This document shows positions 1 to 64,000 of a stretch of 64,000 nt of DNA, piece by piece. Every line of letters starts with the position of its first letter. The first letter of the stretch is position 1. The stretch comes from Chryseobacterium gleum. Its GTDB lineage: Bacteria > Bacteroidota > Bacteroidia > Flavobacteriales_D > Crocinitomicaceae. The DNA is taken from positions 124,001 to 188,000 of the forward strand of contig CAMAXI010000004.1 in the NCBI GenBank assembly GCA_945862165.1, written 5' to 3'. The notes under the pieces are model-generated. The model was not told the origin of the DNA, made no database searches, and saw only the letters and a program-made list of their open reading frames with translations. The translations under genes were made by a program, and so were the position numbers.

Positions 1-119
1 TCGTATTTAATTCCAATTTGTTTGATGTTGTTTTAACGATTAAATATCGCTTTTACAAATCTACTACTAATTGTATAGCATTCGATTTGACCTAACTATC
101 AGTTATTAACTTTGTTTTT

Positions 120-245
120 TTAACGTATTTTTCTTTGAAATTCTTCTCCATCATATATATAATCACACGTAATTGCATTATTTATGCAGAAAGTGGCGAT
201 TTCTTTAGATAGAACTGAATCATCTTCTAGTAATAGAATTTTCAT
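120..245 (-). pseudogene. Truncated response-regulator receiver fragment
   Basis: The ATG at 245 opens a 41-residue reading frame that starts MKILLLEDDSVLSKEI. This is the first beta strand and acidic pocket (EDD) of an OmpR-type receiver domain, and it continues to a YDGEEF segment typical of the second strand and helix. A TAA then stops it before the phosphoacceptor Asp, and nothing recognisable continues to the window edge. A complete receiver needs about 120 residues plus an output domain, so this looks like a decayed or truncated gene. It is divergent from the ABC importer operon. A sequencing frameshift is an alternative, but the following bases carry stops in the frames I checked. Confidence 0.5.
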
Positions 246-321
246 TGTTATTATTTTACCAAAGTTGATATTAGTAACTTTAACAAATAAACGAAAATAA
301 ACCATACCAATTTTTAATTTC

Positions 322-1428
322 ATGAAAACCTCTATTGTTCTATTACTCTGTTTTTTTGTTTTTAATTTTTGTGTTTATAAGCAAAAAGGCAATGGATTAC
401 CGCTAGAAACAAAGAGTGAAATTCGCTTTGCCAAAAACTTTAATTTACGTCCAAAATCCAATTATCTCGAATTACAAATTATAGATCCGGAAAAAGGAAA
501 AATAGAACGAAAATATGCTTTACTATCTGCTGGTCAATCTCCTGTTTTAGCGGTTGATGTCCTGCCAATTCAAATTCCGATAAAAGGCTTGATTTCTCTA
601 TCTGCTACCCCGATTGGAATGCTCCATAAATTACATGCAATTGCAACGGTTAAAGGAATTACCCATCGAAAATATGTGTGGAATCCTACATTATTGCGCA
701 ATATCGCTGTAAATCGGGTGGGTGAATTTGAAAATATAGCACAGTTGAATCCCGAGAAAGTTTTGAAAACTGGTGCTAATGTTCTTGTTTTTGATGGGTT
801 CGGTTCGTATCCGGTGGTGGAAGACAAATTGAAAAAATTGGGTGTTGTTTGTTTGCCGAATTATGATTGGCGAGAGAATGATCCTTTAGGTAAGGCGGAA
901 TGGATAAAATTATACGGTGTATTGACTGGGCAGGAAAAAGAAGCGAATCGTTATTTCAATAAAATCACAAAGGAATACAAAGCATTGAAAAATCAGGCGC
1001 TAAAAAATACGCAACGTACTTCTTTAATTTCCGGAGGTTTGATTGGCGATTTATGGTATATGCCTGCTGGAAATAGTTATGCAGCACATATTTTTCAGGA
1101 TGCGCAATTCGATTATCAAGAAAAAAATTCAAAAGGAACTGGAAGTGTTTCTTTTTCCTTGGAACATTGTTTGAAAACGCATAAAGATGCTTCTGTGTGG
1201 ATTGATCCTGGTGTTTCTTCGCTACAAGCTTTAGTCCGTTTGAATCCTAAATATCGTTTTTTTCAAGCGTTTAAAACCAAGAATATTTACTGTTACTCCC
1301 ATAATGCTAATTATTTTTGGGAAAATAGTGCATGTGAGCCACACTATTTACTTTCCGATTTTATCGAAATACGCAAAGGAGCAGCTTCTACGAAAAAACT
1401 CTATTTTTACAGAAAACTTAAAGAATGA
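322..1428 (+). CDS. ABC transporter substrate-binding protein (iron/heme/cobalamin type)
   Basis: This 368-residue protein has an N-terminal hydrophobic signal (residues 1-17, ending in a Cys that is a weak lipobox). It belongs by pattern to the BtuF/FhuD/HmuT class of periplasmic binding proteins: a first lobe with strand-helix segments around residues 90-180, a long linker helix near 205-235, and a second lobe. It would capture a chelated metal ligand in the periplasm and deliver it to the permease that overlaps it by four bases (ATGA at 1425). The ligand cannot be read from sequence; no cobalamin riboswitch is evident upstream. The two downstream genes complete a standard importer. Confidence 0.8.
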   Translation: MKTSIVLLLCFFVFNFCVYKQKGNGLPLETKSEIRFAKNFNLRPKSNYLELQIIDPEKGKIERKYALLSAGQSPVLAVDVLPIQIPIKGLISLSATPIGMLHKLHAIATVKGITHRKYVWNPTLLRNIAVNRVGEFENIAQLNPEKVLKTGANVLVFDGFGSYPVVEDKLKKLGVVCLPNYDWRENDPLGKAEWIKLYGVLTGQEKEANRYFNKITKEYKALKNQALKNTQRTSLISGGLIGDLWYMPAGNSYAAHIFQDAQFDYQEKNSKGTGSVSFSLEHCLKTHKDASVWIDPGVSSLQALVRLNPKYRFFQAFKTKNIYCYSHNANYFWENSACEPHYLLSDFIEIRKGAASTKKLYFYRKLKE

Positions 1429-2432
1429 AGCGCGGAATTTTTATTCGAAATACGACAATTTTATTTGCTCTTTTGGTCTTATTAACTATTGTACATCTGC
1501 AAGAGGGGGAGGTTTCGGTGACTTTTTCGGACGCCTGGAATTCGCTTTTCTCGTTCGATGCAAGTAATCCTTTTCAAATTGTGTTTCGCGAATTACGCTT
1601 GCCGCGAACAAGCATTGCACTTTTAGCAGGTGCAGGTTTATCGATTGCTGGTTTGTTAATGCAAACATTTTTTAATAATCCACTCGCTGGACCATCGATA
1701 TTAGGAATTAGTGCTGGTTCAAGTTTGTTTGTTGCGCTAGCGATTATGACTGGTTTTACCTTGTTTTCTAGTGCTTTCGGAATCATTAGTGCTGCTGTTT
1801 TTGGTGCATTTATCTATAGTTTATTTTTATTAATCTTTTCGCGTTTTGTTCGTAGTAATGTCTCATTATTAATCATTGGAATTATGTTGGGAAGCTTTAC
1901 CAATGCGCTTATTCAAGTGATTGAATCTATGTCGGATGTAAACGCATTAAAGGCTTTTACTATTTGGGGATTTGGTTCTTTGCAACAAGTTAGTTTTGAT
2001 CAACTTCCTGTGATTTTCTTTTGTTTTTTAGGTGCTTTAGGTTTGTTACTCTTTTTAGTAAAACCTTTAAATGCATACGTATTAGGAGAAGAGCGCGCGG
2101 CGCAATTAGGGATTCCCGTTGCGCGTGTAAAAATTTTGGTGATTTCTTGTGTAGCGGTTTTTACTGGACTCATCACGGCGTATTGTGGTCCAATTGCGTT
2201 TATTGGTTTGGCAGTTCCGAATATGGTTAAAATGCGGTATAAAACTTCCAATCATTGGTATTTAATTAGCGCTTCTGCTTTGTTTGGTGCGTTGTTATTA
2301 CTTGTGTGTGATATATTACTTTTAAAATTAGAAGCAGTAATTGCACTTCCATTAAATAGTATTACATCGCTTTTTGGTGCACCAGTTGTTATTTGGATTC
2401 TATTAAAAAATCGTCTACATGCTACAAATTAA
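1425..2432 (+). CDS. FecCD/BtuC-family ABC transporter permease
   Basis: The 335-residue, highly hydrophobic protein has the FecCD signature features: an N-terminal TM helix, the LRLPRTSIALLAGAGLSIAG segment near residues 58-77, a following NPLAGPSILG motif, and a C-terminal CGPIAFIGLAVPN segment that contacts the ATPase. Length matches the family (330-350 residues, about ten TM helices). It forms the inner-membrane channel of the importer. Its ATG overlaps the stop of the binding-protein gene, and its 3' end overlaps the ATPase gene by 14 bases, so translational coupling is likely. Confidence 0.9.
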   Translation: MKRGIFIRNTTILFALLVLLTIVHLQEGEVSVTFSDAWNSLFSFDASNPFQIVFRELRLPRTSIALLAGAGLSIAGLLMQTFFNNPLAGPSILGISAGSSLFVALAIMTGFTLFSSAFGIISAAVFGAFIYSLFLLIFSRFVRSNVSLLIIGIMLGSFTNALIQVIESMSDVNALKAFTIWGFGSLQQVSFDQLPVIFFCFLGALGLLLFLVKPLNAYVLGEERAAQLGIPVARVKILVISCVAVFTGLITAYCGPIAFIGLAVPNMVKMRYKTSNHWYLISASALFGALLLLVCDILLLKLEAVIALPLNSITSLFGAPVVIWILLKNRLHATN

Positions 2433-3135
2433 TTCGGTTGAAATAGGACATACTAAGGCGTTATTGCACATTTCATCTTTACAGTTGGAACAAGGGAAAT
2501 TATATGGGCTAATTGGTCGTAATGGGATTGGGAAATCTACTTTTCTTCAAACATTAGTAGGTGTAAATCCATTATTATCTGGAGAAATTAAAGTGCAAGG
2601 ATATGGTTTAGAAACACTTCCTAAAAAAGAACTTGCAAAAAAAGTAGCATTCGTAGGTACTGCCTTTCCGGTAATGGATAATCTATCGGTATATGAATAC
2701 CTTATGTTAGGAAGAATACCATATACCAATGTGTTCGGAACGACGAATATAGAAGATGCGAAAATTGTTAGATCAGTGATTGATTTGCTTCAAATTTCCT
2801 ATTTAGAAGAAAAGTGTACACGCCAATTAAGCGACGGAGAAAAGCAATTGATCGCGATTGCACAAGCTTTAGTGCAACAAACAGGTATCCTATTACTGGA
2901 TGAACCTACCGCTTTTTTGGATTACGAGAATAAATGGAAGATTTTAAAAATATTGAAAGATTGTACCATTAAAAATCAACTGTGTACGGTATTTAGTTCC
3001 CATGATTTAGATATCACGCTGGAAGTAGCAGACTATTTATTATTGATAAATCCACAAACAAAAGAAATTAAAGCAGTAAAAACGGATGAAATCTCTAAAG
3101 CAGAAATAATTTCTTTTTGTTTTCCTAGTCTTTAA
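2419..3135 (+). CDS. FecE/BtuD-type ABC transporter ATP-binding protein
   Basis: A 238-residue nucleotide-binding subunit. Visible motifs are Walker A GRNGIGKST (about 33-41), the ABC signature LSDGEKQ (about 137), Walker B ILLLDEPTAFLD (about 155-166) and the H-loop SSHDLD near 193. It powers import through the FecCD permease encoded immediately upstream. The signature has Asp in place of the common second Gly/Ser (LSDGE), which is seen in this family. It is the last gene of the operon; the next gene, at 3125, is convergent and overlaps it by 11 bases. Confidence 0.9.
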   Translation: MLQINSVEIGHTKALLHISSLQLEQGKLYGLIGRNGIGKSTFLQTLVGVNPLLSGEIKVQGYGLETLPKKELAKKVAFVGTAFPVMDNLSVYEYLMLGRIPYTNVFGTTNIEDAKIVRSVIDLLQISYLEEKCTRQLSDGEKQLIAIAQALVQQTGILLLDEPTAFLDYENKWKILKILKDCTIKNQLCTVFSSHDLDITLEVADYLLLINPQTKEIKAVKTDEISKAEIISFCFPSL

Positions 3136-4093
3136 TACAACGTACGGCTAATCCACTTGATTTTGGATAACAATAACTTTTCACTTCTCTCGAAAAGAAG
3201 ACAACATACCGTGTCCAGGCAAACTTTAAAGAAAGTGGTGATGCACTCCACCAGTAAGCGCCTTCACTCGTAAATGCAGTTCCTTCAGGGCTTGTTAACC
3301 TCCAACCTGAAGGAACAGCTGCAAAATTTGTTTTACTATGTACGACAGTTGCTGAATCCCCCCATTCTTTTCCTAAGCGCATTTTTGGTGCAGCATCTAA
3401 CTCGCCCCCTAAATGGTTTACCAATGTATTCCAATCAGATTCACTAGGCACATGGTATCCTACTGGAGTAAGGCCTCGCGGGTCATTTACAGCATACCAA
3501 TTATATAATTTCCCGGTTTTCTTATCTGTTTTAGGATCGTTATCGTACCAACACCATGCAGGAATTTTCTTTTTCCCACAACGTTCCCATTCTTCCACAG
3601 ATTGCGCTTCATAGATTGGATCTCCATTTCGGAAAGTGGTTACATTTAGATTTGTTGTCATCCATGTTTGTGAACCGATTTTAACGGTATGTATGGAAGT
3701 TTTTACTACTTCTTCCACTTGTTGTTCTTTTACAGGTACTTTTCCGAGTTGCGCTTCTAATACTTTTATTTTTTGATATAATTGTTCGATATCACTTCGT
3801 TGTCTGCGAACGATATCTTCTTGTTCTGCTAACTTATCTGTACAATCATTTCCATTCACTTTAGAATTGGATTGTCTAATTTTATTGGCATCAATTTCCG
3901 CTTGTAAATGGGTGTTATCCGCTTTTAATTTTTCAATCGTTTGATTTTTAATGTTTGAAATCAAAAGTAAACTATCTAACTTTCTTTGAATTATGTATTC
4001 TGAGGTGCCGTTTTTGGATATGTTTTGACCAACCACAAGGTTACTACCACAAACTATAATTAGAAAAAGTATTTGAATACGGAAATGGAACAT
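3125..4093 (-). CDS. Secreted Fib_succ_major (FISUMP) domain protein with coiled coil
   Basis: I choose the ATG at 4093 because it is followed by a clear signal peptide (MFHFRIQILFLIIVCGSN) ending near VVGQ; the longer frame to 4156 overlaps comM and is charged. The mature protein has a predicted coiled coil of roughly residues 35-110. The C-terminal half is a Fibrobacter succinogenes major domain, with IGSQTWMTTNLN near the start, the KLYNWYAV and GYHVPSESDWNTL motifs and a C-terminal GLAVRCIKD. The domain is common in secreted or surface Bacteroidota proteins; its biochemical role is unknown. The coiled coil suggests oligomerisation or anchoring. Confidence 0.8.
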   Translation of the reverse strand: MFHFRIQILFLIIVCGSNLVVGQNISKNGTSEYIIQRKLDSLLLISNIKNQTIEKLKADNTHLQAEIDANKIRQSNSKVNGNDCTDKLAEQEDIVRRQRSDIEQLYQKIKVLEAQLGKVPVKEQQVEEVVKTSIHTVKIGSQTWMTTNLNVTTFRNGDPIYEAQSVEEWERCGKKKIPAWCWYDNDPKTDKKTGKLYNWYAVNDPRGLTPVGYHVPSESDWNTLVNHLGGELDAAPKMRLGKEWGDSATVVHSKTNFAAVPSGWRLTSPEGTAFTSEGAYWWSASPLSLKFAWTRYVVFFSREVKSYCYPKSSGLAVRCIKD

Positions 4094-4143
4094 TGCTACA
4101 GTTTTTAACTTAATACGTATAAAATGAAAATTTGTTGCATTTA

Positions 4144-5682
4144 TCAACTTCCCCATCCATTTCGGTCGAGACTTCTAAATTGGATAGCTTCTGAAATATG
4201 GCTAGCTGAAATTGTCTCTAGTCCGTCTAAGTCTGCAATAGTTCGTGCTACTTTTAGTATCCGGTCGTATGCACGTGCTGAAAGTCCAAGTCGATCCATC
4301 GCATTTTTTAGAATTTCGTTTACCATTGGTTCTAACTTGCAGAATTTTTCTAAATCTTTTGTACTCATTTGTGCATTACAGTGAACGCCTTCACTTTTTT
4401 CAAAACGTATTTTTTGAATTAAGCGTGCTTCAATAACCCGTTCTCGAATTGCTTTGCTACCTTCTTGAGGAGCTGCAACCGTTAGTTCTTCGTAGGAAAT
4501 AGGAGTTACTTCCACATGTAAATCGATACGGTCTAAGAGTGGCCCAGAAATGCGATTCAAGTATTTTTGTACCACGCCATTCCCACAGACACATTTCTTT
4601 TCCGGATGGTTAAAAAAGCCACAGGGGCAAGGATTCATAGCAGCAATAAGCATAAAACTTGCAGGATAATCTACCGTAAATTTCGCCCGTGAAATTGTCA
4701 CGCTTCGGTCTTCCAAGGGTTGTCGCATGACTTCCAATACAGTTCGTTGATATTCCGGCAATTCATCTAAAAATAATACGCCATTATGTGCCAAGGAAAT
4801 TTCTCCAGGTTGCGGGTAGCCTCCGCCTCCGACAAGTGCAACATTTGAAATCGTGTGGTGCGGTTTTCGGAAAGGACGTTCCGTGACTAATCCGATTTTC
4901 TTCCCCATTTTTCCCGCAACACTATGAATTTTGGTGGTTTCCAACGCTTCTTCCATACTCATCGGGGGAAGAATAGTAGGTAATCGTTTGGCTAACATAG
5001 ATTTACCTGCTCCAGGTGGGCCTATGAGAATTACATTATGTCCGCCCGCAGCTGCAATTTCAAACGACCGTTTGATGTTTAATTGACCCTTCACATCGGA
5101 AAAATCAACCGATAATTCCTCCAATTTTTTCTCAAATTCGGCTTCTATATTGAATTCCGTCGGAGTAAGTTCATAGGTGCCATTTAAAAAATCAATGACT
5201 TCGTTTAATGTTTCTACACCGTATACTTCTAGATCGTGCACAATAGCCGCTTCTTCTGCGTTTTCCTTTGGTACGATAATTCCTTTAAAGCCATCTTTTT
5301 TCGCTTGAATCGCAATTGGAAGTATGCCTTTCATTGCTTGGATATGTCCATCTAGGGATAATTCTCCCAAAATGATGAATTGGTCGAGTTTATTTTGATT
5401 TAGTTGTTCACTAGCAGCTAAAATCCCCAATGCAATTGGAAGATCGAAGGTAGATCCTTCTTTACGAATGTCTGCCGGCGCCATGTTGACGGTTATTTCT
5501 TTTCCTGGAAATTTCAGGCCGATGTTTTTAATGGCAGCCTTTACGCGTTGTTGACTTTCTTTTACTGCACTGTCGGGTAAACCAACTAAAATAAAATTTA
5601 CACCTGTGCACACATTTACTTCGATGGTGATAGTTGTTGCTTCCAATCCGAAAACAGCGCTACCGTACGTTTTTACTAGCAT
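4144..5682 (-). CDS. comM: YifB/ComM-family AAA+ ATPase (Mg-chelatase-like)
   Basis: The 512-residue protein has the full YifB/ComM architecture: an N-terminal Lon-protease-like ChlI domain (MLVKTYGSAVFGLEA start, residues 1-165), an AAA+ core with Walker A GPPGAGKSM near 220 and Walker B GVLFLDELPE near 300, a zinc-knuckle-like CPCGFFNHPEKKCVC segment, and a C-terminal Mg_chelatase helical domain. In Vibrio and Haemophilus, ComM is a hexameric helicase promoting branch migration during natural transformation. That role here is inferred from the family. It is probably monocistronic; the next minus-strand gene begins 50 bases downstream. Confidence 0.93.
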   Translation of the reverse strand: MLVKTYGSAVFGLEATTITIEVNVCTGVNFILVGLPDSAVKESQQRVKAAIKNIGLKFPGKEITVNMAPADIRKEGSTFDLPIALGILAASEQLNQNKLDQFIILGELSLDGHIQAMKGILPIAIQAKKDGFKGIIVPKENAEEAAIVHDLEVYGVETLNEVIDFLNGTYELTPTEFNIEAEFEKKLEELSVDFSDVKGQLNIKRSFEIAAAGGHNVILIGPPGAGKSMLAKRLPTILPPMSMEEALETTKIHSVAGKMGKKIGLVTERPFRKPHHTISNVALVGGGGYPQPGEISLAHNGVLFLDELPEYQRTVLEVMRQPLEDRSVTISRAKFTVDYPASFMLIAAMNPCPCGFFNHPEKKCVCGNGVVQKYLNRISGPLLDRIDLHVEVTPISYEELTVAAPQEGSKAIRERVIEARLIQKIRFEKSEGVHCNAQMSTKDLEKFCKLEPMVNEILKNAMDRLGLSARAYDRILKVARTIADLDGLETISASHISEAIQFRSLDRNGWGS

Positions 5683-5802
5683 TTTGATAGATAATTTAGT
5701 TATTATCTAATTTAAGTTAGTGAAAAAGGTGAGATTGTGAAAGTGTAGAAGGGATTTTTTTTATGTTTTATTTCAATTTATTAGAGGATGTCGATATACA
5801 TT

Positions 5803-6063
5803 CTACCAGTTTTGAGCGTCTTTAAAAAGCTGATCTTGCGAGATAGTTTTTCCTTGCTTTATTTCTTCATTTGTAATATCTACTCGCTTTACTATCTCCT
5901 TATCTGTCATGGTGATGTATGGAACTTCTGTTTCACTGACTTCTATGATTTCGCTTTCAAAACTTAATAGCGATTTGATTTTTTTTAATAACGAAAGGTC
6001 TTTATTCGCGTGCAATAAAGCAATGATATCTTCTTTTAGTATTGAAATGTTTTGAGGTGTCAT
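5803..6063 (-). CDS. Antitoxin-like small protein, no partner toxin seen
   Basis: The ATG at 6063 gives an 86-residue hydrophilic protein; the longer frame from 6123 adds a hydrophobic stretch that looks untranslated. The shape recalls Bacteroidota antitoxins paired with ParE/RelE toxins: an N-terminal helical region (LKEDIIALLHANKDLSLLKKIKSLL), an acidic linker, and a C-terminal segment ITNEEIKQGKTISQDQLFKDAQNW similar to the toxin-binding tail. The 120 bases downstream hold no toxin ORF, and the gene upstream is an unrelated membrane protein. I treat it as an orphan antitoxin or a repurposed regulator. The assignment is by resemblance only. Confidence 0.55.
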   Translation of the reverse strand: MTPQNISILKEDIIALLHANKDLSLLKKIKSLLSFESEIIEVSETEVPYITMTDKEIVKRVDITNEEIKQGKTISQDQLFKDAQNW

Positions 6064-6294
6064 GATTGTGATGTATAAAGATATTATTCTAAAAAATATA
6101 CAAAATGACGCATTGGTAATCAAGTAAAATTAGCAGAGATTTAGTTTGGCTATGCTAAACTTTCTATGTCTTTCACACTACTTTTTTATTCCAAGACTAA
6201 ATAGTAAAATCTCTGAAAATAATCCGTCCAGAAACACTAAACAAAATAATTTATCGTTAACTAATTAATTATTCACACTTTAAATTAGTTAGTC

Positions 6295-7590
6295 ATGAAA
6301 TCGTTTGTACAAAAATTAGATGTAGCAGGACTGTTATTATTTATATTAGGATTTGGGTTTAAGGTGATGCATTGGCCAGGTGCACAGCTACTTTGGTTTT
6401 TAGGGTGCACGCTTTGTACATTACCATTAATTGCCAAATTTAAACAGAGTAAATCGTTTTTAGCGAAAATGTTTTATCTCCTCTTAATTCTGTTTGTGTT
6501 ACTAACGTTATGTTGGGGTAATCTTAATGTAATTTTATTAAAGCAAATTCATTGGGGATTATTGATTGCTTTGTTAGTGCTAAAAATGATAGCCTTATTA
6601 AATGCAGTAAATTTGGCTAATTCTACGAGTCGTTTTGTAGAAAAAAGATTAATTATTTTGATCTTTTTGTCTGCTATCACTTTTTGTACATCCTTTGGTT
6701 TAGTCTATTTTTTTTATTGGGCGAATGCAATAGGTGCTTATATCTTTTTTACAAGTGTTTTTTTGACTATAAGCTCTATCCTTTATTACTTTAAACATAG
6801 GTTTCAATTCGAGCATTTACAGTATTTTAAAATCAAGATTGACGCTGTGAAATTGGGTATGTTGGTTTTTTTCTTATTTAATATTCAAAATTCTTTTTGG
6901 AATAAAATCCCCAAATTTATTATATATAAAGATTATTATACCTACGAAAAACTACAGGTAGCCAATAAGAAATATATCTCCGAAACGGAATTGATAAACA
7001 TTAATAGTTTTTCGCCTGAAATTCAGAAAATGGCAACAACAATGAATACTAACATAACGAATGAAATTTATGAAATTCAAGATCTTAAAATCGATATGTT
7101 AAACTTTTATAACGAAAGAAATTATCATATTAAAAAACACACTGCTGGATATGTAATTGAAATCCATTCTTTGAATTATCCATTCATGTTCACGAATGAA
7201 TATTTTACATTAAGTAGAGCTAGAATTCTTTCAAACACCCTTGAAAAATATAATTCTATTCTTCTAAAAAGCATCAAAAACTATGATTTTCAGATTGATA
7301 ATAATAAATGTTCTACAGATTCTAGTACTGCATTGCAAACAAATCAATTAATAAGAAATTCCATTCTTTCGAATTTAGCTTATTTTGACGATGAAACTAA
7401 TTTATTTACTATGGAAAATTCAAAAGAACTTTATTCAGAATTTTCGGATAGTTGGTGTACTAGGAATTTTGATTATCTACCTATGATTAGTGCACTTGCC
7501 AAACTTTCAGAGATAGAAAATAAGCTTTTGAAATTAAGGTATGAAACTCTGGTTTTCTTATCGGTACAGAATGATTTAACCAAAAAATAG
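6295..7590 (+). CDS. Membrane protein with GldL-like N-terminal domain
   Basis: This 431-residue protein begins with two hydrophobic helices joined by FGFKVMHWPGAQLLW (about residues 20-34). The K(V/I)MHWPGA motif is the hallmark of the membrane part of GldL, the proton-driven motor subunit of type IX secretion and gliding. Two to four more TM helices follow to about residue 165. A long non-GldL region (about 190-431) is rich in Asn, Lys and Glu with predicted helices. GldL itself is about 200-260 residues and sits with gldKMN, which are absent here, so this is a GldL-like paralogue of unknown function. A strong terminator follows it. Confidence 0.65.
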   Translation: MKSFVQKLDVAGLLLFILGFGFKVMHWPGAQLLWFLGCTLCTLPLIAKFKQSKSFLAKMFYLLLILFVLLTLCWGNLNVILLKQIHWGLLIALLVLKMIALLNAVNLANSTSRFVEKRLIILIFLSAITFCTSFGLVYFFYWANAIGAYIFFTSVFLTISSILYYFKHRFQFEHLQYFKIKIDAVKLGMLVFFLFNIQNSFWNKIPKFIIYKDYYTYEKLQVANKKYISETELININSFSPEIQKMATTMNTNITNEIYEIQDLKIDMLNFYNERNYHIKKHTAGYVIEIHSLNYPFMFTNEYFTLSRARILSNTLEKYNSILLKSIKNYDFQIDNNKCSTDSSTALQTNQLIRNSILSNLAYFDDETNLFTMENSKELYSEFSDSWCTRNFDYLPMISALAKLSEIENKLLKLRYETLVFLSVQNDLTKK

Positions 7591-7627
7591 TTTGAAGTTC
7601 TTTAGGACTAGAGATATGAGAAAATTA

Positions 7628-7667
7628 AAAGAGACTGCAACTTTTTTGGTTATAGTCTCTTTTTTAT
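7628..7667 (+). terminator. Rho-independent terminator after the GldL-like gene
   Basis: An AAAAGAGACT arm pairs with AGTCTCTTTT across a loop of about 17 bases and runs into a T tract. It lies 38 bases after the stop at 7590 and would end that transcript. The A run on the 5' side also allows some termination of the opposing gene at 7684-8199. Confidence 0.75.
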
Positions 7668-7683
7668 TGTTCTGAAATTAGGT

Positions 7684-8199
7684 TTAATATCTACTCCGTA
7701 TATCAATCAAAATTCCATTTAATTGGTTGTTAATAAAAACAATACGTAGTAGGTAGGTTGTTTTGTTTTGATTGAATCTATACTCTTCAAAGAACATTTT
7801 GTCTTTTAGGAAGTTGAGATCCGTAAATGTTGATTGGATACTTTTTTTATTTTTAGGAAGATTTTTTGCTAAATTTTCAAGTGTTTTTATGTAAATAGAA
7901 TCAGATGTTGTATCTGATTCAAAAATTTCCGTGTAGTCATCGCCCAAATTACTAAATCCTTTAAAACCCTTACATTTAATAGCGTTAAGGATTGCATCAT
8001 ATTTCTTTGCGTATAAAAGCTTAATTATTTGTTTCTTAAGTTTGGTATGGTTAGCATATGCCGGCGTAACAGAATTAAGAATAGAATCGATTCTTTCATC
8101 CTTAAAAGCATTCATTATGATTGCGCTATCTGAATTCACTTGCGCAAAGAGGTCTAAAGAAAAAATTAGACTAATTCCTACTATTATATTTTTCAGCAT
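7684..8199 (-). CDS. Hypothetical exported protein (helical)
   Basis: The ATG at 8199 is preferred because it starts a signal peptide (MLKNIIVGISLIFSLDLFAQ, cleavage after FAQ). The mature part (about 150 residues) is helical at first (SAIIMNAFKDERIDSILNSV and TKLKKQIIKLLYAKKYDAIL), then has a strand-rich C-terminus ending ILIDIRSRY. I do not recognise a family; a loose similarity to DUF2059-like periplasmic helical proteins is possible. It is convergent with the GldL-like gene and stands alone on its strand. Confidence 0.6.
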   Translation of the reverse strand: MLKNIIVGISLIFSLDLFAQVNSDSAIIMNAFKDERIDSILNSVTPAYANHTKLKKQIIKLLYAKKYDAILNAIKCKGFKGFSNLGDDYTEIFESDTTSDSIYIKTLENLAKNLPKNKKSIQSTFTDLNFLKDKMFFEEYRFNQNKTTYLLRIVFINNQLNGILIDIRSRY

Positions 8200-8299
8200 A
8201 CTTCCCAATTTAATCCACATTACTTCTCTAATTTATTAAATCTTTAATTTAAGTTGTTTATTTTTTTTCTAAAATATTGATTATGTAAATTTTTCAATG

Positions 8300-9358
8300 T
8301 TAATTTCGTCCTTTCCATTGCGTTTTCATTCTAAACCTAAAAAGTACAATCCCTAAACAATAGATCGGATAAATACAGGTAAAAAATGGGGTGAACCAAG
8401 TGATTTTTTTTCTATTTAATCGATGTAAATAGGGAAGAAAAATGAACATGTCTATCATTATTTTTACAGGAAGTACATAGAACCAAAAAGGAGTAAATAA
8501 TAGAAAGATAAATAGGACTAGGTATAACACTCCTACAATACTTATGAAATAGGTTGTTGTATCTTTTATTTTCGACGATTTTCCGATCCAGCGAAGTCGT
8601 TGCTGCATAAAGGACTTAAGGGAGTGTGGAGTTTCGGTGTTAACACATAGTCCGTGTATTGGAATAACTTGCATCGTTTTTCCAGCTTTTTTGAAGTCGT
8701 CTAACAAAAATTGATCATCCCCACTTGCGATGTGCTGGTGTTGTTGGATAGAATCGCAAGCGAGAAAACTTTCTTTTTCAAAAAGTAAATTGGCGCCACT
8801 AGCAACAATCGGTTTTGTAAACCCACTTACAGCCACATTAATGCTCGACAAGAAATAATAATCCAATTCGTAAAATACTTCCCAAATGGAATTAGCTTGC
8901 ATGCATACGGGAAATATACTTAATGCTGAACTAGGAGTTTTTTGTAGGTGTTCAAAATAGGTTTTAGGTACTTTGATGTCTGCGTCCCAAGTCAAAATAT
9001 AGGAACCTTTTGCGTGTGAAATTCCTGCGCGTATAGCTGCTTTTTTACCTGTTTGACTGTTCGGTAGATGTAGTAATTCATGATTAGGAGGAAGGTTTTT
9101 TAAGTTGTCTAGTGAAGTATCCTCGGAGTGGTCATTGACCCAAATAAATTCTAGTGGTAAATGTGTAAGTTGTTTTATAGAAGCAAGTAAATTCGGGATA
9201 TTGCTTACTTCATTGCGAAAGGGGATAAGGACAGAAATTTGAGATAAATTATAGTTTTCTTGCTTTGATTTTTTAGTAGAACGGTCATTTAGATACCATC
9301 CCAAATAAAAGACACCAAGTACACCGCTAAAACAAATTATATACAGTATCGCTAACAT
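8300..9358 (-). CDS. Membrane-anchored family 2 glycosyltransferase
   Basis: This 352-residue protein has an N-terminal TM helix (1-20) and a GT-A catalytic domain: ISVLIPFRNE (about 42), WVNDHSEDTS (about 74), a DAD metal-binding motif in LTWDADIKVP (about 124) and GDD near 215. A QQRLRW motif (QxxRW) sits near 252, followed by two or more C-terminal TM helices. The motif set fits glycosyltransferases adding sugars to lipid or polysaccharide acceptors at the membrane. Its start overlaps the stop of the upstream flippase-like gene by seven bases, so the two are co-transcribed and may act on the same glycolipid. The acceptor is not predictable. Confidence 0.87.
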   Translation of the reverse strand: MLAILYIICFSGVLGVFYLGWYLNDRSTKKSKQENYNLSQISVLIPFRNEVSNIPNLLASIKQLTHLPLEFIWVNDHSEDTSLDNLKNLPPNHELLHLPNSQTGKKAAIRAGISHAKGSYILTWDADIKVPKTYFEHLQKTPSSALSIFPVCMQANSIWEVFYELDYYFLSSINVAVSGFTKPIVASGANLLFEKESFLACDSIQQHQHIASGDDQFLLDDFKKAGKTMQVIPIHGLCVNTETPHSLKSFMQQRLRWIGKSSKIKDTTTYFISIVGVLYLVLFIFLLFTPFWFYVLPVKIMIDMFIFLPYLHRLNRKKITWFTPFFTCIYPIYCLGIVLFRFRMKTQWKGRN

Positions 9359-10260
9359 TTTACTTGTTTTTTGAAAAATGGTAACGCAATAAGCGCTGTT
9401 ACACCATGGTTAATAATCCATAACGAAACGGAAGAAAGCAAGATGATTTCCGGGTGACCAATAATAGGGAGAAGAATCCATAATGCAATCGACTCACGTA
9501 TAAATAATTTTCCCAACCAAAGGGAAGGTGCTAATGTGCTCCAAAAATAGATTTGCCATACCCAAAGCACTAAATCTCGAGAAAATGGTATACCGAATGC
9601 GTGAAAGAGCAGGCAATATTGAATACTAAACACCAAATATCGTAGTAAGCTGAATAGTAATATTTTAAATCGTAATTTTTCAGTTCCTACAAGCAGCGGA
9701 ATAATTATTGTTTTCCATTTTTGGATGGGAATAGGACTTTTGTCAAACAGAAAATATATAAGTAGCATTAGTGCAATTACCCCCAAAGCAATAACCCTAT
9801 TAAATCTCGGTATCTGGAGTTGTTCTTGTCCTAAAAGCGCTACTGCAAGGAGTCCGAAACTAATACTTGCTATAAATTGCGCGCCGTTTCCGAGGAATGT
9901 TAGAACAATAATTTGGCTGCGTTTTTTGCGCGGATAGTAGTACATTCGACCGATAAAATTCCCCAACAAACTAGGAGTTAAAAATCCAGTTAACACTCCA
10001 GCAAGGTAAGATTGAATAGTTTGAGTGGATTCTTCGAGGAAGGTTAAGGTTGCTTTCCATTTTCGGTATTCAAAAAATTGATTCACGAAGGCGAGAAGTA
10101 ATGCACACACCAATGAAATCGGTTGCACGATAGAAATAGCATGCAGATCCTTCCAGTCGATTTTTTTTAGTTGGGTATAAAAAATGACTAAAACGATTCC
10201 CGAGAAGATTAACTTCACGAAAAGTAGGAGAATCGGGCTATTTTTTATAGTTTTATACAA
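9352..10260 (-). CDS. YbhN/AglD-type flippase-like membrane protein, TTG start
   Basis: The 302-residue polytopic protein resembles the lysylphosphatidylglycerol synthase TM region / UPF0104 family: six to eight TM helices, an early QLKKIDWKDL segment, FEYRKWKATL near 65, and a conserved GFLTPSLLGNFIGRMYYY loop near 90-107. Family members are linked to lipid or glycolipid translocation or to stand-alone lipid modification. The frame has no ATG near its start; TTG at 10260 follows an in-frame TAA six bases upstream, so TTG initiation is likely. It is the first gene of a two-gene operon with the GT2. The gene is divergent from ruvC with 14 bases between them. Confidence 0.78.
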   Translation of the reverse strand: MYKTIKNSPILLLFVKLIFSGIVLVIFYTQLKKIDWKDLHAISIVQPISLVCALLLAFVNQFFEYRKWKATLTFLEESTQTIQSYLAGVLTGFLTPSLLGNFIGRMYYYPRKKRSQIIVLTFLGNGAQFIASISFGLLAVALLGQEQLQIPRFNRVIALGVIALMLLIYFLFDKSPIPIQKWKTIIIPLLVGTEKLRFKILLFSLLRYLVFSIQYCLLFHAFGIPFSRDLVLWVWQIYFWSTLAPSLWLGKLFIRESIALWILLPIIGHPEIILLSSVSLWIINHGVTALIALPFFKKQVKC

Positions 10261-10274
10261 CGTTTATTAAAATA

Positions 10275-10847
10275 ATGGTTGAAGATAAAATAATTCTTGG
10301 AATTGACCCCGGTACGACCGTTATGGGATATGGAATTATTCATGTGCAAGGGAAAAAATTGGTGATGTTAAATTTTGGAATCATTCAACTTTCCAAATTA
10401 GCAACCCATCCAGATAAATTAAAACGCATTTTTGACCGAGTAGACGGACTCATCCAAGAATACAAGCCAGACGAAATGGCCATTGAAGCGCCATTTTTTG
10501 GTAAAAACGTGCAGTCGATGTTGAAATTGGGTCGCGCCCAAGGCGTAGCAATCGCAGCAGCATTAAAAAATAATATTCCATTTGAAGAATATTCACCACG
10601 TCGGATTAAACAATCAGTTACAGGTAATGGAAATGCATCCAAAGAACAATTAGCTGCGATGCTACAAACTTTACTTAAATTTGAGGATATGCCCAAGTAC
10701 TTGGATGCTACGGATGGTTTGGGTGTTGCAGTGTGTCACCATTTCTCCAAAGGAATCGGAGAACACAACAAAGCAGGAGGAAATTCCTGGAGTTCGTTTG
10801 TGAAGAAAAATCCGGAACGAACCCTTCGGGTTCGAAGCGACGAGTGA
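10275..10847 (+). CDS. ruvC: Crossover junction endodeoxyribonuclease RuvC
   Basis: RuvC cleaves Holliday junctions during recombination. The protein shows the RNase H-like fold and all acidic catalytic positions: ILGIDPGTTVMGYG (first Asp), AIEAPFFGKNVQSMLKLGRAQG (Glu) and LDATDGLGVAVCHH (Asp pair). The core ends near residue 170. The last residues (NPERTLRVRSDE) are read from a CGAACCC/GGGTTCG palindrome and the first unit of a tandem repeat that also supplies the TGA stop, so the C-terminus is repeat-derived. RuvA and RuvB are not in the window. Confidence 0.95.
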   Translation: MVEDKIILGIDPGTTVMGYGIIHVQGKKLVMLNFGIIQLSKLATHPDKLKRIFDRVDGLIQEYKPDEMAIEAPFFGKNVQSMLKLGRAQGVAIAAALKNNIPFEEYSPRRIKQSVTGNGNASKEQLAAMLQTLLKFEDMPKYLDATDGLGVAVCHHFSKGIGEHNKAGGNSWSSFVKKNPERTLRVRSDE

Positions 10848-10868
10848 CGAAGTGACGAGTGACGACTA
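10818..10868. repeat. Palindrome plus CGAGTGACGAAGTGACGAG-type repeat at ruvC 3' end
   Basis: CGAACCC (10818-10824) pairs with GGGTTCG (10828-10834) around a TTC loop and is followed by tandem units of GACGAGTGACGAAGT. Related units occur after mutS2 (14041-14081) and inside the ABC-F gene (29121-29166). The ruvC stop codon is the TGA within GAGTGACG. Confidence 0.8.
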
Positions 10869-10972
10869 TTTAGGGAGTGGAGATACGAAGTGATGAGCCT
10901 TCGGGATCTTGTGAAATAGAATAAATAGACTAATGATGAATAATCAATTTGTCAATTTATCTGCAATTTCAT

Positions 10973-11068
10973 CCTGAGCTGTCCCCATTGAGCTTGTCGA
11001 AATGTGTCGAAGGGCTCCCAATCTGTTAATCTGCAATCTTCCAATCTGTAATCTGCTAATCTCTAATC
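10973..11068. repeat. Composite small repeats between ruvC and exoDNase III
   Basis: Two further repeat types fill this convergent gap. The first (10973-11014) carries CCTGAGCT and TTGAGCTTGTCGAA blocks, the inverse of CTTCGACAGGCTCAG seen inside the ABC-F gene. The second (11019-11068) is a run of AATCTGYTAATCTGC units. The last of these encodes, on the minus strand, the final Arg-Asp and the TAG stop of the exonuclease gene. Confidence 0.75.
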
Positions 11069-11820
11069 AAAACCCCAACCGGACAATGATCGGATCCATG
11101 CACTTCGTTCAAAATGAAAGCATCTTCTACAATTGGAAGTAATTTTTCAGATGCTAAGAAATAGTCAATCCGCCAGCCTACGTTTTTCTCGCGTGCTCCA
11201 CCACGGTAACTCCACCAAGTGTATTTTACAACTTCTGGGTATTTATGTCTGAAAGTATCTACGATTCCTGCTTTGTGGTAATTATCCATCCCATCGATTT
11301 CTTCTTGCATGAAGCCAGCAAATTTATTGTAATTCGCTTTTGGTCGCGCTAAATCGATTTCTTTGTGGGCAACATTTAAATCACCACATACCAATACAGG
11401 TTTTTTATCTTCCAATTGTTTTAGGTAATCCAAAAATGCTGCATCCCACGTTTGACGGTACCCCAAGCGCGCTAATTCACCCCCTGAATTTGGTGTGTAA
11501 ACAGTTACTAAAAAGAATTTCTCAAATTCAGCACAGGTTACGCGACCTTCTTGATCGTGTTCTTCGATTTGAATGTCATAGGAAACAGCGAGTGGCGTAT
11601 GTTTGGTGATAATTGCTGTTCCAGAATACCCTTTTTTAACTGCTTCATTGGCATATACTTCGTACCCAAACAAACTTTTTACCGTGTCTTTTACCTGATC
11701 CGCAGTTGCTTTCGTTTCTTGTAAACAAATGATGTCTGGATTTTGGCTTTCCATATCCTCGAAGAAGTTTTTTTGCGCAATTGCACGAATACCGTTTACG
11801 TTAAAAGAGATAATTTTCAT
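11056..11820 (-). CDS. xth: Exodeoxyribonuclease III / AP endonuclease
   Basis: The 254-residue protein is of normal length for ExoA/Xth. It shows the endonuclease/exonuclease/phosphatase fold signatures: ISFNVNGIRA at the N-terminus, ICLQETKA near 35 (catalytic Glu), YTPNSGG near 110, CGDLNVAHKEIDLARP near 146 (catalytic Asp/Asn), and a C-terminal SDHCPVGV (Asp-His). It would incise abasic sites and remove 3' blocks in base excision repair. The last two residues and the stop codon fall inside an intergenic AATCTG-type repeat. It is apparently monocistronic and divergent from mutS2. Confidence 0.95.
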   Translation of the reverse strand: MKIISFNVNGIRAIAQKNFFEDMESQNPDIICLQETKATADQVKDTVKSLFGYEVYANEAVKKGYSGTAIITKHTPLAVSYDIQIEEHDQEGRVTCAEFEKFFLVTVYTPNSGGELARLGYRQTWDAAFLDYLKQLEDKKPVLVCGDLNVAHKEIDLARPKANYNKFAGFMQEEIDGMDNYHKAGIVDTFRHKYPEVVKYTWWSYRGGAREKNVGWRIDYFLASEKLLPIVEDAFILNEVHGSDHCPVGVLIRD

Positions 11821-11912
11821 GGGGTAATTTTTGAAGGGTGAAAATAGAAATTAATTGGATAAAAGCGGTTTTTTCTACCCTGTTTTTTGTAGATTTCTTC
11901 TAATTTTACACC

Positions 11913-14045
11913 ATGACACCAATCGATCACCAGACCTTACACGATTTAGAGTTTACGACCATTCAAGGTTGGTTGAGTGAATTCGCGATTGGACCAACCG
12001 CTAAAGAGCGACTTGCAAATTTGGAACCTATCACTTTACTGGGTGATATTGCTGCTGAACTTAAAAAGGTGAAAGAATTTCATACGATTCGTACCACGGG
12101 AGAATCTTTTCCAGGTTTACAATTTGAAGAATTAACCAAAGAATTGGTTTTACTTCCAATTATAGATGCTGTTTTATCCCAAGATGGGGTGGTGCGTATC
12201 TACCGTGCAAGCGAATTGGTGAATGCTTTACTGCATTTTTTTGATAAACGCGAGGAAGATTTTCCGCACTTAATTTCTTTAACGCATTCAGTATACTATA
12301 CGAAGGAAATTATCGAAACGATTGAAAAAGTGTTCGATGCAAAAGGAACGATTCGCGATAATGCTTCCCCAATGTTGTTGGTGATTCGACAACAAATGCA
12401 AGTCTTAAAAAATCAAATCAACCGTAATTTCGAACGGGAAATGCGTCGCCTCATCAAAGAAGGGTTATTAGGAGAAACGAAAGAAACGTATATCCATGAA
12501 CGGCGAGTATTAACGGTTGTTTCGACCCATAAACGAAAAGTGAGTGGCTCTGTAGTTGGTTCCTCCAAAACGGGAAGTTTAACGTTTATAGAACCACAAG
12601 TTAATATATCGCTAAACAATGAATTAGAATTACTTATTGACGATGAACGCAAAGAGATTTTTCGCATATTAAAACAATTAACTGCGGATATTTCCCATCA
12701 TTTACCTTTAATTCAAGGGTATCAATCCTTGCTGGTTGAATTAGATTTTATCCATGCAAAGACACGATTAGCGATTGATTTAAATGCAGATATACCATCT
12801 ATCTCCGAAGAACAATGTATTGAATTAATTGACGCAGTTCATCCAATTTTATGGAAAAATAACCAGCAATTAGGCAAGAAAACATTTCCGCAAACGATTT
12901 TGTTGGACAAATTTTCTCGCATGCTAGTGATTTCTGGTCCGAATGCAGGAGGTAAAAGTATTACCTTGAAAACCATTGGATTGATGCAATTGATGCTACA
13001 GTCTGGTTTACTGGTTCCGGTACATCCAAATAGTAAAATGAGTTTTTTTCAACGGATATTAAGCGATATTGGCGATAATCAATCCATTGAAAATGAATTA
13101 AGTACCTATTCATACCGTTTAAAGCGAATGAAATATTTTTTGGAGGTTTCTAACCGTAGAACGTTGCTACTTTTGGATGAATTTGGTACCGGGTCCGATC
13201 CTGATTTAGGTGGTGCTTTGGCGGAAGTCTTTTTTGAGCAACTCTATAATAAAAAGTGTTTCGGGGTGATTACAACCCACTACGCGAGTATTAAGTTGAA
13301 GGCCGATCGCTTGAAGAATGCCATCAATGGCTGTATGTTATTCAATACAGAAACATTAGAACCCTTGTATCGTTTTTCGGTAGGACAACCAGGTAGTTCT
13401 TTTACATTCGAAGTTGCCCAAATGAATGGTATTTCTTTGGAATTAATCGCAGAAGCAAAGTCAAAAGTCAACGAACAAAAAGTCAACATGGACAAGTTGT
13501 TGAGTGAATTGCAAACGGAGAAAACCTACCTTGAAAAATTGAATAATGAGCATATAGAAGCACAACAAGTCGCTACACAAAAGCAAGTACATTTCGAAGA
13601 ACAAAAAAGAAGGTACGACGAAAAATACAAAGCCATGCAAGAGAATGTTGCTACCAACAATTCCTTTATTGTGCTTGGAAAAAAGTTTCAACAGTTTATT
13701 GGAAAGTACGTTACAAAGAGTCGTAAAAAAGATATTAATCTTCCGTTAATGGAGGAAATTAAAAAATACATTTCGGTCGAAAAATCGAAGTCGGAAGAAG
13801 TCAGACGCCTTGAAACATTAAAAGCGACAGTAGGTGTTCCGGTTAAAAAAACTAAAAAACAGAAAGTAGTTGAAGTGAAAAAAGATCCGTATTTGCAAGA
13901 AAAAATAGCGATTGGTTCTACCGTAAAATTAATTGAAACCAAGCAATCCGGAACGGTAGAAGGTATTCAAGGGAATCAGTGTACGGTTGTTTTTGGATTT
14001 TTAAAAATGAAAGTAGAGAAAGAAAAGTTGATGTGGGTGAAGTGA
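11913..14045 (+). CDS. mutS2: MutS2-family ATPase lacking the Smr domain
   Basis: This 710-residue protein has the MutS2 lever/clamp region (residues 1-300), Walker A SGPNAGGKS (about 341-349), and Walker B LLLLDEFGTGSDP (about 418-430) with the family's FGTGSDP. A long coiled coil follows (about 510-580), then a basic linker and a short C-terminal SH3-like segment (KIAIGSTVKLIETKQSGTVEGI). Canonical MutS2 is about 780 residues and ends in a Smr nuclease domain; here the protein stops after the SH3-like part. Roles known for the family include ribosome-collision rescue and suppression of recombination. The stop codon lies in a GAGTGACGAAG-type repeat. Confidence 0.9.
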   Translation: MTPIDHQTLHDLEFTTIQGWLSEFAIGPTAKERLANLEPITLLGDIAAELKKVKEFHTIRTTGESFPGLQFEELTKELVLLPIIDAVLSQDGVVRIYRASELVNALLHFFDKREEDFPHLISLTHSVYYTKEIIETIEKVFDAKGTIRDNASPMLLVIRQQMQVLKNQINRNFEREMRRLIKEGLLGETKETYIHERRVLTVVSTHKRKVSGSVVGSSKTGSLTFIEPQVNISLNNELELLIDDERKEIFRILKQLTADISHHLPLIQGYQSLLVELDFIHAKTRLAIDLNADIPSISEEQCIELIDAVHPILWKNNQQLGKKTFPQTILLDKFSRMLVISGPNAGGKSITLKTIGLMQLMLQSGLLVPVHPNSKMSFFQRILSDIGDNQSIENELSTYSYRLKRMKYFLEVSNRRTLLLLDEFGTGSDPDLGGALAEVFFEQLYNKKCFGVITTHYASIKLKADRLKNAINGCMLFNTETLEPLYRFSVGQPGSSFTFEVAQMNGISLELIAEAKSKVNEQKVNMDKLLSELQTEKTYLEKLNNEHIEAQQVATQKQVHFEEQKRRYDEKYKAMQENVATNNSFIVLGKKFQQFIGKYVTKSRKKDINLPLMEEIKKYISVEKSKSEEVRRLETLKATVGVPVKKTKKQKVVEVKKDPYLQEKIAIGSTVKLIETKQSGTVEGIQGNQCTVVFGFLKMKVEKEKLMWVK

Positions 14046-14081
14046 GTGATGAGTGACGAAGTGACGAGTAAAGAGATACGA
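14041..14081. repeat. GAGTGACGAAGTGACGAGT-type repeat at mutS2 3' end
   Basis: Tandem degenerate units (GAGTGATGAGTGACGAAG) begin at the mutS2 stop codon and match the block after ruvC and the one inside the ABC-F gene. No ORF or strong hairpin is associated. Confidence 0.75.
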
Positions 14082-14098
14082 TAAATAAAAAATAAAGT

Positions 14099-14626
14099 AT
14101 GAAGATAGTAGCATTTGGAGCATCGAATAGTAAGAAATCGATCAATAAAGAGTTTGCGCGTTTTGCTGCAAATCAGTTTAATAGTAGCGCGTTGGAGGTA
14201 TTGGATTTAAATGATTATCCTCTGCCAATCTATTCGGTGGATATGGAAACGGAAGAAGGTTTGCCAGAAAATGCAGTATTATTTCACCAAAAATTGGAAG
14301 AATCGGATTTGATTATTATCTCTTTTGCAGAACACAATGGAAGTTATGCCGTGGTTTTTAAGAATTTATTTGATTGGGTTTCGCGTGTGAATTTAAAAAT
14401 GTTTGAAGGTAAAAAGTTATTCTTATTATCAACAGCACCAGGACCAAGAGGAGGATTAGGTGTATTGGAGCATGCGATGGATCGTTTCCCAAAACATGGT
14501 GCAGTTATTTCATCTGTATTTACCTTACCGCAGTACCACCAGAATTTTTCTGAAACCGATGGTATTTTGGATGAAGAATTGCGCGCAAAGTTTATGGAGA
14601 AAGTAAATCTAATTGAAAGTATATAA
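14099..14626 (+). CDS. NAD(P)H-dependent FMN reductase family protein
   Basis: The 175-residue flavodoxin-like protein matches the NADPH-dependent FMN reductase family (PF03358 type). It has a phosphate-binding loop GASNSKKSINKEFA at residues 7-20, an Asp-rich second strand, an SFAEHNGSYAVVFKNLFDW flavin-contact region near 81-99, and STAPGPRGGLGVLEHA near 117. It would reduce flavins or quinones in the cytosol using NAD(P)H. It follows mutS2 by 53 bases, and the stop codon merges into an AAAGTCTTTCATCTTTT repeat. The physiological substrate is not evident. Confidence 0.88.
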   Translation: MKIVAFGASNSKKSINKEFARFAANQFNSSALEVLDLNDYPLPIYSVDMETEEGLPENAVLFHQKLEESDLIIISFAEHNGSYAVVFKNLFDWVSRVNLKMFEGKKLFLLSTAPGPRGGLGVLEHAMDRFPKHGAVISSVFTLPQYHQNFSETDGILDEELRAKFMEKVNLIESI

Positions 14627-14664
14627 AGTCTTTCATCTTTTATCTAATAGTCTTTTGTCTTAAA
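14626..14664. repeat. AGTCTTTTATCTTT-type repeat between FMN reductase and slyD
   Basis: Two AGTCTTT(C/T) blocks with ATCTTTTATCTAATAG between them start at the final base of the stop codon. The same motif flanks deoC (17397-17520) in both orientations. Confidence 0.7.
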
Positions 14665-14707
14665 CAATATCTTTCGTAATTTTAATGAAATTTTTAAAAA
14701 ACGATTT

Positions 14708-15214
14708 ATGAAAATTGAAGCAAACAAAGTTGTTTCCTTGAATTACAAGTTGACAAACCACAAAACAGGTGAAAAAATTGAAGAAACAACGGCTGAACAA
14801 CCAATGGTTTTTTTATTTGGAGTTGAAGCAATTATTCCAGATTTTGAAGTAAATATTTCAGGAAAAACGATTGGAGATACATTTGCTTTTGCAATCGAAA
14901 GTGAAAATGCGTACGGTACGCCATCCGACGAACAAGTTGCGATGATTCCTTTGGATGTTTTCAATATGGAAGATGGTAAAGTAAATACAGAAGAAATTTA
15001 TGTTGGAGCAACAGTTCCTATGTCTGATAATGAAGGACACCAATTATTAGGTACTGTATTGGATATCAATGAAGAATTTGTAAAAATGGATTTTAACCAT
15101 CCTTTAGCTGGTATAGATTTACATTTTGAAGGTGAAATTATTGGCGTGAGAGATGCTTCGGAAGAAGAAGTTACACATGGTCATGTACACGGAGAACACG
15201 GACACCAACATTAA
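14708..15214 (+). CDS. slyD: FKBP-type peptidyl-prolyl isomerase SlyD
   Basis: The 168-residue protein shows the SlyD arrangement. The FKBP fold is interrupted by an insert-in-flap chaperone domain (about residues 70-130), has the diagnostic VKMDFNHPLAG near 119-129, and ends in a His-rich tail (THGHVHGEHGHQH) able to bind nickel or other metals. It would assist folding and prolyl isomerisation in the cytosol. No signal peptide is present. The gene ends well before a strong hairpin at 15347-15371. Confidence 0.93.
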   Translation: MKIEANKVVSLNYKLTNHKTGEKIEETTAEQPMVFLFGVEAIIPDFEVNISGKTIGDTFAFAIESENAYGTPSDEQVAMIPLDVFNMEDGKVNTEEIYVGATVPMSDNEGHQLLGTVLDINEEFVKMDFNHPLAGIDLHFEGEIIGVRDASEEEVTHGHVHGEHGHQH

Positions 15215-15346
15215 TAATTCCAATTAAAAAGATTTTTATTCGTTCAACTTCAAAATTATCTCCTCATTTACTAGAGTAAACTACGGAATTAATTTTTTTT
15301 GCCTTGAAAAATGAATTTTAATTGAAATTATTTGTAATAATATTTT

Positions 15347-15371
15347 AGGGACTTTCGGGTCCCTTTTTACT
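15347..15371 (+). terminator. Strong terminator hairpin just upstream of the M90-like peptidase
   Basis: AGGGAC and GTCCCT form a compact hairpin with a TTTCGG loop, followed by TTTTTAC. It lies 133 bases after slyD and only about ten bases before the ATG at 15381. It could end the slyD transcript, but its position leaves almost no room for a separate promoter for the next gene. Confidence 0.75.
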
Positions 15372-15380
15372 TTTAGAAAC

Positions 15381-16643
15381 ATGTTTATTATAGGAGCTAT
15401 ACTTTTTTTGCTTTTTCCAATCTGGGGAATTTGGATTATTATCAGTATGATGCTTGGTAATTCTTTATTGACACCGCGCAAAATTATTTCTACAATTCGT
15501 ATAAAATATCAATTTAGAAAAAATGAAGCGGAATACCGAATGCTATTATTTAGTCGTGTTCCCTATTACAAAAAATTAGACGAAGTAAATCAAACAATTT
15601 TTTATAAACGCGTAAAGAAATTTGTGTGTGATAAAATTTTCACACCTGTTGAGTTAATAGATGTAAATCAAGCAGATAGGTTGTTGATTGCAGCGTCTGC
15701 AATTCAATTAACATTCGGTTTAGATGCTTTTATTTTAAGTAGATTTCATACTATTTATGTTTATCCAAATCATTTTTATAATAAAAAAACGAAGAACAAC
15801 CATAAAGGAGAAGTAAATATTCGTGGAAGTATATCTCTTTCATTACATGATTTTCATTTAGGAAATAAAATAGAAAATGACGGTGTTAATTTAGGATTGC
15901 ATGAGATGGCGCATGCCTTGCGTGTAGAACAGTTTTTAGAACAAGATACAGATGACTTTTTTAATAGTTATTTTTCAAGATTTTCAAAGGAACTAAACGT
16001 TGAAATGGAAAATTCAGCAAATGATACGTTTATTCGTGCCTATGGTAAAACTAATGCCCATGAATTTTTTGCAGTTTGTGTGGAGAATTTTTTTGAACGT
16101 CCACTAAAATTCAAAGTAGAAATGCCAGATTTATTTGCACACTTTGTTATTCTTCTGAATCAAGATCCTTCAAACGTAAATACATCTTTTGAAACGAGTA
16201 GAGATCTCCCTACAGAAGAATTAACTCACGAATATAATTATGGAGATTTGCTTTTTTCGGAAGGCTTTACATTTAATATGTATATTATTTCCGGAATATT
16301 GGCTTTTGCCTTTAAAATGTATCCAAATGTAACGTTGCCATTTTTGATTTTGACGATTTATTTCTTTGTTAAATTATTAAATTACAGAAAGGTATATTTT
16401 TATTCAGGTGGTATTTTAGTCAAACGATGGTATGCAAAGACTCCTGTTTTTTATTCCTTTTCGAGAATTGTTTTAGCATTATTTACGGAAGGAGATATTA
16501 AGCAGTTTGTGATTAAATATAGATTCAGTAAACAAATTAAAAGTGAACTTTTTCAAGTTAAATTATCAGAAACGGAAAAGAAACAACTTTTCTCGGTTTT
16601 AAAATCCTACAAAATAGGAGTAAAGTATGTAGGTAAACTATAA
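15381..16643 (+). CDS. MtfA-like (M90) zinc metallopeptidase, membrane-anchored
   Basis: The 420-residue protein starts with a TM helix (1-30). The zinc site LGLHEMAHALRVE (HEMAH, about residues 171-183) and the downstream AHEFFAVCVENFFERP match the MtfA / M90 family, in which HExxH plus a later Glu bind zinc. MtfA in E. coli inactivates the Mlc repressor; Bacteroidota relatives often have added membrane parts. Here two more TM helices lie near 300-335 and a C-terminal cytosolic region of about 80 residues follows. A terminator-like hairpin sits directly before its start codon, so its expression may depend on readthrough. Confidence 0.82.
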   Translation: MFIIGAILFLLFPIWGIWIIISMMLGNSLLTPRKIISTIRIKYQFRKNEAEYRMLLFSRVPYYKKLDEVNQTIFYKRVKKFVCDKIFTPVELIDVNQADRLLIAASAIQLTFGLDAFILSRFHTIYVYPNHFYNKKTKNNHKGEVNIRGSISLSLHDFHLGNKIENDGVNLGLHEMAHALRVEQFLEQDTDDFFNSYFSRFSKELNVEMENSANDTFIRAYGKTNAHEFFAVCVENFFERPLKFKVEMPDLFAHFVILLNQDPSNVNTSFETSRDLPTEELTHEYNYGDLLFSEGFTFNMYIISGILAFAFKMYPNVTLPFLILTIYFFVKLLNYRKVYFYSGGILVKRWYAKTPVFYSFSRIVLALFTEGDIKQFVIKYRFSKQIKSELFQVKLSETEKKQLFSVLKSYKIGVKYVGKL

Positions 16644-16645
16644 AC

Positions 16646-16945
16646 TTATAATCTTCTTGCTTTTTTACGCATCTTCAGTTGTTCTCGCTGTCTTCGATTG
16701 GATTCTCGGATACGTCTTTTCATTTCGGGTGTTTGTTTGTCCCAAAATTCTTTTTTTGCTTTTTCGTTTGCTTTTCTAGCTGCTTGTAAATCCTTTTTTT
16801 TCTGTTTTCGTAATTCTTGTGCAATTTCTTCTGCATTTGGCTCCTTGTTTTCTTTGGATGTAGCACAGGAATGTAAGGAAATGCTGATAAATAGGAGGAG
16901 GATCCATGCGCATAACAAACCATATTTATGTGTAAATTTGTTCAA
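16646..16945 (-). CDS. Small basic lipoprotein, TTG start
   Basis: This 99-residue protein has an N-terminal hydrophobic segment ending in SLHSC (lipobox, Cys at about 27). A highly charged helical body rich in Lys, Arg and Glu follows (EELRKQKKKDLQAARKANEKAKKEFW). There is no ATG near the start; TTG at 16945 is the only sensible initiator. Its function is unknown. The gene is convergent with the peptidase (three bases between stops) and divergent from the Rieske-like lipoprotein. Confidence 0.6.
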   Translation of the reverse strand: MNKFTHKYGLLCAWILLLFISISLHSCATSKENKEPNAEEIAQELRKQKKKDLQAARKANEKAKKEFWDKQTPEMKRRIRESNRRQREQLKMRKKARRL

Positions 16946-16974
16946 CAGAATATGTATTTATCCTTCATGTATTA

Positions 16975-17397
16975 ATGATACGAATTTTTTTCTTTTTTGT
17001 TATTTTTTTAACGGTTTCCTGTAACAAAAACAGTAATTTAAATCCGGTTCCAAGTATTCCTTTTGACGTTACGATTCATTTAGAATTGCCAAGCTTTAAT
17101 GCCCTTCAAGGGATTGGAGGAGCGTGTTATTACGATAATTGTGGTGCGCAAGGAATTGTAATTTACCGAAAGTCGATGGATGAATTTGTTGCCTTTGATC
17201 GTCAATCTCCTGCAAAAGATACAAAATGCGCATTTCCGCTAACCATGGATGCGCAAAATATGTTGCAATTAAAGGATAGTTGTACTGGAGCAAAATTCTC
17301 CTTATATGATGGTTCGATTATTTCTGGTTCAACCTTTGGACTTCGTCAATACCAGACGACTTGGAATGGAAGTAATTTGTTAAGGGTGTATAATTGA
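16975..17397 (+). CDS. Rieske-like lipoprotein without cluster ligands
   Basis: The 140-residue protein has a lipobox (LTVSC, Cys about 16). Its fold pattern resembles a Rieske domain: GGACYYDNCG, a first ligand-loop position at FDRQSPAKDTKC, and a second at LKDSCTGAKFSLYDGSIISG. True Rieske proteins have CxH and CxxH; here the first site lacks Cys-x-His and the second has only one Cys, so a [2Fe-2S] cluster is unlikely. Such degenerate Rieske-like lipoproteins occur in Bacteroidota with no known role. The stop codon adjoins a repeat of AAAGATGAAAG type. Confidence 0.65.
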   Translation: MIRIFFFFVIFLTVSCNKNSNLNPVPSIPFDVTIHLELPSFNALQGIGGACYYDNCGAQGIVIYRKSMDEFVAFDRQSPAKDTKCAFPLTMDAQNMLQLKDSCTGAKFSLYDGSIISGSTFGLRQYQTTWNGSNLLRVYN

Positions 17398-17520
17398 GAG
17401 ACAAAAGACCGCTTCGCTTAAAGATGAAAGATCGCTTCGCTTAAAGATAAAAGACTGACGGAAAGTGTAATTTAATACTGCAGTAGTCTTTGTTCTTTTA
17501 TCTCAAAGTCTTTTATCTAA
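17397..17520. repeat. AAAGATGAAAGAC repeats forming an inverted pair beside deoC
   Basis: Two direct copies of CGCTTCGCTTAAAGAT lie within 17409-17450. AGATAAAAGACT (about 17445-17456) is the reverse complement of AGTCTTTTATCT near 17508-17519, so the region can fold as a long-loop hairpin. The deoC stop codon (TAG on the minus strand, 17517-17519) is inside the right arm. Confidence 0.75.
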
Positions 17521-18182
17521 ACAAAAGAATCCACGGTTTGGTGACCAATTCCAAGTCTTTGCACATAGGGTAAGAATGTTTCTATTTGCGCCATATCACG
17601 TAATCCTCCAGATGCTTTGATTTTTAAGGGAGATGATGCGCGTTGAATTTCTTTGTGCATGACCTTTACTTTATCTAACTCTGCTCCAATCGCGACTTTT
17701 CCTGTAGAAGTTTTGATGTAATCTATTTTAGTTTGGATACATATGTTGGTGAAAAATGCAGTTTCATCAAGCGTGTGTAAACCGCTTTCAACGATTACTT
17801 TAAGTGTGATGGGTTGCCCTAATTTATTGGTGTGAGCGTGACATAATTCACGTAAGTTGTTTAGTTCTTCGATGAGGTAAGATGCGTTGTCTATTTTTTT
17901 GTAATTAATAACAACATCAATTTCATCCGCGCCATTGAGTATAGCTTCAGTAGTTTCATGTGTTTTTTCTTCGATGGAGTTTTCTCCGGAAGGAAAAGAG
18001 ACGACTGTGCAGACCAAAACTTTTGAGTTTTCTAGTTCTTGTTTTGCAATACAGACTTTATCAGGGGTAATACAAATAGATGCCACCTGAAGTTTAATCG
18101 CTTTTGCACATAGGTCTAGAATTTCTTGTTCAGAAGCCGCAGGATCGAGTAGGGTGTAGTCTATAATATTAAATAGATGCAT
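17517..18182 (-). CDS. deoC: Deoxyribose-phosphate aldolase
   Basis: DeoC converts 2-deoxyribose 5-phosphate to acetaldehyde and glyceraldehyde 3-phosphate during deoxynucleoside catabolism. The 221-residue TIM barrel shows the Schiff-base lysine in DYIKTSTGK (about 154), the second catalytic region KIKASGGLRD (about 187) and the EIDVVINYK motif (about 88) with the conserved Asp. No other deo genes are adjacent. Its C-terminus and stop codon run into an AAAGAC-type repeat. The gene upstream on the same strand is a nucleotidyltransferase that is not obviously related. Confidence 0.95.
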   Translation of the reverse strand: MHLFNIIDYTLLDPAASEQEILDLCAKAIKLQVASICITPDKVCIAKQELENSKVLVCTVVSFPSGENSIEEKTHETTEAILNGADEIDVVINYKKIDNASYLIEELNNLRELCHAHTNKLGQPITLKVIVESGLHTLDETAFFTNICIQTKIDYIKTSTGKVAIGAELDKVKVMHKEIQRASSPLKIKASGGLRDMAQIETFLPYVQRLGIGHQTVDSFV

Positions 18183-18218
18183 TAAATGATAGTTTTGTCT
18201 ACTAATCTTTTTTTCAAC

Positions 18219-18509
18219 TTAAATGAATAAAGTATCTTTTAGAATTTGATCTTTTAATTGTCTTTTTAAAGCATCTTTGGTAATTAAATCTACTTTTCTG
18301 TTCAATAATTTTTGTAGATACAATTCAAGCGTGAAAAATTTCCACCCGATAGGAGAGTTAAACTCCACTAAGATGTCTATGTCACTTTTTGAAGTTTGGG
18401 TTTCATTTGAAAAAGAACCGAAAATACCGATAGAAGAAACAGCATATTCCATCTCAAGAAATGATTTAATCTCTTTCAATTTGTGAACTATTTCTGCTTT
18501 TGTATTCAT
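18219..18509 (-). CDS. MNT-type nucleotidyltransferase (lone antitoxin-like)
   Basis: The 96-residue protein has the minimal nucleotidyltransferase motif GSFSNETQTSKSDIDILVEF (residues about 31-50; GSF(x)nSDIDILVEF), which carries the two catalytic Asp residues. Such MNT proteins usually pair with an HEPN protein and act as AMP-transferring antitoxins that modify HEPN. No HEPN ORF lies on either side; deoC follows and a DUF421 gene precedes. It may be an orphan remnant of a toxin-antitoxin pair. Confidence 0.8.
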   Translation of the reverse strand: MNTKAEIVHKLKEIKSFLEMEYAVSSIGIFGSFSNETQTSKSDIDILVEFNSPIGWKFFTLELYLQKLLNRKVDLITKDALKRQLKDQILKDTLFI

Positions 18510-18537
18510 ACATCAAAGATACTATTTTTGCTAGAAA

Positions 18538-19035
18538 TTATGCATTTTTTCTCTTTTTCAATCTTCTAATGCTGTGATGTTTGTATTCATTAGACACCAC
18601 ACTAATATTACCGTCCGTTTCTAAAATTAAACTATCCACTTCTTCAATGGTATGACTTCCGTGTTCGCGAATTGCTTGTAATAATTCTTCTTTGGTAATT
18701 CCGTTTTTTTTACAATTAGCTTCGATGATTTTACCATGGTGAATTAAAATCACAGGTTCACCTTCCAATACTTTGCGAAGGCTAGGGAATTTGTATTTCA
18801 GTTTTTTGAAAATGAAGTTGAGAATAAATAGTACACTAGCCGCTAAAATCCCTCCTCCAAGCGAAGTGTCGGATCCAACCATCGCATTTTGAACCGCATT
18901 ACTGATTAATAAGACGAAAATTAAGTCGGTAATGGATAACTGTGCTAGTTCGGTTTTTCCCAAGACACGTAAAGCAAGGATGATGAAGAGGTAAACTCCC
19001 GATGTACTAATGATAATATGAAGGTAATTTCCCAT
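18538..19035 (-). CDS. DUF421 (YetF-family) membrane protein
   Basis: The 165-residue protein has the YetF layout: three N-terminal TM helices (about 8-75) with the diagnostic RVLGKTELAQLSITDLIFVLLIS, and a small cytosolic domain (GEPVILIHHGKIIEANCKKNGITKEELLQAIREHG). A C-terminal basic tail is present. The family is widespread and its role in the membrane is not settled; B. subtilis homologues are linked to spores and envelope stress. It is probably expressed alone or with the downstream small gene. Confidence 0.88.
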   Translation of the reverse strand: MGNYLHIIISTSGVYLFIILALRVLGKTELAQLSITDLIFVLLISNAVQNAMVGSDTSLGGGILAASVLFILNFIFKKLKYKFPSLRKVLEGEPVILIHHGKIIEANCKKNGITKEELLQAIREHGSHTIEEVDSLILETDGNISVVSNEYKHHSIRRLKKRKNA

Positions 19036-19064
19036 TCTCTGTAAATATGAACGAATGTACGAAA

Positions 19065-19310
19065 TTATTTATCTGCAATCCCTACTCCATATCCAAAGAA
19101 AATAGCAGTAATCGCTAAATGTATTATTAACCATACTTTTTGCCATAACGGTCGATCCTTCCAAGATTGCTTTTGATCGAAAGGATCAAAGACTAAGGCT
19201 ATTCCGAATAAAGAGGATGCCTCTATGTAATCCTGTTTAAACAAAATCTTGTAAATCCCAAGCACTAAAAATGAGGTGTATAAAAATCGAATAATATTAA
19301 ATTTTTTCAT
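19065..19310 (-). CDS. Small membrane protein of unknown function
   Basis: The ATG at 19310 (MKKFNIIRFLYTS) is preferred over a longer upstream frame. The 81-residue product has TM helices at about 8-25 and 55-78 separated by a loop with FDPFDQKQSWKDRPLWQKVWL. I recognise no named family, although short two-TM proteins with a DPFDQ..WK.RP loop are found in flavobacteria. It lies 29 bases upstream of the DUF421 gene on the same strand and may be co-transcribed. Confidence 0.65.
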   Translation of the reverse strand: MKKFNIIRFLYTSFLVLGIYKILFKQDYIEASSLFGIALVFDPFDQKQSWKDRPLWQKVWLIIHLAITAIFFGYGVGIADK

Positions 19311-19403
19311 ACTTATTCCTGTATAAGTTTGCAAAACGGCTTTTGATGTTTCTGTAGAATGATTTAATTACCAGAATATTACATTTTTAAATGTGATATG
19401 GAA

Positions 19404-20291
19404 TTAATTGAACACGGGTTCAACGGTATAACCTTGCCTTTTCAGTAAATTTATAACACCTTCATCTCCTGCTAAGTGTCCTGCACCAACTGCAATAAAC
19501 AATGACTTTTTCTTCATCCAATTTTCCAATTTAGGGATCCAATTTTTATTTCGGTTAACCAACATTTTTGCTATCATTTCTTTTGATTTTTCAGGTGTTT
19601 CCTCTGATTCTAACATGCTTTGAACAATGTAGTTATAGAGTCCTTGTAAGTCTTGCTGTACATATAAATCAGTCATTTTTTTGAATTCGCTAGTGGCGTT
19701 CATTTTGCCAGCACGTATATCTTTAATTAGTTTTTCTGCTTGAATATCCAGAGAGTCGCCAGCAACAACATTTAATTGTTCTTGTATTGTTTCAACGAAA
19801 AGTTTTTCTTTTTTCTTAGCCATTTTCGCATATTTCTCTTCGTATGAAACTGCTTTATTCATTTGTTCTTTAAGAATTATGGCTTGAAGAAAGAAAGGAG
19901 TCATCATTTCGTAAATGGTTACTTTTAAAGGCATAATCTTTAAAGTGTCGATCATATAAGAATGAAAATACTGGTAGTCCGATAGTGATAAATAATCTTT
20001 GATTGTTTTACGATTGGGAAACATAATTTGCTTCGCTATTACCTTTTTCGTTTGATCATCCATTTCTAAATTCACTTCCATTACAAGCGTATTTGCTCTT
20101 TTGAAAGTTCTTTTGATTTGCGGTGTTATTTTGAAATCTTTCTTTTCAATCATGTGGATGGTTCCGTATAAGTAACTTGTATCGGATGCTCCATTTCCAT
20201 ATACTTTCCAAAGTAAGGATTTGTCGGTAATGGTTTGAGAAAAAATAAATGTGCAAGTAAAAATTAGTACTGCGGATAAAATTAGTTTCAT
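19404..20291 (-). CDS. TraB/GumN family protein (secreted)
   Basis: The 295-residue protein has a signal peptide (1-18, ending FSQ) and the TraB/GumN hallmarks: LYGTIHMIEKKDF (GTIH, about 42), an acidic VMEVNLEMDD near 74, and the C-terminal AVGAGHLAGDEGVINLLKRQGYTV (GxGH, about 268). The paired GTxH and GxxH motifs form a metal-dependent active site in the proposed Tiki-like metalloprotease/erythromycin esterase-like superfamily. A periplasmic hydrolase role is inferred. The gene is monocistronic. Confidence 0.88.
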   Translation of the reverse strand: MKLILSAVLIFTCTFIFSQTITDKSLLWKVYGNGASDTSYLYGTIHMIEKKDFKITPQIKRTFKRANTLVMEVNLEMDDQTKKVIAKQIMFPNRKTIKDYLSLSDYQYFHSYMIDTLKIMPLKVTIYEMMTPFFLQAIILKEQMNKAVSYEEKYAKMAKKKEKLFVETIQEQLNVVAGDSLDIQAEKLIKDIRAGKMNATSEFKKMTDLYVQQDLQGLYNYIVQSMLESEETPEKSKEMIAKMLVNRNKNWIPKLENWMKKKSLFIAVGAGHLAGDEGVINLLKRQGYTVEPVFN

Positions 20292-20362
20292 AGTATTTTG
20301 TTATTGATTATGTGACAAATGTAAACAGATAAATCTGTTAGAAATTGTATAAAATTAACCCC

Positions 20363-21190
20363 TTATAAAAACATCCAATTTATTTTGCCAGCACCAATTG
20401 TACTAATATTTTTAAAGAAATAGGAGGGCGTATATCCTGTTAGCGCTTTGAATTCTCTTGTAAGATGGGATTGATCAAAATAGTTTAGAATATAGGATAA
20501 TTCTGTCATTGAAAGTGGTTCGTTCTGCACTTGAATCTTTGCTAGTGCTTTTCGAAACCGAATAATTTTTTGATATTCTTTTGGAGATTTACATAGGTGT
20601 TTTTCGAAATGTTTAATAACTGTTTTGGGTGTTGTATTAAAATTTGTTGCTAGTTCGTTAATAGTATAGTTGTCCTTTTCGAGTTCTAAAAGAAATGGAT
20701 GTAAAAAAGGGTGATTAAAACCTGTGTGCTTGGATAAAAAATAAGTTTCAATACGTTCTAACTTTTCTTTTTCACTTAGCTTTTCGTTGAAAATTGTCTG
20801 AAAAAACTCCCTTAAGTCTTCAAATGGAAGAAATAAATTTTCAATTCCTTCTGCATATGCGTTAAGTGGTTTGTCAAGAAATGCATTAATGCCTAATGGT
20901 TTAAAGTAAATGGTGATTTCTTCTGCTGCACCTCGGTATTCGAAACAAAATGCCTCTTTAAAACGGCAAACTATAGCAGAATTAATTAGTGTGTTTTTAG
21001 CTTCTTGTATTTGATAAATGTTTTGATTCTTAACAACTTTCGTATTACTATTAATACTCCAAATACTGTTGACAGATGGGAAAGTTAAGTAACGTGTATT
21101 GGGTTCCCCTTCTTCCCTAGAAAGAAAATAAAAGCATTCGATGACAGAAGCTAATAGTTCATTAGTTGGTTTGTAAGCGTTGACTTTCAT
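20363..21190 (-). CDS. AraC-family transcriptional regulator
   Basis: The 275-residue protein has an N-terminal sensor region (1-150) of the DUF6597 type and a C-terminal AraC DNA-binding domain (about 170-270). The latter has two helix-turn-helix units, including INELATNFNTTPKTVIKHFEKHLCKSPKEYQKIIRFRKAL split by normal spacing and LSYILNYFDQSHLTREFKALTGYTPSYF. It is the fourth gene on the minus strand after the hydroxylase, ketosynthase-fusion and DUF6999 genes, 58 bases after the last, so it is a plausible regulator of that cluster. Its inducer is unknown. Confidence 0.88.
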   Translation of the reverse strand: MKVNAYKPTNELLASVIECFYFLSREEGEPNTRYLTFPSVNSIWSINSNTKVVKNQNIYQIQEAKNTLINSAIVCRFKEAFCFEYRGAAEEITIYFKPLGINAFLDKPLNAYAEGIENLFLPFEDLREFFQTIFNEKLSEKEKLERIETYFLSKHTGFNHPFLHPFLLELEKDNYTINELATNFNTTPKTVIKHFEKHLCKSPKEYQKIIRFRKALAKIQVQNEPLSMTELSYILNYFDQSHLTREFKALTGYTPSYFFKNISTIGAGKINWMFL

Positions 21191-21248
21191 GGATATTAAT
21201 TGTACACCCTTTCAGGATAAAGCGCATGAATTGTAGTGGATTATTGTA

Positions 21249-22154
21249 TTAATCTGGATGATTAACTAATATCCCATCTGCATGTTGTTTTGTTTTATTC
21301 ATCACTAAAATTCGATGGAGTGTCTCCGCCGACAAACCATGTAAAACTAAGCGATACGCGGCGGTATAGGTAGTTTCTGGAACCATCGGATGTTTATTAT
21401 TTACCAAGCCTAAATGGGCAGGAGTATTCAACAAGCGGGAAGCGTAGATTGCGATCGTTTCATCCAATTGTAAACTATTGGAGGCTCTTACAAAGTCATT
21501 GGAAGTTAGAAAAAACTGGTAAAACGGGGTGAATAACTCAATTGCACTTCGAAGGTCTAACACGTTTGTCCATCTATCTGGAAAATCGATGTGGTTAAAT
21601 TTATCTTCTGTAATCATTGAATAATCTAACGCTTTGGTAGGCTGAAAAGGATTATTACCTTCAATAAGACAGGAGTTAAGTTTGATGACAAAATTGTATA
21701 AATTTAAGTCGTGACGAAGAAATATATTGTCTTTCACATCTTCAAAATCTTTCGGCTGAATTGGATCCATCGGCAACGAAACCCCTTCTACATTCGCTTC
21801 AATAAATAATAAGATTTCAGTACCAATATGAAAGTGTCTAAAAATGAGAAGATTTGCGTCTTTACTTACAAAGTATTTTAGTCCAACACTAAGTATTCTA
21901 TGCAGCATTTTAGGCGCATTAATTAGTTTTGGGAAGAAGAACTTGAACACATGAAAGCCAAACATGGTGATTTTTGAAAAAACGAAAATCAAGGGTAGGA
22001 TGTATTTTCTTGATTTTGAATCATTATCGTACATCAAAGCTGCTTTAGCACTTGGATTAATTGGAATACTATTGTCCAGATACAATGCTAACCAAGGATT
22101 TGGGTCTCTCGGGTCGTGCGTATTTAAGTCTGTAATTGGGTCTAAATTTTTCAT
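21249..22154 (-). CDS. DUF6999-like protein of unknown function
   Basis: The 301-residue protein has one hydrophobic stretch (about 50-75) and a helical body. Possible metal-ligand clusters are FRHFHIGTEILLFIEANVEG (H107, H109, E113, E119) and RHDLNLYNFV (H148, D149). I associate it with DUF6999 by its overall pattern; no enzyme activity is established. The start lies nine bases after the stop of the ketosynthase-fusion gene, so co-expression is very likely. The clustered His/Glu residues invite the idea of a third iron-dependent oxygenase in this operon, which is inference only. Confidence 0.7.
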   Translation of the reverse strand: MKNLDPITDLNTHDPRDPNPWLALYLDNSIPINPSAKAALMYDNDSKSRKYILPLIFVFSKITMFGFHVFKFFFPKLINAPKMLHRILSVGLKYFVSKDANLLIFRHFHIGTEILLFIEANVEGVSLPMDPIQPKDFEDVKDNIFLRHDLNLYNFVIKLNSCLIEGNNPFQPTKALDYSMITEDKFNHIDFPDRWTNVLDLRSAIELFTPFYQFFLTSNDFVRASNSLQLDETIAIYASRLLNTPAHLGLVNNKHPMVPETTYTAAYRLVLHGLSAETLHRILVMNKTKQHADGILVNHPD

Positions 22155-22163
22155 TGTTTTTAT

Positions 22164-24023
22164 TTAATAATTCCCTAATTCTTGCAATTGCATTTTGTAC
22201 AATTTGGCAGTAACTTTTGCAGTTTTTACTATGCGTTGCGCGATTTCAATCGTCATTTTTGGATGATCTAAGGCTTTTTCTAAATTATGAAAGTGATTTT
22301 CATCCGCCACACCATGGTAGGTAAAGAAAGAAACTTGATCATCCGATAAATGTAATTGTTTTTGCATTAATTCCCCCCAATAAGCGGCTAAACGTTTTCC
22401 TATTCCCTCGATAATAAACATGGAGCCCATTAAATCCAAAGGATTATTTTTAGATGCTTGGTTAAAAACAAACGAACTTAAGGACATCGAACCGATATTT
22501 TTATTTCCTGTTAAAATAGCTTCTAAATTCCAGCCCATCGCTACCCAATTACGTTCTAAAATCTGATAATCTTTGTGTTCTGCAGCCGAATGTTTGATAA
22601 ATGCAGAGCGTAAATCAAATAGTTCAATGTCAATATTGGATGCCGCACGGGAAATCCATTGCGAACCATCAATGACTTGTTGTCTTAAATCGTGTAATAA
22701 CAGTTTGTAATCTTCTCTGGACAAATTTCCGGAGTGAATTTTATGGATAATTGGTACGTTTAGTAATTCTGTTTCGAAGTTGATCCACACTTGTGTTAAT
22801 TGTCGTACTAACCATTCAGCTACTTCCGATGGTTGAAGTATTAATTCAGGTGCTTCCACTTCACGGATAGCCGTTTGCACTTCGTGTGTTTCAGAACTAT
22901 TGGATGGTCCAACCACTGTAAGTAACAGATAACTCGTAATAAACCTTCCACTTTCAGGAACCATGCATAGAATCTTTTGTCCAGCTTTTAATTTTCCGGA
23001 ATAAAGTAATTCTTCCAACATAATATAGATGGATGCAGATCCCGTATTTCCTTTTGTTTTTAAATTACTAAACCATTTTTCTTCGGAAATATAAGCTCCG
23101 CCTTTGATTAATAAATCTTGTATTTGACCTTTGAAAAATTCAGAGGAATAATGACAACATAGAAAATCAATTTCTTCCGTTTTAAACATGCCACGATCGA
23201 TCAGTTCAAAATAATGGGTAATTCCAGTTTTTATGACATCATTTAACAATCGTACATCTTGTTTCAAATTGATTGCACCATTTGCAGACGCTTCTTCATA
23301 GGAAGGATAATCTAACCAAGTGATTTCATCTTCGTTTTTATTATCGTTTTTTCCAGTAAACATGACGACAGGATGTTCATTGGCAGAAGACTGTAAATCA
23401 ATCCATTCTATTTTTAGCGATAATTGATTTTCATGTGGCTTGTCTTGTAATACAGCTGCTCCAGCACCATCGGATAGCATCCATCTTAGGAATTCTGTGT
23501 CAAAAGGAACGTCTTTCATTCCCTGTCCATCAAAACGAGAACTTTTAAATAGGCGGGAAGCTAATTCAGAACCTAGGGCAACTGCATTTTCTTTTTTCCC
23601 ACTCGCAATGTTTAGGTACGCATTGTTTAATGCCATAACGCCACTAGCACATACACTTTGAAAACTGGCAATTTCACATTTGTTTACAGGAAGTTTTGCG
23701 TGTACCATACTGCCAAATCCAGGGATAGGTAAATCTGCTTGTGTTGTTCCGGTTGCTAATAATTGAATTTTATCTAATCGAACATTTGATTTATCAATTG
23801 CATTAATAACTGAATTTGCGGCCATGCTTGCATTGTTGATATATGTTTTTTGTGTTTTGTCAATGGCGTAATGACGTGTTTGAATTCCATTTTGTTTAAG
23901 AATTCTATGTTTTAGTTTACTAGGTTCGTTATTTATTTTTCCTAAATAGTCTTCTATTTCATCGTTATTGATTGCTGGACCAGGAAGGTGAACTCCCATG
24001 GAAGTAATATATACGTTTTTCAT
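22164..24023 (-). CDS. Ketosynthase III fused to heme-oxygenase-like di-iron domain
   Basis: Residues 1-370 form a FabH-like thiolase fold with a complete Cys-His-Asn triad: C125 in FQSVCASGV, H291 in FLCCHYSSE and N326 in TKGNTGSAS. Residues about 395-619 resemble the heme-oxygenase-like di-iron oxidase (HDO/PqqC-TenA fold) superfamily. There H570, D574 and H577 form an HxxxDxxH set, E539 sits 31 residues earlier, and H478/E482/H483 lie on the preceding ligand helix. The first part would condense or transfer an acyl chain and the second could oxidise it. The 619-residue length is about twice that of FabH. One base separates it from the hydroxylase gene, and DUF6999 follows closely. Confidence 0.88.
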   Translation of the reverse strand: MKNVYITSMGVHLPGPAINNDEIEDYLGKINNEPSKLKHRILKQNGIQTRHYAIDKTQKTYINNASMAANSVINAIDKSNVRLDKIQLLATGTTQADLPIPGFGSMVHAKLPVNKCEIASFQSVCASGVMALNNAYLNIASGKKENAVALGSELASRLFKSSRFDGQGMKDVPFDTEFLRWMLSDGAGAAVLQDKPHENQLSLKIEWIDLQSSANEHPVVMFTGKNDNKNEDEITWLDYPSYEEASANGAINLKQDVRLLNDVIKTGITHYFELIDRGMFKTEEIDFLCCHYSSEFFKGQIQDLLIKGGAYISEEKWFSNLKTKGNTGSASIYIMLEELLYSGKLKAGQKILCMVPESGRFITSYLLLTVVGPSNSSETHEVQTAIREVEAPELILQPSEVAEWLVRQLTQVWINFETELLNVPIIHKIHSGNLSREDYKLLLHDLRQQVIDGSQWISRAASNIDIELFDLRSAFIKHSAAEHKDYQILERNWVAMGWNLEAILTGNKNIGSMSLSSFVFNQASKNNPLDLMGSMFIIEGIGKRLAAYWGELMQKQLHLSDDQVSFFTYHGVADENHFHNLEKALDHPKMTIEIAQRIVKTAKVTAKLYKMQLQELGNY

Positions 24024-24024
24024 G

Positions 24025-24756
24025 TTATTTTATTTTTAATAATTTATCTAAAAGTGAACTCGCAAAGCCATAATTTTTTTTCCCTTCTACATGATGTTCA
24101 TTGTGAGAAGTAGCAAGACGAAACCAAGAAGGTCCTTCCGCTTTCCATAATCGATAGTTACAATGGCCAACGAGATTCAGCACAATACTGCTAAAAGGAT
24201 AAATAGCAATTGCTACAGGAGATAGTGGAATGAATAATGCTAAAAGTAGCGGTACCGTACTTAATAAAAGTGCTTCTACGGGATGAAAACTGTAGACAGA
24301 AAAGATGGTTGGAATTCTGGAACGATGGTGTATTATGTGAATGTTTTTCATGCACCAAGGAGTATGCATGATGCGATGGACAATAAAAAAATGTATTTCA
24401 TTCCAAATATTCAGTAATATAACACCTACAAGAACGCTTATTATCGTTGTCTTTTCAAGTGAAATAAATCCATTTCGGACAAAATAAATGATAGGCCACC
24501 CTGAAAACGCAAAAATCACAATAGAGATCAGCGAATGTTTTATTTCGAAAATAAGTTGTTTTTTAGCAACAACTTCCGGTACAATTTTATGGATGATTTT
24601 TCTTCTTTCTAATTTTTTGCAAATAAATTGAAAAAGAGTTCCTACAAAAAAGTATAAAAAAAGAAAGTAGAGAAATACTAAAATGCTTTGCGAAGCATAC
24701 GATGCAGAGTGTATGAACCAATTTATTTTAGCGTTAAGTATTTCGTTTAATTCCAT
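24025..24756 (-). CDS. Fatty acid hydroxylase / sterol desaturase family protein
   Basis: This 243-residue integral membrane protein carries the three His boxes of the di-iron fatty-acid hydroxylase superfamily: HFFIVHRIMH near 126-135 (HxxxxH...H), HIIHH near 144-148 and HNEHH near 228-232. Four or five TM helices surround them. It would hydroxylate or desaturate an acyl chain or isoprenoid at the inner membrane using O2. It is the first gene of the four-gene minus-strand cluster and directly abuts the ketosynthase fusion. The substrate is unknown. Confidence 0.88.
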   Translation of the reverse strand: MELNEILNAKINWFIHSASYASQSILVFLYFLFLYFFVGTLFQFICKKLERRKIIHKIVPEVVAKKQLIFEIKHSLISIVIFAFSGWPIIYFVRNGFISLEKTTIISVLVGVILLNIWNEIHFFIVHRIMHTPWCMKNIHIIHHRSRIPTIFSVYSFHPVEALLLSTVPLLLALFIPLSPVAIAIYPFSSIVLNLVGHCNYRLWKAEGPSWFRLATSHNEHHVEGKKNYGFASSLLDKLLKIK

Positions 24757-24844
24757 CTTACAAAAGCATAAAATAATTAGAAAATTTATTGATTTGCTAA
24801 ATTACTGTTATTCAGTTATTTTTTAAAGGTTTCAATCATCAAAT

Positions 24845-25315
24845 CTAATTACTTGAAAAAATCGAATTTAAAAATGAGACAGAAGGTACTTTAAACATGA
24901 AGCCTGGTGCAAAATAATCCTTTGAATTAATACGTCTGAATTTAGCTTCTCCACCAAACATAAAAACACCCCATAAAGCAGCTTGAAATCCTAAATCGGC
25001 TCTTTTATTTGTAATTTCGATTACTGGACCTATTGCTAAACCAAGTAGCATTCCAGCTTGTATATCCGAGTATATCCGCACTCTATCTCGTTCAATTTCA
25101 AATCCAAAATCAAGCCCTCTAGGAATTCCTCTTCCCAAAACCCATGCCGATATCTCTAATCCACCACTAATACGCTTACTGACTTTATCCTCTGATTTTA
25201 AAATGTTAATATTTATTTTTGGACCGGCAAAGAAAGCTAAATCTGATTGACCAAAATAAGATTGTGTTTGTAAATTACCCGTAATGAATAATAGAATAAA
25301 TAATAATTTTTTCAT
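24845..25315 (-). CDS. Small exported envelope protein, tandem paralogue 1
   Basis: The 156-residue protein has a signal peptide (MKKLLFILLFITGNLQTQ) and a strand-rich mature part with AGPKINI, RISGGLEISAW, DFGFEIERDRVRIYSDIQAG and SKDYFAPGFMFKVP. It reads like a small beta-barrel or beta-sandwich envelope protein. It is about 65 percent identical by eye to the gene 175 bases upstream (25491-25985); signal peptide and leader are nearly identical, so this is a tandem duplication. Its C-terminus is shorter and diverged. I do not recognise the family. Confidence 0.65.
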   Translation of the reverse strand: MKKLLFILLFITGNLQTQSYFGQSDLAFFAGPKININILKSEDKVSKRISGGLEISAWVLGRGIPRGLDFGFEIERDRVRIYSDIQAGMLLGLAIGPVIEITNKRADLGFQAALWGVFMFGGEAKFRRINSKDYFAPGFMFKVPSVSFLNSIFSSN

Positions 25316-25397
25316 TTTTAGTTAATTTAGGTTTAATCGAAAAAGACTTTCTATTTGATAGAAGACAAAAGTAGGTTGAAGGTTTAGGAGGGTATAA

Positions 25398-25460
25398 TTG
25401 TTTTTTAGCTATAACTTCCGGTACAAATTTATGTGTGATTTTTTAAAGGGTTCAATCATT
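25398..25460. repeat. Displaced copy of hydroxylase-gene sequence at a duplication junction
   Basis: TTGTTTTTTAGCTATAACTT and the following bases to about 25441 match positions 24556-24600, which lie inside the hydroxylase coding sequence, with only a few differences. The next block TTTTTTAAAGGGTTCAATCAT (25440-25460, first T shared) matches 24819-24839 downstream of paralogue 1. The join looks like a scar of the tandem duplication. Confidence 0.6.
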
Positions 25461-25490
25461 TTTTGTATGTAAAACGGAATTCGATTCTTA

Positions 25491-25985
25491 TTAATTTATT
25501 ATACCGAATTTACTAAATTCATCGTATTCATTGGATGTGCCATCACTGTGATATTGAGATGTATGAAGTGGTAGTTTTATCATGAATCCTGGTGCAAAAT
25601 AATTCTTTGAGTCGATACGTCTGTATTTAACTTCTGCTCCAATTAATGCAGCGCCCCATAAAGCAGTTTGAAATCCTAAATTGGCTCTTTTATTTGCAAT
25701 TTCGATTACTGGACCCATTGATAATCCTAGTAACATTCCAGCCTGTATATCCGCGTAGATACGTACTCTATCTCTTTCAACTTCAAATCCAATATCAGCA
25801 CCTTTAGGCATGCCATCTCCTCCCCAAGCCCATACAGATACTTCAAAACCACCGCTAATACGGTTACCTAGTTTATCATCTGTTTTTGACATGTTAAAAT
25901 TGATTTTTGGACCTGCCCAATAAGTTATCAATTGTGCTTGTAAATTACCCGTAATGAATAATAGAATAAATAATAATTTTTTCAT
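25491..25985 (-). CDS. Small exported envelope protein, tandem paralogue 2
   Basis: The 164-residue sister of the gene at 24845-25315 has the same signal peptide (MKKLLFILLFITGNLQ) and core motifs AGPKINFN, RISGGFEVSVWAW, IGFEVERDRVRIYADIQAGM and SKNYFAPGFMIKLP, with a different hydrophilic tail. The leader regions of both copies share an almost identical stretch (GTTAATTTAGGTTTAATCG followed by GACTTTCTATTTGATA), so they probably have matching promoters. Function unknown; envelope location is inferred from the signal and strand pattern. Confidence 0.65.
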   Translation of the reverse strand: MKKLLFILLFITGNLQAQLITYWAGPKINFNMSKTDDKLGNRISGGFEVSVWAWGGDGMPKGADIGFEVERDRVRIYADIQAGMLLGLSMGPVIEIANKRANLGFQTALWGAALIGAEVKYRRIDSKNYFAPGFMIKLPLHTSQYHSDGTSNEYDEFSKFGIIN

Positions 25986-26297
25986 TTTTAGTTAATTTAG
26001 GTTTAATCGTAAATAGACTTTCTATTTGATATATGACAAAAGTAGGTTGTAGATGTAGTAAGATATAATCGGATAATCAAACTGTTACGATTTAAAAACT
26101 TACTTTTTGCAAACTGCTTGATTTGGATAGCTGAATTTTAGTAATTTCTACGAAAGATCGGTAAGAATAAGTAGATAGTTGCATTTTTCGCAACTGGCAC
26201 AAACGGATGTAACTTTATATTGTTAATTTTGAGCGTGTTTATCTATTTGAAAATCAAAAGATACGTATTTGTATAGTAGTGTTATTTCTCGGAAATT
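25986..26297. promoter_or_regulatory. Divergent intergenic region with possible operators
   Basis: This 312-base gap separates the paralogue pair from the HTH gene. It holds the conserved leader copy (25986-26033) and a perfect inverted repeat AGTTGC/GCAACT at 26177-26195. A related half site TTTTTGCAAACTG lies at 26104-26116 and resembles TTTTTCGCAACTG in the right arm. These could be operators for the adjacent HTH protein. No RNA gene is seen. Confidence 0.35.
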
Positions 26298-27281
26298 ATG
26301 AAAATCAACAAATTCAATTATCAAATAGAATTACTCGAAAAAATCAAAGCGAAAATTCAGCATGCCTTTTCGTATGCGGATGAAATTTCAGACCTATTAC
26401 AAATCAGTAAGGATGCTGTGTACCGAAGAATGCGTGGGGAAACAGCTTTGTCTTTAGATGAGGCTGCTATATTAATAGCGCATTATCAAATCGAAAATCC
26501 TTTTCAAATTAATAATAGTATGGTTAATTTTCATTTTACGACCTATACTTCAGAATCTAATGAAATAGTTCGCTATTTAAACAAGTTAAGTGCAGATTTA
26601 GATGCTATTGGATTAGATAAATCAACCGAATTAATTTTTTGTGCGGAAGATATTCCATTGTTTCATTATTTTGAATTCCCTTTACTTGGGGCTTTTAAAC
26701 TTTTTTATTGGCAAAAATCGATCTTGTATACGGAAGAATTTCAACAGAAATCTTTTTCAGAAAATATTATTAATGAAGAGATTATCAATATTTCCAAGGA
26801 GTTGTCTGAGAAATACAAACGTATTCCCTCCTTGGAAATTTGGACAGAAAATACCGTCAACAGTTTTTTGAAACAGATTGAGTTTTATAATGATGCGGGT
26901 TATATTGATTCCGAAAAAACCACCTATGCGATTTGTACGGAAGTCAAAAAGATGGTAGAGAAAATTGAGCGTCAAACGATCCATGGATACAAAAAAAATA
27001 ATGATAGCTCTGATCAATTTCAATTGTATGTAAGTGATGTTTCTATTGGTAATAATTGTGTACTCGCTAAATTAGAAAATGTCAATTTTTTATATTTGAG
27101 TTTTAATACATTTAATATCTTGAAATGTGTAGAACCTGTTTTTATTCATGAAAACGAAAAATGGATTAAACGAATTATGGATAATTCCACCCCTTTGTCT
27201 AAATGCTCTCAAAAAATCCGAAATAAATTTTTTATGAATATCTATAAAAGGATCGATGAATTTATGGAGCGATTGGGGTAG
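26298..27281 (+). CDS. Helix-turn-helix protein of unknown role
   Basis: The 327-residue protein opens with a helical region (about 10-75) containing DEISDLLQISKDAVYRRMRGETALSLDEAAILIAHY, split here by two helices. This is a Cro/CI-type or BetR-like HTH seen in Bacteroidota regulators. The remaining 250 residues are mixed helix and strand, with aromatic-rich segments (LIFCAEDIPLFHYFEFPLLGAFK), and no known ligand domain. It is monocistronic and divergent from the duplicated envelope genes, which it may control. Confidence 0.65.
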   Translation: MKINKFNYQIELLEKIKAKIQHAFSYADEISDLLQISKDAVYRRMRGETALSLDEAAILIAHYQIENPFQINNSMVNFHFTTYTSESNEIVRYLNKLSADLDAIGLDKSTELIFCAEDIPLFHYFEFPLLGAFKLFYWQKSILYTEEFQQKSFSENIINEEIINISKELSEKYKRIPSLEIWTENTVNSFLKQIEFYNDAGYIDSEKTTYAICTEVKKMVEKIERQTIHGYKKNNDSSDQFQLYVSDVSIGNNCVLAKLENVNFLYLSFNTFNILKCVEPVFIHENEKWIKRIMDNSTPLSKCSQKIRNKFFMNIYKRIDEFMERLG

Positions 27282-27456
27282 GATAGAAATTAGTTTTTTC
27301 AATGATATAACCAATCGTTTTTTAGGATAATCCAAAGTGTTGGTTTGTATTATCATGATAATCTAAAGTAGTAATTGTTTAATTTGTTGTTTTTGAGCAG
27401 TTTGTGATTTTGCGGGTGTTTTCATGATTTTTCATAGTTTCAAGTTGTAAAATCAA

Positions 27457-27488
27457 TTTTCCCCTCCAAAATGAAATCCCTATCTTTG
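27457..27488 (+). promoter_or_regulatory. Bacteroidota-type promoter abutting the ABC-F start
   Basis: A perfect -7 box TATCTTTG lies at 27481-27488, with a weak TTTT -33 element about 20 bases upstream. The ATG is at 27493, so the expected start site falls on or within a few bases of the initiation codon, giving a leaderless or nearly leaderless mRNA. Confidence 0.5.
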
Positions 27489-27492
27489 CACC

Positions 27493-29448
27493 ATGATTAA
27501 TCTAGAACAACTTGGAGTTTACCTCCCGCAAGGACATTTATTCAAAGATATTACCTTACAAATTAACCGTGGGGATAAAATTGGTTTAGCAGGAAAAAAT
27601 GGAGCAGGTAAATCGACCATGTTGAAGTTGTTGTCGGGAATGGAAAAACCATCCGAGGGAAGAATTCATACCCCAAAGGATACTACCATAGGATTTTTGA
27701 CGCAAGATATCAAAATTGATACTACCAAGTCTGTTTACGATTATTTGTACTTTTCGAATGAATTATTGAATCGTGTACGAACACGTTTGGATGAAATTAA
27801 TCATGATTTAGTGACCCGTACCGATTATGAAGCAGATTCGTATTTGGGGTTGTTGGATGAACTAACAGAACTAAACGATTTATTTGCGTTTCATGAAGGA
27901 TTTCAATGGGAAGAGAAAATTGCCTCGATTTTAGTTGGTTTAGGATTTGAAATAGAAGAATTTAATCGCGAATTAAGTACGTTTTCAGGAGGTTGGAAAA
28001 TGCGCGCTGAATTGGCAAGAATTTTAGTAAATAAGCCAGATGTAATTTTACTGGATGAGCCTACCAATCACTTGGACATCATTTCCATTTCGTGGTTGGA
28101 GAATTACCTAACTAAATTTGAAGGGATTGTGATTGTTATTTCGCACGACCGTTTATTTTTAGATAATGTTACCAAACGAACGCTGGAGATTTCTCAAGGA
28201 AAAGTAAATGATTATCCTTTGCCTTATTCCTTATATAAAATCCGTCGGGAAGAGGAGTTGGCCTTGATGACCAATGCGAAAAAACAACAAGAAAAAGACA
28301 TCAAACATACTAAAGAGTTAATTGATAAATTCCGTGCGAAAGCAAGTAAAGCGGCATTTGCCCAATCCTTAATGAAGAAGTTGGATAAAACGGAAATTAT
28401 TGAGGTAGAGAACGATGCAGTTGCAAAAATGAAGGTTTCTTTTCCATTGAGTTTACAACCAGGGAAATGGATTTTGGAAATGGAGCGCATGGGAAAAACA
28501 TTTAACGATAAAGTCCTTTTCAGGGAAATAAGTATCACCGTTGGTCGTGGGGAGAAAATCGCGCTTTTAGGTCCGAATGGTGTAGGTAAATCTACATTGT
28601 TAAAACGTATCATGGGAACCTTGGATGGGGATGGTATCGTGAATTATGGACACAATGTGAAAATCACTTACTTCGCGCAAGATCAGGCTGAAAAATTAGA
28701 TGTCAACAAAACAATCTACGAAACGGTAGATGATATCGCCGAAGGTGAAATTCGAAAAGATTTACGTTCTATTTTAGGAACGTTCTTGTTTACCGGCGAA
28801 GAGGTAGATAAAAAAGTGGGGGTACTTTCAGGTGGTGAACGTACGCGTTTGGCTTTATGTCAGTTGTTATTGAGTCCTTGTAACTTCTTGATTCTGGATG
28901 AACCTACGAATCACTTAGATATTCAATCCAAAGAGGTGTTAAAACGCGCGTTGATTAACTACGAAGGAACCTTTATTGTGGTATCGCATGACCGTGAATT
29001 TTTGGATGGTTTAACCAATCGTATCTGGGATATACAAGATAAAACCTTGAAAATTTACCATTATGACGTGAAGGAATACTTGGCGAAGAAAATGGCAGTG
29101 GATCCTTCGACAGGCTCAGGAGACGAGTTACGAGTTACGAGTGACGGAGCGACGAAAGCGAAGAGTAAAGAAGTGAAAGAGGTGACAAAAGAGTTGACAC
29201 AGGAAGAGCAAAAAGAAGTAAAGCGCAAGAAAAATTCCCTGCAAAATCAGATTAGAAAATCAGAGGAACAAATAGAGGCATTGGAAAACAAGGTTAAAGC
29301 AATGGATGAGGTTATTCTGCATTTGGATTATTCAGATAAAGCAAATGCCGATAAGGTTTTAGCAGAGTATGATAAAATTAAAAAGGAATTAGATAGTGTT
29401 GTTTCCGTATGGGAAACACAAGTGGAGGAAATGGATGCATTGTCGTAG
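27493..29448 (+). CDS. ABC-F family ATPase
   Basis: The 651-residue soluble protein has two ABC domains without TM segments: Walker A GKNGAGKST (about 36), signature FSGGWKMR and DEPTNHLD in the first, then GPNGVGKST (about 359), LSGGERTRL and DEPTNHLD in the second. An arm/linker of about 80 charged residues separates them, and a C-terminal coiled coil (about 565-645) follows, as in Uup/YdiF-type ABC-F translation factors. Residues about 537-556 (DPSTGSGDELRVTSDG onwards) are encoded by a block resembling intergenic repeats. The TAG stop is inside a 44-base palindrome. Confidence 0.93.
   Translation: MINLEQLGVYLPQGHLFKDITLQINRGDKIGLAGKNGAGKSTMLKLLSGMEKPSEGRIHTPKDTTIGFLTQDIKIDTTKSVYDYLYFSNELLNRVRTRLDEINHDLVTRTDYEADSYLGLLDELTELNDLFAFHEGFQWEEKIASILVGLGFEIEEFNRELSTFSGGWKMRAELARILVNKPDVILLDEPTNHLDIISISWLENYLTKFEGIVIVISHDRLFLDNVTKRTLEISQGKVNDYPLPYSLYKIRREEELALMTNAKKQQEKDIKHTKELIDKFRAKASKAAFAQSLMKKLDKTEIIEVENDAVAKMKVSFPLSLQPGKWILEMERMGKTFNDKVLFREISITVGRGEKIALLGPNGVGKSTLLKRIMGTLDGDGIVNYGHNVKITYFAQDQAEKLDVNKTIYETVDDIAEGEIRKDLRSILGTFLFTGEEVDKKVGVLSGGERTRLALCQLLLSPCNFLILDEPTNHLDIQSKEVLKRALINYEGTFIVVSHDREFLDGLTNRIWDIQDKTLKIYHYDVKEYLAKKMAVDPSTGSGDELRVTSDGATKAKSKEVKEVTKELTQEEQKEVKRKKNSLQNQIRKSEEQIEALENKVKAMDEVILHLDYSDKANADKVLAEYDKIKKELDSVVSVWETQVEEMDALS
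29100..29166. repeat. Repeat-like block inside the ABC-F coding sequence
   Basis: GATCCTTCGACAGGCTCAGG followed by GACGAGTTACGAGTTACGAG lies in frame between the second ABC domain and the C-terminal coiled coil. The first part is the inverse of the CTGAGCTTGTCGAA type seen at 10973-11014; the second matches the GAGTGACGAAG family after ruvC and mutS2. It keeps the frame open and encodes a Ser/Asp/Lys-rich linker. Confidence 0.7.
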
Positions 29449-29513
29449 AGACGCGATGCATCGCGTCTTTACGACAATGCCATCCAAATTAATTGAATGC
29501 ATTGCGTCTCTAC
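29437..29513. repeat. 44-bp near-perfect palindrome at the ABC-F stop plus half copy
   Basis: 29437-29480 is an inverted repeat centred on GCGATGCATCGC, with flanks GCATTGTCGTAGAGAC and GTCTTTACGACAATGC; only one pair departs from perfect symmetry. A related half copy AATGCATTGCGTCTCTAC is at 29496-29513. The ABC-F stop (TAG, 29446-29448) is in the left arm. A similar hairpin follows the gene ending at 57722. Confidence 0.8.
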
Positions 29514-29540
29514 AAAAAAAACGAAAAACAAAACAAAAAA

Positions 29541-31703
29541 TCAAAATTCCACAAATTCCACCAATCCATTACGTGTATCATAAAAACCAGATACCATTGT
29601 AATTGTTTGTTGTTCTGTTTCCGATTTTATAAATGCACTATGCATTAAAATATCCGTGATGGAATTATTGGTGTTCAATTTTATGACTTTGTCCAAAAGT
29701 GCTGGATCTGTTTTTATTTTTTCTGGTGTACAACCACAAATTTCAATAGAATTTTGAATTTTGGAAGTGATTGAAGTATAATATTCTGTTCCTGATTCGA
29801 CAGCATAGGTTACTGCTCCACAATTAGAATGTCCTAATACCACAATGAGTTTGGTGCCGATTTTTTGACACGCAAATTCAATACTTTCAATAATTTCTTG
29901 GTTGATGATGTTTCCTGCAATACGAATCGAAATTAAATCGCCAATTCCAAGGTCAAAAACGAGTTCCGGACTAGTTCTAGAATCGATACAGGACACGATA
30001 ACCGCAATCGGATTTTGGTGATGGGAGGTTGCTTGTACTTGTTCGGTAAGATACTTTTCAGTGAATTTACCTTCGGCAAAACGTTTGTTTCCTGCGATTA
30101 AAATTTCTAGAACATCATGAGAACTTAAATTTTGTTGCTCTTCTTTACCAATAACGGTACTAAATTGCACTTGATCTTGAATGTGAAATTTGTTTTTAAA
30201 TCCAAAAATGTTTAACTGTATATTATTTTCAATCGCAACCGTATTTTTAAATGTTTCGAAAATTTCCAAGATGTCTTCATCGATAAAATCACTGTTTTTT
30301 GCTTCAATAATTACATTCGAATTTTTTGGAAGTTTCCATAAGGTATTTTGGATAGATGCTTTGTTTAAAAAAGATACTTGGTTCGGTAATTCAATGGTAA
30401 TGGTTTCTTTCACATTCATTTTTTCCGTTTTTATTTTAAACGGATTTTTATAATTGCTTTTCAATAAAAATAAGATGCTGACTGTAAGACCAATAATGGT
30501 TCCGATTAATAAGTCGGTAAAGAATATCGCGATAACAGTAGCGATAAAAGGTATAAATTGATTCCAGCCTTTTTGATATTTTTCTTTAAATGTTCTTGGA
30601 TCTACCAGTTTATATCCTGTAAGTAATAAAATGGCAGCAAGAGACGACAAAGGAATCATATTTAAAAATGGCGTTAAAAATAGAATACTTATTACTAATA
30701 ATACACCATGGAATATTGTGGACATTTTTGTTTTAACACCAGCATTTATATTCACCGAACTTCGAACTATTACAGATGTAACAGGAATTCCGCCGATAAG
30801 ACCAGAAATTAAATTTCCATATCCTTGTGCGAGTAATTCGCGGTTCGAAGATACTTTTCGTTTTAATGGGTCAATTTTAGAAACAGCTTCTAGATTTAAT
30901 AAGGTTTCCAGCGAAGCAATAATTGCGATCGTTATACCTACAAACCAAACATTTTTATTTGCCAAGGACGCAAAAGAAGGAAAAGTGAAAATAGCACTTA
31001 TACTGTCTATTTTGGGAATGGAAACTAAATGTTTTTCATGGATGATAAAGAATGGGAAAAAATGAATAAATACTTGATTTATCAGGATTCCAAAAATAAC
31101 AACAACGAGCGAAGATGGCATTGCTTGTAGCCATTTAATGGGAATCTTTTTCCAATAGATTAATATCAATAATGAAAGTATACTGATAAGGATAGCGCCA
31201 TAGGAAAAGTAATTCAAAATATTGAAAAGCTCGGAGAATGTATTTTGGTGATCTTTTTGAATAAACGAAAAATCCTCTTCTGCTACAACATCATAACCAA
31301 ACGCGTGAGGTATTTGCTTTAAAATCAATATGATACCTATGGAAGATATTAGTCCGTTGATAACATTAGATGGGATATAATTTGCAATAATTCCCGCGCG
31401 TAAATAAGCACCGATAATTTGTAGTACGCCTGCAATGACAACAGCCATTAAAAAGGTTTCGAAATTACCTAATTGATGAATCGCAGAAAATACTACTGCC
31501 GTAAGTCCTGCTGCAGGACCACTGACACTTATATGTGAACGACTTATTAATCCGACTACAATACCTCCAATTACACCGGATATAATTCCAGAAATAATAG
31601 GAGCACCACTCGCAAGTGCTACACCTAGGCATAGAGGAAGCGCAACAAGAAAAACCACTAATCCTGCAGGTAAATCTTTTTTTAAGTTATCTAGAGTAAA
31701 CAT
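29541..31703 (-). CDS. SulP anion transporter fused to beta-carbonic anhydrase
   Basis: Residues 1-400 form a SulP/SLC26 transporter (about 10-14 TM helices) with GVALASGAPIISGIISG near 28 and SGPAAGLTA near 60, followed by a STAS-like linker. Residues about 530-720 are a beta-class carbonic anhydrase with zinc ligands C572, H625 and C628 and the D574-R576 dyad (SCIDSR, GHSNCG). SulP members such as BicA carry bicarbonate; the fused enzyme would interconvert CO2 and bicarbonate at the pore. It ends the Dab/SulP locus and starts two bases after the stand-alone carbonic anhydrase. Confidence 0.93.
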   Translation of the reverse strand: MFTLDNLKKDLPAGLVVFLVALPLCLGVALASGAPIISGIISGVIGGIVVGLISRSHISVSGPAAGLTAVVFSAIHQLGNFETFLMAVVIAGVLQIIGAYLRAGIIANYIPSNVINGLISSIGIILILKQIPHAFGYDVVAEEDFSFIQKDHQNTFSELFNILNYFSYGAILISILSLLILIYWKKIPIKWLQAMPSSLVVVIFGILINQVFIHFFPFFIIHEKHLVSIPKIDSISAIFTFPSFASLANKNVWFVGITIAIIASLETLLNLEAVSKIDPLKRKVSSNRELLAQGYGNLISGLIGGIPVTSVIVRSSVNINAGVKTKMSTIFHGVLLVISILFLTPFLNMIPLSSLAAILLLTGYKLVDPRTFKEKYQKGWNQFIPFIATVIAIFFTDLLIGTIIGLTVSILFLLKSNYKNPFKIKTEKMNVKETITIELPNQVSFLNKASIQNTLWKLPKNSNVIIEAKNSDFIDEDILEIFETFKNTVAIENNIQLNIFGFKNKFHIQDQVQFSTVIGKEEQQNLSSHDVLEILIAGNKRFAEGKFTEKYLTEQVQATSHHQNPIAVIVSCIDSRTSPELVFDLGIGDLISIRIAGNIINQEIIESIEFACQKIGTKLIVVLGHSNCGAVTYAVESGTEYYTSITSKIQNSIEICGCTPEKIKTDPALLDKVIKLNTNNSITDILMHSAFIKSETEQQTITMVSGFYDTRNGLVEFVEF

Positions 31704-31705
31704 TT

Positions 31706-32341
31706 TTAAAAATCTAATTTATAAACAGCTGGAAGTTTAGAGTTGTCCCACATGGAAAGTTCTAAGTCTTTAATTAAGCCATTTTTTAAACCATATACCC
31801 ATCCGTGTATCCCTAATTGCTGTCCTTTTTCCCATGCTTTTTGCACAATGGAAGTTTTTGCTAAATCGTTTACTTGTTCATTTACATTTAACTCAACAAA
31901 ACGATTAAAACGTTCCTGTTCGTTTTCGATGGCATTTAATTCATCATCGTTTAAGCGATACACGTCTTTGATATGGCGAATCCAATTGTCAATGATTCCG
32001 ATATGTTGATTTTTCATTGCGGTCTGGATACCACCACAACCGTAATGTCCACAGACAATAATGTGTTTAACTTCAAGTACATTCACAGCATAATCTAGAA
32101 CACTTAACATGTTCATGTCTGAATGAATTACCATGTTGGCGATATTTCGGTGTACGAATACTTCTCCTGGTTCAGCACCAATAATTTCATTGGCAGGTAC
32201 GCGCGAATCAGAACAACCGATCCAAAGTACGGGTGGTTTTTGTCCTGCAGCTAATTTTTCAAAATAATGTGGGTTGATAGCAAGTTTTTCCGCAACCCAA
32301 TCCTTGTTATTCTCAAGTAATTGATGATAGAAATTTTCCAT
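31706..32341 (-). CDS. Beta-class carbonic anhydrase
   Basis: This 211-residue enzyme has all beta-CA residues: zinc ligands C43, H99 and C102 and the D45-R47 dyad (WIGCSDSRVPANEI, VCGHYGCGG). Length and N-terminal helices fit the Can/CynT group. It hydrates CO2 to bicarbonate in the cytosol; no signal peptide is seen. The stop is two bases before the SulP-CA fusion gene, so both are on one mRNA. Together with DabAB it would set the CO2/bicarbonate balance. Confidence 0.95.
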   Translation of the reverse strand: MENFYHQLLENNKDWVAEKLAINPHYFEKLAAGQKPPVLWIGCSDSRVPANEIIGAEPGEVFVHRNIANMVIHSDMNMLSVLDYAVNVLEVKHIIVCGHYGCGGIQTAMKNQHIGIIDNWIRHIKDVYRLNDDELNAIENEQERFNRFVELNVNEQVNDLAKTSIVQKAWEKGQQLGIHGWVYGLKNGLIKDLELSMWDNSKLPAVYKLDF

Positions 32342-32386
32342 AATAATAAAGTTTAAACGTTTTTGAACAGAAACTGTTCAAGTAAA

Positions 32387-32722
32387 TCAGGATAAACTTA
32401 TTGCGTCAGGAGGTGAGAAAAAACTTTCTAAATTGGGGGTTAAATAATGTTGATTTTTGTAGTAATGAATCGTTTTATTGGTTCTTGTATTATTTTTTTG
32501 CTCGGTATAAGTAAAGTGGCAGGAGGAAATATAGATGTCTTTTTCTTTTGTTTCTTTTTCGGGATCTTCCTCACTATCTTCTTCATCATCTGTATCTTCT
32601 TCGTCTAGTTCATTCGATAATTCGATGTCAGAATCTGAAAAAAGTGTATAAATTGCTACATAGGTTTTTGTAGAAATTACAGCAAATAGACAAAAGAATA
32701 GTATGTAATGTTTTAACTTCAA
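32387..32722 (-). CDS. Small acidic exported or membrane-anchored protein, TTG start
   Basis: The 111-residue frame has no ATG; TTG at 32722 follows directly after an in-frame TAA. It begins with a hydrophobic signal or anchor (YILFFCLFAVISTKTYVAIY). A strongly acidic middle follows (ELDEEDTDDEEDSEEDPEKE), then a polar tail with NKTIHYYKNQHYLTP. It lies between the DUF2490 and carbonic anhydrase genes. Its general layout matches the protein at 39885-40235 at the other end of the locus, suggesting a shared envelope role. I know no function for either. Confidence 0.55.
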   Translation of the reverse strand: MKLKHYILFFCLFAVISTKTYVAIYTLFSDSDIELSNELDEEDTDDEEDSEEDPEKETKEKDIYISSCHFTYTEQKNNTRTNKTIHYYKNQHYLTPNLESFFSPPDAISLS

Positions 32723-32791
32723 TTAAAATAATTTATGTACAATATTACATAAATTTATATATAATCCATGCTAGAGTACATGAATTATTAT

Positions 32792-33565
32792 TTAGTCTTT
32801 TTTACTGAAATCAAAATTATAGGTCAACCCAATGGTTAACGTATTGTTATTTTCGGCTTGGTCTAATACGGTATTTGTAGGAGAAACTTTTGCGTTTTTA
32901 ACTACGTACTGATTCATATAACCAGCTTGAACCATACATTTTGCATTAAATTTCCACCCTAATGCAATTTGTAATCGGTTCTGATCTAAAATATTTGTTC
33001 CTATTCCTTCACCAAATCCTAAAAAGACCTCATCATTAACATTCAAGAATAATGTGTTGTCGCTCATTGTTTTATGGTTTATTGGAATGAATGCCATTGC
33101 TCTATAGCGAATGCGATTTCTAAACATAGTACCATCTTTCACGTATTCATTACCAGATTTTATGTAATTATCTAGGATACGTTGTTCTAAACGGTATCTA
33201 TGCTGTATATCCACTCGACCAATGGTGCTTTTTTGTGTGAATTGTTCCCAAATACGGTGTTCGTTAAATTGATGACTAACAGGCATTTCACCGTATTGAA
33301 AGGTGATGATACTACCATAACCTGCAGAAAAAAATGCATTTGCATTTAAGTGATAGTCTAAACCAATACGTAAAAGGGATTGTTGCCAGTGTTGGTAGTA
33401 ATCCGCACGACGCCATTGATATTCGGTATGTAATCCCCATTTCTTAGAAAGTTTATGATTTCCTTGGTAAATAACCCATGCATGGTTTTGGTCTGCTATT
33501 TTCTTTTGTCCGAAGGTTGTAGACGTAAAAAGAAGAAATATGAATACTACAATTTGTTTTATCAT
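32792..33565 (-). CDS. DUF2490 outer-membrane-like protein
   Basis: The ATG at 33565 gives a 257-residue protein with a signal peptide (MIKQIVVFIFLLFTSTTFGQ). The mature part has the DUF2490 pattern: HAWVIYQGNHKLSKKWGLHTEYQWRR broken into beta strands, repeated RYRLEQR-like segments, and a final LTIGLTYNFDF strand ending near the C-terminus, as in small outer-membrane beta-barrels. The longer frame to 33625 would run into the hairpin element at 33608-33691. In this locus it could be a pore or accessory for ion supply, which is inference from position only. Confidence 0.78.
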   Translation of the reverse strand: MIKQIVVFIFLLFTSTTFGQKKIADQNHAWVIYQGNHKLSKKWGLHTEYQWRRADYYQHWQQSLLRIGLDYHLNANAFFSAGYGSIITFQYGEMPVSHQFNEHRIWEQFTQKSTIGRVDIQHRYRLEQRILDNYIKSGNEYVKDGTMFRNRIRYRAMAFIPINHKTMSDNTLFLNVNDEVFLGFGEGIGTNILDQNRLQIALGWKFNAKCMVQAGYMNQYVVKNAKVSPTNTVLDQAENNNTLTIGLTYNFDFSKKD

Positions 33566-33607
33566 TTGTTTAGCTTTTTTGTTGTGTAAATAAGTTGTTT
33601 TTGGGAG

Positions 33608-33691
33608 TTTTTTCGAGGCAGACAAAAAATTAATACCGGAGTTTACATGCGTAAATGAGGATGTTAATTTTGAAGCCGAACGAAGAAAAAA
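33608..33691. repeat. Hairpin element, copy 1
   Basis: An imperfect ~85-base palindrome has outer arms TTTTTTCG and CGAAGAAAAAAC and an inner stem TTTAC-ATGC-GTAAA. A middle stem TAATACC pairs with GGATGTTA (one bulge, one G-T). A second copy at 52678-52765 keeps the inner stem and replaces the middle one with AATTTCC/GGAAATT. It lies between the SulP gene and the DUF2490 gene. Confidence 0.7.
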
Positions 33692-33701
33692 CTTTCAAAA
33701 A

Positions 33702-35330
33702 TCACTTCTTAACTGCAGCAAATTTGTGTTTCGATTTAGTAACAGGCGTAAATTCCTCCAACCCTTGGATGGTAAATGAGCCCCCTTCGTCTTCAAAATC
33801 AATTTTTATGTGATGCAGATTTTCTATCACGGTATGGTCTACTAGTTTACATGTAGAAACATCAAAAACTACATCCTCACTGCGTTTAAACCTATCAATA
33901 GATTTTTTGACTCCTACAAAATTGCTGAAAACAGCGCAACCTTTAACGATGATGGTATTTCCGTCAATGACTGTTTTTGCATTAAATAAATGTTTGATTG
34001 GTGAACCATTATATAAATGAATTAACAATTTGAATAAGATTCCTGCACCAATACCAACGAGTAAATCGGTAGATAAAGTAACAAGTATGGTTATGAGAAA
34101 AATACTAATTTGTTCGATGCCTATTTTTGCCATATGTCCAAATTCTTTTGGATTTGCTAATTTGTATCCAACACCGATTAACATGGATGCAAGTGCTGCA
34201 TTAGGTATATAATTGCTAAAGGAAACAGCAAAAATCAAAAAGATCAATATAAAGATTCCATGAAAGAAATTCGCCCAACGTGTTTTACCACCATTTGCAA
34301 CATTCACAGAAGAACGTGCCACCTCACTAATCATAGGTAAACCACCTAATATTCCAGCGACAATATTACCAATTCCAACGGCAATCAAATCTTTGTTCAT
34401 ATTGGATTTTCGTTTGAAAGGTTCTTGCATATCGATTGCCTTTACGGTTAATAAGGTTTCTAGACTTCCAACTAACGCAAACATAATTACATATTTAATA
34501 AATGTTCCGATTTGATGGTATCCTTCAAAACTAACACGTACCCCAAGTATGTCAAATAATCCTTTGTCAAAACTTACCAAGGGATTAAATGCTTTTATAA
34601 TTTCCCCGTTTTCCAAGTGTTCAGGTACGTTTTGCACACCTAAAACCATCGCTAAAGGAATGGATATTATCAACACAACAAGTGGAGCCGGTATCTTTTT
34701 TAAGAAATTAATTTTTAACATTGGCCATCCAAATACGATTACTAAACTTATTAATCCAATAAATGCAACTTCTTTATGCGCGAAAAAATGGACTAATGTA
34801 TCTGGTATCAATGCTAATAGTTCCAATGGTTCAACCATTGATTTTCCATCTACTGTCATTGGATTTACCCCTGCTAAAATATGAATCTGTTTACTGAAAA
34901 TGATTATTCCAATAGCAGCTAACATTCCGTGTACTGCAGAAAGAGGAAAAAAGTCACTTAATTTCCCCATTTTTAATAGACCAAACACTACTTGTATCAC
35001 TCCTGCAACCACGATTGCTCCTAACGCTAGGTGCCATCCTTTTTCTCCACCACCAAAATCCGTTACGGATCCAGCAACAATCACAATCAATCCAGCCGCT
35101 GGCCCTTTAATCGTTAATTTTGAGCCAGCTAGTAAACTTACGAGTATCCCTCCTACCATTGCAGTGATTAACCCATAGATTGCTGGAAATTCACTCGCTT
35201 TCGCAATACCTAAACTTAAAGGTAATGCTAGTAAGAATACCAAAAAACCAGATATTGCATCCGAACTAAAATTTTCTTTTAATCCGTCTATTCCATCTTT
35301 TGGTAAGTTGTTTTTGTTTTGAGTTTTCAT
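33702..35330 (-). CDS. SulP family inorganic anion (bicarbonate) transporter
   Basis: The 542-residue SulP/SLC26 protein has about 12 TM helices, LPLSLGIAKASEFPAIYG near 35-52, KGPAAGLIV near 75, and a C-terminal STAS domain (about 440-530, with DVSTCKLVDHTVIENLHHI). SulP proteins exchange bicarbonate, sulfate or chloride. Next to dabAB and two carbonic anhydrase modules, bicarbonate is the best guess. It is the non-fused paralogue of the SulP-CA protein at 29541-31703. A pair of direct repeats separates it from dabB upstream and a hairpin element follows. Confidence 0.92.
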   Translation of the reverse strand: MKTQNKNNLPKDGIDGLKENFSSDAISGFLVFLLALPLSLGIAKASEFPAIYGLITAMVGGILVSLLAGSKLTIKGPAAGLIVIVAGSVTDFGGGEKGWHLALGAIVVAGVIQVVFGLLKMGKLSDFFPLSAVHGMLAAIGIIIFSKQIHILAGVNPMTVDGKSMVEPLELLALIPDTLVHFFAHKEVAFIGLISLVIVFGWPMLKINFLKKIPAPLVVLIISIPLAMVLGVQNVPEHLENGEIIKAFNPLVSFDKGLFDILGVRVSFEGYHQIGTFIKYVIMFALVGSLETLLTVKAIDMQEPFKRKSNMNKDLIAVGIGNIVAGILGGLPMISEVARSSVNVANGGKTRWANFFHGIFILIFLIFAVSFSNYIPNAALASMLIGVGYKLANPKEFGHMAKIGIEQISIFLITILVTLSTDLLVGIGAGILFKLLIHLYNGSPIKHLFNAKTVIDGNTIIVKGCAVFSNFVGVKKSIDRFKRSEDVVFDVSTCKLVDHTVIENLHHIKIDFEDEGGSFTIQGLEEFTPVTKSKHKFAAVKK

Positions 35331-35393
35331 TTTTGTTTAATTTAAAGTTTTTAAATTTAGTTTTATTAGATTCGGCTCAGATAAACTACATTA

Positions 35394-35443
35394 AGTCAGA
35401 TTGAGCGGAGTCGAAAATCCAGTCAGATTGAGCGGAGTCGAAA
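35394..35443. repeat. Two direct 23-bp repeats (AGTCAGATTGAGCGGAGTCG type)
   Basis: Identical 23-bp units at 35394-35416 and 35421-35443 are separated by four bases. The second ends at the last base before the dabB stop codon (minus strand, 35444-35446). The motif TGAGCGGAGTCGAAA resembles the TTGAGCTTGTCGAA element near ruvC. Confidence 0.85.
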
Positions 35444-37312
35444 TCAACTGGATTTATGCGCAATCGAATGATACGTTTTTACATGCGGTCCTAAAAACAA
35501 GCGTGCATAAATTCTTACCAATGCTAATCCATCGACAATCAAACTGATTGCAAGGAATAGCGCTAAAAAATATTGGTCTTCCCGAATGGACGAAAAAACT
35601 AAATCTTCGCCAATCATCGTTGGGGTAATTGGAAATCCCGCCATGCCTAAACATGCTAAAAGAAATACAAACGCAATCGTAGGATATTCAAAGGTATGTC
35701 CCTGAAAACGCGCAAGCGTAATCCGTTTTTCTTTTTTAATCAATATACGAATAGCAGTAAATCCTACAGCTCCTGAAACTATAACACCAGATAGATACAT
35801 TGCAATGGTAGAAAAATGAATTTCAGAATTAATGGAGATAGCTAAAGCAATCCAAAAATGATTCATCATAACCATGAACCAGCTAAGTTGTACATTTCTT
35901 CGTTCGGTAAATGCTTTAATGACCATTAACAAACCAATAAATGCAAAGAATCCAGGTAGGTAATTTTCTAGAAAAACAGGGATTATAGACTTCCTGAAAA
36001 GTAGCAAAACTCCAGATACGTATATAGCAATAAAAAATACTAGTCCAAGTTTAAGTCGGAAAAATCGAAATTTTTGTCCGACCTTTTTTATTGGTGAAAT
36101 GAATAATTGATAGATAATCGTTTCTAAATTCCATTCTTTTAAACTCAGAATATAAAAGGAATATTCGATGCGTTTTGGAAAACTATCTTCAATCGTTTTT
36201 TCACGTGGTTCATAAGCGTACAACTGCTCTTTGATTTTATAACTCGCTATAGATGGAGAAATTAAAAGTTGGTAAGTTCTTAATAAAGCATTACCACAAA
36301 TATGAAACAAGGCTAAATTATCAAATCCAGTAACAATTTCTAAGAATATCAATCCAATTTGCGCGATGGAGGAGTAGGCTATCTGACTTTTAACGGATGT
36401 TTGAACTCTTGCCATCATACTTGCAACGAAACAAGTTAATACACCAAGGAAACCGATAATTACGCGTATTACTGTTTGATGCTCCCAAAATGGATGTGTT
36501 CGTAAAAGTAAAAACGCTCCAATATGTACCGATAACGAGCCGTAAAAAATTGCACTTGATGGAGTGGGACCTTCCATTGCCCTTGGTAACCAGGAAGAGA
36601 AAGGGAGTTGTGCCGATTTTACCAATGCAGCAACCAAAATCACAAAGGAAATAAAGAATCCTTCCCAACTGTGTTTTTGGAGTAAATGACTCACTAGTTC
36701 TGCATTATGCATTTTACCAAATGTCACATTCTCATGAAATAAATGGTGACTTAACCACATCGCAAGTATTAGCCCTATATCTCCAATACGATACAGTGAA
36801 AAAATCTTTAATGCGTTTTTTACAGGAAGGTAACGGTCTCTATAGAATGCAATTAATAGAAAGGAGGAAATACCTAAAAATTCCCAGCCAATAAATAGTG
36901 TTTCAAAATTACCAGACAAAATAATAATGTTGTATCCTAAATAAAACAACAATATCGTATTAAAGAAACGCTTGAATCCTTGTTCTCGGTGTAAATAAAA
37001 ACGACTATAATAGGTAATTAAAAATGTTAAAAATGCACCCATTAATAAAAATAAGGCAGAAACTCTATCAAAATATAAGTCAATTAAGAAATCGTATCCT
37101 TCTGTTTTATAGATAGAAAATTCCGCTAAATTAATATCCCTGTGACCGGACTTTAACCAGGCAATTGTAAAACCGATGGCAAAAGCTAATTGGATACTTA
37201 AAGTAACGAATGCTAAACGAGAAATAGCAAATTCATTCCTAGATGGAATCAATAGGCTGATTAGGTATCCTAACAAAGGAATCACTAAAAAATAATGTAA
37301 TAAATATTCCAT
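35444..37312 (-). CDS. dabB: DabB-type proton-conducting membrane subunit (NuoL-like)
   Basis: This 622-residue polytopic protein (about 15 TM helices) has the proton-translocating antiporter-like core: NTILLFYLGYNIIILSGNFETLFIGWEFLGISS (split here by helices), KSAQLPFSSWLPRAMEGPTPSSA near 238 with conserved Lys and Glu, and SIAQIGLIFLEI near 315. It abuts dabA by four bases, and such pairs form the Dab/MpsAB inorganic-carbon pump in which DabB couples the ion gradient. No other complex I subunits are present, arguing against NuoL of a respiratory complex. Confidence 0.92.
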   Translation of the reverse strand: MEYLLHYFLVIPLLGYLISLLIPSRNEFAISRLAFVTLSIQLAFAIGFTIAWLKSGHRDINLAEFSIYKTEGYDFLIDLYFDRVSALFLLMGAFLTFLITYYSRFYLHREQGFKRFFNTILLFYLGYNIIILSGNFETLFIGWEFLGISSFLLIAFYRDRYLPVKNALKIFSLYRIGDIGLILAMWLSHHLFHENVTFGKMHNAELVSHLLQKHSWEGFFISFVILVAALVKSAQLPFSSWLPRAMEGPTPSSAIFYGSLSVHIGAFLLLRTHPFWEHQTVIRVIIGFLGVLTCFVASMMARVQTSVKSQIAYSSIAQIGLIFLEIVTGFDNLALFHICGNALLRTYQLLISPSIASYKIKEQLYAYEPREKTIEDSFPKRIEYSFYILSLKEWNLETIIYQLFISPIKKVGQKFRFFRLKLGLVFFIAIYVSGVLLLFRKSIIPVFLENYLPGFFAFIGLLMVIKAFTERRNVQLSWFMVMMNHFWIALAISINSEIHFSTIAMYLSGVIVSGAVGFTAIRILIKKEKRITLARFQGHTFEYPTIAFVFLLACLGMAGFPITPTMIGEDLVFSSIREDQYFLALFLAISLIVDGLALVRIYARLFLGPHVKTYHSIAHKSS

Positions 37313-37316
37313 GACC

Positions 37317-39815
37317 TTATACTTTTGTTAGTTGATGCACCGAAATATTGGTATGACTTGATTCCACTAAATGTTCTAAATCATTACTGGTTTTTAATGC
37401 TGCATGTTGGGGTGTGTAGCTACTAAATTGATCTTTTTTAAATAAAAACAATTCTTTAGTTTCTGGGTGTATAACTACTAATTTAATCCAGTCATTTTGA
37501 TACCATTCAAATGTATTTGGTGCTTTTGCTAATACTTCAAGAACAATTTCAGGATAATGTTCGACGATACACATGAGACGTATCGGATCGTGGACTTCTA
37601 CCATTTGTTTGGGTAATCCAGGACGAATATCTCCTTCTATACCATTTGTAACTCCAAATAAACCAACAATATTATGAGGTAATTTAGAGCCAGATCCAAA
37701 TTTTTGATCATCTACTTTTGCAAAATAATACGCTAAATTTATCCCTCCACATACTGGCGTGACGGCATTCAAAATCGTTAATAAAAAGGTGCCTGAAGGA
37801 TCTTGTTTGTAGTTGTATGAATTCAAGAATGCACGTCTATCTAAGAAGATGTTTTTGGTCATCCAACGACCACCAACAATACACAATGAATTCGTAGCAT
37901 GGTCTAATTCTGGACGAGGTTCAAACAATGAAAAAGTACGTGTTTGTACTGCTTTATGTACTTTTTTTAATGATTTTGTAGTATCAATCGAAATAAATCG
38001 ACGCGATCTTTCTTTTGCATTCAATTCTAAAGCGCGATTGAAAACTGCTTGATTTTTTAAGTGCTGTTGTTGATTAAGTTCCGATAATTGAACAATATCA
38101 TAATACACCATTAAATCTTGCGCTGTATCATGAAGTCCACCAATAAACTGCGTATCTTCTGGAATATGAATTCCTCGTTCAGCTAAGATTTTTCGTACTT
38201 CTGAATGGTTCCCCATTAATGCTGCTAAACGCGCGTTTACAGAACCAGGTTTACAAGAACATGCGCCACAATCCATGGTGGAGTAATAGGCGTTGTTTGC
38301 ACTCGTAGATCCGTGACCAATCACATAAATAAGCGGCGCAAAATTATCGATTAAGCCAATACTTCTTAGCAAGCCCTCTATACGATCTGCCATTTCAATG
38401 GTCGTAAATCCGATCGTTAGTTCATGTTCCATCGTGTTTTCCCCTTTGTTCTCAAAAATAAGCGAACTAGTAGGACGCATGTGTTGAAATGAACTTACGG
38501 TTGTATTCCCATAACTTGGTTTGAAAATATATTTCAAGAGTTTAAATGCAGCCCAATATCCCATTGTTTGTGTCATTAACCATCCAATGAATAAACCATG
38601 ACTCTTACTGGAAAAACCGACTTCTTTTTTATGTTTGTAGGTATGCGCTTTTTCTAAAATCAGGTATTTAGGGGTAAGTGGTGCAGGACATAATTTGGTC
38701 AAATATTTTCCACCATCTGGTTTATAATAAAACTCAATATTAAAGAATCCTGCTGTACCATAGGTTTCTGCCTGTGGGTCGCATTTTTCAACATAAGTAC
38801 GAAATGAACATTCTCGGTCATCAATACAAAATAAGGATTGGAAACTCACATTTTCTTGGAGTGGTTCCGCTTCTTGTTTTGCTAGATAAAACAAAACATC
38901 ATCATAGTAAGACCATTCGTATGCTTCTTGCCATAATTTTAACACCTCTGCAATTTCCACGTTTCGCGTAGGTGCAAAAATATCTTTACCTGCATTTTTT
39001 GCAAGTAATCCTAATGCAGTCCATTGACCAGCATATCGGTCATCTAGGGTATCAATTTCTAACAATAATTCTAGAAAAATAAAATCCTCTAAATCAATTG
39101 CTCGTTTATCTAAAAGTACATGCGGATTTTTCTCTAAGTAGGAAACCATTCCCGACCAACCTTGGTGTTCAAATTGTTGATCAAAAATATATTGAAAGTA
39201 TAATTCTTCTTTACCAACCAGTATGTCTAACAATTCTTTAATTCCAATAGATTTGTTGGCTAATAATTTTTTTGCACGATTAGTCCGAAAGAAACTGGAG
39301 AAACTATTTTTTTCTAATTCAATCAAGGAGTTTCGTAATCCTTTTTTGTTTGCTGGAAAGTTCCAAATTGAAATACCTTGATCTAAATACGCTCCAACGA
39401 TTCTGAAAAGATGGAGGTGTACATAATTATCGACATCGATTTTTAAGAATTTTTTCCAAGCTTCCCGTAATTTTCCAACACGTGAATTTATTCGAATTTG
39501 GTAATCTTGATCAATTAATTTTTGTTTCCAAAAATTTAGATTCTCAGCACCTTTTTGGTCGATTAGCACTTTTTCGAGTACCTCCCTACGAATTTGTCCT
39601 TTTGCATAAAAGTCGCGATATTCATTCAGGTCTAAATACGTTTTATATCCAAAAATTTCGGAAGAACGTTTCATAGCCTCATGAAAAGGCAAGTCTTGAA
39701 AACAAGCTAATGTATTTAAAAAGATATAATCTTTTAAAGGTCCTTGGGTAGGTAAATATTTTTTAAGTTCTTGAACAGTAAATGTTAAATCAAAAGAACT
39801 TGATTTTTCTTCCAT
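37317..39815 (-). CDS. dabA: DabA-type inorganic carbon pump subunit (DUF2309)
   Basis: The 832-residue protein matches DUF2309/DabA. Its likely zinc site is intact: C330 and D332 in FCIDDRECS, H501 in VIGHGSTSA and C516 in TMDCGACSC. The His-to-Cys spacing of 15 equals that of the characterised Halothiobacillus DabA (H524, C539). DabA has a beta-CA-like active site that hydrates CO2 inside the cell, made unidirectional by coupling to DabB's ion gradient. It is the first enzyme gene of the locus and is preceded by a small acidic secreted protein. Confidence 0.95.
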   Translation of the reverse strand: MEEKSSSFDLTFTVQELKKYLPTQGPLKDYIFLNTLACFQDLPFHEAMKRSSEIFGYKTYLDLNEYRDFYAKGQIRREVLEKVLIDQKGAENLNFWKQKLIDQDYQIRINSRVGKLREAWKKFLKIDVDNYVHLHLFRIVGAYLDQGISIWNFPANKKGLRNSLIELEKNSFSSFFRTNRAKKLLANKSIGIKELLDILVGKEELYFQYIFDQQFEHQGWSGMVSYLEKNPHVLLDKRAIDLEDFIFLELLLEIDTLDDRYAGQWTALGLLAKNAGKDIFAPTRNVEIAEVLKLWQEAYEWSYYDDVLFYLAKQEAEPLQENVSFQSLFCIDDRECSFRTYVEKCDPQAETYGTAGFFNIEFYYKPDGGKYLTKLCPAPLTPKYLILEKAHTYKHKKEVGFSSKSHGLFIGWLMTQTMGYWAAFKLLKYIFKPSYGNTTVSSFQHMRPTSSLIFENKGENTMEHELTIGFTTIEMADRIEGLLRSIGLIDNFAPLIYVIGHGSTSANNAYYSTMDCGACSCKPGSVNARLAALMGNHSEVRKILAERGIHIPEDTQFIGGLHDTAQDLMVYYDIVQLSELNQQQHLKNQAVFNRALELNAKERSRRFISIDTTKSLKKVHKAVQTRTFSLFEPRPELDHATNSLCIVGGRWMTKNIFLDRRAFLNSYNYKQDPSGTFLLTILNAVTPVCGGINLAYYFAKVDDQKFGSGSKLPHNIVGLFGVTNGIEGDIRPGLPKQMVEVHDPIRLMCIVEHYPEIVLEVLAKAPNTFEWYQNDWIKLVVIHPETKELFLFKKDQFSSYTPQHAALKTSNDLEHLVESSHTNISVHQLTKV

Positions 39816-39884
39816 AATGAATTAATTTGATTAGGAATATTCAATTACAAACATTGATAATTCAATGCGAAGTGAATAGCGGAA

Positions 39885-40235
39885 TCAAATTAAAATATGT
39901 CTCACTTCCAGCCAGAGAGGTAGGGAAGTGTTTTTTTCGTTTTTGTGTTTGGAAAAATTTTGATTGGAAGTATTTTTGGTTACTTGTTCGTTAAATTCGA
40001 AGAAGTTATCTGAGGGTAATGTAAAATAATCGTTAGCAAAATCCTCTTCTTCTTCCTCCTCTTCTTCGTCTTCTAAAAACGAATTAGCATCATCAACGAG
40101 GTCGAGTTTGTAAAATTTGAGTGATTTGTCGGATTTAAATTGATTGGTTGAAAAAGCTTTCGCGGAATTAACATGTCCAAGAAGCAGTATCAAAACTGCT
40201 AACATGTTTATGATTCTACCGATTACTATTTTCAT
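39885..40235 (-). CDS. Small exported protein with acidic tract
   Basis: The 116-residue protein has a signal peptide (MKIVIGRIINMLAVLILLLGHVNSAKA split by cleavage after AKA). A Glu-only core (FLEDEEEEEEEEDF) follows, then a polar tail ending LPLWLEVRHILI. It is 69 bases upstream of dabA on the same strand and probably begins that transcript. Its layout parallels the acidic protein at 32387-32722. Function unknown; the tail may contact the outer membrane. Confidence 0.6.
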   Translation of the reverse strand: MKIVIGRIINMLAVLILLLGHVNSAKAFSTNQFKSDKSLKFYKLDLVDDANSFLEDEEEEEEEEDFANDYFTLPSDNFFEFNEQVTKNTSNQNFSKHKNEKNTSLPLWLEVRHILI

Positions 40236-40424
40236 CTACGAATTTTGAATACAAAGATAGTGTATAAACTCTAAATTAAAAGTTAATGCAAATACTTTAT
40301 CACGCATTATTCTTTGGAATTAATCTTTAAATTTCAACTTACCCAATTTTGCAGTAAATTGTCTCAGACTTTTGATTTCTTCAAAAAAATAATGTACTTT
40401 CAACGAGTAATATCCAAATTGCAC

Positions 40425-42680
40425 ATGCGTTTTTATTTATTGATTCTATTTCTACTAAGTTTCGGAAGTGTATTTACGCAAACAACTCCAGGTTTACCCT
40501 ATTCCATTTCCAAGCAAGTGCCACAGACTACTGAATTTTTAATCATGCCTTTGGTAAATGCAGAGAAAGAAATTACTAAAAATGAGCAGTCGAACTTACA
40601 TAATAGAGAGAAAGTCCAACAATATGGAAAAGTATTTGAGGTTGATTTAGATTTATTGAAATCAACAAAGAAAGATACTTTGGCGAATGGCGAATTGGTA
40701 TATCAACTTGGAATTACATGTCCAAACGCTTTGTCTATTAATCTGGTATTTGATCGTTTTCAGTTAAAGATGGGGAGTCGTTTGTATATCGTTGGAGTAA
40801 CAAGCAATCGCTATATTGGTGCATATACCAGTTTAAATAATTCGGAAGCAGCTGTTCTTGGGACAGAATTGGTGGAAGATTCTAAGATAATTATTGAACT
40901 GATCGAACCAAAGGAGAATTGGGGTTCTTCTAGTTTGTATGTTGGATCGGTGATTCATGGCTATCGTTCGTTAGAGGCATTAATTAAACGTAGTTTTAAT
41001 AGTTCAGGAATTTGTAATATCGATGTGAATTGTCCACAAGGAAAAGGGTTTGAAAAACAACGAAATGCTGTTGCTATGTTGATTAATAGCACGGGTGGAT
41101 TTTGCACAGGGACATTGATGAATACCACTGCAGGTCCTTTTAAACCTTATGTACTATCTGCCTACCACTGTGGGACAAATCCAGCTTCTTGGATATTTCG
41201 TTTTCGTTGGGAAAGTCCGGCTGATGGAGTGGATTGTGGAACATCTAAACCTTCTGTAGATGGTCCAAAAGATAGGTCTATCAATGGTGCTTCGTTGGTT
41301 GCTTCGTATAAAACTACCGATTTTATATTGTGTCAGTTAAATGCATCTCCTGCGCCGGAATGGGAAGTGGTATATGCAGGTTGGGATAAATCAGGTGTAA
41401 TACCGCAGGCAGGAACAAGTATTCATCATCCGATTGCGGATATTAAAAAAATATCTTTAGACTATAAACCATTGGTTGCAGAAGCATTTAATAAAGGGGA
41501 GCCCCGTAATCACTGGCGAACAAATTGGGACCAAGGAATAACGGAGTCGGGATCTTCTGGCTCACCCGTATTTGATCAAAATCACCGTGTTGTAGGACAA
41601 TTACATGGCGGGGATTCCGATTGTATATCCAAGTTTTTGACAGATTATTATGCGAAATTAAGTGAATCATGGAAAGGAGGAGGCACACCAGAAACGCGTC
41701 TGAGCGATTGGTTGGATCCAGTAGAGTCTAACATTGATTTTTTAGATGGTACGTCGTTCAATCAGTATGATCCATTTATCACTTACAACGCAACGAATTT
41801 GAAAGGTAATCTATGTTCGGACTCGTTAGTCCCGTATGTATTAATTACCAATGGAGGTTCAGATACCTTGAAATCTATCCAAATTCGTTATGCCTACGAT
41901 TCAGGTTCATTACAGAATATTTCATGGTCTGGAAAATTAGCATTGTATGAAACAGATACCGTACGTTTGCCCGCTGTAAAGTTTGCCAAAGGAGTACATA
42001 CCTTTAGCGCGACTTTATTTACAGATACGAATCTTGTCGATGCTGAAATAAATAATAATAGTGTTTATTCTACCTTTAAAATACTTCAAAATCCACGAAA
42101 ATATTATTTAGACCTACATCTAGATACCGAAGGGGATGAAAATGTTTGGTATTTGACAGATTCCACGAACAAAATATGGTATAAGGGTGGCCCATATATT
42201 CAAACATTAACAAAGCCTGTAAAAATTCAAGAAGTGTTTTGCTTGGAACCAAATTGTTATACGTTTTCAATTTATGATTTTGCTGGGGATGGAATGTATA
42301 TAAATGATACAAATGTTGGTTCTTACACATTAAAAGATGACTCATTGAAAGTAATTGCAAAGTTAGCACCCGAAAATGCCAAGTTTGCTTCTTCTGCTAT
42401 GCAGAAATTCTGTTTTGTATCCAGTGTAATAGAAGTTGACTTTGAAAATCAAATTCGTTTATTCCCGAATCCATCTAATTTGGATATCGTTCATATAACC
42501 GCAGACAATACTGATATTAAAAACATTGAAATTTATGCAATTACGGGACAGTTAATGCATAGTTATACCGTAAATGGAGACGCATTTGATGTTCCTATTT
42601 CCCAATTACAAGTTGGTATGTATTATGTGCGAATTGTTGGCGCAAGTTCTGAAACTACCAAACCTTTTGTACGATATTAA
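40425..42680 (+). CDS. Secreted trypsin-like serine protease with T9SS sorting domain
   Basis: The ATG at 40425 begins a signal peptide (MRFYLLILFLLSFGSVFTQ). After a propeptide, a chymotrypsin-fold protease lies at about residues 195-430: CTGTLMNTT, LSAYHCGT (catalytic His), TTDFILCQL (Asp) and ESGSSGSPVFD (Ser), similar to lysyl endopeptidases. CARDB/Ig-like segments follow. The C-terminal 80 residues (RLFPNPSN start, GMYYVRIVG) are a type IX secretion sorting domain. It should be exported and processed at the surface. hemW follows five bases later, so the two may share a transcript. Confidence 0.88.
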   Translation: MRFYLLILFLLSFGSVFTQTTPGLPYSISKQVPQTTEFLIMPLVNAEKEITKNEQSNLHNREKVQQYGKVFEVDLDLLKSTKKDTLANGELVYQLGITCPNALSINLVFDRFQLKMGSRLYIVGVTSNRYIGAYTSLNNSEAAVLGTELVEDSKIIIELIEPKENWGSSSLYVGSVIHGYRSLEALIKRSFNSSGICNIDVNCPQGKGFEKQRNAVAMLINSTGGFCTGTLMNTTAGPFKPYVLSAYHCGTNPASWIFRFRWESPADGVDCGTSKPSVDGPKDRSINGASLVASYKTTDFILCQLNASPAPEWEVVYAGWDKSGVIPQAGTSIHHPIADIKKISLDYKPLVAEAFNKGEPRNHWRTNWDQGITESGSSGSPVFDQNHRVVGQLHGGDSDCISKFLTDYYAKLSESWKGGGTPETRLSDWLDPVESNIDFLDGTSFNQYDPFITYNATNLKGNLCSDSLVPYVLITNGGSDTLKSIQIRYAYDSGSLQNISWSGKLALYETDTVRLPAVKFAKGVHTFSATLFTDTNLVDAEINNNSVYSTFKILQNPRKYYLDLHLDTEGDENVWYLTDSTNKIWYKGGPYIQTLTKPVKIQEVFCLEPNCYTFSIYDFAGDGMYINDTNVGSYTLKDDSLKVIAKLAPENAKFASSAMQKFCFVSSVIEVDFENQIRLFPNPSNLDIVHITADNTDIKNIEIYAITGQLMHSYTVNGDAFDVPISQLQVGMYYVRIVGASSETTKPFVRY

Positions 42681-42685
42681 TTACG

Positions 42686-43807
42686 ATGGCGGGTATTTAC
42701 ATTCATATTCCATTTTGTAAGAAGGCATGTACCTATTGTGACTTTCATTTTAGTACCACTTTTGAAAAATACCGGGAGGTAATGGTACGTGCTATTTGTA
42801 CAGAAATCAGTGCACGAAAAGATAGGATAGATGGCCAAGTGGTGGAAACCATTTATTTTGGCGGTGGAACTCCAAGTCTATTAACCTTGGAAGAGTTACA
42901 ATCTATACTAGATACGATTCATACAGAATTTGAAGTCCAATCGGAAGTAGAAATTACCTTGGAAGCAAATCCAGATGATATAAATGCTTCGAAAGCGCAG
43001 GAATGGGTTAGTGCAGGTGTAAATCGTTTGAGTATTGGGTTGCAGTCTTTTCATGCCGAATCCCTGGAATGGATGAATCGTGTACATACGGTTGCACAAA
43101 GTATAGCATGTATACCAATTGCACAGCAGGCAGGAATTCATAATATTAGCATCGATCTTATCTACGGATTACCAAACATGGATAACGAGGTATGGGTAAA
43201 AGAAATCCAAACCGCTTTACAATTAGGGGTACAGCACATTTCAGCCTATTGCTTAACCGTAGAACCAAATACCGTACTTTCTTCGTGGGTGAAAAAAGAG
43301 AAGATACAACCTGCAAGTAATGAACTTCAAAATGAACATTTTACGATTTTACAAAAGGAATTGTTAACAGCTGGATTTGAACATTATGAGATTTCAAATT
43401 TTGCACTTCCTAACTTTATTTCAAAGCATAATTCCAGTTATTGGAAAGGAGCAATTTACCTAGGAGTAGGACCTTCCGCGCATTCCTACGATGGAAAATA
43501 CCGTTCCTGGAATGTAGCAAACAACCAACGATACATCCAAGGGATCGAAAACAAACAGCCTGAATTTGATTTTGAGTTACTTACCAAAGAGAATCAATTC
43601 AATGAGTTATTATTAACCGGTCTACGCGCTAAATGGGGGGTAAGTTTGACACAGTTGGGTACCATTTTACCTTTAAACAAATCGTTCTTACAACAACTGG
43701 AAAACTTAGAGAAAAAAGGTTGGGTATTTTGCAATGAAAACATCGTATACCTTACCCAAGAAGGGAAGTCCTGGGCAGATAAAATTGCGCAGGATTTGTT
43801 TGTATAA
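42686..43807 (+). CDS. hemW: Radical SAM heme chaperone HemW
   Basis: The 373-residue protein has the radical SAM Cx3Cx2C motif CKKACTYCDF near residues 11-20, GGGTPSLL near 58, the SIGLQSF motif near 117, and the C-terminal HemW domain with SAYCLTVEPNT and HYEISNFALP. HemW binds heme and helps insert it into respiratory enzymes; it lacks the extra Cys of oxygen-independent coproporphyrinogen oxidase HemN. It closely follows the protease gene and precedes a 389-base gap. Confidence 0.93.
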   Translation: MAGIYIHIPFCKKACTYCDFHFSTTFEKYREVMVRAICTEISARKDRIDGQVVETIYFGGGTPSLLTLEELQSILDTIHTEFEVQSEVEITLEANPDDINASKAQEWVSAGVNRLSIGLQSFHAESLEWMNRVHTVAQSIACIPIAQQAGIHNISIDLIYGLPNMDNEVWVKEIQTALQLGVQHISAYCLTVEPNTVLSSWVKKEKIQPASNELQNEHFTILQKELLTAGFEHYEISNFALPNFISKHNSSYWKGAIYLGVGPSAHSYDGKYRSWNVANNQRYIQGIENKQPEFDFELLTKENQFNELLLTGLRAKWGVSLTQLGTILPLNKSFLQQLENLEKKGWVFCNENIVYLTQEGKSWADKIAQDLFV

Positions 43808-44196
43808 ATATCAGATTTTTTTCACTATTAAGTAATTAAGATTTATTGATTTTTATTAATTCAAGTTCATGTAGAATGGCGACGCCATTATTGCATTTTC
43901 TTAATAAATCTAAATTTTTATGTGGCCCTCTTGAATAATTCCTTAATGGTAAAAGAGTTAAAAAATACGGTTTAATACTTGTAATCTCCATTATCTTTTC
44001 GTAAATTCAATATAAAGTTCATTGAAAAAACAATCGGTGTTAATTGCTTTAGGTATTGAATTTTAAGAGCTTTATTATTAATTCAATATTAAGTGATTAC
44101 CATTTTTTGCTATTCACAATTATGTTTGGAAAATGTAATTGGGTAACCAGTAATCGTGAATGTATTCACACATACTTTTAGTAAAAAAATAGTGTC
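43808..44196. other. Intergenic region between hemW and phoH-like gene
   Basis: This gap of 389 bases has one weak small ORF on the minus strand (43836-43991) and an AT-rich 5' region for the PIN-PhoH gene, including TATGTTTG (44121-44128). No RNA gene, repeat or strong terminator was found. Confidence 0.5.
43836..43991 (-). CDS. Possible small protein (51 aa)
   Basis: The ATG at 43991 opens 51 codons: MEITSIKPYFLTLLPLRNYS, then a segment with GPHKNLDLLRKCNNGVAILH and a TAA stop at 43836. The composition is protein-like (GPHKNLDLLRK, VAILHELELIKI). It resembles no family I recognise. It is convergent with hemW, 28 bases away. It may be a real small gene, a remnant, or chance. Confidence 0.3.
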   Translation of the reverse strand: MEITSIKPYFLTLLPLRNYSRGPHKNLDLLRKCNNGVAILHELELIKINKS

Positions 44197-45525
44197 ATGG
44201 CTAAACAAACCAAAATTTTCGTTCTCGACACATCGGTGTTGTTGCACGACCATCATTCCTTGGTGCATTTCAAGAAAAATGATGTGGCTATTCCAATCAC
44301 GGTATTGGAAGAATTAGACAAATTTAAAGTAGGAAACGAAATTAAAAATTTTGCCGCGCGAGAGGTAATTCGTTTCATTGACAAAATTGCTGGCAGTGGA
44401 AACCTGCAAGATTGGATTAAACTCGGAGGGTCAGATCTCGGTAAGTTTAAAATAGTCCTAGATTCTACGCCGACATCGATTAATGCAGAATACATTTTTT
44501 CCGTAGGTAAAAACGACCACAAAATCATCAATAGTGCATTGGTGTTAAAAGAGTCGGAACCAACGAAAGAGGTGATTTTAGTAACCAAAGACATTAACCT
44601 TCGCATCAAAGCAAAGGCGTTAGGCTTGATGTCGGAAGATTACGAAACTGGAAAGGTAGAATCCGATGTATTAGAAGAAGATGCTTTCATGAACATTGAA
44701 AATCTAGATTCTTCCATCATTCAAAGTTTATTTACGAAAGATTCCATTCCTGAAAATGGGATTCTAGGGAATAAAAAAACAGCGAATGGCTACTATGTGC
44801 TAAAAAATGGTAAAACATCTTCCTTAGCATACTACAATCCAGTAACCGACCATATTGACCGTGTCGATAAAAATTATGTATATGGTATCAAAGCGAAAAA
44901 TGCAGAACAAGCGTTTGCTTTCCATGCTTTACTCAATAACAACATCAAGTTAGTAGCGCTTCAAGGTGTTGCAGGTACAGGGAAAACATTATTAGCATTA
45001 GCAAGTGCCTTAGAACAACATAACCAATACCAACAAATCATTCTTGCACGACCGTTGGTTCCGCTTTCTAATAAAGAGATCGGATTCCTTCCTGGAGATG
45101 CAAATGATAAAATCGCACCCTACATGGAGCCTTTGTGGGATAACTTGAAATTCATCAAATCGCAATTTGGTGAAAATGAGAAAAAACACAGAGCGATTGT
45201 AGAGATGGAGAAAGAAGGTAAATTGGTGATTACGCCTTTAGCGTTTATTCGTGGTAGAAGTTTGTCAAACATCCTCTTTATCATCGATGAAGCACAAAAC
45301 TTAACACCACACGAGGTGAAAACGATCATCACGCGTGCAGGAGAAAATACTAAAATCGTGTTTACCGGCGATCTCAAGCAAATTGATACGCCTTATCTCG
45401 ACGAACACAGCTGTGGTTTAGCGTACATCATCGATCGCTTGCAAAACCAACCCTTGTTTGCGAATGTCAAACTAGAAAAAGGAGAACGCTCCGAACTAGC
45501 GAATTTAGCGAACGATTTGTTGTAG
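44197..45525 (+). CDS. PIN domain-PhoH family ATPase
   Basis: The 442-residue protein joins an N-terminal PIN nuclease domain (FVLDTSVLLHDHHSL start, acidic DTS, EELDKFK near 45) to a C-terminal PhoH ATPase with Walker A LQGVAGTGKT (about 254) and Walker B LFIIDEAQNLTPHE (about 361). Fused PIN-PhoH (PhoH2/YlaK-like) proteins are sequence-specific RNA helicase-RNases. Length and order match. It is followed by a terminator at 45545 and appears monocistronic. Confidence 0.93.
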   Translation: MAKQTKIFVLDTSVLLHDHHSLVHFKKNDVAIPITVLEELDKFKVGNEIKNFAAREVIRFIDKIAGSGNLQDWIKLGGSDLGKFKIVLDSTPTSINAEYIFSVGKNDHKIINSALVLKESEPTKEVILVTKDINLRIKAKALGLMSEDYETGKVESDVLEEDAFMNIENLDSSIIQSLFTKDSIPENGILGNKKTANGYYVLKNGKTSSLAYYNPVTDHIDRVDKNYVYGIKAKNAEQAFAFHALLNNNIKLVALQGVAGTGKTLLALASALEQHNQYQQIILARPLVPLSNKEIGFLPGDANDKIAPYMEPLWDNLKFIKSQFGENEKKHRAIVEMEKEGKLVITPLAFIRGRSLSNILFIIDEAQNLTPHEVKTIITRAGENTKIVFTGDLKQIDTPYLDEHSCGLAYIIDRLQNQPLFANVKLEKGERSELANLANDLL

Positions 45526-45544
45526 GAGAATTAATTTAGAATGG

Positions 45545-45577
45545 AAATCCCTGTGGTGAGAACTTCGGGGATTTTTT
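45545..45577 (+). terminator. Terminator after PIN-PhoH gene
   Basis: AAATCCC pairs with GGGGATTT across a loop of about 15 bases and ends in a TTTTTT run. It begins 20 bases after the stop codon at 45525. Confidence 0.7.
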
Positions 45578-45646
45578 GCGCTAATTTTCCCTCTTGTTTA
45601 CACTGAGTCCGCTCCGCTGTAATTGCATTCCTGCGTTAGATTTGAC

Positions 45647-46438
45647 TTATTTTGAAATTCCTTTTGTAAGCTTTACCCCTTTCAGCAAAGGCTTCCCTTG
45701 GATTGCTTGAACCAACGTCGCTAAAGCTAACAGTCCATATAAAATAGAAAGACCAATGGTTAATTTGTTACTTTTTAAGAGGTAATACGAAAGAATTGGT
45801 AGCACTTGTAATGCATGCATGCCAATGAAGTGAGCAACACGCAAATCACCGACGGTCTTACTCCAACCAACAATGAACCAATTAGAATTTTCGTTGAATG
45901 CGCCTACACTGTGGTTCAATCTAGAGCCCATTGCAAAACCTTCCAAAGCAAATAAGACAAAAAAGATAATTCCAAAACGAATTGCCCACACGTAATGACT
46001 TGGTAATTCTGGAAAATCGTACTTAAAAAATAGAAACCCAACATAGGCTGTATACAATGTCACTGCCGTGGCAGCTAATGCCATCATGGAGTATAAAAAA
46101 GAATAAATAGGTGTACTCAAATTATAATGTGACAATTGTCCTTTGCTTGCTTGTAACGCAATATAAAAAATTTCAAAACCGAGTAAAAGTATGACGGTCC
46201 AATTAAATAATTTCAAGTTGAAATTCGGTAAATAAGAACAATACCATCCCATAGCCCAGGCGAATAATACCGTTGAAAAAGCGAATTTAAATGGTTTGTA
46301 CCAAGCGTTAACACCATAAACTTGTGTTGTTGTAAATTTTGTTAGTAAGATAAATACGACTGAAAATAAGAGACAAACGAGTCCAAAATAAAACAATGCT
46401 TCATTTCGGAATTTAAGTTGTAGGATAAAGTCTTTCAT
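45647..46438 (-). CDS. Hypothetical seven-TM membrane protein
   Basis: The ATG at 46438 (MKDFILQLKFRNEAL) gives 263 residues with about seven TM helices. Polar loops include YGVNAWYKPFKFAFS near 42, FAMGSRLNHSVG near 170 and VGDLRVAHFIGMHALQVLP near 195-213, the last with paired His residues (HFIGMH) within a TM helix. The helix-embedded His pair could bind heme or metal, but I do not recognise the family. It is divergent from the CrtA-like gene, with 210 bases between them. Confidence 0.65.
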   Translation of the reverse strand: MKDFILQLKFRNEALFYFGLVCLLFSVVFILLTKFTTTQVYGVNAWYKPFKFAFSTVLFAWAMGWYCSYLPNFNLKLFNWTVILLLGFEIFYIALQASKGQLSHYNLSTPIYSFLYSMMALAATAVTLYTAYVGFLFFKYDFPELPSHYVWAIRFGIIFFVLFALEGFAMGSRLNHSVGAFNENSNWFIVGWSKTVGDLRVAHFIGMHALQVLPILSYYLLKSNKLTIGLSILYGLLALATLVQAIQGKPLLKGVKLTKGISK

Positions 46439-46648
46439 CAAATTATTTAATACGGGAATAGTTAGAGATTATAGTAACAATTTTAAACGCATGTAAATTT
46501 AATCATGTAATTTAAATTAAACTAGGTGAACAACCCTACACGTAAATTAATATCCGCTGTCCCCCTTTAATTCTATTCCATCTAAAGTATTTTTATCACA
46601 ACTTAATATAAATAAGTATGTTTGTTAGAACATTAAAATTTTTATTTT

Positions 46649-47365
46649 TTGAGTGCAATTACCACAATCACATTGTTTAAATTCTCTGGTTTTTGGAATA
46701 AAACTTGGGCTTTTGGACAAATGCAATTCGCCCATAGCTTTTTGCGAAAAACACCCGGACTGAATTTTTATAAATTGATGGGGAGTGGAAAAGAACCTGG
46801 ATTTAATCCACTTCCAGATTGGGGTGTTTATGCTTTGCTGTGTAATTGGGAAAATGAAGCGGCTGCAAATGATTTTTTGCATCAAGCACCCATTTTTAAA
46901 AGATACCAAGATCATACCACCGAACAATGGACAATTTTCATGAAACCATTGCATGCAAAAGGTTTATGGTCAGGGGTTAATCCTTTTACTCCTTCTACGG
47001 ATTTAGACGAAACGAATCCATTAATAGCTGTTATTACCCGCGCTACAATTCGAAAAAAAAATCTAATACAATTCTGGCGCTATGTTCCAATTTCACAACA
47101 TCCAATTATCCATGGTTACGAAGGTTTAATTTATACCAAAGGAATTGGCGAAGCACCACTGGTTCAAATGGCTACGTTTAGTATTTGGCGAAGCATCGAA
47201 GATCTCAAAAATTTTGCCTATAATAGTCCCGAACATAAAGAAGCAATCGCGAAAACACATCGGATAGATTGGTATAAAGAGGAAATGTTCGCGCGTTTTC
47301 AACCATACAAATCTATAGGTGAATGGAATGGTAAAGATCTTTTATCCAGTTACTTTACTACTTAA
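46649..47365 (+). CDS. CrtA-like (spheroidene monooxygenase family) protein, TTG start
   Basis: The 238-residue protein has the spheroidene monooxygenase CrtA pattern: ITLFKFSGFWNKTWAFGQMQ near the N-terminus, a PGLNFYKLMGSGKEPGF segment, DWGVYALLCNWE near 58, and ATIRKKNLIQFWRYVP near 129. CrtA adds keto groups at C-2 of acyclic carotenoids. The only workable start is TTG at 46649, since an in-frame stop lies 12-15 bases upstream and the first ATG would delete the conserved region. It is convergent with the carotenoid operon, eight bases from the methyltransferase. Its substrate may be a carotenoid or something else. Confidence 0.75.
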   Translation: MSAITTITLFKFSGFWNKTWAFGQMQFAHSFLRKTPGLNFYKLMGSGKEPGFNPLPDWGVYALLCNWENEAAANDFLHQAPIFKRYQDHTTEQWTIFMKPLHAKGLWSGVNPFTPSTDLDETNPLIAVITRATIRKKNLIQFWRYVPISQHPIIHGYEGLIYTKGIGEAPLVQMATFSIWRSIEDLKNFAYNSPEHKEAIAKTHRIDWYKEEMFARFQPYKSIGEWNGKDLLSSYFTT

Positions 47366-47372
47366 TTAATCC

Positions 47373-48305
47373 TTATAATGGTTTTGCAACTACGGTCATA
47401 AATCCCATAGAAACCATTTTTTCGAAGAGATAGATAGGTGAATGTAGTACCATGCCAGCAACAAATCCGATGAATCTCGGTTCCATAGATTCAGTCCAGT
47501 CAATGTGTTGTTTTTCCATTTCACTCATCCAATGTAAGGTGTAAGGCGCTAAGGAACCATAAGTTAATAACGACTCAACTTGCCAACCGCTATTTTTAAG
47601 TAATACTTCTATATTTTCTGGAGAATAAAGTCCTGTATGCCTTGGTGTATGATATCCTGCCCAATATTTCCCAAATTTACGACGGGTATAACTAGCAAAA
47701 TTTGGCACTTCAACGATCAATCTTGTTTCGGAATGTGCAATTGTAAGTAATTGTTTAAGATGTTCTTGTGGTTGGTAATCGTGTTCTAAGTAATGCCACA
47801 TGGTAATAACATCCATCGGTAATTCACCAGCAAGGTCAGCGATTTCACCGATTCTTAAGTCGATGTTTGCAAAAGATTCGGGTGCATACTTCCAACCTTC
47901 ATTACTAAAGTCAATACCAATAAGGCTGGAATCAAACGTTTTACCTAACGCACGTAAAAAAGTTGGGTTGCCACAACCCACATCTAGAATTCTACTTTTA
48001 GAAGTCAATGTAGCATATTTTTTGACCACTCCTATTCTTGCTGCATCTGTTTTTTCTTGATCTTTTTGTACAAAAGAAGCATACTTTCCCCATGCTTCTT
48101 CTGCCCGATAAGGGAGGTACGCAGAGGTGTAAAATTCTCCTAGTGAAGATTCGGGAATACGCGGGTTTAAAAAAACTAAACCACAATCTGTACATCTGTC
48201 AAAATTGTAAGATTCTGTAGTATGCGGATGCATCATTGCACCAGTTTGTATGTAGGATGTAAAGTTACTCGAATTACAAGCTAAACAGTTGCTTATGTAT
48301 TCCAT
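47373..48305 (-). CDS. Class I SAM-dependent methyltransferase with zinc-ribbon-like N-terminus
   Basis: Residues 1-50 hold a CLACNSSN...RCTDCGLVFLNPR zinc-binding pattern. Residues 90-230 form a Rossmann methyltransferase: ILDVGCGNPTFLRALG (motif I, about 97-112), LIGIDFSNEG, and MDVITMWHYLEHD (motif post II, about 160-172). A C-terminal helical region follows. It overlaps crtY by 13 bases at the end of the carotenoid operon, so it may methylate a carotenoid hydroxyl or a sugar on it. Similar zinc-ribbon methyltransferases act on polysaccharides too. Confidence 0.87.
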   Translation of the reverse strand: MEYISNCLACNSSNFTSYIQTGAMMHPHTTESYNFDRCTDCGLVFLNPRIPESSLGEFYTSAYLPYRAEEAWGKYASFVQKDQEKTDAARIGVVKKYATLTSKSRILDVGCGNPTFLRALGKTFDSSLIGIDFSNEGWKYAPESFANIDLRIGEIADLAGELPMDVITMWHYLEHDYQPQEHLKQLLTIAHSETRLIVEVPNFASYTRRKFGKYWAGYHTPRHTGLYSPENIEVLLKNSGWQVESLLTYGSLAPYTLHWMSEMEKQHIDWTESMEPRFIGFVAGMVLHSPIYLFEKMVSMGFMTVVAKPL

Positions 48306-49453
48306 TTGCGTGTAATATATTTTGTAAATGCATAAATAAAATGCGAAGAACGAAACTTCGACATTATACTCAAATCTTCTCGGAAATTTGTTTCGTCATC
48401 GAGAAATGCAAATATTTTTTGAACCGGAATTTTGGAATACATCGTTTCAAATAATGCAGGGCCCATATAGTTTTTACGGTTCAAGATATCTAAAAACAAG
48501 GAATCGTATAAGCGGAATTTTTTTGAAATTAATCCATCGTTTGCATTTCTACCTAGCTTTAAATTTTCAACAATTTTTCTAGCATTGCGCTCACAATTTT
48601 TAAAGGAATAACCCGTAGTAGGTTTAACCCATCCACCCCCTGTACCAATGCGAATATGCTTTCCAATGGAATATTTTTCGAAAGGAAAATCACTCATCGG
48701 AATTACTCCTTTTTCTTGTTCTATAATTGTATATTCTGTAATTTTTAAAATATCGCTTACATATGTTTTTAGCATCGTATCATAGGCGTCTTCTTGAAGT
48801 AAATTCCCTGAAAATAAGGTGAATTCTACTAGTGCTTCCCGTTTGTTTAAAGGTAATACATACGTGAAACTAGTAGTTTCTGGCTGTAGTAACCTAAAGT
48901 CCATCATCGTAAATTGTTCAGGATCAAAAGTATCTTCTTCCGTGCGAATAACCCAGCCTTTGAAATGTTGTAAAAGTCGTGTGTATGTATCGTCTGTTGC
49001 ATGAAATTTTTCAGGGATACGACTGTCAAAAACATAGTCTGCAGTATAGGTAGATGTCGCGCCTTTGATAGAAATTGCTGCAGCTGTTTCTACCGAAAGC
49101 ACATCATCGCTTACCCATGTAAAAATGGAACTAGCTGCAATTTCATCTTTTGCAAATCGATAAAAATCAATTGATTTTATCATTTTATAGCGATAGGGCG
49201 CTAGCGCTAATGGAATAGATTTGTTTGCTGTAAAAAAATGACCACGTGACCATTGTTTAGTCACAATATCCTCCCATAATCCATTCCCTTTTTCCCAAAA
49301 ACACCATGTTCGGTCATTTTGATCTTTAGCGGATTTTTCTAGAATCAAGATGCGTTTATTCGTAAAAAACGATTCTTTTGTTATGGCTAATGCCAAATGC
49401 AGCCCAGCAGCCCCAGCCCCTATAATAGCAATATCAAAATGTGTAGATGACAT
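48293..49453 (-). CDS. crtY: Lycopene beta-cyclase
   Basis: Start at ATG 49453 (MSSTHFDIAIIGAGAAGLHL) gives a 386-residue flavoprotein with the dinucleotide fold GAGAAGLH at 12-19, DRTWCFWE near 47, and the CrtY-type YVLPLNKREALVEFTLFS near 196 and GTGGGWVKPTTGYSF near 271. It cyclises psi ends of lycopene to beta rings; the E/D-rich catalytic motif is in the middle. It overlaps the CruF-like gene by 20 bases and the methyltransferase by 13. Confidence 0.92.
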   Translation of the reverse strand: MSSTHFDIAIIGAGAAGLHLALAITKESFFTNKRILILEKSAKDQNDRTWCFWEKGNGLWEDIVTKQWSRGHFFTANKSIPLALAPYRYKMIKSIDFYRFAKDEIAASSIFTWVSDDVLSVETAAAISIKGATSTYTADYVFDSRIPEKFHATDDTYTRLLQHFKGWVIRTEEDTFDPEQFTMMDFRLLQPETTSFTYVLPLNKREALVEFTLFSGNLLQEDAYDTMLKTYVSDILKITEYTIIEQEKGVIPMSDFPFEKYSIGKHIRIGTGGGWVKPTTGYSFKNCERNARKIVENLKLGRNANDGLISKKFRLYDSLFLDILNRKNYMGPALFETMYSKIPVQKIFAFLDDETNFREDLSIMSKFRSSHFIYAFTKYITRKWNT

Positions 49454-50096
49454 AAAAAAAAGCAAAAAAAAGTAATTGGGAAGCAAAATGATGTATCGGA
49501 AATGGATGCTTTTCACGATGTAATTCTTCTTGCAGAATGGTTTGCATAATCACTGAAATAATAAACCAATCGATAAAGTTTCGTAGCGGTGGGTAACCGA
49601 TATCCCAATACCAAAAGTCAAATAGCGGTGCATTTACTTCAATGAAAAAATCTAGAGTAACCATGAGTAGCGCGCTACAAAGAATAACCAACCATTTCTG
49701 TGCGATAAATCTTCTGCAAATACTACCAGTAATAAACGTCAAAATCATCCAATTGACACCAATTAATAAAGGAACGCCACTAATTTTTGGCCCCAAATTA
49801 TTGCCATAATGGTACTTCCCGAAAAGCAACCCGGTATGAACACCAATCCATTCAACTCCCATTCCTAATAAATAAATAAGTGACCAAAGCAGTATACTTT
49901 TCCAACCATTTTTTAAAGGGAAATTCCATAATGTAAGAAATAAACAAAGCAGAAGATTGAAAGGTGTTTTACTCAGAAACCAATCGGAATCACCTAACCA
50001 AATTCCGAGTATACCAGAAATGGTAACAAGCCAAAGTCCAAATAAAGAAATCTTTGTTTTTTGATCTAAATTGGAAAAATAAGCGATTAATTGCAT
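49434..50096 (-). CDS. cruF: CruF-like carotenoid 1',2'-hydratase (DUF422)
   Basis: The 220-residue membrane protein has six or seven TM helices and the carotenoid-biosynthesis (CruF/DUF422) signatures: GLLFGKYHYGNNLGPKISGVPLLIGVNW with breaks near 88-115, and DFFIEVNAPLFDFWYWD near 150-166. CruF adds water to the psi end of gamma-carotene or lycopene, giving a 1'-hydroxyl. It overlaps crtD (upstream) by ten bases and crtY (downstream) by twenty. Its order in the operon fits hydration followed by 3',4'-desaturation. Confidence 0.85.
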   Translation of the reverse strand: MQLIAYFSNLDQKTKISLFGLWLVTISGILGIWLGDSDWFLSKTPFNLLLCLFLTLWNFPLKNGWKSILLWSLIYLLGMGVEWIGVHTGLLFGKYHYGNNLGPKISGVPLLIGVNWMILTFITGSICRRFIAQKWLVILCSALLMVTLDFFIEVNAPLFDFWYWDIGYPPLRNFIDWFIISVIMQTILQEELHREKHPFPIHHFASQLLFFAFFYVIYTF

Positions 50097-51562
50097 AAAT
50101 CAGAATTAATTAAATCAGCTGTTATTTTAGCGGAAAGTAAGCATAATGGTATGCCTCCTCCAGGATGCACGGATCCACCACTACAATATAAGTTTTTTAT
50201 CTGTCGTGAAAAATTTGGATGTCTCAGGAAAGCGGTAAATTTAGAGTTACTAGCCGTTCCATACAATGCACCTCTATAACTACTTGTTCGTTGCTCTATG
50301 AGTGGAGGTGTTAAAATATCTTCTACTTCAATAAACGGTGTAATATCGACTCCTAATAATCGTTCTATTTTTTGTAGTATATGTTGACGCACTTGCGCTA
50401 CTAATTGTGTCCAATCTTGCCCAAAGTCGCCTGGTGCGTTTACCATGACAAACCAATTTTCACAACTATTAGGTGCATCTTTCTCTTCTTCTTTGCTGCT
50501 AATATTTATATAAACAGTAGGATCTTCATACAGGGTTTTAAGTTCAAATAAATGCTTAAATTCTGCTTGATAATCTTCACTGAATAAGATGTTATGCAAA
50601 TCTAGTTCAGGAAATTGCTTTCGAATTCCCCAATAGAAGATTACCGCAGAACTAGAACGTTCCTGGCGAAGTGCACGTTTAGGATGTGGATGATTTACCA
50701 ATAGTTTTTCATACGTAGAAAATATATCCATATTGGATACGATTACGTCCGCATAATACTTCTTGTCGCTAACTTGTACACCAATCGCACGCTTATTTTC
50801 CACTAAAATTTCATCTACTTTTTTCCCAAAATGAAATGTTACACCCTGTCGAATTGCTAATTCATATAAACTTGTCGTAATTTGATGCATTCCTCCTTTC
50901 GGAAAATAGGTGCCTAAATGCAACTCAAGGTGCGGAATCATACTCATGACCCCCGGTGTTTTATAGGGAGACGAACCGTTGTACGTAGCATATCGGTTAA
51001 ATAATTGAACCAAATGCGGTTCCTTCAATTGTGTTGCATTGAGGTTATTAAGGTCTGTACTTATTCCCATACTCGACATTTGTAGTAATGCTTTCAAGGT
51101 ATCTAATGACAAATATGTTTGAATCTTATGTAAGGATTTCTCTAAGAATATCGGTGAGGTAAGTTCGTATTTCTTCTGACCGTTTTTTAGGTAGTCTAGA
51201 AGCGTAAATGCATCTATGCCAAATTTCGCTGCAGCCTCTTGTACAAAAACCTCTCTATCTGCATCTACTGTAAAACGAAAACCATCTTCCCAAAAATAGT
51301 TACAAACGGATGTTTTACGTGTATAGGTAAAATGTTCTTCAAAACGTTCATCGAATAAACCGAAAAGTTCGGTAACTAAATCCGGTAATGTAAATAAAGA
51401 AGGGCCTGCGTCAAATCGGAAACCCGCCAGTGAAAATGCATGTAATTTACCTCCAGGATAATCATTTACTTCAAATACAGTAACATCCATACCCTTAGCC
51501 CGCAGTCGCAAGGCAGTCGCTAATCCAGCTATTCCGGAACCTATTATAATGGAAGAAGACAT
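50087..51562 (-). CDS. crtD: CrtI/CrtD-family desaturase, probably 1-hydroxycarotenoid 3,4-desaturase
   Basis: Start at ATG 51562 (MSSSIIIGSGIAGLATALRL) gives a 491-residue FAD enzyme. It has the N-terminal GSGIAGLA fold, FEVNDYPGGKL near 32, and the C-terminal YCSGGSVHPGGGIPLCLLSA FAD motif near 463-482. The segment RFDAGPSLFTLPDLVTELFG near 49-68 looks more like flavobacterial CrtD than CrtI, whose equivalent tends to read GPSWYWMP. It probably adds the 3',4' double bond after CruF hydration. Housekeeping CrtI phytoene desaturation remains an alternative. It is first in the four-gene operon. Confidence 0.8.
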   Translation of the reverse strand: MSSSIIIGSGIAGLATALRLRAKGMDVTVFEVNDYPGGKLHAFSLAGFRFDAGPSLFTLPDLVTELFGLFDERFEEHFTYTRKTSVCNYFWEDGFRFTVDADREVFVQEAAAKFGIDAFTLLDYLKNGQKKYELTSPIFLEKSLHKIQTYLSLDTLKALLQMSSMGISTDLNNLNATQLKEPHLVQLFNRYATYNGSSPYKTPGVMSMIPHLELHLGTYFPKGGMHQITTSLYELAIRQGVTFHFGKKVDEILVENKRAIGVQVSDKKYYADVIVSNMDIFSTYEKLLVNHPHPKRALRQERSSSAVIFYWGIRKQFPELDLHNILFSEDYQAEFKHLFELKTLYEDPTVYINISSKEEEKDAPNSCENWFVMVNAPGDFGQDWTQLVAQVRQHILQKIERLLGVDITPFIEVEDILTPPLIEQRTSSYRGALYGTASNSKFTAFLRHPNFSRQIKNLYCSGGSVHPGGGIPLCLLSAKITADLINSDLCN

Positions 51563-51796
51563 GTAATTTCTAATTGGTTTAACTTTTTCCTCAAATGTAT
51601 AATACATGCAATGTATACTTTAAAAGTAATTAAATTTTCCCCATAGAAATAATATAAAATGTAAAAAAAGCTTGTAGACACTTAGTCGTATAATTTAGAG
51701 TTTATTATAGTTTGGTTTTGGTCCAGTTTTTTCTTCGTTTCCATTCCACTCAACTTCTCCCGATCTTCCCTTGCCATTTCCTTATATTTTGTGACC

Positions 51797-51825
51797 TTTG
51801 TGCAAAAAAAACTTTGAGTACTTTG
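51797..51825 (+). promoter_or_regulatory. Bacteroidota-type promoter before DUF2797 gene
   Basis: A TTTG -33 element (51797-51800) and TACTTTG (51819-51825) are separated by 18 bases, close to the TTTG-N19-TAnnTTTG consensus. The expected start site near 51832 precedes the ATG at 51848. Confidence 0.45.
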
Positions 51826-51847
51826 TGTTAACCAAACTTACCATATC

Positions 51848-52645
51848 ATGAAAGGTCAGCTCCATAAAATGCGTGTAACGCAAGATTCACCGATACAGTA
51901 TTTTTTAGAACTTGATACCACAATCTGCATGAACGATTATATCGGTAAAGCGATTAAACTTTCTTGGAACGGTGTCATTCAATGTGTTTCTTGTCAAAAG
52001 GTAACGAAAAGTTCCTTTGGACAAGGTTTTTGTTATACCTGTTTCACGCAATCTGCATCGGCTGCAGAATGTATAATTCGACCAGAATTGTGTCGTGCGC
52101 ACCTTGGAGAGGGGAGAGATGTGGCTTGGGAAGAAGCGAATCATAACCAACCGCATGTGGTCTATTTTGCACAGTCAGACATTGTAAAAGTGGGAGTGAC
52201 ACGTGAAACGCAAATCCCTACACGCTGGATTGATCAAGGTGCGGTGGCTGCAATCAAAGTCGCAGAGACACCTAATCGTTATTTGGCTGGTGTGTTAGAA
52301 GTTGCGTTAAAAGATCATTTTTCAGATAAAACAAACTGGCAACGCATGTTGCGTAACGAAGTCGATGAGAGTATCGATTTAGTAGAAGAAAAATGGCAGT
52401 TAGAAGGGATATTACCAGACGATTTATTACAATATTTCACCGAAGATGATACCATAGAAGAATTCGAATACCCTGTAAATCAATACCCTATAAAAGTAAA
52501 AAGCATGGCTTTGGAAAAATTAGGTTCCGTATCTGGAATCTTACAAGGCATCAAAGGACAGTACCTATTATTTGATGGGGATCGCGTCATCAATTTGCGC
52601 AAATATTCAGGATATATGGTGGAATTCAGGAATGATGAATTCTGA
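51848..52645 (+). CDS. DUF2797 family protein
   Basis: The 265-residue protein begins with a strand-rich segment and a zinc-binding set of Cys residues: CVSCQKVTKSSFGQGFCYTC (about 45-64), then CIIRPELCRAH. The later VYFAQSDIVKVGVTRETQIPTRW segment resembles GIY-YIG nuclease-like strands. A C-terminal region (GILQGIKGQYLLFDGDRVINLRKYSGYMVEF) resembles the DUF2797 tail. The biochemical role is unknown; an RNA or DNA link is possible. It is followed by a hairpin element and the convergent PhnA gene. Confidence 0.82.
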   Translation: MKGQLHKMRVTQDSPIQYFLELDTTICMNDYIGKAIKLSWNGVIQCVSCQKVTKSSFGQGFCYTCFTQSASAAECIIRPELCRAHLGEGRDVAWEEANHNQPHVVYFAQSDIVKVGVTRETQIPTRWIDQGAVAAIKVAETPNRYLAGVLEVALKDHFSDKTNWQRMLRNEVDESIDLVEEKWQLEGILPDDLLQYFTEDDTIEEFEYPVNQYPIKVKSMALEKLGSVSGILQGIKGQYLLFDGDRVINLRKYSGYMVEFRNDEF

Positions 52646-52677
52646 TTTATGAATTATTTGGATGAAATAAATTAGAT

Positions 52678-52765
52678 TTTTCGAGGCAAACAAAAAAATA
52701 ATTTCCGCAGTTTACATTAGTAAATGAGGAAATTAATTTTGCAGTTGAACGTTGAAAAAGTATTT
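52678..52765. repeat. Hairpin element, copy 2
   Basis: This element fills the 133-base gap between two convergent genes. It shares TTTTCGAGGCA, the inner stem TTTAC-ATTA-GTAAA with TGAGG, and a 3' GAACG..GAAAAAG with copy 1 (33608-33691). Its middle stem AATTTCC/GGAAATT differs in sequence from copy 1 but still pairs. Confidence 0.7.
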
Positions 52766-52778
52766 TATTTCATTCAGA

Positions 52779-53360
52779 TTACGATTTCTTCACGTATTGC
52801 GTAAGTATAACAATCTGCTGATCATTCACCCTTCCTTCAATATGTTCCGGGTTGTCGTGTACTAATGAAATATTTCTTACTGCAGTTCCTCGTTTTGCAG
52901 TAAATCCACCCCCTTTTACGTTTAAGTCTTTTATTAACACAACTGAATCACCCATGGTTAAAGGAACACCATTGCAATCTTTATGTATTTGAACATCTTC
53001 TTTATCTTCGCCTTCGCCAGTAGCTTTCGCCCAATTTAAGGTTTCCTCTTCCAAATAAAGCATGTCTAATAAATCTTGAGGCCAACCTTCTGCACGTAAA
53101 CGTTGCAACATTCTCCAAGCCATAACTTGTACTGCAGGAACTTCACTCCACATACTATCATTTAAACATCTCCAGTGGTTTGCGTCCGCTGTTTCAGGAT
53201 TTTCTATTTGGGTATGACATGTTTCACAAATGAAAATATAATCATCTAAACGACCGTTATTTGGAGCTGGAGCAACCTCGTAAGACTTTAATTCGTTTGG
53301 AGATGTGCATAATTCACAGGTAGAATTACTTCGTGTGTTTAGTTCTTTTTCAAATGCCAT
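52779..53360 (-). CDS. PhnA domain protein
   Basis: The 193-residue protein has an N-terminal zinc-ribbon pair (CELCTSPNELKSYEVAP and FICETCHTQI, residues 14-48) of the kind seen in longer PhnA proteins, a helical middle (WRMLQRLRAEGWPQDLLDMLY) and a C-terminal PhnA domain. The last has CNGVPLTMGDSVVLIKDLNVKGG near 130 and KRGTAVRNISLVHDNPEHIEGRVNDQQIVI near 155. Despite the name, the family is not a proven phosphonate enzyme. It is monocistronic. Confidence 0.87.
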   Translation of the reverse strand: MAFEKELNTRSNSTCELCTSPNELKSYEVAPAPNNGRLDDYIFICETCHTQIENPETADANHWRCLNDSMWSEVPAVQVMAWRMLQRLRAEGWPQDLLDMLYLEEETLNWAKATGEGEDKEDVQIHKDCNGVPLTMGDSVVLIKDLNVKGGGFTAKRGTAVRNISLVHDNPEHIEGRVNDQQIVILTQYVKKS

Positions 53361-53487
53361 TTTAGTAATATTTTAATTGGGGTAAATGTAGGTAAAAATC
53401 TACGACATTTGAAGGGTAATTACGGTTGTGTGATTAGAAATAAAACGTAATTTTAACTAATTATTGTTTAATCTTTTTTTGTAGTAT

Positions 53488-53874
53488 ATGAAAATTAATT
53501 TTTTGCTCATTTTACCTTTTTTACTTTTTTCCTTTGCGAAAGATGCACCGAATCATAAAGGCATAGGAAATGTTACGGTAGTAAAAGCATATTCTCAAAA
53601 TGTGTTAGGGAAAAACGTAGGTTATTATGTGGTGTTTAAAAACAATTCCACGAGTGATGTGGATGCATTGAAATGGAAGGCCTTATTTTACGATAATTTC
53701 GATGAATACAAAGGAGAATCTGAAGGTTCATGGAGTTCTGGTAATTTTATTTCTCCTATTAAAAGTGGGAAAACAACGGAAGATTTAGAAACTGCATGGA
53801 TTAAAGATGCTTCTAAAGTGGTTATTAAGATTAAGAAAGTACATTTTGTAAACGGAAAAACTGTTGGTAATTAA
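53488..53874 (+). CDS. Hypothetical secreted protein
   Basis: The 128-residue protein has a signal peptide (MKINFLLILPFLLFSFAKDA) and a beta-rich body. It includes NVTVVKAYSQNVLGKNVGYYVVFKNNSTSDVDALKWKALFYDNF, written here only as a pattern of strands with an Asn/Ser-rich turn. It looks like a small immunoglobulin-like or FN3-like domain (a FxxxK-type tail). No known family. It is followed by a strong bidirectional terminator at 53898. Confidence 0.6.
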   Translation: MKINFLLILPFLLFSFAKDAPNHKGIGNVTVVKAYSQNVLGKNVGYYVVFKNNSTSDVDALKWKALFYDNFDEYKGESEGSWSSGNFISPIKSGKTTEDLETAWIKDASKVVIKIKKVHFVNGKTVGN

Positions 53875-53897
53875 AAAATAAGTAAATTCTTAAACAT

Positions 53898-53935
53898 AAA
53901 AAAACTCGATTTCATTTTTGAAATCGAGTTTTTTT
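53898..53935 (+). terminator. Bidirectional terminator between convergent genes
   Basis: AAAAAAACTCGATTTCA pairs perfectly with TGAAATCGAGTTTTTTT around a short T loop. The T tract follows on both strands, so it ends the + strand gene at 53874 and the minus-strand gene at 53973. Confidence 0.9.
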
Positions 53936-53972
53936 ATGGAAATATTAAAATAGAATATCTTCCGTAAAACGC

Positions 53973-54995
53973 TTAAAATAAAAAACGGATACCTAATCCT
54001 ATAAAAGAAGATTGATTACCGTTAAAGTTAATATCTTTTATTTTAACACTTGCTAATCCTGCTGGATCTACTAAACTTTCATTCGTGTGTGCGATATTTA
54101 AAAGCCCTAAATTTGTATGGAATTTACCTACGAGGTGAACGTTTTTAGTTAATTTAAAATCTAATCCAGTTCCTACTCGCAATCCGATATTACTTACACT
54201 CGAAATTGTGTAAAATGCACTAGCTTTCGCATCATTTTCAAAGGAATATAAGGAATAATTTAGACCTCCTAATATTCTAAACATTAAACGAGGAGATACA
54301 GGGAATTCTTTAAACGCACCTAAGGATGCATTCATTTGTGTTAATTCTCCTGAATCAAAAGTTACTGCTTTAGTAGTATCAATGTTTGTCAATACATCAC
54401 CTTTAACACTTTTTGGACCGCTATTAGATTCCGCTCCTATATATATTCTAAAACTTGGATTTGCTGCCAAGGGGAAATCAAGTTGTAATCCATTATAGTT
54501 ACCTGTTACTAATTCCAAGCCAATTTTATTTTGTATTTCATCTACAGAATTAAAATATTCTAAACGAACTTGATTTTTAGTTAGATTTTCATACTGTGAA
54601 ATTGATTTTGGTAAGCTATCAACTTGGTATATTTTTTTGTAGGTTGCAGGTAATCCTGTTAGTTTTATTTCAATTATAGTTAATTTTTTATTTTCAATCG
54701 TTTTAGTTGTTGTGAAAATAGGATCTACTACATAATCACATTTATGCGTTTCTAAAAATAATTGCATTGCATTACTTTTTAAATCCGTCATTGCTAAATT
54801 TACAGGTGCTTTGTAAACTACAGCTTTTCTTTCTGTAACAACATCGATATCTGCAAGTAATGGTCTCATGACTAATCCTGTTTTCGAAGCTTCTAAGTTG
54901 TTTTCTCTCATATTAGTTTTTTTTACTAATAATTTTGAAGGAGCACAAGCAAATAGTCCAATACTAAGTGTTGCTAATAGTAATTTGTTTTTCAT
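53973..54995 (-). CDS. Lipoprotein with C-terminal beta-barrel-like region
   Basis: The 340-residue protein has a lipobox (LFACAPS, Cys about 17). The middle (residues 35-125) is helical/strand mixed (DLKSNAMQLFLETHKCDYVVDPIF). The C-terminal half has repeated amphipathic strands ending FIGLGIRFLF, the last-strand pattern of outer-membrane barrels. It may be an outer-membrane lipoprotein with a barrel-like domain. No named family recognised. It shares the terminator at 53898 with the convergent gene. Confidence 0.65.
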   Translation of the reverse strand: MKNKLLLATLSIGLFACAPSKLLVKKTNMRENNLEASKTGLVMRPLLADIDVVTERKAVVYKAPVNLAMTDLKSNAMQLFLETHKCDYVVDPIFTTTKTIENKKLTIIEIKLTGLPATYKKIYQVDSLPKSISQYENLTKNQVRLEYFNSVDEIQNKIGLELVTGNYNGLQLDFPLAANPSFRIYIGAESNSGPKSVKGDVLTNIDTTKAVTFDSGELTQMNASLGAFKEFPVSPRLMFRILGGLNYSLYSFENDAKASAFYTISSVSNIGLRVGTGLDFKLTKNVHLVGKFHTNLGLLNIAHTNESLVDPAGLASVKIKDINFNGNQSSFIGLGIRFLF

Positions 54996-55124
54996 TTTAA
55001 AATAGTTTATTAAATTATACGTAAAATTAATTATACCTACTGAAATATAAGTTCATTTTAAAGAAAATAAATACGGATTTCAACTATTTAAATAAATAAA
55101 ATTAATTACGTAATTTTTTTACGC

Positions 55125-55562
55125 TTATTTTTTGTTGATATTGATGACAATTGATTCGTTTTTGTCCAAAACAGAGACGAAAGGAGTAATAACATTATCG
55201 TCAATAAAAATAATATTTACTGTATTTTTCCCCTCGCTACCAGTAGAGATAGCAGAAAATTTTAATTTGGCGCTTTCTACCTCGGAAAATGGTAGCTCAA
55301 TCAATGTTTTCTTGTTCTTTATCACAAAATTTTCCAATATAGGTTGATTGTCATAAAAGATGGTTATAATGTCGTTGTCTTCATTAGAACCATCCCAAAT
55401 AAATAAGGATATCGTATTTGATTTCCATCCCAATTTTATAAAATTTTTGGATGTAATTGTTTTGTAATTAATAAGTTGGCTTATATTTGGGTCGATCGTT
55501 TGGTTTACTTGCGTAAAACTTAAAATTGGGAAAAATAAAAAAATAAGAAGCGTTTTACTCAT
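55125..55562 (-). CDS. Hypothetical exported protein
   Basis: The 145-residue protein has a signal peptide (MSKTLLIFLFFPILSFTQ) and a strand-rich mature domain with SNTISLFIWDGSNEDNDIITIFYDNQ and KLKFSAISTGSEGKN. The pattern is reminiscent of an Ig-like/jelly-roll exported domain, ending VININKK. It is monocistronic, with about 130 bases of AT-rich leader before the lipoprotein gene. Function unknown. Confidence 0.55.
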   Translation of the reverse strand: MSKTLLIFLFFPILSFTQVNQTIDPNISQLINYKTITSKNFIKLGWKSNTISLFIWDGSNEDNDIITIFYDNQPILENFVIKNKKTLIELPFSEVESAKLKFSAISTGSEGKNTVNIIFIDDNVITPFVSVLDKNESIVININKK

Positions 55563-55658
55563 AATAACATAATTGTTTTATGTATTTTAAATTTTAATAC
55601 ATAAGGTAATACAAAGGTATAAAAGACTTTAGAAACTAATTCTATTAGTTAGTATCTT

Positions 55659-57089
55659 TTAATAAGTAAATGTAGAAACAGCACCTCTTATTTTCTCAAT
55701 ATATACATCTGAAACTTGTTTCAAGATACCAATTTTAGGATCTTTTCCTTGAATACGAATCATTGATCCGTCGTTATTTACAGAAATTTTAATCCAAGAA
55801 ATTGCTTCTAAAAATGGATATGTATCAACTAGTGCTCGTTGTCTCACGTTAAAGTCATTCAGATCCATAAAAAAATCAATGCCATGTGTTCCAAAATCTT
55901 TTGCAAAGTTAGGGATAAGTAATTTTTGGTACTTAGAAACATGATTTTTACCAATACCAACAATTTCCTTTTCATTTATTTTTAAATGGTAGAGCGGATT
56001 AGCAGAAAAAAAGGATTGTGTCAGATTGGAAATTGATTTTCCTGCGTCACCTAGCGTTACATGAAAGCTGTGACTATTACTTTCCACAAAATATATAAGT
56101 GCTAATCGACCTCCGAGTAAGTTGGTAACGGGTCTATTCCCCAAAGCCATCATCCCTAAAGCAATATTTCCATGGATTTCACCAATTTGATCGAAAAAAT
56201 CAGGAATGAAATCCTCAACTAAAGTTTGAATTTTTAGTGGATTAAACTGTAAAGACATGCCTAATGTTGCTTTTCCAAGTGATAAGGTAGAAAGGTTATT
56301 TGCTGTAGATTTTTCAAAAAACAAACGATTTTTTAAAGCTCTTGAAAAATGATGTTTGGTATTTATACTAATACCTCCGGATTCAAAGGTTAAAGTGGAA
56401 GATAACTTTGCCGATTTAAGTAGTGATTCGATTTCCTTCTGTTTGAGATCGTCTAAATGAATATTGATGTTATTAGCGTAAAGCTGGTAAATGTTTTCCA
56501 GGTGTGTTGTCCACTGAATTGCTTGTTTGTTATCGTGTTTTAGTAATTCTGTACGGGTAACTTCACTCTTGTTTAATTGTTTGAAAAGCTTATAGAAATG
56601 ATCTGCGGAAATTTCACCTTGTTCTTGATAATGAATGATAAGTATATCATCTTGTATTCCAACACTATAGTTTGGCCCGATGGCATAATCTAAATTGTTA
56701 GTGTGTTCCAATAATAAACCAAGCGATGCAATTTTTTTTTCCATAGATTCCTTGTTTTTTATACTCGCAAATACATTGAAAACTGAAGGGATCCCTGTTT
56801 TATTTAATAAGCCTTCAACGGAAAAATAAATACCTGAATCGAGATAAATACTTTGATTAAATGCTTTTATTTCGGAAGAAATAAGTGTATTTATTTTGGG
56901 TATGTGTTGATAGTCCGCATTTTCCAAAATAGTATTCAAATATACTTTTCCGGAAAAAATAACCGCTTGATTTTGATTAGAATATACAGAGAATTTTTCG
57001 CGTAAACTGTGCTTCTTTTTTTCGTCCTTGCAGGAAGTCAACAAAGCAATGGAAAATAGTATGAGAAGACTTAGTGGAATTAATCGCAT
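55659..57089 (-). CDS. Large lipoprotein of unknown function
   Basis: I prefer the ATG at 57089 (MRLIPLSLLILFSIALLTSC, lipobox LTSC) over the upstream ATG at 57107; both keep the signal. The 476-residue mature region has repeated strand-helix units (ISSEIKAFNQSIYLDSGIYF, LAIGPNYSVG-like segments and SLGKATLGMSLQF) like DUF4836-type lipoproteins of Bacteroidota. That relation is by resemblance only. It is divergent from the hypothetical gene at 57156. Confidence 0.6.
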   Translation of the reverse strand: MRLIPLSLLILFSIALLTSCKDEKKKHSLREKFSVYSNQNQAVIFSGKVYLNTILENADYQHIPKINTLISSEIKAFNQSIYLDSGIYFSVEGLLNKTGIPSVFNVFASIKNKESMEKKIASLGLLLEHTNNLDYAIGPNYSVGIQDDILIIHYQEQGEISADHFYKLFKQLNKSEVTRTELLKHDNKQAIQWTTHLENIYQLYANNINIHLDDLKQKEIESLLKSAKLSSTLTFESGGISINTKHHFSRALKNRLFFEKSTANNLSTLSLGKATLGMSLQFNPLKIQTLVEDFIPDFFDQIGEIHGNIALGMMALGNRPVTNLLGGRLALIYFVESNSHSFHVTLGDAGKSISNLTQSFFSANPLYHLKINEKEIVGIGKNHVSKYQKLLIPNFAKDFGTHGIDFFMDLNDFNVRQRALVDTYPFLEAISWIKISVNNDGSMIRIQGKDPKIGILKQVSDVYIEKIRGAVSTFTY

Positions 57090-57155
57090 TGAGGTTCGAT
57101 TTATCAATATTAATTACGAATTTTGCTTGTAAATTTAGTTAGAAAAACAAACGAT

Positions 57156-57722
57156 ATGCACGCCATCGAACCCTTTTATTTGTGGAGAGATTTTTACATT
57201 GCCTCGGAAGATGTAGCATCTCCTTTTTATGGAAGGGATTATAGTGAGTTTACTTATACGGATCAAATTTATAATTTTTACATCCACCCACAGTGGGACT
57301 CCATCGGTTCTCCAACCATGTTTATCAAAATTTTGTATATCGATTACGACGAATCTTTTGCTGTAATTGAAATGATTGGTGAATGGAATGATGCGATCGA
57401 AAATGATATTATGACATTAAAACGAGATATCATTGAACCTATCATGGAACATGGGATTAATAAGTTTATCCTCATTGGGGAAAATATTTTAAATTTTCAT
57501 TATTCCGACGATTGTTATTACGAAGAATGGTTTGATGAGGTTGAAGATGGCTGGATAGCCCTAGTTAATTTTCACGAACACGTCATCAAAGAATTTGAAA
57601 AAATACACATAGATAGTTATTTCGTTATGGGAGGTGAATTAGAAGAAGAAGATTGGCGTACCTTGCAACCCTATGATTTTTATGTGAAAATTTCCGAATA
57701 TGTCCAAAAACGATTATCGTAA
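57156..57722 (+). CDS. Hypothetical acidic protein
   Basis: ATG at 57156 (MHAIEPFYLWRDFYIASEDV) gives 188 residues; the longer frame uses TTG at 57123. The protein is soluble and acidic, with FYGRDYSEFTY near 26, PQWDSIGSPTMFIKILYIDY near 47 and NILNFHYSDDCYYEEWFDEV near 117. No signal peptide is seen. It lies directly upstream of the NtrC-type regulator on the same strand, separated by 126 bases with a GAGACACAA hairpin, so co-transcription is uncertain. Conserved in related genomes, I believe, but its role is unknown. Confidence 0.65.
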   Translation: MHAIEPFYLWRDFYIASEDVASPFYGRDYSEFTYTDQIYNFYIHPQWDSIGSPTMFIKILYIDYDESFAVIEMIGEWNDAIENDIMTLKRDIIEPIMEHGINKFILIGENILNFHYSDDCYYEEWFDEVEDGWIALVNFHEHVIKEFEKIHIDSYFVMGGELEEEDWRTLQPYDFYVKISEYVQKRLS

Positions 57723-57739
57723 CGTCACAATGCATCGTA

Positions 57740-57815
57740 GAGACACAATGCTTTGTGTCTCCCTAATTGCGGTAAAACCACAACAAAACAACGTAAGGAT
57801 GTTGCATTGCAACAT
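57740..57815. repeat. Hairpin repeats after the 57156 gene
   Basis: GAGACACAA pairs with TTGTGTCTC around TGCT at 57740-57761, a variant of the GAGACGC palindrome at 29437-29480. A second palindrome, ATGTTGC-ATT-GCAACAT, is at 57799-57815. They lie between the stop at 57722 and the regulator start at 57849. Confidence 0.7.
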
Positions 57816-57848
57816 TCATATTTTTATAAAATAAAAATATAGATAGAG

Positions 57849-59018
57849 ATGAAAAAAATCCTAATCATCGATGACGAACGTAGCATACGTCGCGCCCTTC
57901 GCGAAATCCTTGAATTCGAAGAATACGATGTGTTCGAAGCAGAAAACGGTCGTGAAGGACTTGATTTGCTGAAGGCGAATCAATACGATCTAGTATTCTG
58001 TGATATTAAAATGCCTCTCCTCGATGGTATGGAAGTGTTAGAAGCAGTCAAAAAAACAGAAAACGAAACTCCGTTTATCATGATTAGCGGACACGGAACC
58101 ATTGAAACGGCTGTAGAAGCAATACGTAAAGGAGCTTTTGATTTTATTGAGAAACCATTGGATTTAAATCGCATTTTAGTCACCTTGCGCAATGCAAAAG
58201 AACGTGTTTCCTTCGTGGAACAAACTACGGTGTTGAAATCCACCATCAAAAAAATCAAAGGTTCTACAATCATTGGAGAATCGGAAGGCATACGTCGTAT
58301 CAAAGAAATGATGGAGAAAGTGGCTCCATCCGATGCACGTGTTTTAATTACAGGAAGTAATGGAACAGGGAAGGAGTTGGTTGCGCGAGGACTACACGAA
58401 CTTTCTAACCGAGTAAAAATGCCATTTATCGAGGTAAATTGTGCCGCTATTCCATCCGAATTGATCGAAAGCGAATTATTTGGTCACGAAAAAGGTGCGT
58501 TTACATCTGCCGTAAAAGACAAAAAAGGGAAGTTCGAACTAGCACAAGGTGGAACGATATTCTTAGACGAAATCGGGGATATGAGTTTGGCTGCGCAAGC
58601 GAAAGTATTACGTGCCCTTCAAGAAAATGTGATCCAACGTGTAGGAAGTGAAAAAGATACGAAAATTGATTGTCGTGTACTTGCTGCTACAAACAAAGAT
58701 TTACGCAAAGAAATAGAAGCAGGAAGATTTCGGGAAGATTTATTTCACCGAATAGCAATTATTCTAATACATGTTCCAGCACTCAATGATCGCAGGGAGG
58801 ACATTCCGTTATTAGCAGAACATTTTTTAACCGTGGTTTGTAATGATCATGGTATCGCCCGAAAAGCATTTGATGAAAAAGCCATTAAAGCACTTACGGC
58901 CATTAATTGGACTGGAAACATCCGTGAATTACGCAATGTGATTGAGCGTTTAGTAATACTCGCCGGAGATGTAATTACGGAACAAGATGTAAACTTATTT
59001 GCAAATCCGAAGGGATAA
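57849..59018 (+). CDS. NtrC-type sigma-54 response regulator without C-terminal HTH
   Basis: The 389-residue protein has a receiver domain (1-120; IIDDERSIRRAL, phosphoacceptor Asp in FCDIKMPLLDG near 54) and an AAA+ sigma-54 domain (about 140-375). Walker A is GSNGTGKE, the L1 loop reads ELFGHEKGAFTSAVKDKKG (GAFTSA in place of GAFTGA), and Walker B is GGTIFLDEIGDM. It ends shortly after the AAA+ lid (LVILAGDVITEQDVNLFANPKG) with no Fis-type helix-turn-helix. It may act from solution without a specific enhancer. Its sensor kinase is not in the window. Confidence 0.9.
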   Translation: MKKILIIDDERSIRRALREILEFEEYDVFEAENGREGLDLLKANQYDLVFCDIKMPLLDGMEVLEAVKKTENETPFIMISGHGTIETAVEAIRKGAFDFIEKPLDLNRILVTLRNAKERVSFVEQTTVLKSTIKKIKGSTIIGESEGIRRIKEMMEKVAPSDARVLITGSNGTGKELVARGLHELSNRVKMPFIEVNCAAIPSELIESELFGHEKGAFTSAVKDKKGKFELAQGGTIFLDEIGDMSLAAQAKVLRALQENVIQRVGSEKDTKIDCRVLAATNKDLRKEIEAGRFREDLFHRIAIILIHVPALNDRREDIPLLAEHFLTVVCNDHGIARKAFDEKAIKALTAINWTGNIRELRNVIERLVILAGDVITEQDVNLFANPKG

Positions 59019-59029
59019 AAGTTTGGGTT

Positions 59030-59791
59030 TTACTTCCCCCCTTTCAAAACACTTCCAAACACCTTCGTTACTGTTGTAGTAGCAAGGGATGTAACGTTGT
59101 TTACAGCTCCTGCAGGATCCTTACGGATCTTATTTTCTTCAATTTCCACTAATTTAAATAATCCAGAAATTGCACGTTCAGTAACGTATGCATTTAAATC
59201 TGGATTGATGTTTTTACCACCTCTGAATACATTTACTTTGTTGTAATTTGTAGCAAGTGGATCCCAATATTTGGTTAGTTCAACTGTTTGAATTGCTTTG
59301 TCTACTTCTGGTCTAAAAGCAGTTTTTAGTTCATTGGTGGTATTGTTTTGTAAAAAGCGTGTCGCAGAACCATTACCGCCGTTTAAAATTGCTATTCCGT
59401 CTGAAATGTTCATGTTTTTGATAGCAGTTAAAAAGATAGGAAGCGCTTTTTTGGTTGCTTCTTCCGCAGCACGATTTAAGGTAGTTTCAAAACGCTCAAC
59501 TTGACTTTTCATTTTTAATTTGATAGCAGCATCTTTTACCTTCTTAGCATCCTCAGGAAATGGTAACTTGATGAGCGGATTCTTCCAAAAACCATCCAAA
59601 GCAGAACTTTGTTTCACAGAATTTTCAATACTAATGTTTAGTGCATCTTTTAATCCTTGAATAATCTCTTCTTTCGAAAGTAATGGATTTACTGAAATTT
59701 TCGTAGGATTAGTTGTAAACGAACTTAAAGTCGAAATAGCAGTTGTTACAAATGTTCCTACAAGTAAGAGGGATAGAATATTTTTTTTCAT
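59030..59791 (-). CDS. DUF4197 family secreted protein
   Basis: ATG at 59791 (MKKNILSLLLVGTFVTTAIS) gives 253 residues with a signal peptide; the longer frame starts with TTG. The mature protein has the DUF4197 pattern: LSKEEIIQGLKDALNISIENSV, IKLPFPEDAKKVKDAAIK near 70, NMNISDGIAILNGGNGSATRFLQ near 130-152, and LFKLVEIEENKIRKDPA near 215. Family function is unknown; it is periplasmic or outer-membrane associated. It converges on the regulator gene, with 11 bases between stops. Confidence 0.9.
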   Translation of the reverse strand: MKKNILSLLLVGTFVTTAISTLSSFTTNPTKISVNPLLSKEEIIQGLKDALNISIENSVKQSSALDGFWKNPLIKLPFPEDAKKVKDAAIKLKMKSQVERFETTLNRAAEEATKKALPIFLTAIKNMNISDGIAILNGGNGSATRFLQNNTTNELKTAFRPEVDKAIQTVELTKYWDPLATNYNKVNVFRGGKNINPDLNAYVTERAISGLFKLVEIEENKIRKDPAGAVNNVTSLATTTVTKVFGSVLKGGK

Positions 59792-59853
59792 GAATTCAGA
59801 TTTGGTATTCAAACTTACAATAAATTTATAGAAAAATAGTTTTATTAAAACGT

Positions 59854-61098
59854 ATGGTAGCAGAACTTATTTCTATTGGCGATGAATTGTTAATAGGACA
59901 AACAATCAATACAAATGCTTCTTGGTTGGGAAGCGAATTGGCATTACAAGGAATTCAAGTTAAATGGGGCACAACCATTTCAGACGATAAAGCAGATATC
60001 TTGTCAACGGTCGATCAAGCCTTAAAACGTTCGCAACTAGTTATAATTACTGGTGGACTAGGTCCTACCAAAGACGATATAACGAAACATACTTTAGTAG
60101 AATATTTCGATACGGAATTAGTGATTGACCCTACAGTACTTGGGAAAATTCAAGAATATTTCCGGTTACGTGGGCGCGAGATGTTAGAAGTCAATACCAT
60201 GCAAGCAGCCTTGCCAAAATCTTGTACAATAATTCCAAATAATCACGGAACCGCTTCTGGAATGTGGTTTGAGAAAAATGGGTCCGTTTTAGTTAGTTTA
60301 CCTGGAGTTCCTTATGAGATGAAAGGACTAATGAAAGATTTTTTATTAGAAAAGATTCAAAATCATTTCCAAACCAAAGCACTTTACCATAAAACAATAT
60401 TAACAACGGGTATAGGAGAGTCTTTTTTAGCAGAAACGATGGGGGAGTGGGAGAGTCGTATTCGAGCATTAGGGCTAGGATTGGCTTATCTGCCTTCTCC
60501 AGGATTGGTTAAATTAAGGATTTCTTCCTACCGAGGGAAAATAGATGCTCCGGTAATTCAAGGTTTTTTTGAAGAGATTGAAGAAAAATTACCACAACAT
60601 GTATTTGGATACGAAAATGACACATTACCGGAAGTGATAGGCAAACTTTTAATGCAAGAAGGAAAAAATGTTGGAACAGTAGAAAGTTGTACTGGTGGAG
60701 GTGTTGCCAATGCAATTGTCTCTGTTCCTGGGTCAAGTGCTTATTTCCAAGGGAATTTAACAACGTATTCTTACGAACTCAAAACGAAATTAGCAGGTGT
60801 AAAAGCGGAAACCTTAGCTAAATTTGGTGCGGTAAGTGAAGAAACAGTGGCTGAAATGGCAATTGGTGGAAGAGAAAAATTAGGGGTAGATTACTGTATT
60901 TCCATCTCCGGAGTAGCTGGTCCAGATGGAGGCACGCCAGAAAAACCAGTCGGAACTGTTTGGATGGCAGTAGCTTTAGAAGGAGATTGTATTACTAAAA
61001 AAATAAATTTAGGAGATAATCGCGAAAGAAACATACAAATGACTATATTTGCATCTCTGAATATGCTTCGAAATGTATTATTAACAAAACGAAGTTAA
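59854..61098 (+). CDS. cinA: CinA family protein (competence/damage inducible)
   Basis: The 414-residue protein has an N-terminal MoCF-like COG1058 domain (ELISIGDELLIGQTINTNA, TGGLGPTKDD near 69, and LPGVPYEMK near 151) and a C-terminal NMN deamidase-like domain (VESCTGGGVANAIVSVPGSSAYFQG near 275, VSGVAGPDGGTPEKPVGTVW near 355). CinA proteins act on nucleotide and nicotinamide metabolites such as NMN and ADP-ribose. Order and length match full-size CinA. It is divergent from the DUF4197 gene and precedes the rpmB operon by 82 bases. Confidence 0.94.
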   Translation: MVAELISIGDELLIGQTINTNASWLGSELALQGIQVKWGTTISDDKADILSTVDQALKRSQLVIITGGLGPTKDDITKHTLVEYFDTELVIDPTVLGKIQEYFRLRGREMLEVNTMQAALPKSCTIIPNNHGTASGMWFEKNGSVLVSLPGVPYEMKGLMKDFLLEKIQNHFQTKALYHKTILTTGIGESFLAETMGEWESRIRALGLGLAYLPSPGLVKLRISSYRGKIDAPVIQGFFEEIEEKLPQHVFGYENDTLPEVIGKLLMQEGKNVGTVESCTGGGVANAIVSVPGSSAYFQGNLTTYSYELKTKLAGVKAETLAKFGAVSEETVAEMAIGGREKLGVDYCISISGVAGPDGGTPEKPVGTVWMAVALEGDCITKKINLGDNRERNIQMTIFASLNMLRNVLLTKRS

Positions 61099-61113
61099 AA
61101 AACAGAAAAATAG

Positions 61114-61144
61114 TTGTGTATTTAGAAAATAATTACTTTCTTTG
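61114..61144 (+). promoter_or_regulatory. Promoter of the rpmB-rpmG-DUF4295 operon
   Basis: TTG (61114-61116) and a -7 region TACTTTCTTTG (61134-61144) are about 20 bases apart in the best alignment, near the Bacteroidota consensus. It lies 36 bases upstream of the rpmB ATG, leaving a short leader. Confidence 0.45.
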
Positions 61145-61180
61145 CACCCGCTTTTAGATTTTTAGTTAAATATATATAAG

Positions 61181-61417
61181 ATGTCACGAGTTTGTCAATT
61201 AACAGGTAAGTCAGTAATGGTTGGGAACAATGTTTCTCACTCAAACAGAAAAACAAAACGTAAGTTTTTCCCGAACTTAGTTACGAAAAAGTTCTTTCTT
61301 CCAGAAGAGGACAAATTTGTAACATTGAAAATTTCAACTTCAGCGTTGAGAACAATTAACAAAAAAGGGATCACAGAGGTTGTTAAAGAAGCTCGTGAAA
61401 AAGGATATCTAAAATAA
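61181..61417 (+). CDS. rpmB: 50S ribosomal protein L28
   Basis: The 78-residue basic protein has the bL28 signature: [20 protein letters not shown] at the start, [11 protein letters not shown] near 22, and the C-terminal [20 protein letters not shown]. It binds 23S rRNA near the tRNA exit region of the large subunit. It begins the rpmB-rpmG-DUF4295 operon; rpmG starts 46 bases later. Start choice is fixed by the conserved N-terminus. Confidence 0.97.
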
Positions 61418-61463
61418 AACTACTTCGACCCATTGTGAAATGGCAGAATAAAAAGTAAAAAAA

Positions 61464-61652
61464 ATGGCAAAGAAAGCAAAAGGTAATAGAATCCAAGTTA
61501 TTCTAGAATGTACAGAGCATAAAGCTACAGGTGTTGCTGGAACATCTCGTTACATCACGACTAAAAATCGTAAAAATACTCCAGAGAGATTAGAGATCAG
61601 AAAATACAATCCGATCTTACGTAAATATACTGTTCATAAAGAAATTAAATAA
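61464..61652 (+). CDS. rpmG: 50S ribosomal protein L33
   Basis: The 62-residue protein matches bL33: [40 protein letters not shown] near 26-45, and a C-terminal [11 protein letters not shown]. It lacks the CxxC pairs of zinc-binding L33 (only one Cys at position 16), so it is the zinc-independent type. It lies between rpmB and the DUF4295 gene, nine bases before the latter. Confidence 0.96.
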
Positions 61653-61661
61653 TAATCTGAC

Positions 61662-61817
61662 ATGGCAAAGAAAGTTGTAGCAACCTTACAAAAAGGAGGA
61701 GGAAAAGAGCATACGAAAGTAATTAAAATGATAAAGTCTGAGAAATCAGGTGCATTCACTTTCAAAGAAGAAATCGTACACAATGATAAAGTGAAAGAAT
61801 GGTTTGCAAAACACTAA
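61662..61817 (+). CDS. DUF4295 small ribosome-associated protein
   Basis: The 51-residue basic protein (MAKKVVATLQKGGGKEHTKV, then VIKMIKSEKSGAFTFKEEIV, ending VKEWFAKH) is too short for many gene callers. It matches DUF4295, a small family confined to Bacteroidota and placed beside rpmB and rpmG. From memory, Flavobacterium ribosome structures list an extra protein called bL38 that I think corresponds to this family. The link should be checked. A terminator follows at 61845. Confidence 0.9.
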   Translation: MAKKVVATLQKGGGKEHTKVIKMIKSEKSGAFTFKEEIVHNDKVKEWFAKH

Positions 61818-61844
61818 TTCTTAACTAACAATAAATTAATGATT

Positions 61845-61870
61845 AGCTCTCTTACCAAAGGGGGCTTTTT
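61845..61870 (+). terminator. Terminator between DUF4295 and ftsY
   Basis: AGCTCTCTT pairs with AAGGGGGCT (two G-T pairs) around ACCA and runs into TTTTT. It ends the ribosomal operon 28 bases after its last stop; ftsY starts 14 bases after the T tract. Confidence 0.7.
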
Positions 61871-61884
61871 CTATTTTTAACACT

Positions 61885-62841
61885 ATGGCATTTTTCGGAT
61901 TATTTTCCAAAGAGAAAAAAGAAACGCTTAACAAAGGATTAGAAAAAACAAAACAAAGTTTTTTCTCAAAAATTGCACGTACGATCGTTGGTAAGTCCAC
62001 CGTGGATGATGAGGTGCTAGATAATTTAGAAGAAATTCTGATAACATCTGATGTAGGTGTTGAAACAACATTGAAGGTAATAGAACGCATTGAGGCACGT
62101 ATTGCGCGCGATAAATATTTGAATACTTCCGAGTTAAATCGTGTCTTAAAAGAAGAAATTTCCTCTTTATTAGAAGAAAATAATACGCATAATCCAGGGG
62201 AATTTAAATTTCCAGATACAAACGGTCTTCCATATGTAATTATGGTGGTTGGTGTAAATGGAGTAGGTAAAACAACCACGATTGGTAAATTAGCACATCA
62301 CTTTAAAACCGAAGGTAAAAAAGTAGTACTTGGTGCTGCAGATACCTTCCGAGCTGCTGCTGTGGACCAATTAATCATTTGGTCGGAAAGAGTAGGAGTG
62401 CCAATTGTACAACAAGGTATGGGAGCTGATCCAGCATCTGTTGCATTTGATGCACTATCCTCTGCGAAAGCACAAGGAGCAGATGTTGTTATTATTGATA
62501 CTGCAGGACGTTTACATAATAAGGTAAACTTAATGAATGAGTTGTCTAAAATTCGTCGTGTAATGGATAAAATTATCCCGAATGCACCACATGAAGTGTT
62601 GTTAGTATTGGATGGTTCTACGGGACAAAATGCATTTGAACAAGCAAAACAATTTTCCTTAGCAACAGATATTACAGCATTGGCGGTAACAAAATTAGAT
62701 GGAACTGCAAAAGGTGGTGTAGTGATTGGTATTTCTGATCAAATGAAAATTCCAGTGAAATACATTGGCGTGGGAGAAGGAATGAATGATTTACAATTGT
62801 TTCACAGAGAAGAATTTGTGGACTCTTTATTTTCGGAATAA
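61885..62841 (+). CDS. ftsY: Signal recognition particle receptor FtsY
   Basis: The 318-residue GTPase has a short N-terminal region, the N helical domain, and the G domain motifs: GVNGVGKTT (G1, about 126-134), DTFRAAAVDQL (G2), DTAGRLHNK (G3, about 210), TKLDGTAKGG (G4, about 273) and GVGEGMNDLQ. It receives SRP-ribosome complexes at the membrane and delivers proteins to SecYEG. The N-terminal A domain is shorter than in E. coli, as usual in Bacteroidota. A lipoprotein gene begins one base after the stop. Confidence 0.96.
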   Translation: MAFFGLFSKEKKETLNKGLEKTKQSFFSKIARTIVGKSTVDDEVLDNLEEILITSDVGVETTLKVIERIEARIARDKYLNTSELNRVLKEEISSLLEENNTHNPGEFKFPDTNGLPYVIMVVGVNGVGKTTTIGKLAHHFKTEGKKVVLGAADTFRAAAVDQLIIWSERVGVPIVQQGMGADPASVAFDALSSAKAQGADVVIIDTAGRLHNKVNLMNELSKIRRVMDKIIPNAPHEVLLVLDGSTGQNAFEQAKQFSLATDITALAVTKLDGTAKGGVVIGISDQMKIPVKYIGVGEGMNDLQLFHREEFVDSLFSE

Positions 62842-62842
62842 T

Positions 62843-63067
62843 ATGAAACAGATATTTGCATTAGGATTACTTGTCGTTTTCACTTCATGTGCTAACACTA
62901 AAAAATCAACATCGAACACAAAGTCGATTGAAACAAAAAAGAAAGAGGCGTATAAAGATGTAAATAAAGTTGGGGATAAATTGCCAGAGACAAGATATCC
63001 AAATAGCGCGGATACTACAGGGACTTCACCAACTCCATATAAAACTGGTGACGCAAGAGGATATTAA
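62843..63067 (+). CDS. Small lipoprotein downstream of ftsY
   Basis: ATG at 62843 gives 74 residues with a lipobox (LVVFTSCANTKKS, Cys about 15); the remaining 60 are hydrophilic and Lys/Thr/Asp-rich (ETKKKEAYKDVNKVGDKLPE). The longer frame reads inside ftsY and is not the gene. It starts one base after the ftsY stop, so it is translated from the same mRNA. No function known. Confidence 0.7.
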   Translation: MKQIFALGLLVVFTSCANTKKSTSNTKSIETKKKEAYKDVNKVGDKLPETRYPNSADTTGTSPTPYKTGDARGY

Positions 63068-63131
63068 TAGTTTTATTTTATAGATAGTGCTATTTACCTA
63101 AATTATAAAGGGTAATTTCTGTAAATTTTGG

Positions 63132-63165
63132 TCAAAAAAAAAAGACTGCCGAATAGACAGTCTTT
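63132..63165 (-). terminator. Terminator of the porin-like gene
   Basis: On the minus strand GAAAGACTG pairs with CAGTCTTT across a short loop and is followed by a run of T (A run at 63134-63143 on the plus strand). It lies 20 bases after the stop at 63185. Confidence 0.75.
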
Positions 63166-63184
63166 CAAAAATAATAATTCTACA

Positions 63185-63796
63185 TTAGAATTTAAACGAT
63201 AATCCACCGTTTACTAATCCTCCTTGACCAATACCCATTGCAAAATTTGCTCCTAAATTATCCGTAAAGAAATAGCGCATTCCTAAAGCTAATTTAAATG
63301 CGATTGGAGTGATTGCTCCAGATGCAGTATAAGAATATCCAGCATCTGTAGAAGACGCTGTATAAGAGCGATAATTGTAGCCAGCTCCTAATCCTAAATA
63401 AGCATCTAATTTGTCACTGTCTGCAAAGTGAAAATTGAAAGAAGCAGAACTACGAATGTTTTGTGAACCTATATTGTACGTATATATTACAGTATTTGAG
63501 TTTTCAGTAGTTATTGTTGAGTACGATACGTCCACTTTATTGAAATCAATATCCAATCCAACTCCAAATTTGTCAATTAACATATATTCACCTCTAACAC
63601 CTAAGTGATCTATAGAGGAAGTAGAAGCATTAGAAGCTACCGAACCTAATGTACCTTTGAAGGCTAAGTTAAATAAATTGACAACCCCATAATAGGTATC
63701 AACTAAGACATCTCCTTTTTTTACAGCCTGAGCATTTAAGTTGAAACTAGCTAGTGAAGTAACTAAAACTGCAATTGTTAAAATTAATTTTCTCAT
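63185..63796 (-). CDS. Outer-membrane beta-barrel (porin-like) protein
   Basis: The 203-residue protein has a signal peptide (MRKLILTIAVLVTSLASFNLNA). Alternating amphipathic strands follow, such as YMLIDKFGVGLDIDFNKVDV, SFNFHFADSDKLDAYLGLGAGYNYRS and PIAFKLALGMRYFFTDN, with a C-terminal FKF terminus typical of eight-stranded outer-membrane barrels. Length fits the small OmpW/OmpA-barrel class. It is monocistronic and has its own terminator. Confidence 0.85.
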   Translation of the reverse strand: MRKLILTIAVLVTSLASFNLNAQAVKKGDVLVDTYYGVVNLFNLAFKGTLGSVASNASTSSIDHLGVRGEYMLIDKFGVGLDIDFNKVDVSYSTITTENSNTVIYTYNIGSQNIRSSASFNFHFADSDKLDAYLGLGAGYNYRSYTASSTDAGYSYTASGAITPIAFKLALGMRYFFTDNLGANFAMGIGQGGLVNGGLSFKF

Positions 63797-63865
63797 ATAT
63801 TTTATTTTTGTTTATTTCCTGAACGTTTGAAGTTTAAAAAAGTTTCAAGATTATAATAGTGAATG

Positions 63866-64000
63866 TTATACAAACATATTTTTATCCAATTTCAACCAAT
63901 CTAACGTGGATTGATGAAAGATATCTTCTTGTACTTCCTTAGACAAATCACTATCCTCAATAAATTTTCCAATTTCTAAATCTCCTAATGGGAAAGGATA
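63866..64000 (-). CDS. Amidohydrolase-like protein, 3' end only
   Basis: The minus-strand frame enters from the window edge and runs 44 codons to TAA at 63866. It reads YPFPLGDLEIGKFIEDSDLS, then KEVQEDIFHQSTLDWLKLDK and NMFV. The YPFPLGD...STLDWL pattern resembles the C-terminus of amidohydrolase-2/ACMSD-type decarboxylases (Asp in the preceding DYPFPLG, next to the zinc site). The rest of the gene is outside, so the assignment is tentative. Confidence 0.5.
   Translation of the reverse strand, partial: YPFPLGDLEIGKFIEDSDLSKEVQEDIFHQSTLDWLKLDKNMFV

What the first reader, a model, noticed from the sequence alone, without database searches (positions are those of the whole stretch)
21249..24756. 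Uncharacterised iron-oxygenase operon: hydroxylase, ketosynthase fusion, DUF6999
Three adjacent minus-strand genes (gaps of one and nine bases) encode a membrane di-iron hydroxylase with three His boxes, a KAS III fused to a heme-oxygenase-like di-iron domain, and a DUF6999-like protein with clustered His/Glu residues; an AraC regulator follows. An acyl-condensing enzyme fused to an oxidase beside another iron oxygenase suggests a pathway to an oxidised long-chain product. I know no named product for this set.
Basis: partly seen in the sequence, partly recalled or inferred. Interest (0 to 1): 0.78.

Follow-up and report, generated by a model that had tools for sequence, protein, structure and literature searches.

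The report
Ketosynthase-oxidase fusion lipid gene module
A small, patchily distributed gene set in environmental Bacteroidota joins a carbon-carbon bond-forming enzyme to an iron-oxidase-like domain in one protein, beside a protein of unknown function, and probably makes an oxidised ring-type lipid that has not been described.

Summary
In detail: three minus-strand genes (24756-21249, gaps of 1 and 9 bases) encode a PF04116 membrane hydroxylase, a ketosynthase fused to a heme-oxygenase-like di-metal (HDO-like) domain, and a DUF6999 protein. It is a true unit. In 60 related loci plus the window, DUF6999 lies downstream in 59 of 59 loci with flank visible and the hydroxylase upstream in 44 of 55; the next commonest neighbours are in 9 and 7 loci. 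In 395 Bacteroidota genomes the three form nested sets (5, 4, 2 genomes). A Pseudoalteromonas plasmid carries ketosynthase, HDO-like protein and DUF6999 unfused, side by side. The AraC gene is not part of it. The ketosynthase is closest to StlD/DarB, which make alkyl-cyclohexanediones, but lies below the curated cut-offs and outside the DarB-like clade. The usual partner DarA was not found in the window's genome or in 20 of 22 other module genomes. Best reading: a DarB-like pathway in which the fused HDO-like domain and DUF6999 replace DarA, giving an oxidised alkyl-ring lipid. The unit is shown; the chemistry is inferred. The HDO-like domain has Asp485 in place of one canonical ligand His, and DUF6999 has no clear fold match.

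The parts
24025..24756 (-). Membrane fatty-acid-hydroxylase-superfamily protein (PF04116), first gene of the unit; upstream in 44 of 55 loci, so usual but not obligatory
   Evidence: (83.5 bits, cut-off 31); 4 hydrophobic segments
22908..24023 (-). Ketosynthase domain (residues 1-372) of the fusion gene 22164-24023; closest to StlD/DarB; Cys125-His291-Asn326 triad
   Evidence: NF005293 416.8 bits, cut-off 450; StlD 5gk2_A Z 52.4, rmsd 1.7, 368 aligned; triad in 56 of 56
22164..22871 (-). HDO-like domain (residues 385-619, to the stop) of the fusion gene; E482, E539, H570, D574, H577 kept, canonical ExxH His replaced by D485
   Evidence: PF14518 25.4 bits, cut-off 28.9; 3dde E 4.4e-7
21249..22154 (-). 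DUF6999 (PF22523) protein; downstream of the fusion in 59 of 59 loci with flank visible; all-helical model without a significant PDB match; conserved H107, H148, D149, D231, H272, E277
20363..21190 (-). AraC-type regulator with DUF6597 domain; adjacent but NOT part of the conserved unit

Best explanation
A compact biosynthetic module for an oxidised alkyl-ring lipid. The StlD/DarB-like ketosynthase loads an acyl chain on Cys125 and joins it with a second acyl thioester from primary fatty-acid metabolism to give a 2,5-dialkyl-cyclohexane-1,3-dione or close relative (inferred from family and active site). The HDO-like domain fused to it uses O2 and metal to oxidise (aromatise or hydroxylate) that product in cis, and DUF6999, a small helical protein with a conserved His/Asp/Glu set, does a second obligatory step; together they take the place of the flavodoxin-like aromatase DarA (inferred). 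The PF04116 membrane enzyme hydroxylates, and in some species a fatty-acid desaturase desaturates, an alkyl chain (inferred). Shown: gene identities, the conserved unit, the intact ketosynthase triad, the fused and unfused forms, no DarA match in most module genomes. Inferred: substrates, order of steps, product.
For: Unit: DUF6999 downstream 59 of 59, hydroxylase upstream 44 of 55; a desaturase (PF00487) directly behind the fusion in 9 of 61 loci; the next commonest cluster is in 7 loci. Whole-genome co-occurrence in 395 Bacteroidota genomes: DUF6999 in 5, HDO-like domain (E<=1e-10) in 4, module-type hydroxylase (E<=1e-40) in 2, nested. Unfused KS + HDO + DUF6999 side by side on Pseudoalteromonas plasmid pTHAF3_a, 44% identity over 95% of the fusion. 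Ketosynthase: best PDB relative StlD; triad in 56 of 56. A related ketosynthase in Streptomyces plasmids (46% identity) sits beside a DarA-like protein, so this branch of the tree includes a cyclohexanedione/resorcinol-type context. No DarA match (E<=1e-5) in the window's genome and 20 of 22 other module genomes; the 2 with DarA carry it beside a separate DarB. DarB chemistry: PMC4578411, part 1 of 3 read; DarA named DAR-aromatase in PMC3949708, passages seen.
Against: No product is known. The ketosynthase falls under the curated cut-offs of NF005293 (416.8 vs 450) and DarB (366.5 vs 550), so its reaction may have changed. The HDO-like domain is under the PF14518 cut-off and has Asp485 where the canonical members aligned here have the ExxH histidine, so oxidase activity is not assured. 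In one genome (G275) a shortened DUF6999-like ORF (PF22523 match with one stop inside) sits beside an StlD-type ketosynthase, with no HDO match at E<=1e-10 in that genome, so the HDO step is not always coupled. No redox-partner gene recurs next to the unit. The 185-aa His-rich membrane protein of Pseudoalteromonas is not detectably homologous to the hydroxylase. An AMP-binding ligase recurs within 6.1 kb in 5 loci, on the other strand, 4 of them close syntenic relatives, and an SDR in 7 loci 3.5-6.3 kb away; I take both as flanking genes, but a wider pathway is not excluded.
Confidence: 0.42

Rival explanations
1. The ketosynthase does an OleA/PpyS-like head-to-head condensation of long acyl chains and the HDO-like domain cleaves or desaturates the beta-keto product (as UndA does fatty acids), giving a ketone, olefin or pyrone; DUF6999 and the hydroxylase tailor it.
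For: OleA chains are among the structural neighbours of the ketosynthase model (Z about 36); the HDO family includes the fatty-acid decarboxylase UndA (PMC13108848, abstract and section 4); no ACP gene recurs near the unit, as with enzymes fed by primary metabolism.
Against: StlD is far closer (Z 52.4, 41% identity) than OleA. PpyS and OleA need a Glu base 24-26 residues before the Cys (PMC4578411); at that spacing the fusion has P99/P101, P101 in 56 of 56. This is a spacing argument, not a structural alignment to OleA.
Confidence: 0.2
2. The HDO-like domain is not an oxidase but a metal-free or structural/regulatory partner of the ketosynthase; the real oxidations come from the membrane hydroxylase and DUF6999.
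For: Canonical ligand His replaced by Asp485 in 56 of 56; PF14518 score below cut-off.
Against: E482, E539, H570, D574, H577 and two further His (H478, H483) are invariant in 56 of 56; the first five are also kept in the unfused Pseudoalteromonas protein and in the two canonical PF14518 members aligned, which a dead domain would not need.
Confidence: 0.15
3. The ketosynthase supplies an ordinary acyl-chain step of membrane-lipid modification (e.g. hydroxylated amino-lipids), with no ring formed.
For: The hydroxylase has a weak OlsE (ornithine lipid hydroxylase) match (E 1.1e-4, 21.6 bits, cut-off 475); a desaturase joins in 9 of 61 loci.
Against: Beyond the desaturase, no gene cluster recurs in more than 7 of the loci (the clusters were not all annotated); the ketosynthase is StlD-like, not FabH-like.
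Confidence: 0.13
4. It is an ordinary flexirubin/dialkylresorcinol cluster.
For: StlD/DarB-like ketosynthase in a Bacteroidota genome.
Against: No DarA match in the window's genome; the fusion ketosynthases separate from the nine DarB-like rows with support 100; the Zobellia and Aureibaculum genomes hold both this module and a separate DarA-DarB pair.
Confidence: 0.03

Closest known systems
StlD / DarB ketosynthases (bacterial stilbene, dialkylresorcinol, flexirubin pathways)
   Same: Fold and 41% identity to StlD over 368 residues; Cys-His-Asn triad
   Different: Under both curated cut-offs; outside the DarB-like clade; fused to an HDO-like domain; no DarA partner
HDO superfamily (UndA, SznF, CADD, BesC; PF14518)
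   Same: Helical C-terminal region with E, E, H-xxx-D-xx-H positions; profile match to 3dde, E 4.4e-7
   Different: ExxH His replaced by Asp485; PF14518 under cut-off; fused to a ketosynthase; neighbours unlike the AMP-binding/SDR operon of the two canonical members seen here
Unfused ketosynthase-HDO-DUF6999 genes, Pseudoalteromonas sp. THAF3 plasmid
   Same: Same three parts in the same order
   Different: Ketosynthase and HDO-like protein are separate genes; the upstream gene is a different 185-aa His-rich membrane protein
PF04116 membrane hydroxylases (OlsE and relatives)
   Same: PF04116 over cut-off, three His boxes
   Different: Own subfamily: at E<=1e-40 found in 2 of 395 genomes, both with the module
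DUF6999 (PF22523)
   Same: 377.6 bits
   Different: No function in print found: 0 papers with the name in the library searched

Membership tests
StlD/DarB ketosynthase subfamily (NF005293; DarB NF053539) | Score over the curated cut-off | tested here: not met
   416.8 vs 450 and 366.5 vs 550 bits
StlD/DarB ketosynthase subfamily (NF005293; DarB NF053539) | Cys-His-Asn catalytic triad and StlD-like fold | tested here: met
   C125/H291/N326 in 56 of 56; StlD Z 52.4, rmsd 1.7, 368 aligned, on a predicted model
StlD/DarB ketosynthase subfamily (NF005293; DarB NF053539) | Makes a cyclohexane-1,3-dione | not testable with these tools
   needs enzyme assay
Dialkylresorcinol/flexirubin cluster | DarA aromatase next to the ketosynthase | tested here: not met
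   No DarA match (E<=1e-5) in 21 of 23 genomes incl. the window's own; the 2 others carry it beside a separate DarB
HDO (PF14518) | Score over Pfam cut-off | tested here: not met
   25.4 vs 28.9 bits
HDO (PF14518) | 3 His / 3 carboxylate ligand set (as in PMC13108848 section 4) | tested here: not met
   E482, E539, H570, D574, H577 present, the ExxH His is D485, by sequence alignment only; whether H478 or H483 stands in is unknown
HDO (PF14518) | Binds two metals, activates O2 | not testable with these tools
   needs protein
PF04116 fatty acid hydroxylase superfamily | Score over cut-off and three His boxes | tested here: met
   83.5 vs 31 bits; boxes in 44 of 44
OlsE ornithine lipid hydroxylase | Score over NCBIfam cut-off | tested here: not met
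   21.6 vs 475 bits
DUF6999 (PF22523) | Score over cut-off, full length | tested here: met
   377.6 vs 27 bits, positions 1-274 of 275
OleA/PpyS head-to-head ketosynthases | Glu base 24-26 residues before the active Cys | tested here: inconclusive
   P99/P101 at that spacing, P101 in 56 of 56 (feature from PMC4578411); no residue alignment to OleA made

The most novel reading that the evidence does not exclude
DUF6999 is a previously unrecognised metalloenzyme fold that, with an HDO-like domain fused in cis to the ketosynthase, replaces the flavin aromatase of the DarB/StlD pathway: an O2- and metal-dependent route to a new class of oxidised alkyl-ring lipids, shared by Bacteroidota and Gammaproteobacteria.
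Probability: 0.25. Interest if true: 0.82.

Novelty: new variant of a known kind. Interest (0 to 1): 0.62.

Why it matters
It gives a sharply defined, testable gene set (two to four genes) for an undescribed lipid or pigment found across several Bacteroidota families, including named genera such as Zobellia, Cellulophaga, Cyclobacterium, Fulvivirga and Muricauda (record titles). It would give DUF6999 a first function, add a ketosynthase-coupled reaction to a superfamily with about a dozen characterised members (PMC13108848 section 4), and show how one pathway can swap its oxidant.

Tried and rejected
Ordinary flexirubin cluster: rejected (no DarA, separate clade). AraC as part: rejected. DUF6999 fold: Foldseek gave 0 matches with E<=0.001; VIA-align 2 gave best Z 4.5, to GPCR-type helical bundles, among 887 chains aligned; I take this as a common helical arrangement, and a new fold is not thereby shown. 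The Streptomyces neighbour protein was tested as an HDO or DUF6999 relative and showed no match; it matches DarA. The Pseudoalteromonas 185-aa membrane protein is not detectably homologous to the hydroxylase. A displaced hydroxylase elsewhere in the genome: of the 11 loci without an adjacent one, 10 (in 9 genomes; L073 not included) were searched; only matches of 27-33% identity were found, in 6 of 9 genomes. Viral contigs: 0 relatives of DUF6999. First ketosynthase tree was spoiled: 5 DarB-like rows had been translated on the wrong strand; redone as a quick tree with 30 of the 56 full-length fusion rows. Read without use: PMC11965152 (term search in the text found 0 passages), PMC9248904 (passages on flexirubin clusters only), PMC13232832 (passages; an HDO tied to desiccation tolerance).

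Paper searches bearing on a ketosynthase-HDO link, DUF6999 or this pathway. Nothing describing this gene set was in the listings I saw; two searches listed only 20 of 1,369 and 20 of 63 papers, and the library holds open-licence PMC papers only.

Rows left out of the counts. Of 61 loci (60 plus the window), upstream was not visible (under 750 bases) in 6 and downstream (under 1,000 bases) in 2. The 56-row fusion counts leave out L053 and L071 (cut by a contig edge), L073 (ketosynthase residues 1-146 run straight into the HDO part) and L038 and L039 (late start calls). L043 has its DUF6999 in two pieces and was counted as present in the 59. The scan finds only loci that match two short peptide patterns, so it is not a census; searches score a limited number of first-look candidates per genome (e.g. 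7 of 13), so a miss is possible.
Full report
WHAT IS THERE. Three minus-strand ORFs stand head to tail: 24025-24756, 22164-24023 and 21249-22154, with gaps of 1 and 9 bases. Pfam and NCBIfam scans give a PF04116 membrane hydroxylase, a ketosynthase joined to an HDO-like domain, and a DUF6999 protein. The AraC gene behind them is real, but its protein has no match at E<=1e-5 among the other ORFs of the 65 loci compared. The window lies in a 2.89 Mb genome rated 99.97% complete.

IS IT A UNIT. A pattern-based scan of genome contigs with the HDO part returned 60 loci, all Bacteroidota by their record titles, at 58-97% identity. I called ORFs and clustered them by blastp across these loci, the window and 4 DUF6999 loci. 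Where the flank is long enough, DUF6999 is downstream in 59 of 59 (in L043 in two pieces) and the hydroxylase upstream in 44 of 55, all on the fusion's strand; 34 of the 44 upstream gaps are -4 to +6 bases. A fatty-acid desaturase (PF00487) follows the fusion directly in 9 of 61 loci, before DUF6999 in the 8 where DUF6999 is in view. The next commonest clusters are in 7 loci (an SDR, 3.5-6.3 kb away, both sides), 6 and 5; one of the latter is an AMP-binding ligase on the other strand, 4 of its 5 loci being syntenic relatives. In an even sample of 395 Bacteroidota genomes DUF6999 occurs in 5, the HDO-like domain (E<=1e-10) in 4 of those 5, and the module-type hydroxylase (E<=1e-40) in 2 of those 4. 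The fifth DUF6999 genome (G275) has a shortened DUF6999-like ORF next to an StlD-type ketosynthase and no HDO match.

UNFUSED FORM. A Pseudoalteromonas plasmid has a separate ketosynthase (366 aa), HDO-like protein (226 aa) and DUF6999 (280 aa) in a row, behind a 185-aa His-rich membrane protein. Together the first two match 95% of the fusion at 44% identity. Two proteins separate in one phylum and fused in another are commonly partners. This is a single record; no other plasmid record showed a DUF6999 match.

THE KETOSYNTHASE. Closest solved relative is StlD (41% identity, Z 52.4, rmsd 1.7 A over 368 residues of the model). The triad C125-H291-N326 is invariant in 56 of 56 full-length fusions. 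It scores 416.8 bits against NF005293 (StlD/DarB), below the 450 cut-off. In a quick maximum-likelihood tree of 42 rows, the fusion ketosynthases group with the Pseudoalteromonas and Streptomyces ones, apart from nine DarB-like rows, with support 100. In the 44-row tree with two FabH rows the fusion side is kept (100) but the DarB-like rows are not one clade. The Pseudoalteromonas row falls beside the fusion L076 (support 83-88), so which of fused and unfused is older is open, and long branches meet. The Streptomyces gene stands beside a DarA-like flavoprotein (26% identity, E 2e-41). No DarA match was found in the window's genome or in 20 of 22 other module genomes; the two that have it (those of L042 Zobellia and L023 Aureibaculum) carry it beside a separate DarB. 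A further search of six handles found it only in G238, at the same coordinates as one of those two.

THE HDO-LIKE DOMAIN. PF14518 matches residues 523-609 at 25.4 bits, below cut-off; a profile of 15 rows finds the HDO-fold protein 3dde at E 4.4e-7. Alignment with two canonical members from Citrobacter and Vibrio plasmids places E482, E539, H570, D574 and H577 on shared columns, but the histidine of the ExxH motif is D485, in 56 of 56. H478 and H483 are invariant in the same 56 and may stand in. So it resembles an HDO but fails two membership tests; how it works is open. That these columns are the metal ligands rests on my recall of UndA and CADD; no call aligned to those proteins.

DUF6999. 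The model (35 rows, mean pLDDT 81.4, pTM 0.82) is all helical. Foldseek gives no PDB match with E<=0.001; the best VIA-align Z is 4.5, to GPCR-type bundles. Across eight rows including Pseudoalteromonas and the G275 ORF, invariant residues include R106, H107, H148, D149, D200, N226, D231, N253, H272, E277; all are 60 of 60 in the Bacteroidota set. Three His and several carboxylates spread over four predicted helices suggest a metal site; I had no coordinates to measure, so this is inference.

HOW IT PROBABLY WORKS. DarB-type ketosynthases build 2,5-dialkylcyclohexane-1,3-diones from a beta-ketoacyl and an alpha,beta-unsaturated acyl thioester (PMC4578411, part 1 of 3 of the text read), and DarA is called the DAR-aromatase (PMC3949708, passages). 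This module keeps a ketosynthase of that type, lacks DarA, and adds in cis an HDO-like domain and in trans DUF6999. The simplest reading is that these do the oxidation, and that the membrane hydroxylase and optional desaturase act on the alkyl chains. No other gene is tied to the unit, so substrates probably come from primary fatty-acid metabolism and the product may stay in the membrane. Substrate, order and product are unproven.

KNOWN OR NEW. In nine open-literature searches the listings I saw held no paper on this gene set; the word DUF6999 occurs in none of the 5.39 million papers held. The HDO review PMC13108848 (sections 4 and 11 read) speaks of about a dozen characterised members, and those sections name no ketosynthase fusion. 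I class it as a new variant of a known kind (DarB-like pathway with other oxidants), not as a member of the DarB, flexirubin or HDO families proper.

Noticed in passing
window 24556-26069: Two tandem paralogous secreted-looking proteins of 156 and 164 aa (24845-25315, 25491-25985); the spacer between them holds an 89% copy of 46 nt of the hydroxylase gene and a 92% copy of 25 nt from before it, so a duplication unit once seems to have included the start of the hydroxylase gene.
   Followed up: partly
L085 4859-9025; L086 4856-9007: Citrobacter and Vibrio plasmids carry the same gene row: thermostable hemolysin family gene, AMP-binding, canonical HDO, SDR, hypothetical.
   Followed up: no
L082 6621-7178: 185-aa His-rich membrane protein without Pfam match, one base before the Pseudoalteromonas ketosynthase; perhaps a functional stand-in for the hydroxylase.
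   Followed up: partly
L101 1821-3633: Bacteroidota genome G275 with a shortened DUF6999-like ORF next to an StlD-type ketosynthase and no HDO-like match.
   Followed up: partly
L083 8706-18282: Streptomyces cluster on a 54,954-base linear plasmid typed mobilizable: StlD-like ketosynthase, DarA-like protein, aromatic hydroxylase, SCP2, P450; a likely dialkylresorcinol-type cluster.
   Followed up: partly
L097 4995-6131; L098 5001-6143: Bacteroidales plasmids (Prevotella, Phocaeicola) carry an StlD/DarB-type ketosynthase beside a TetR regulator, with no DarA annotated in the stretch shown.
   Followed up: no
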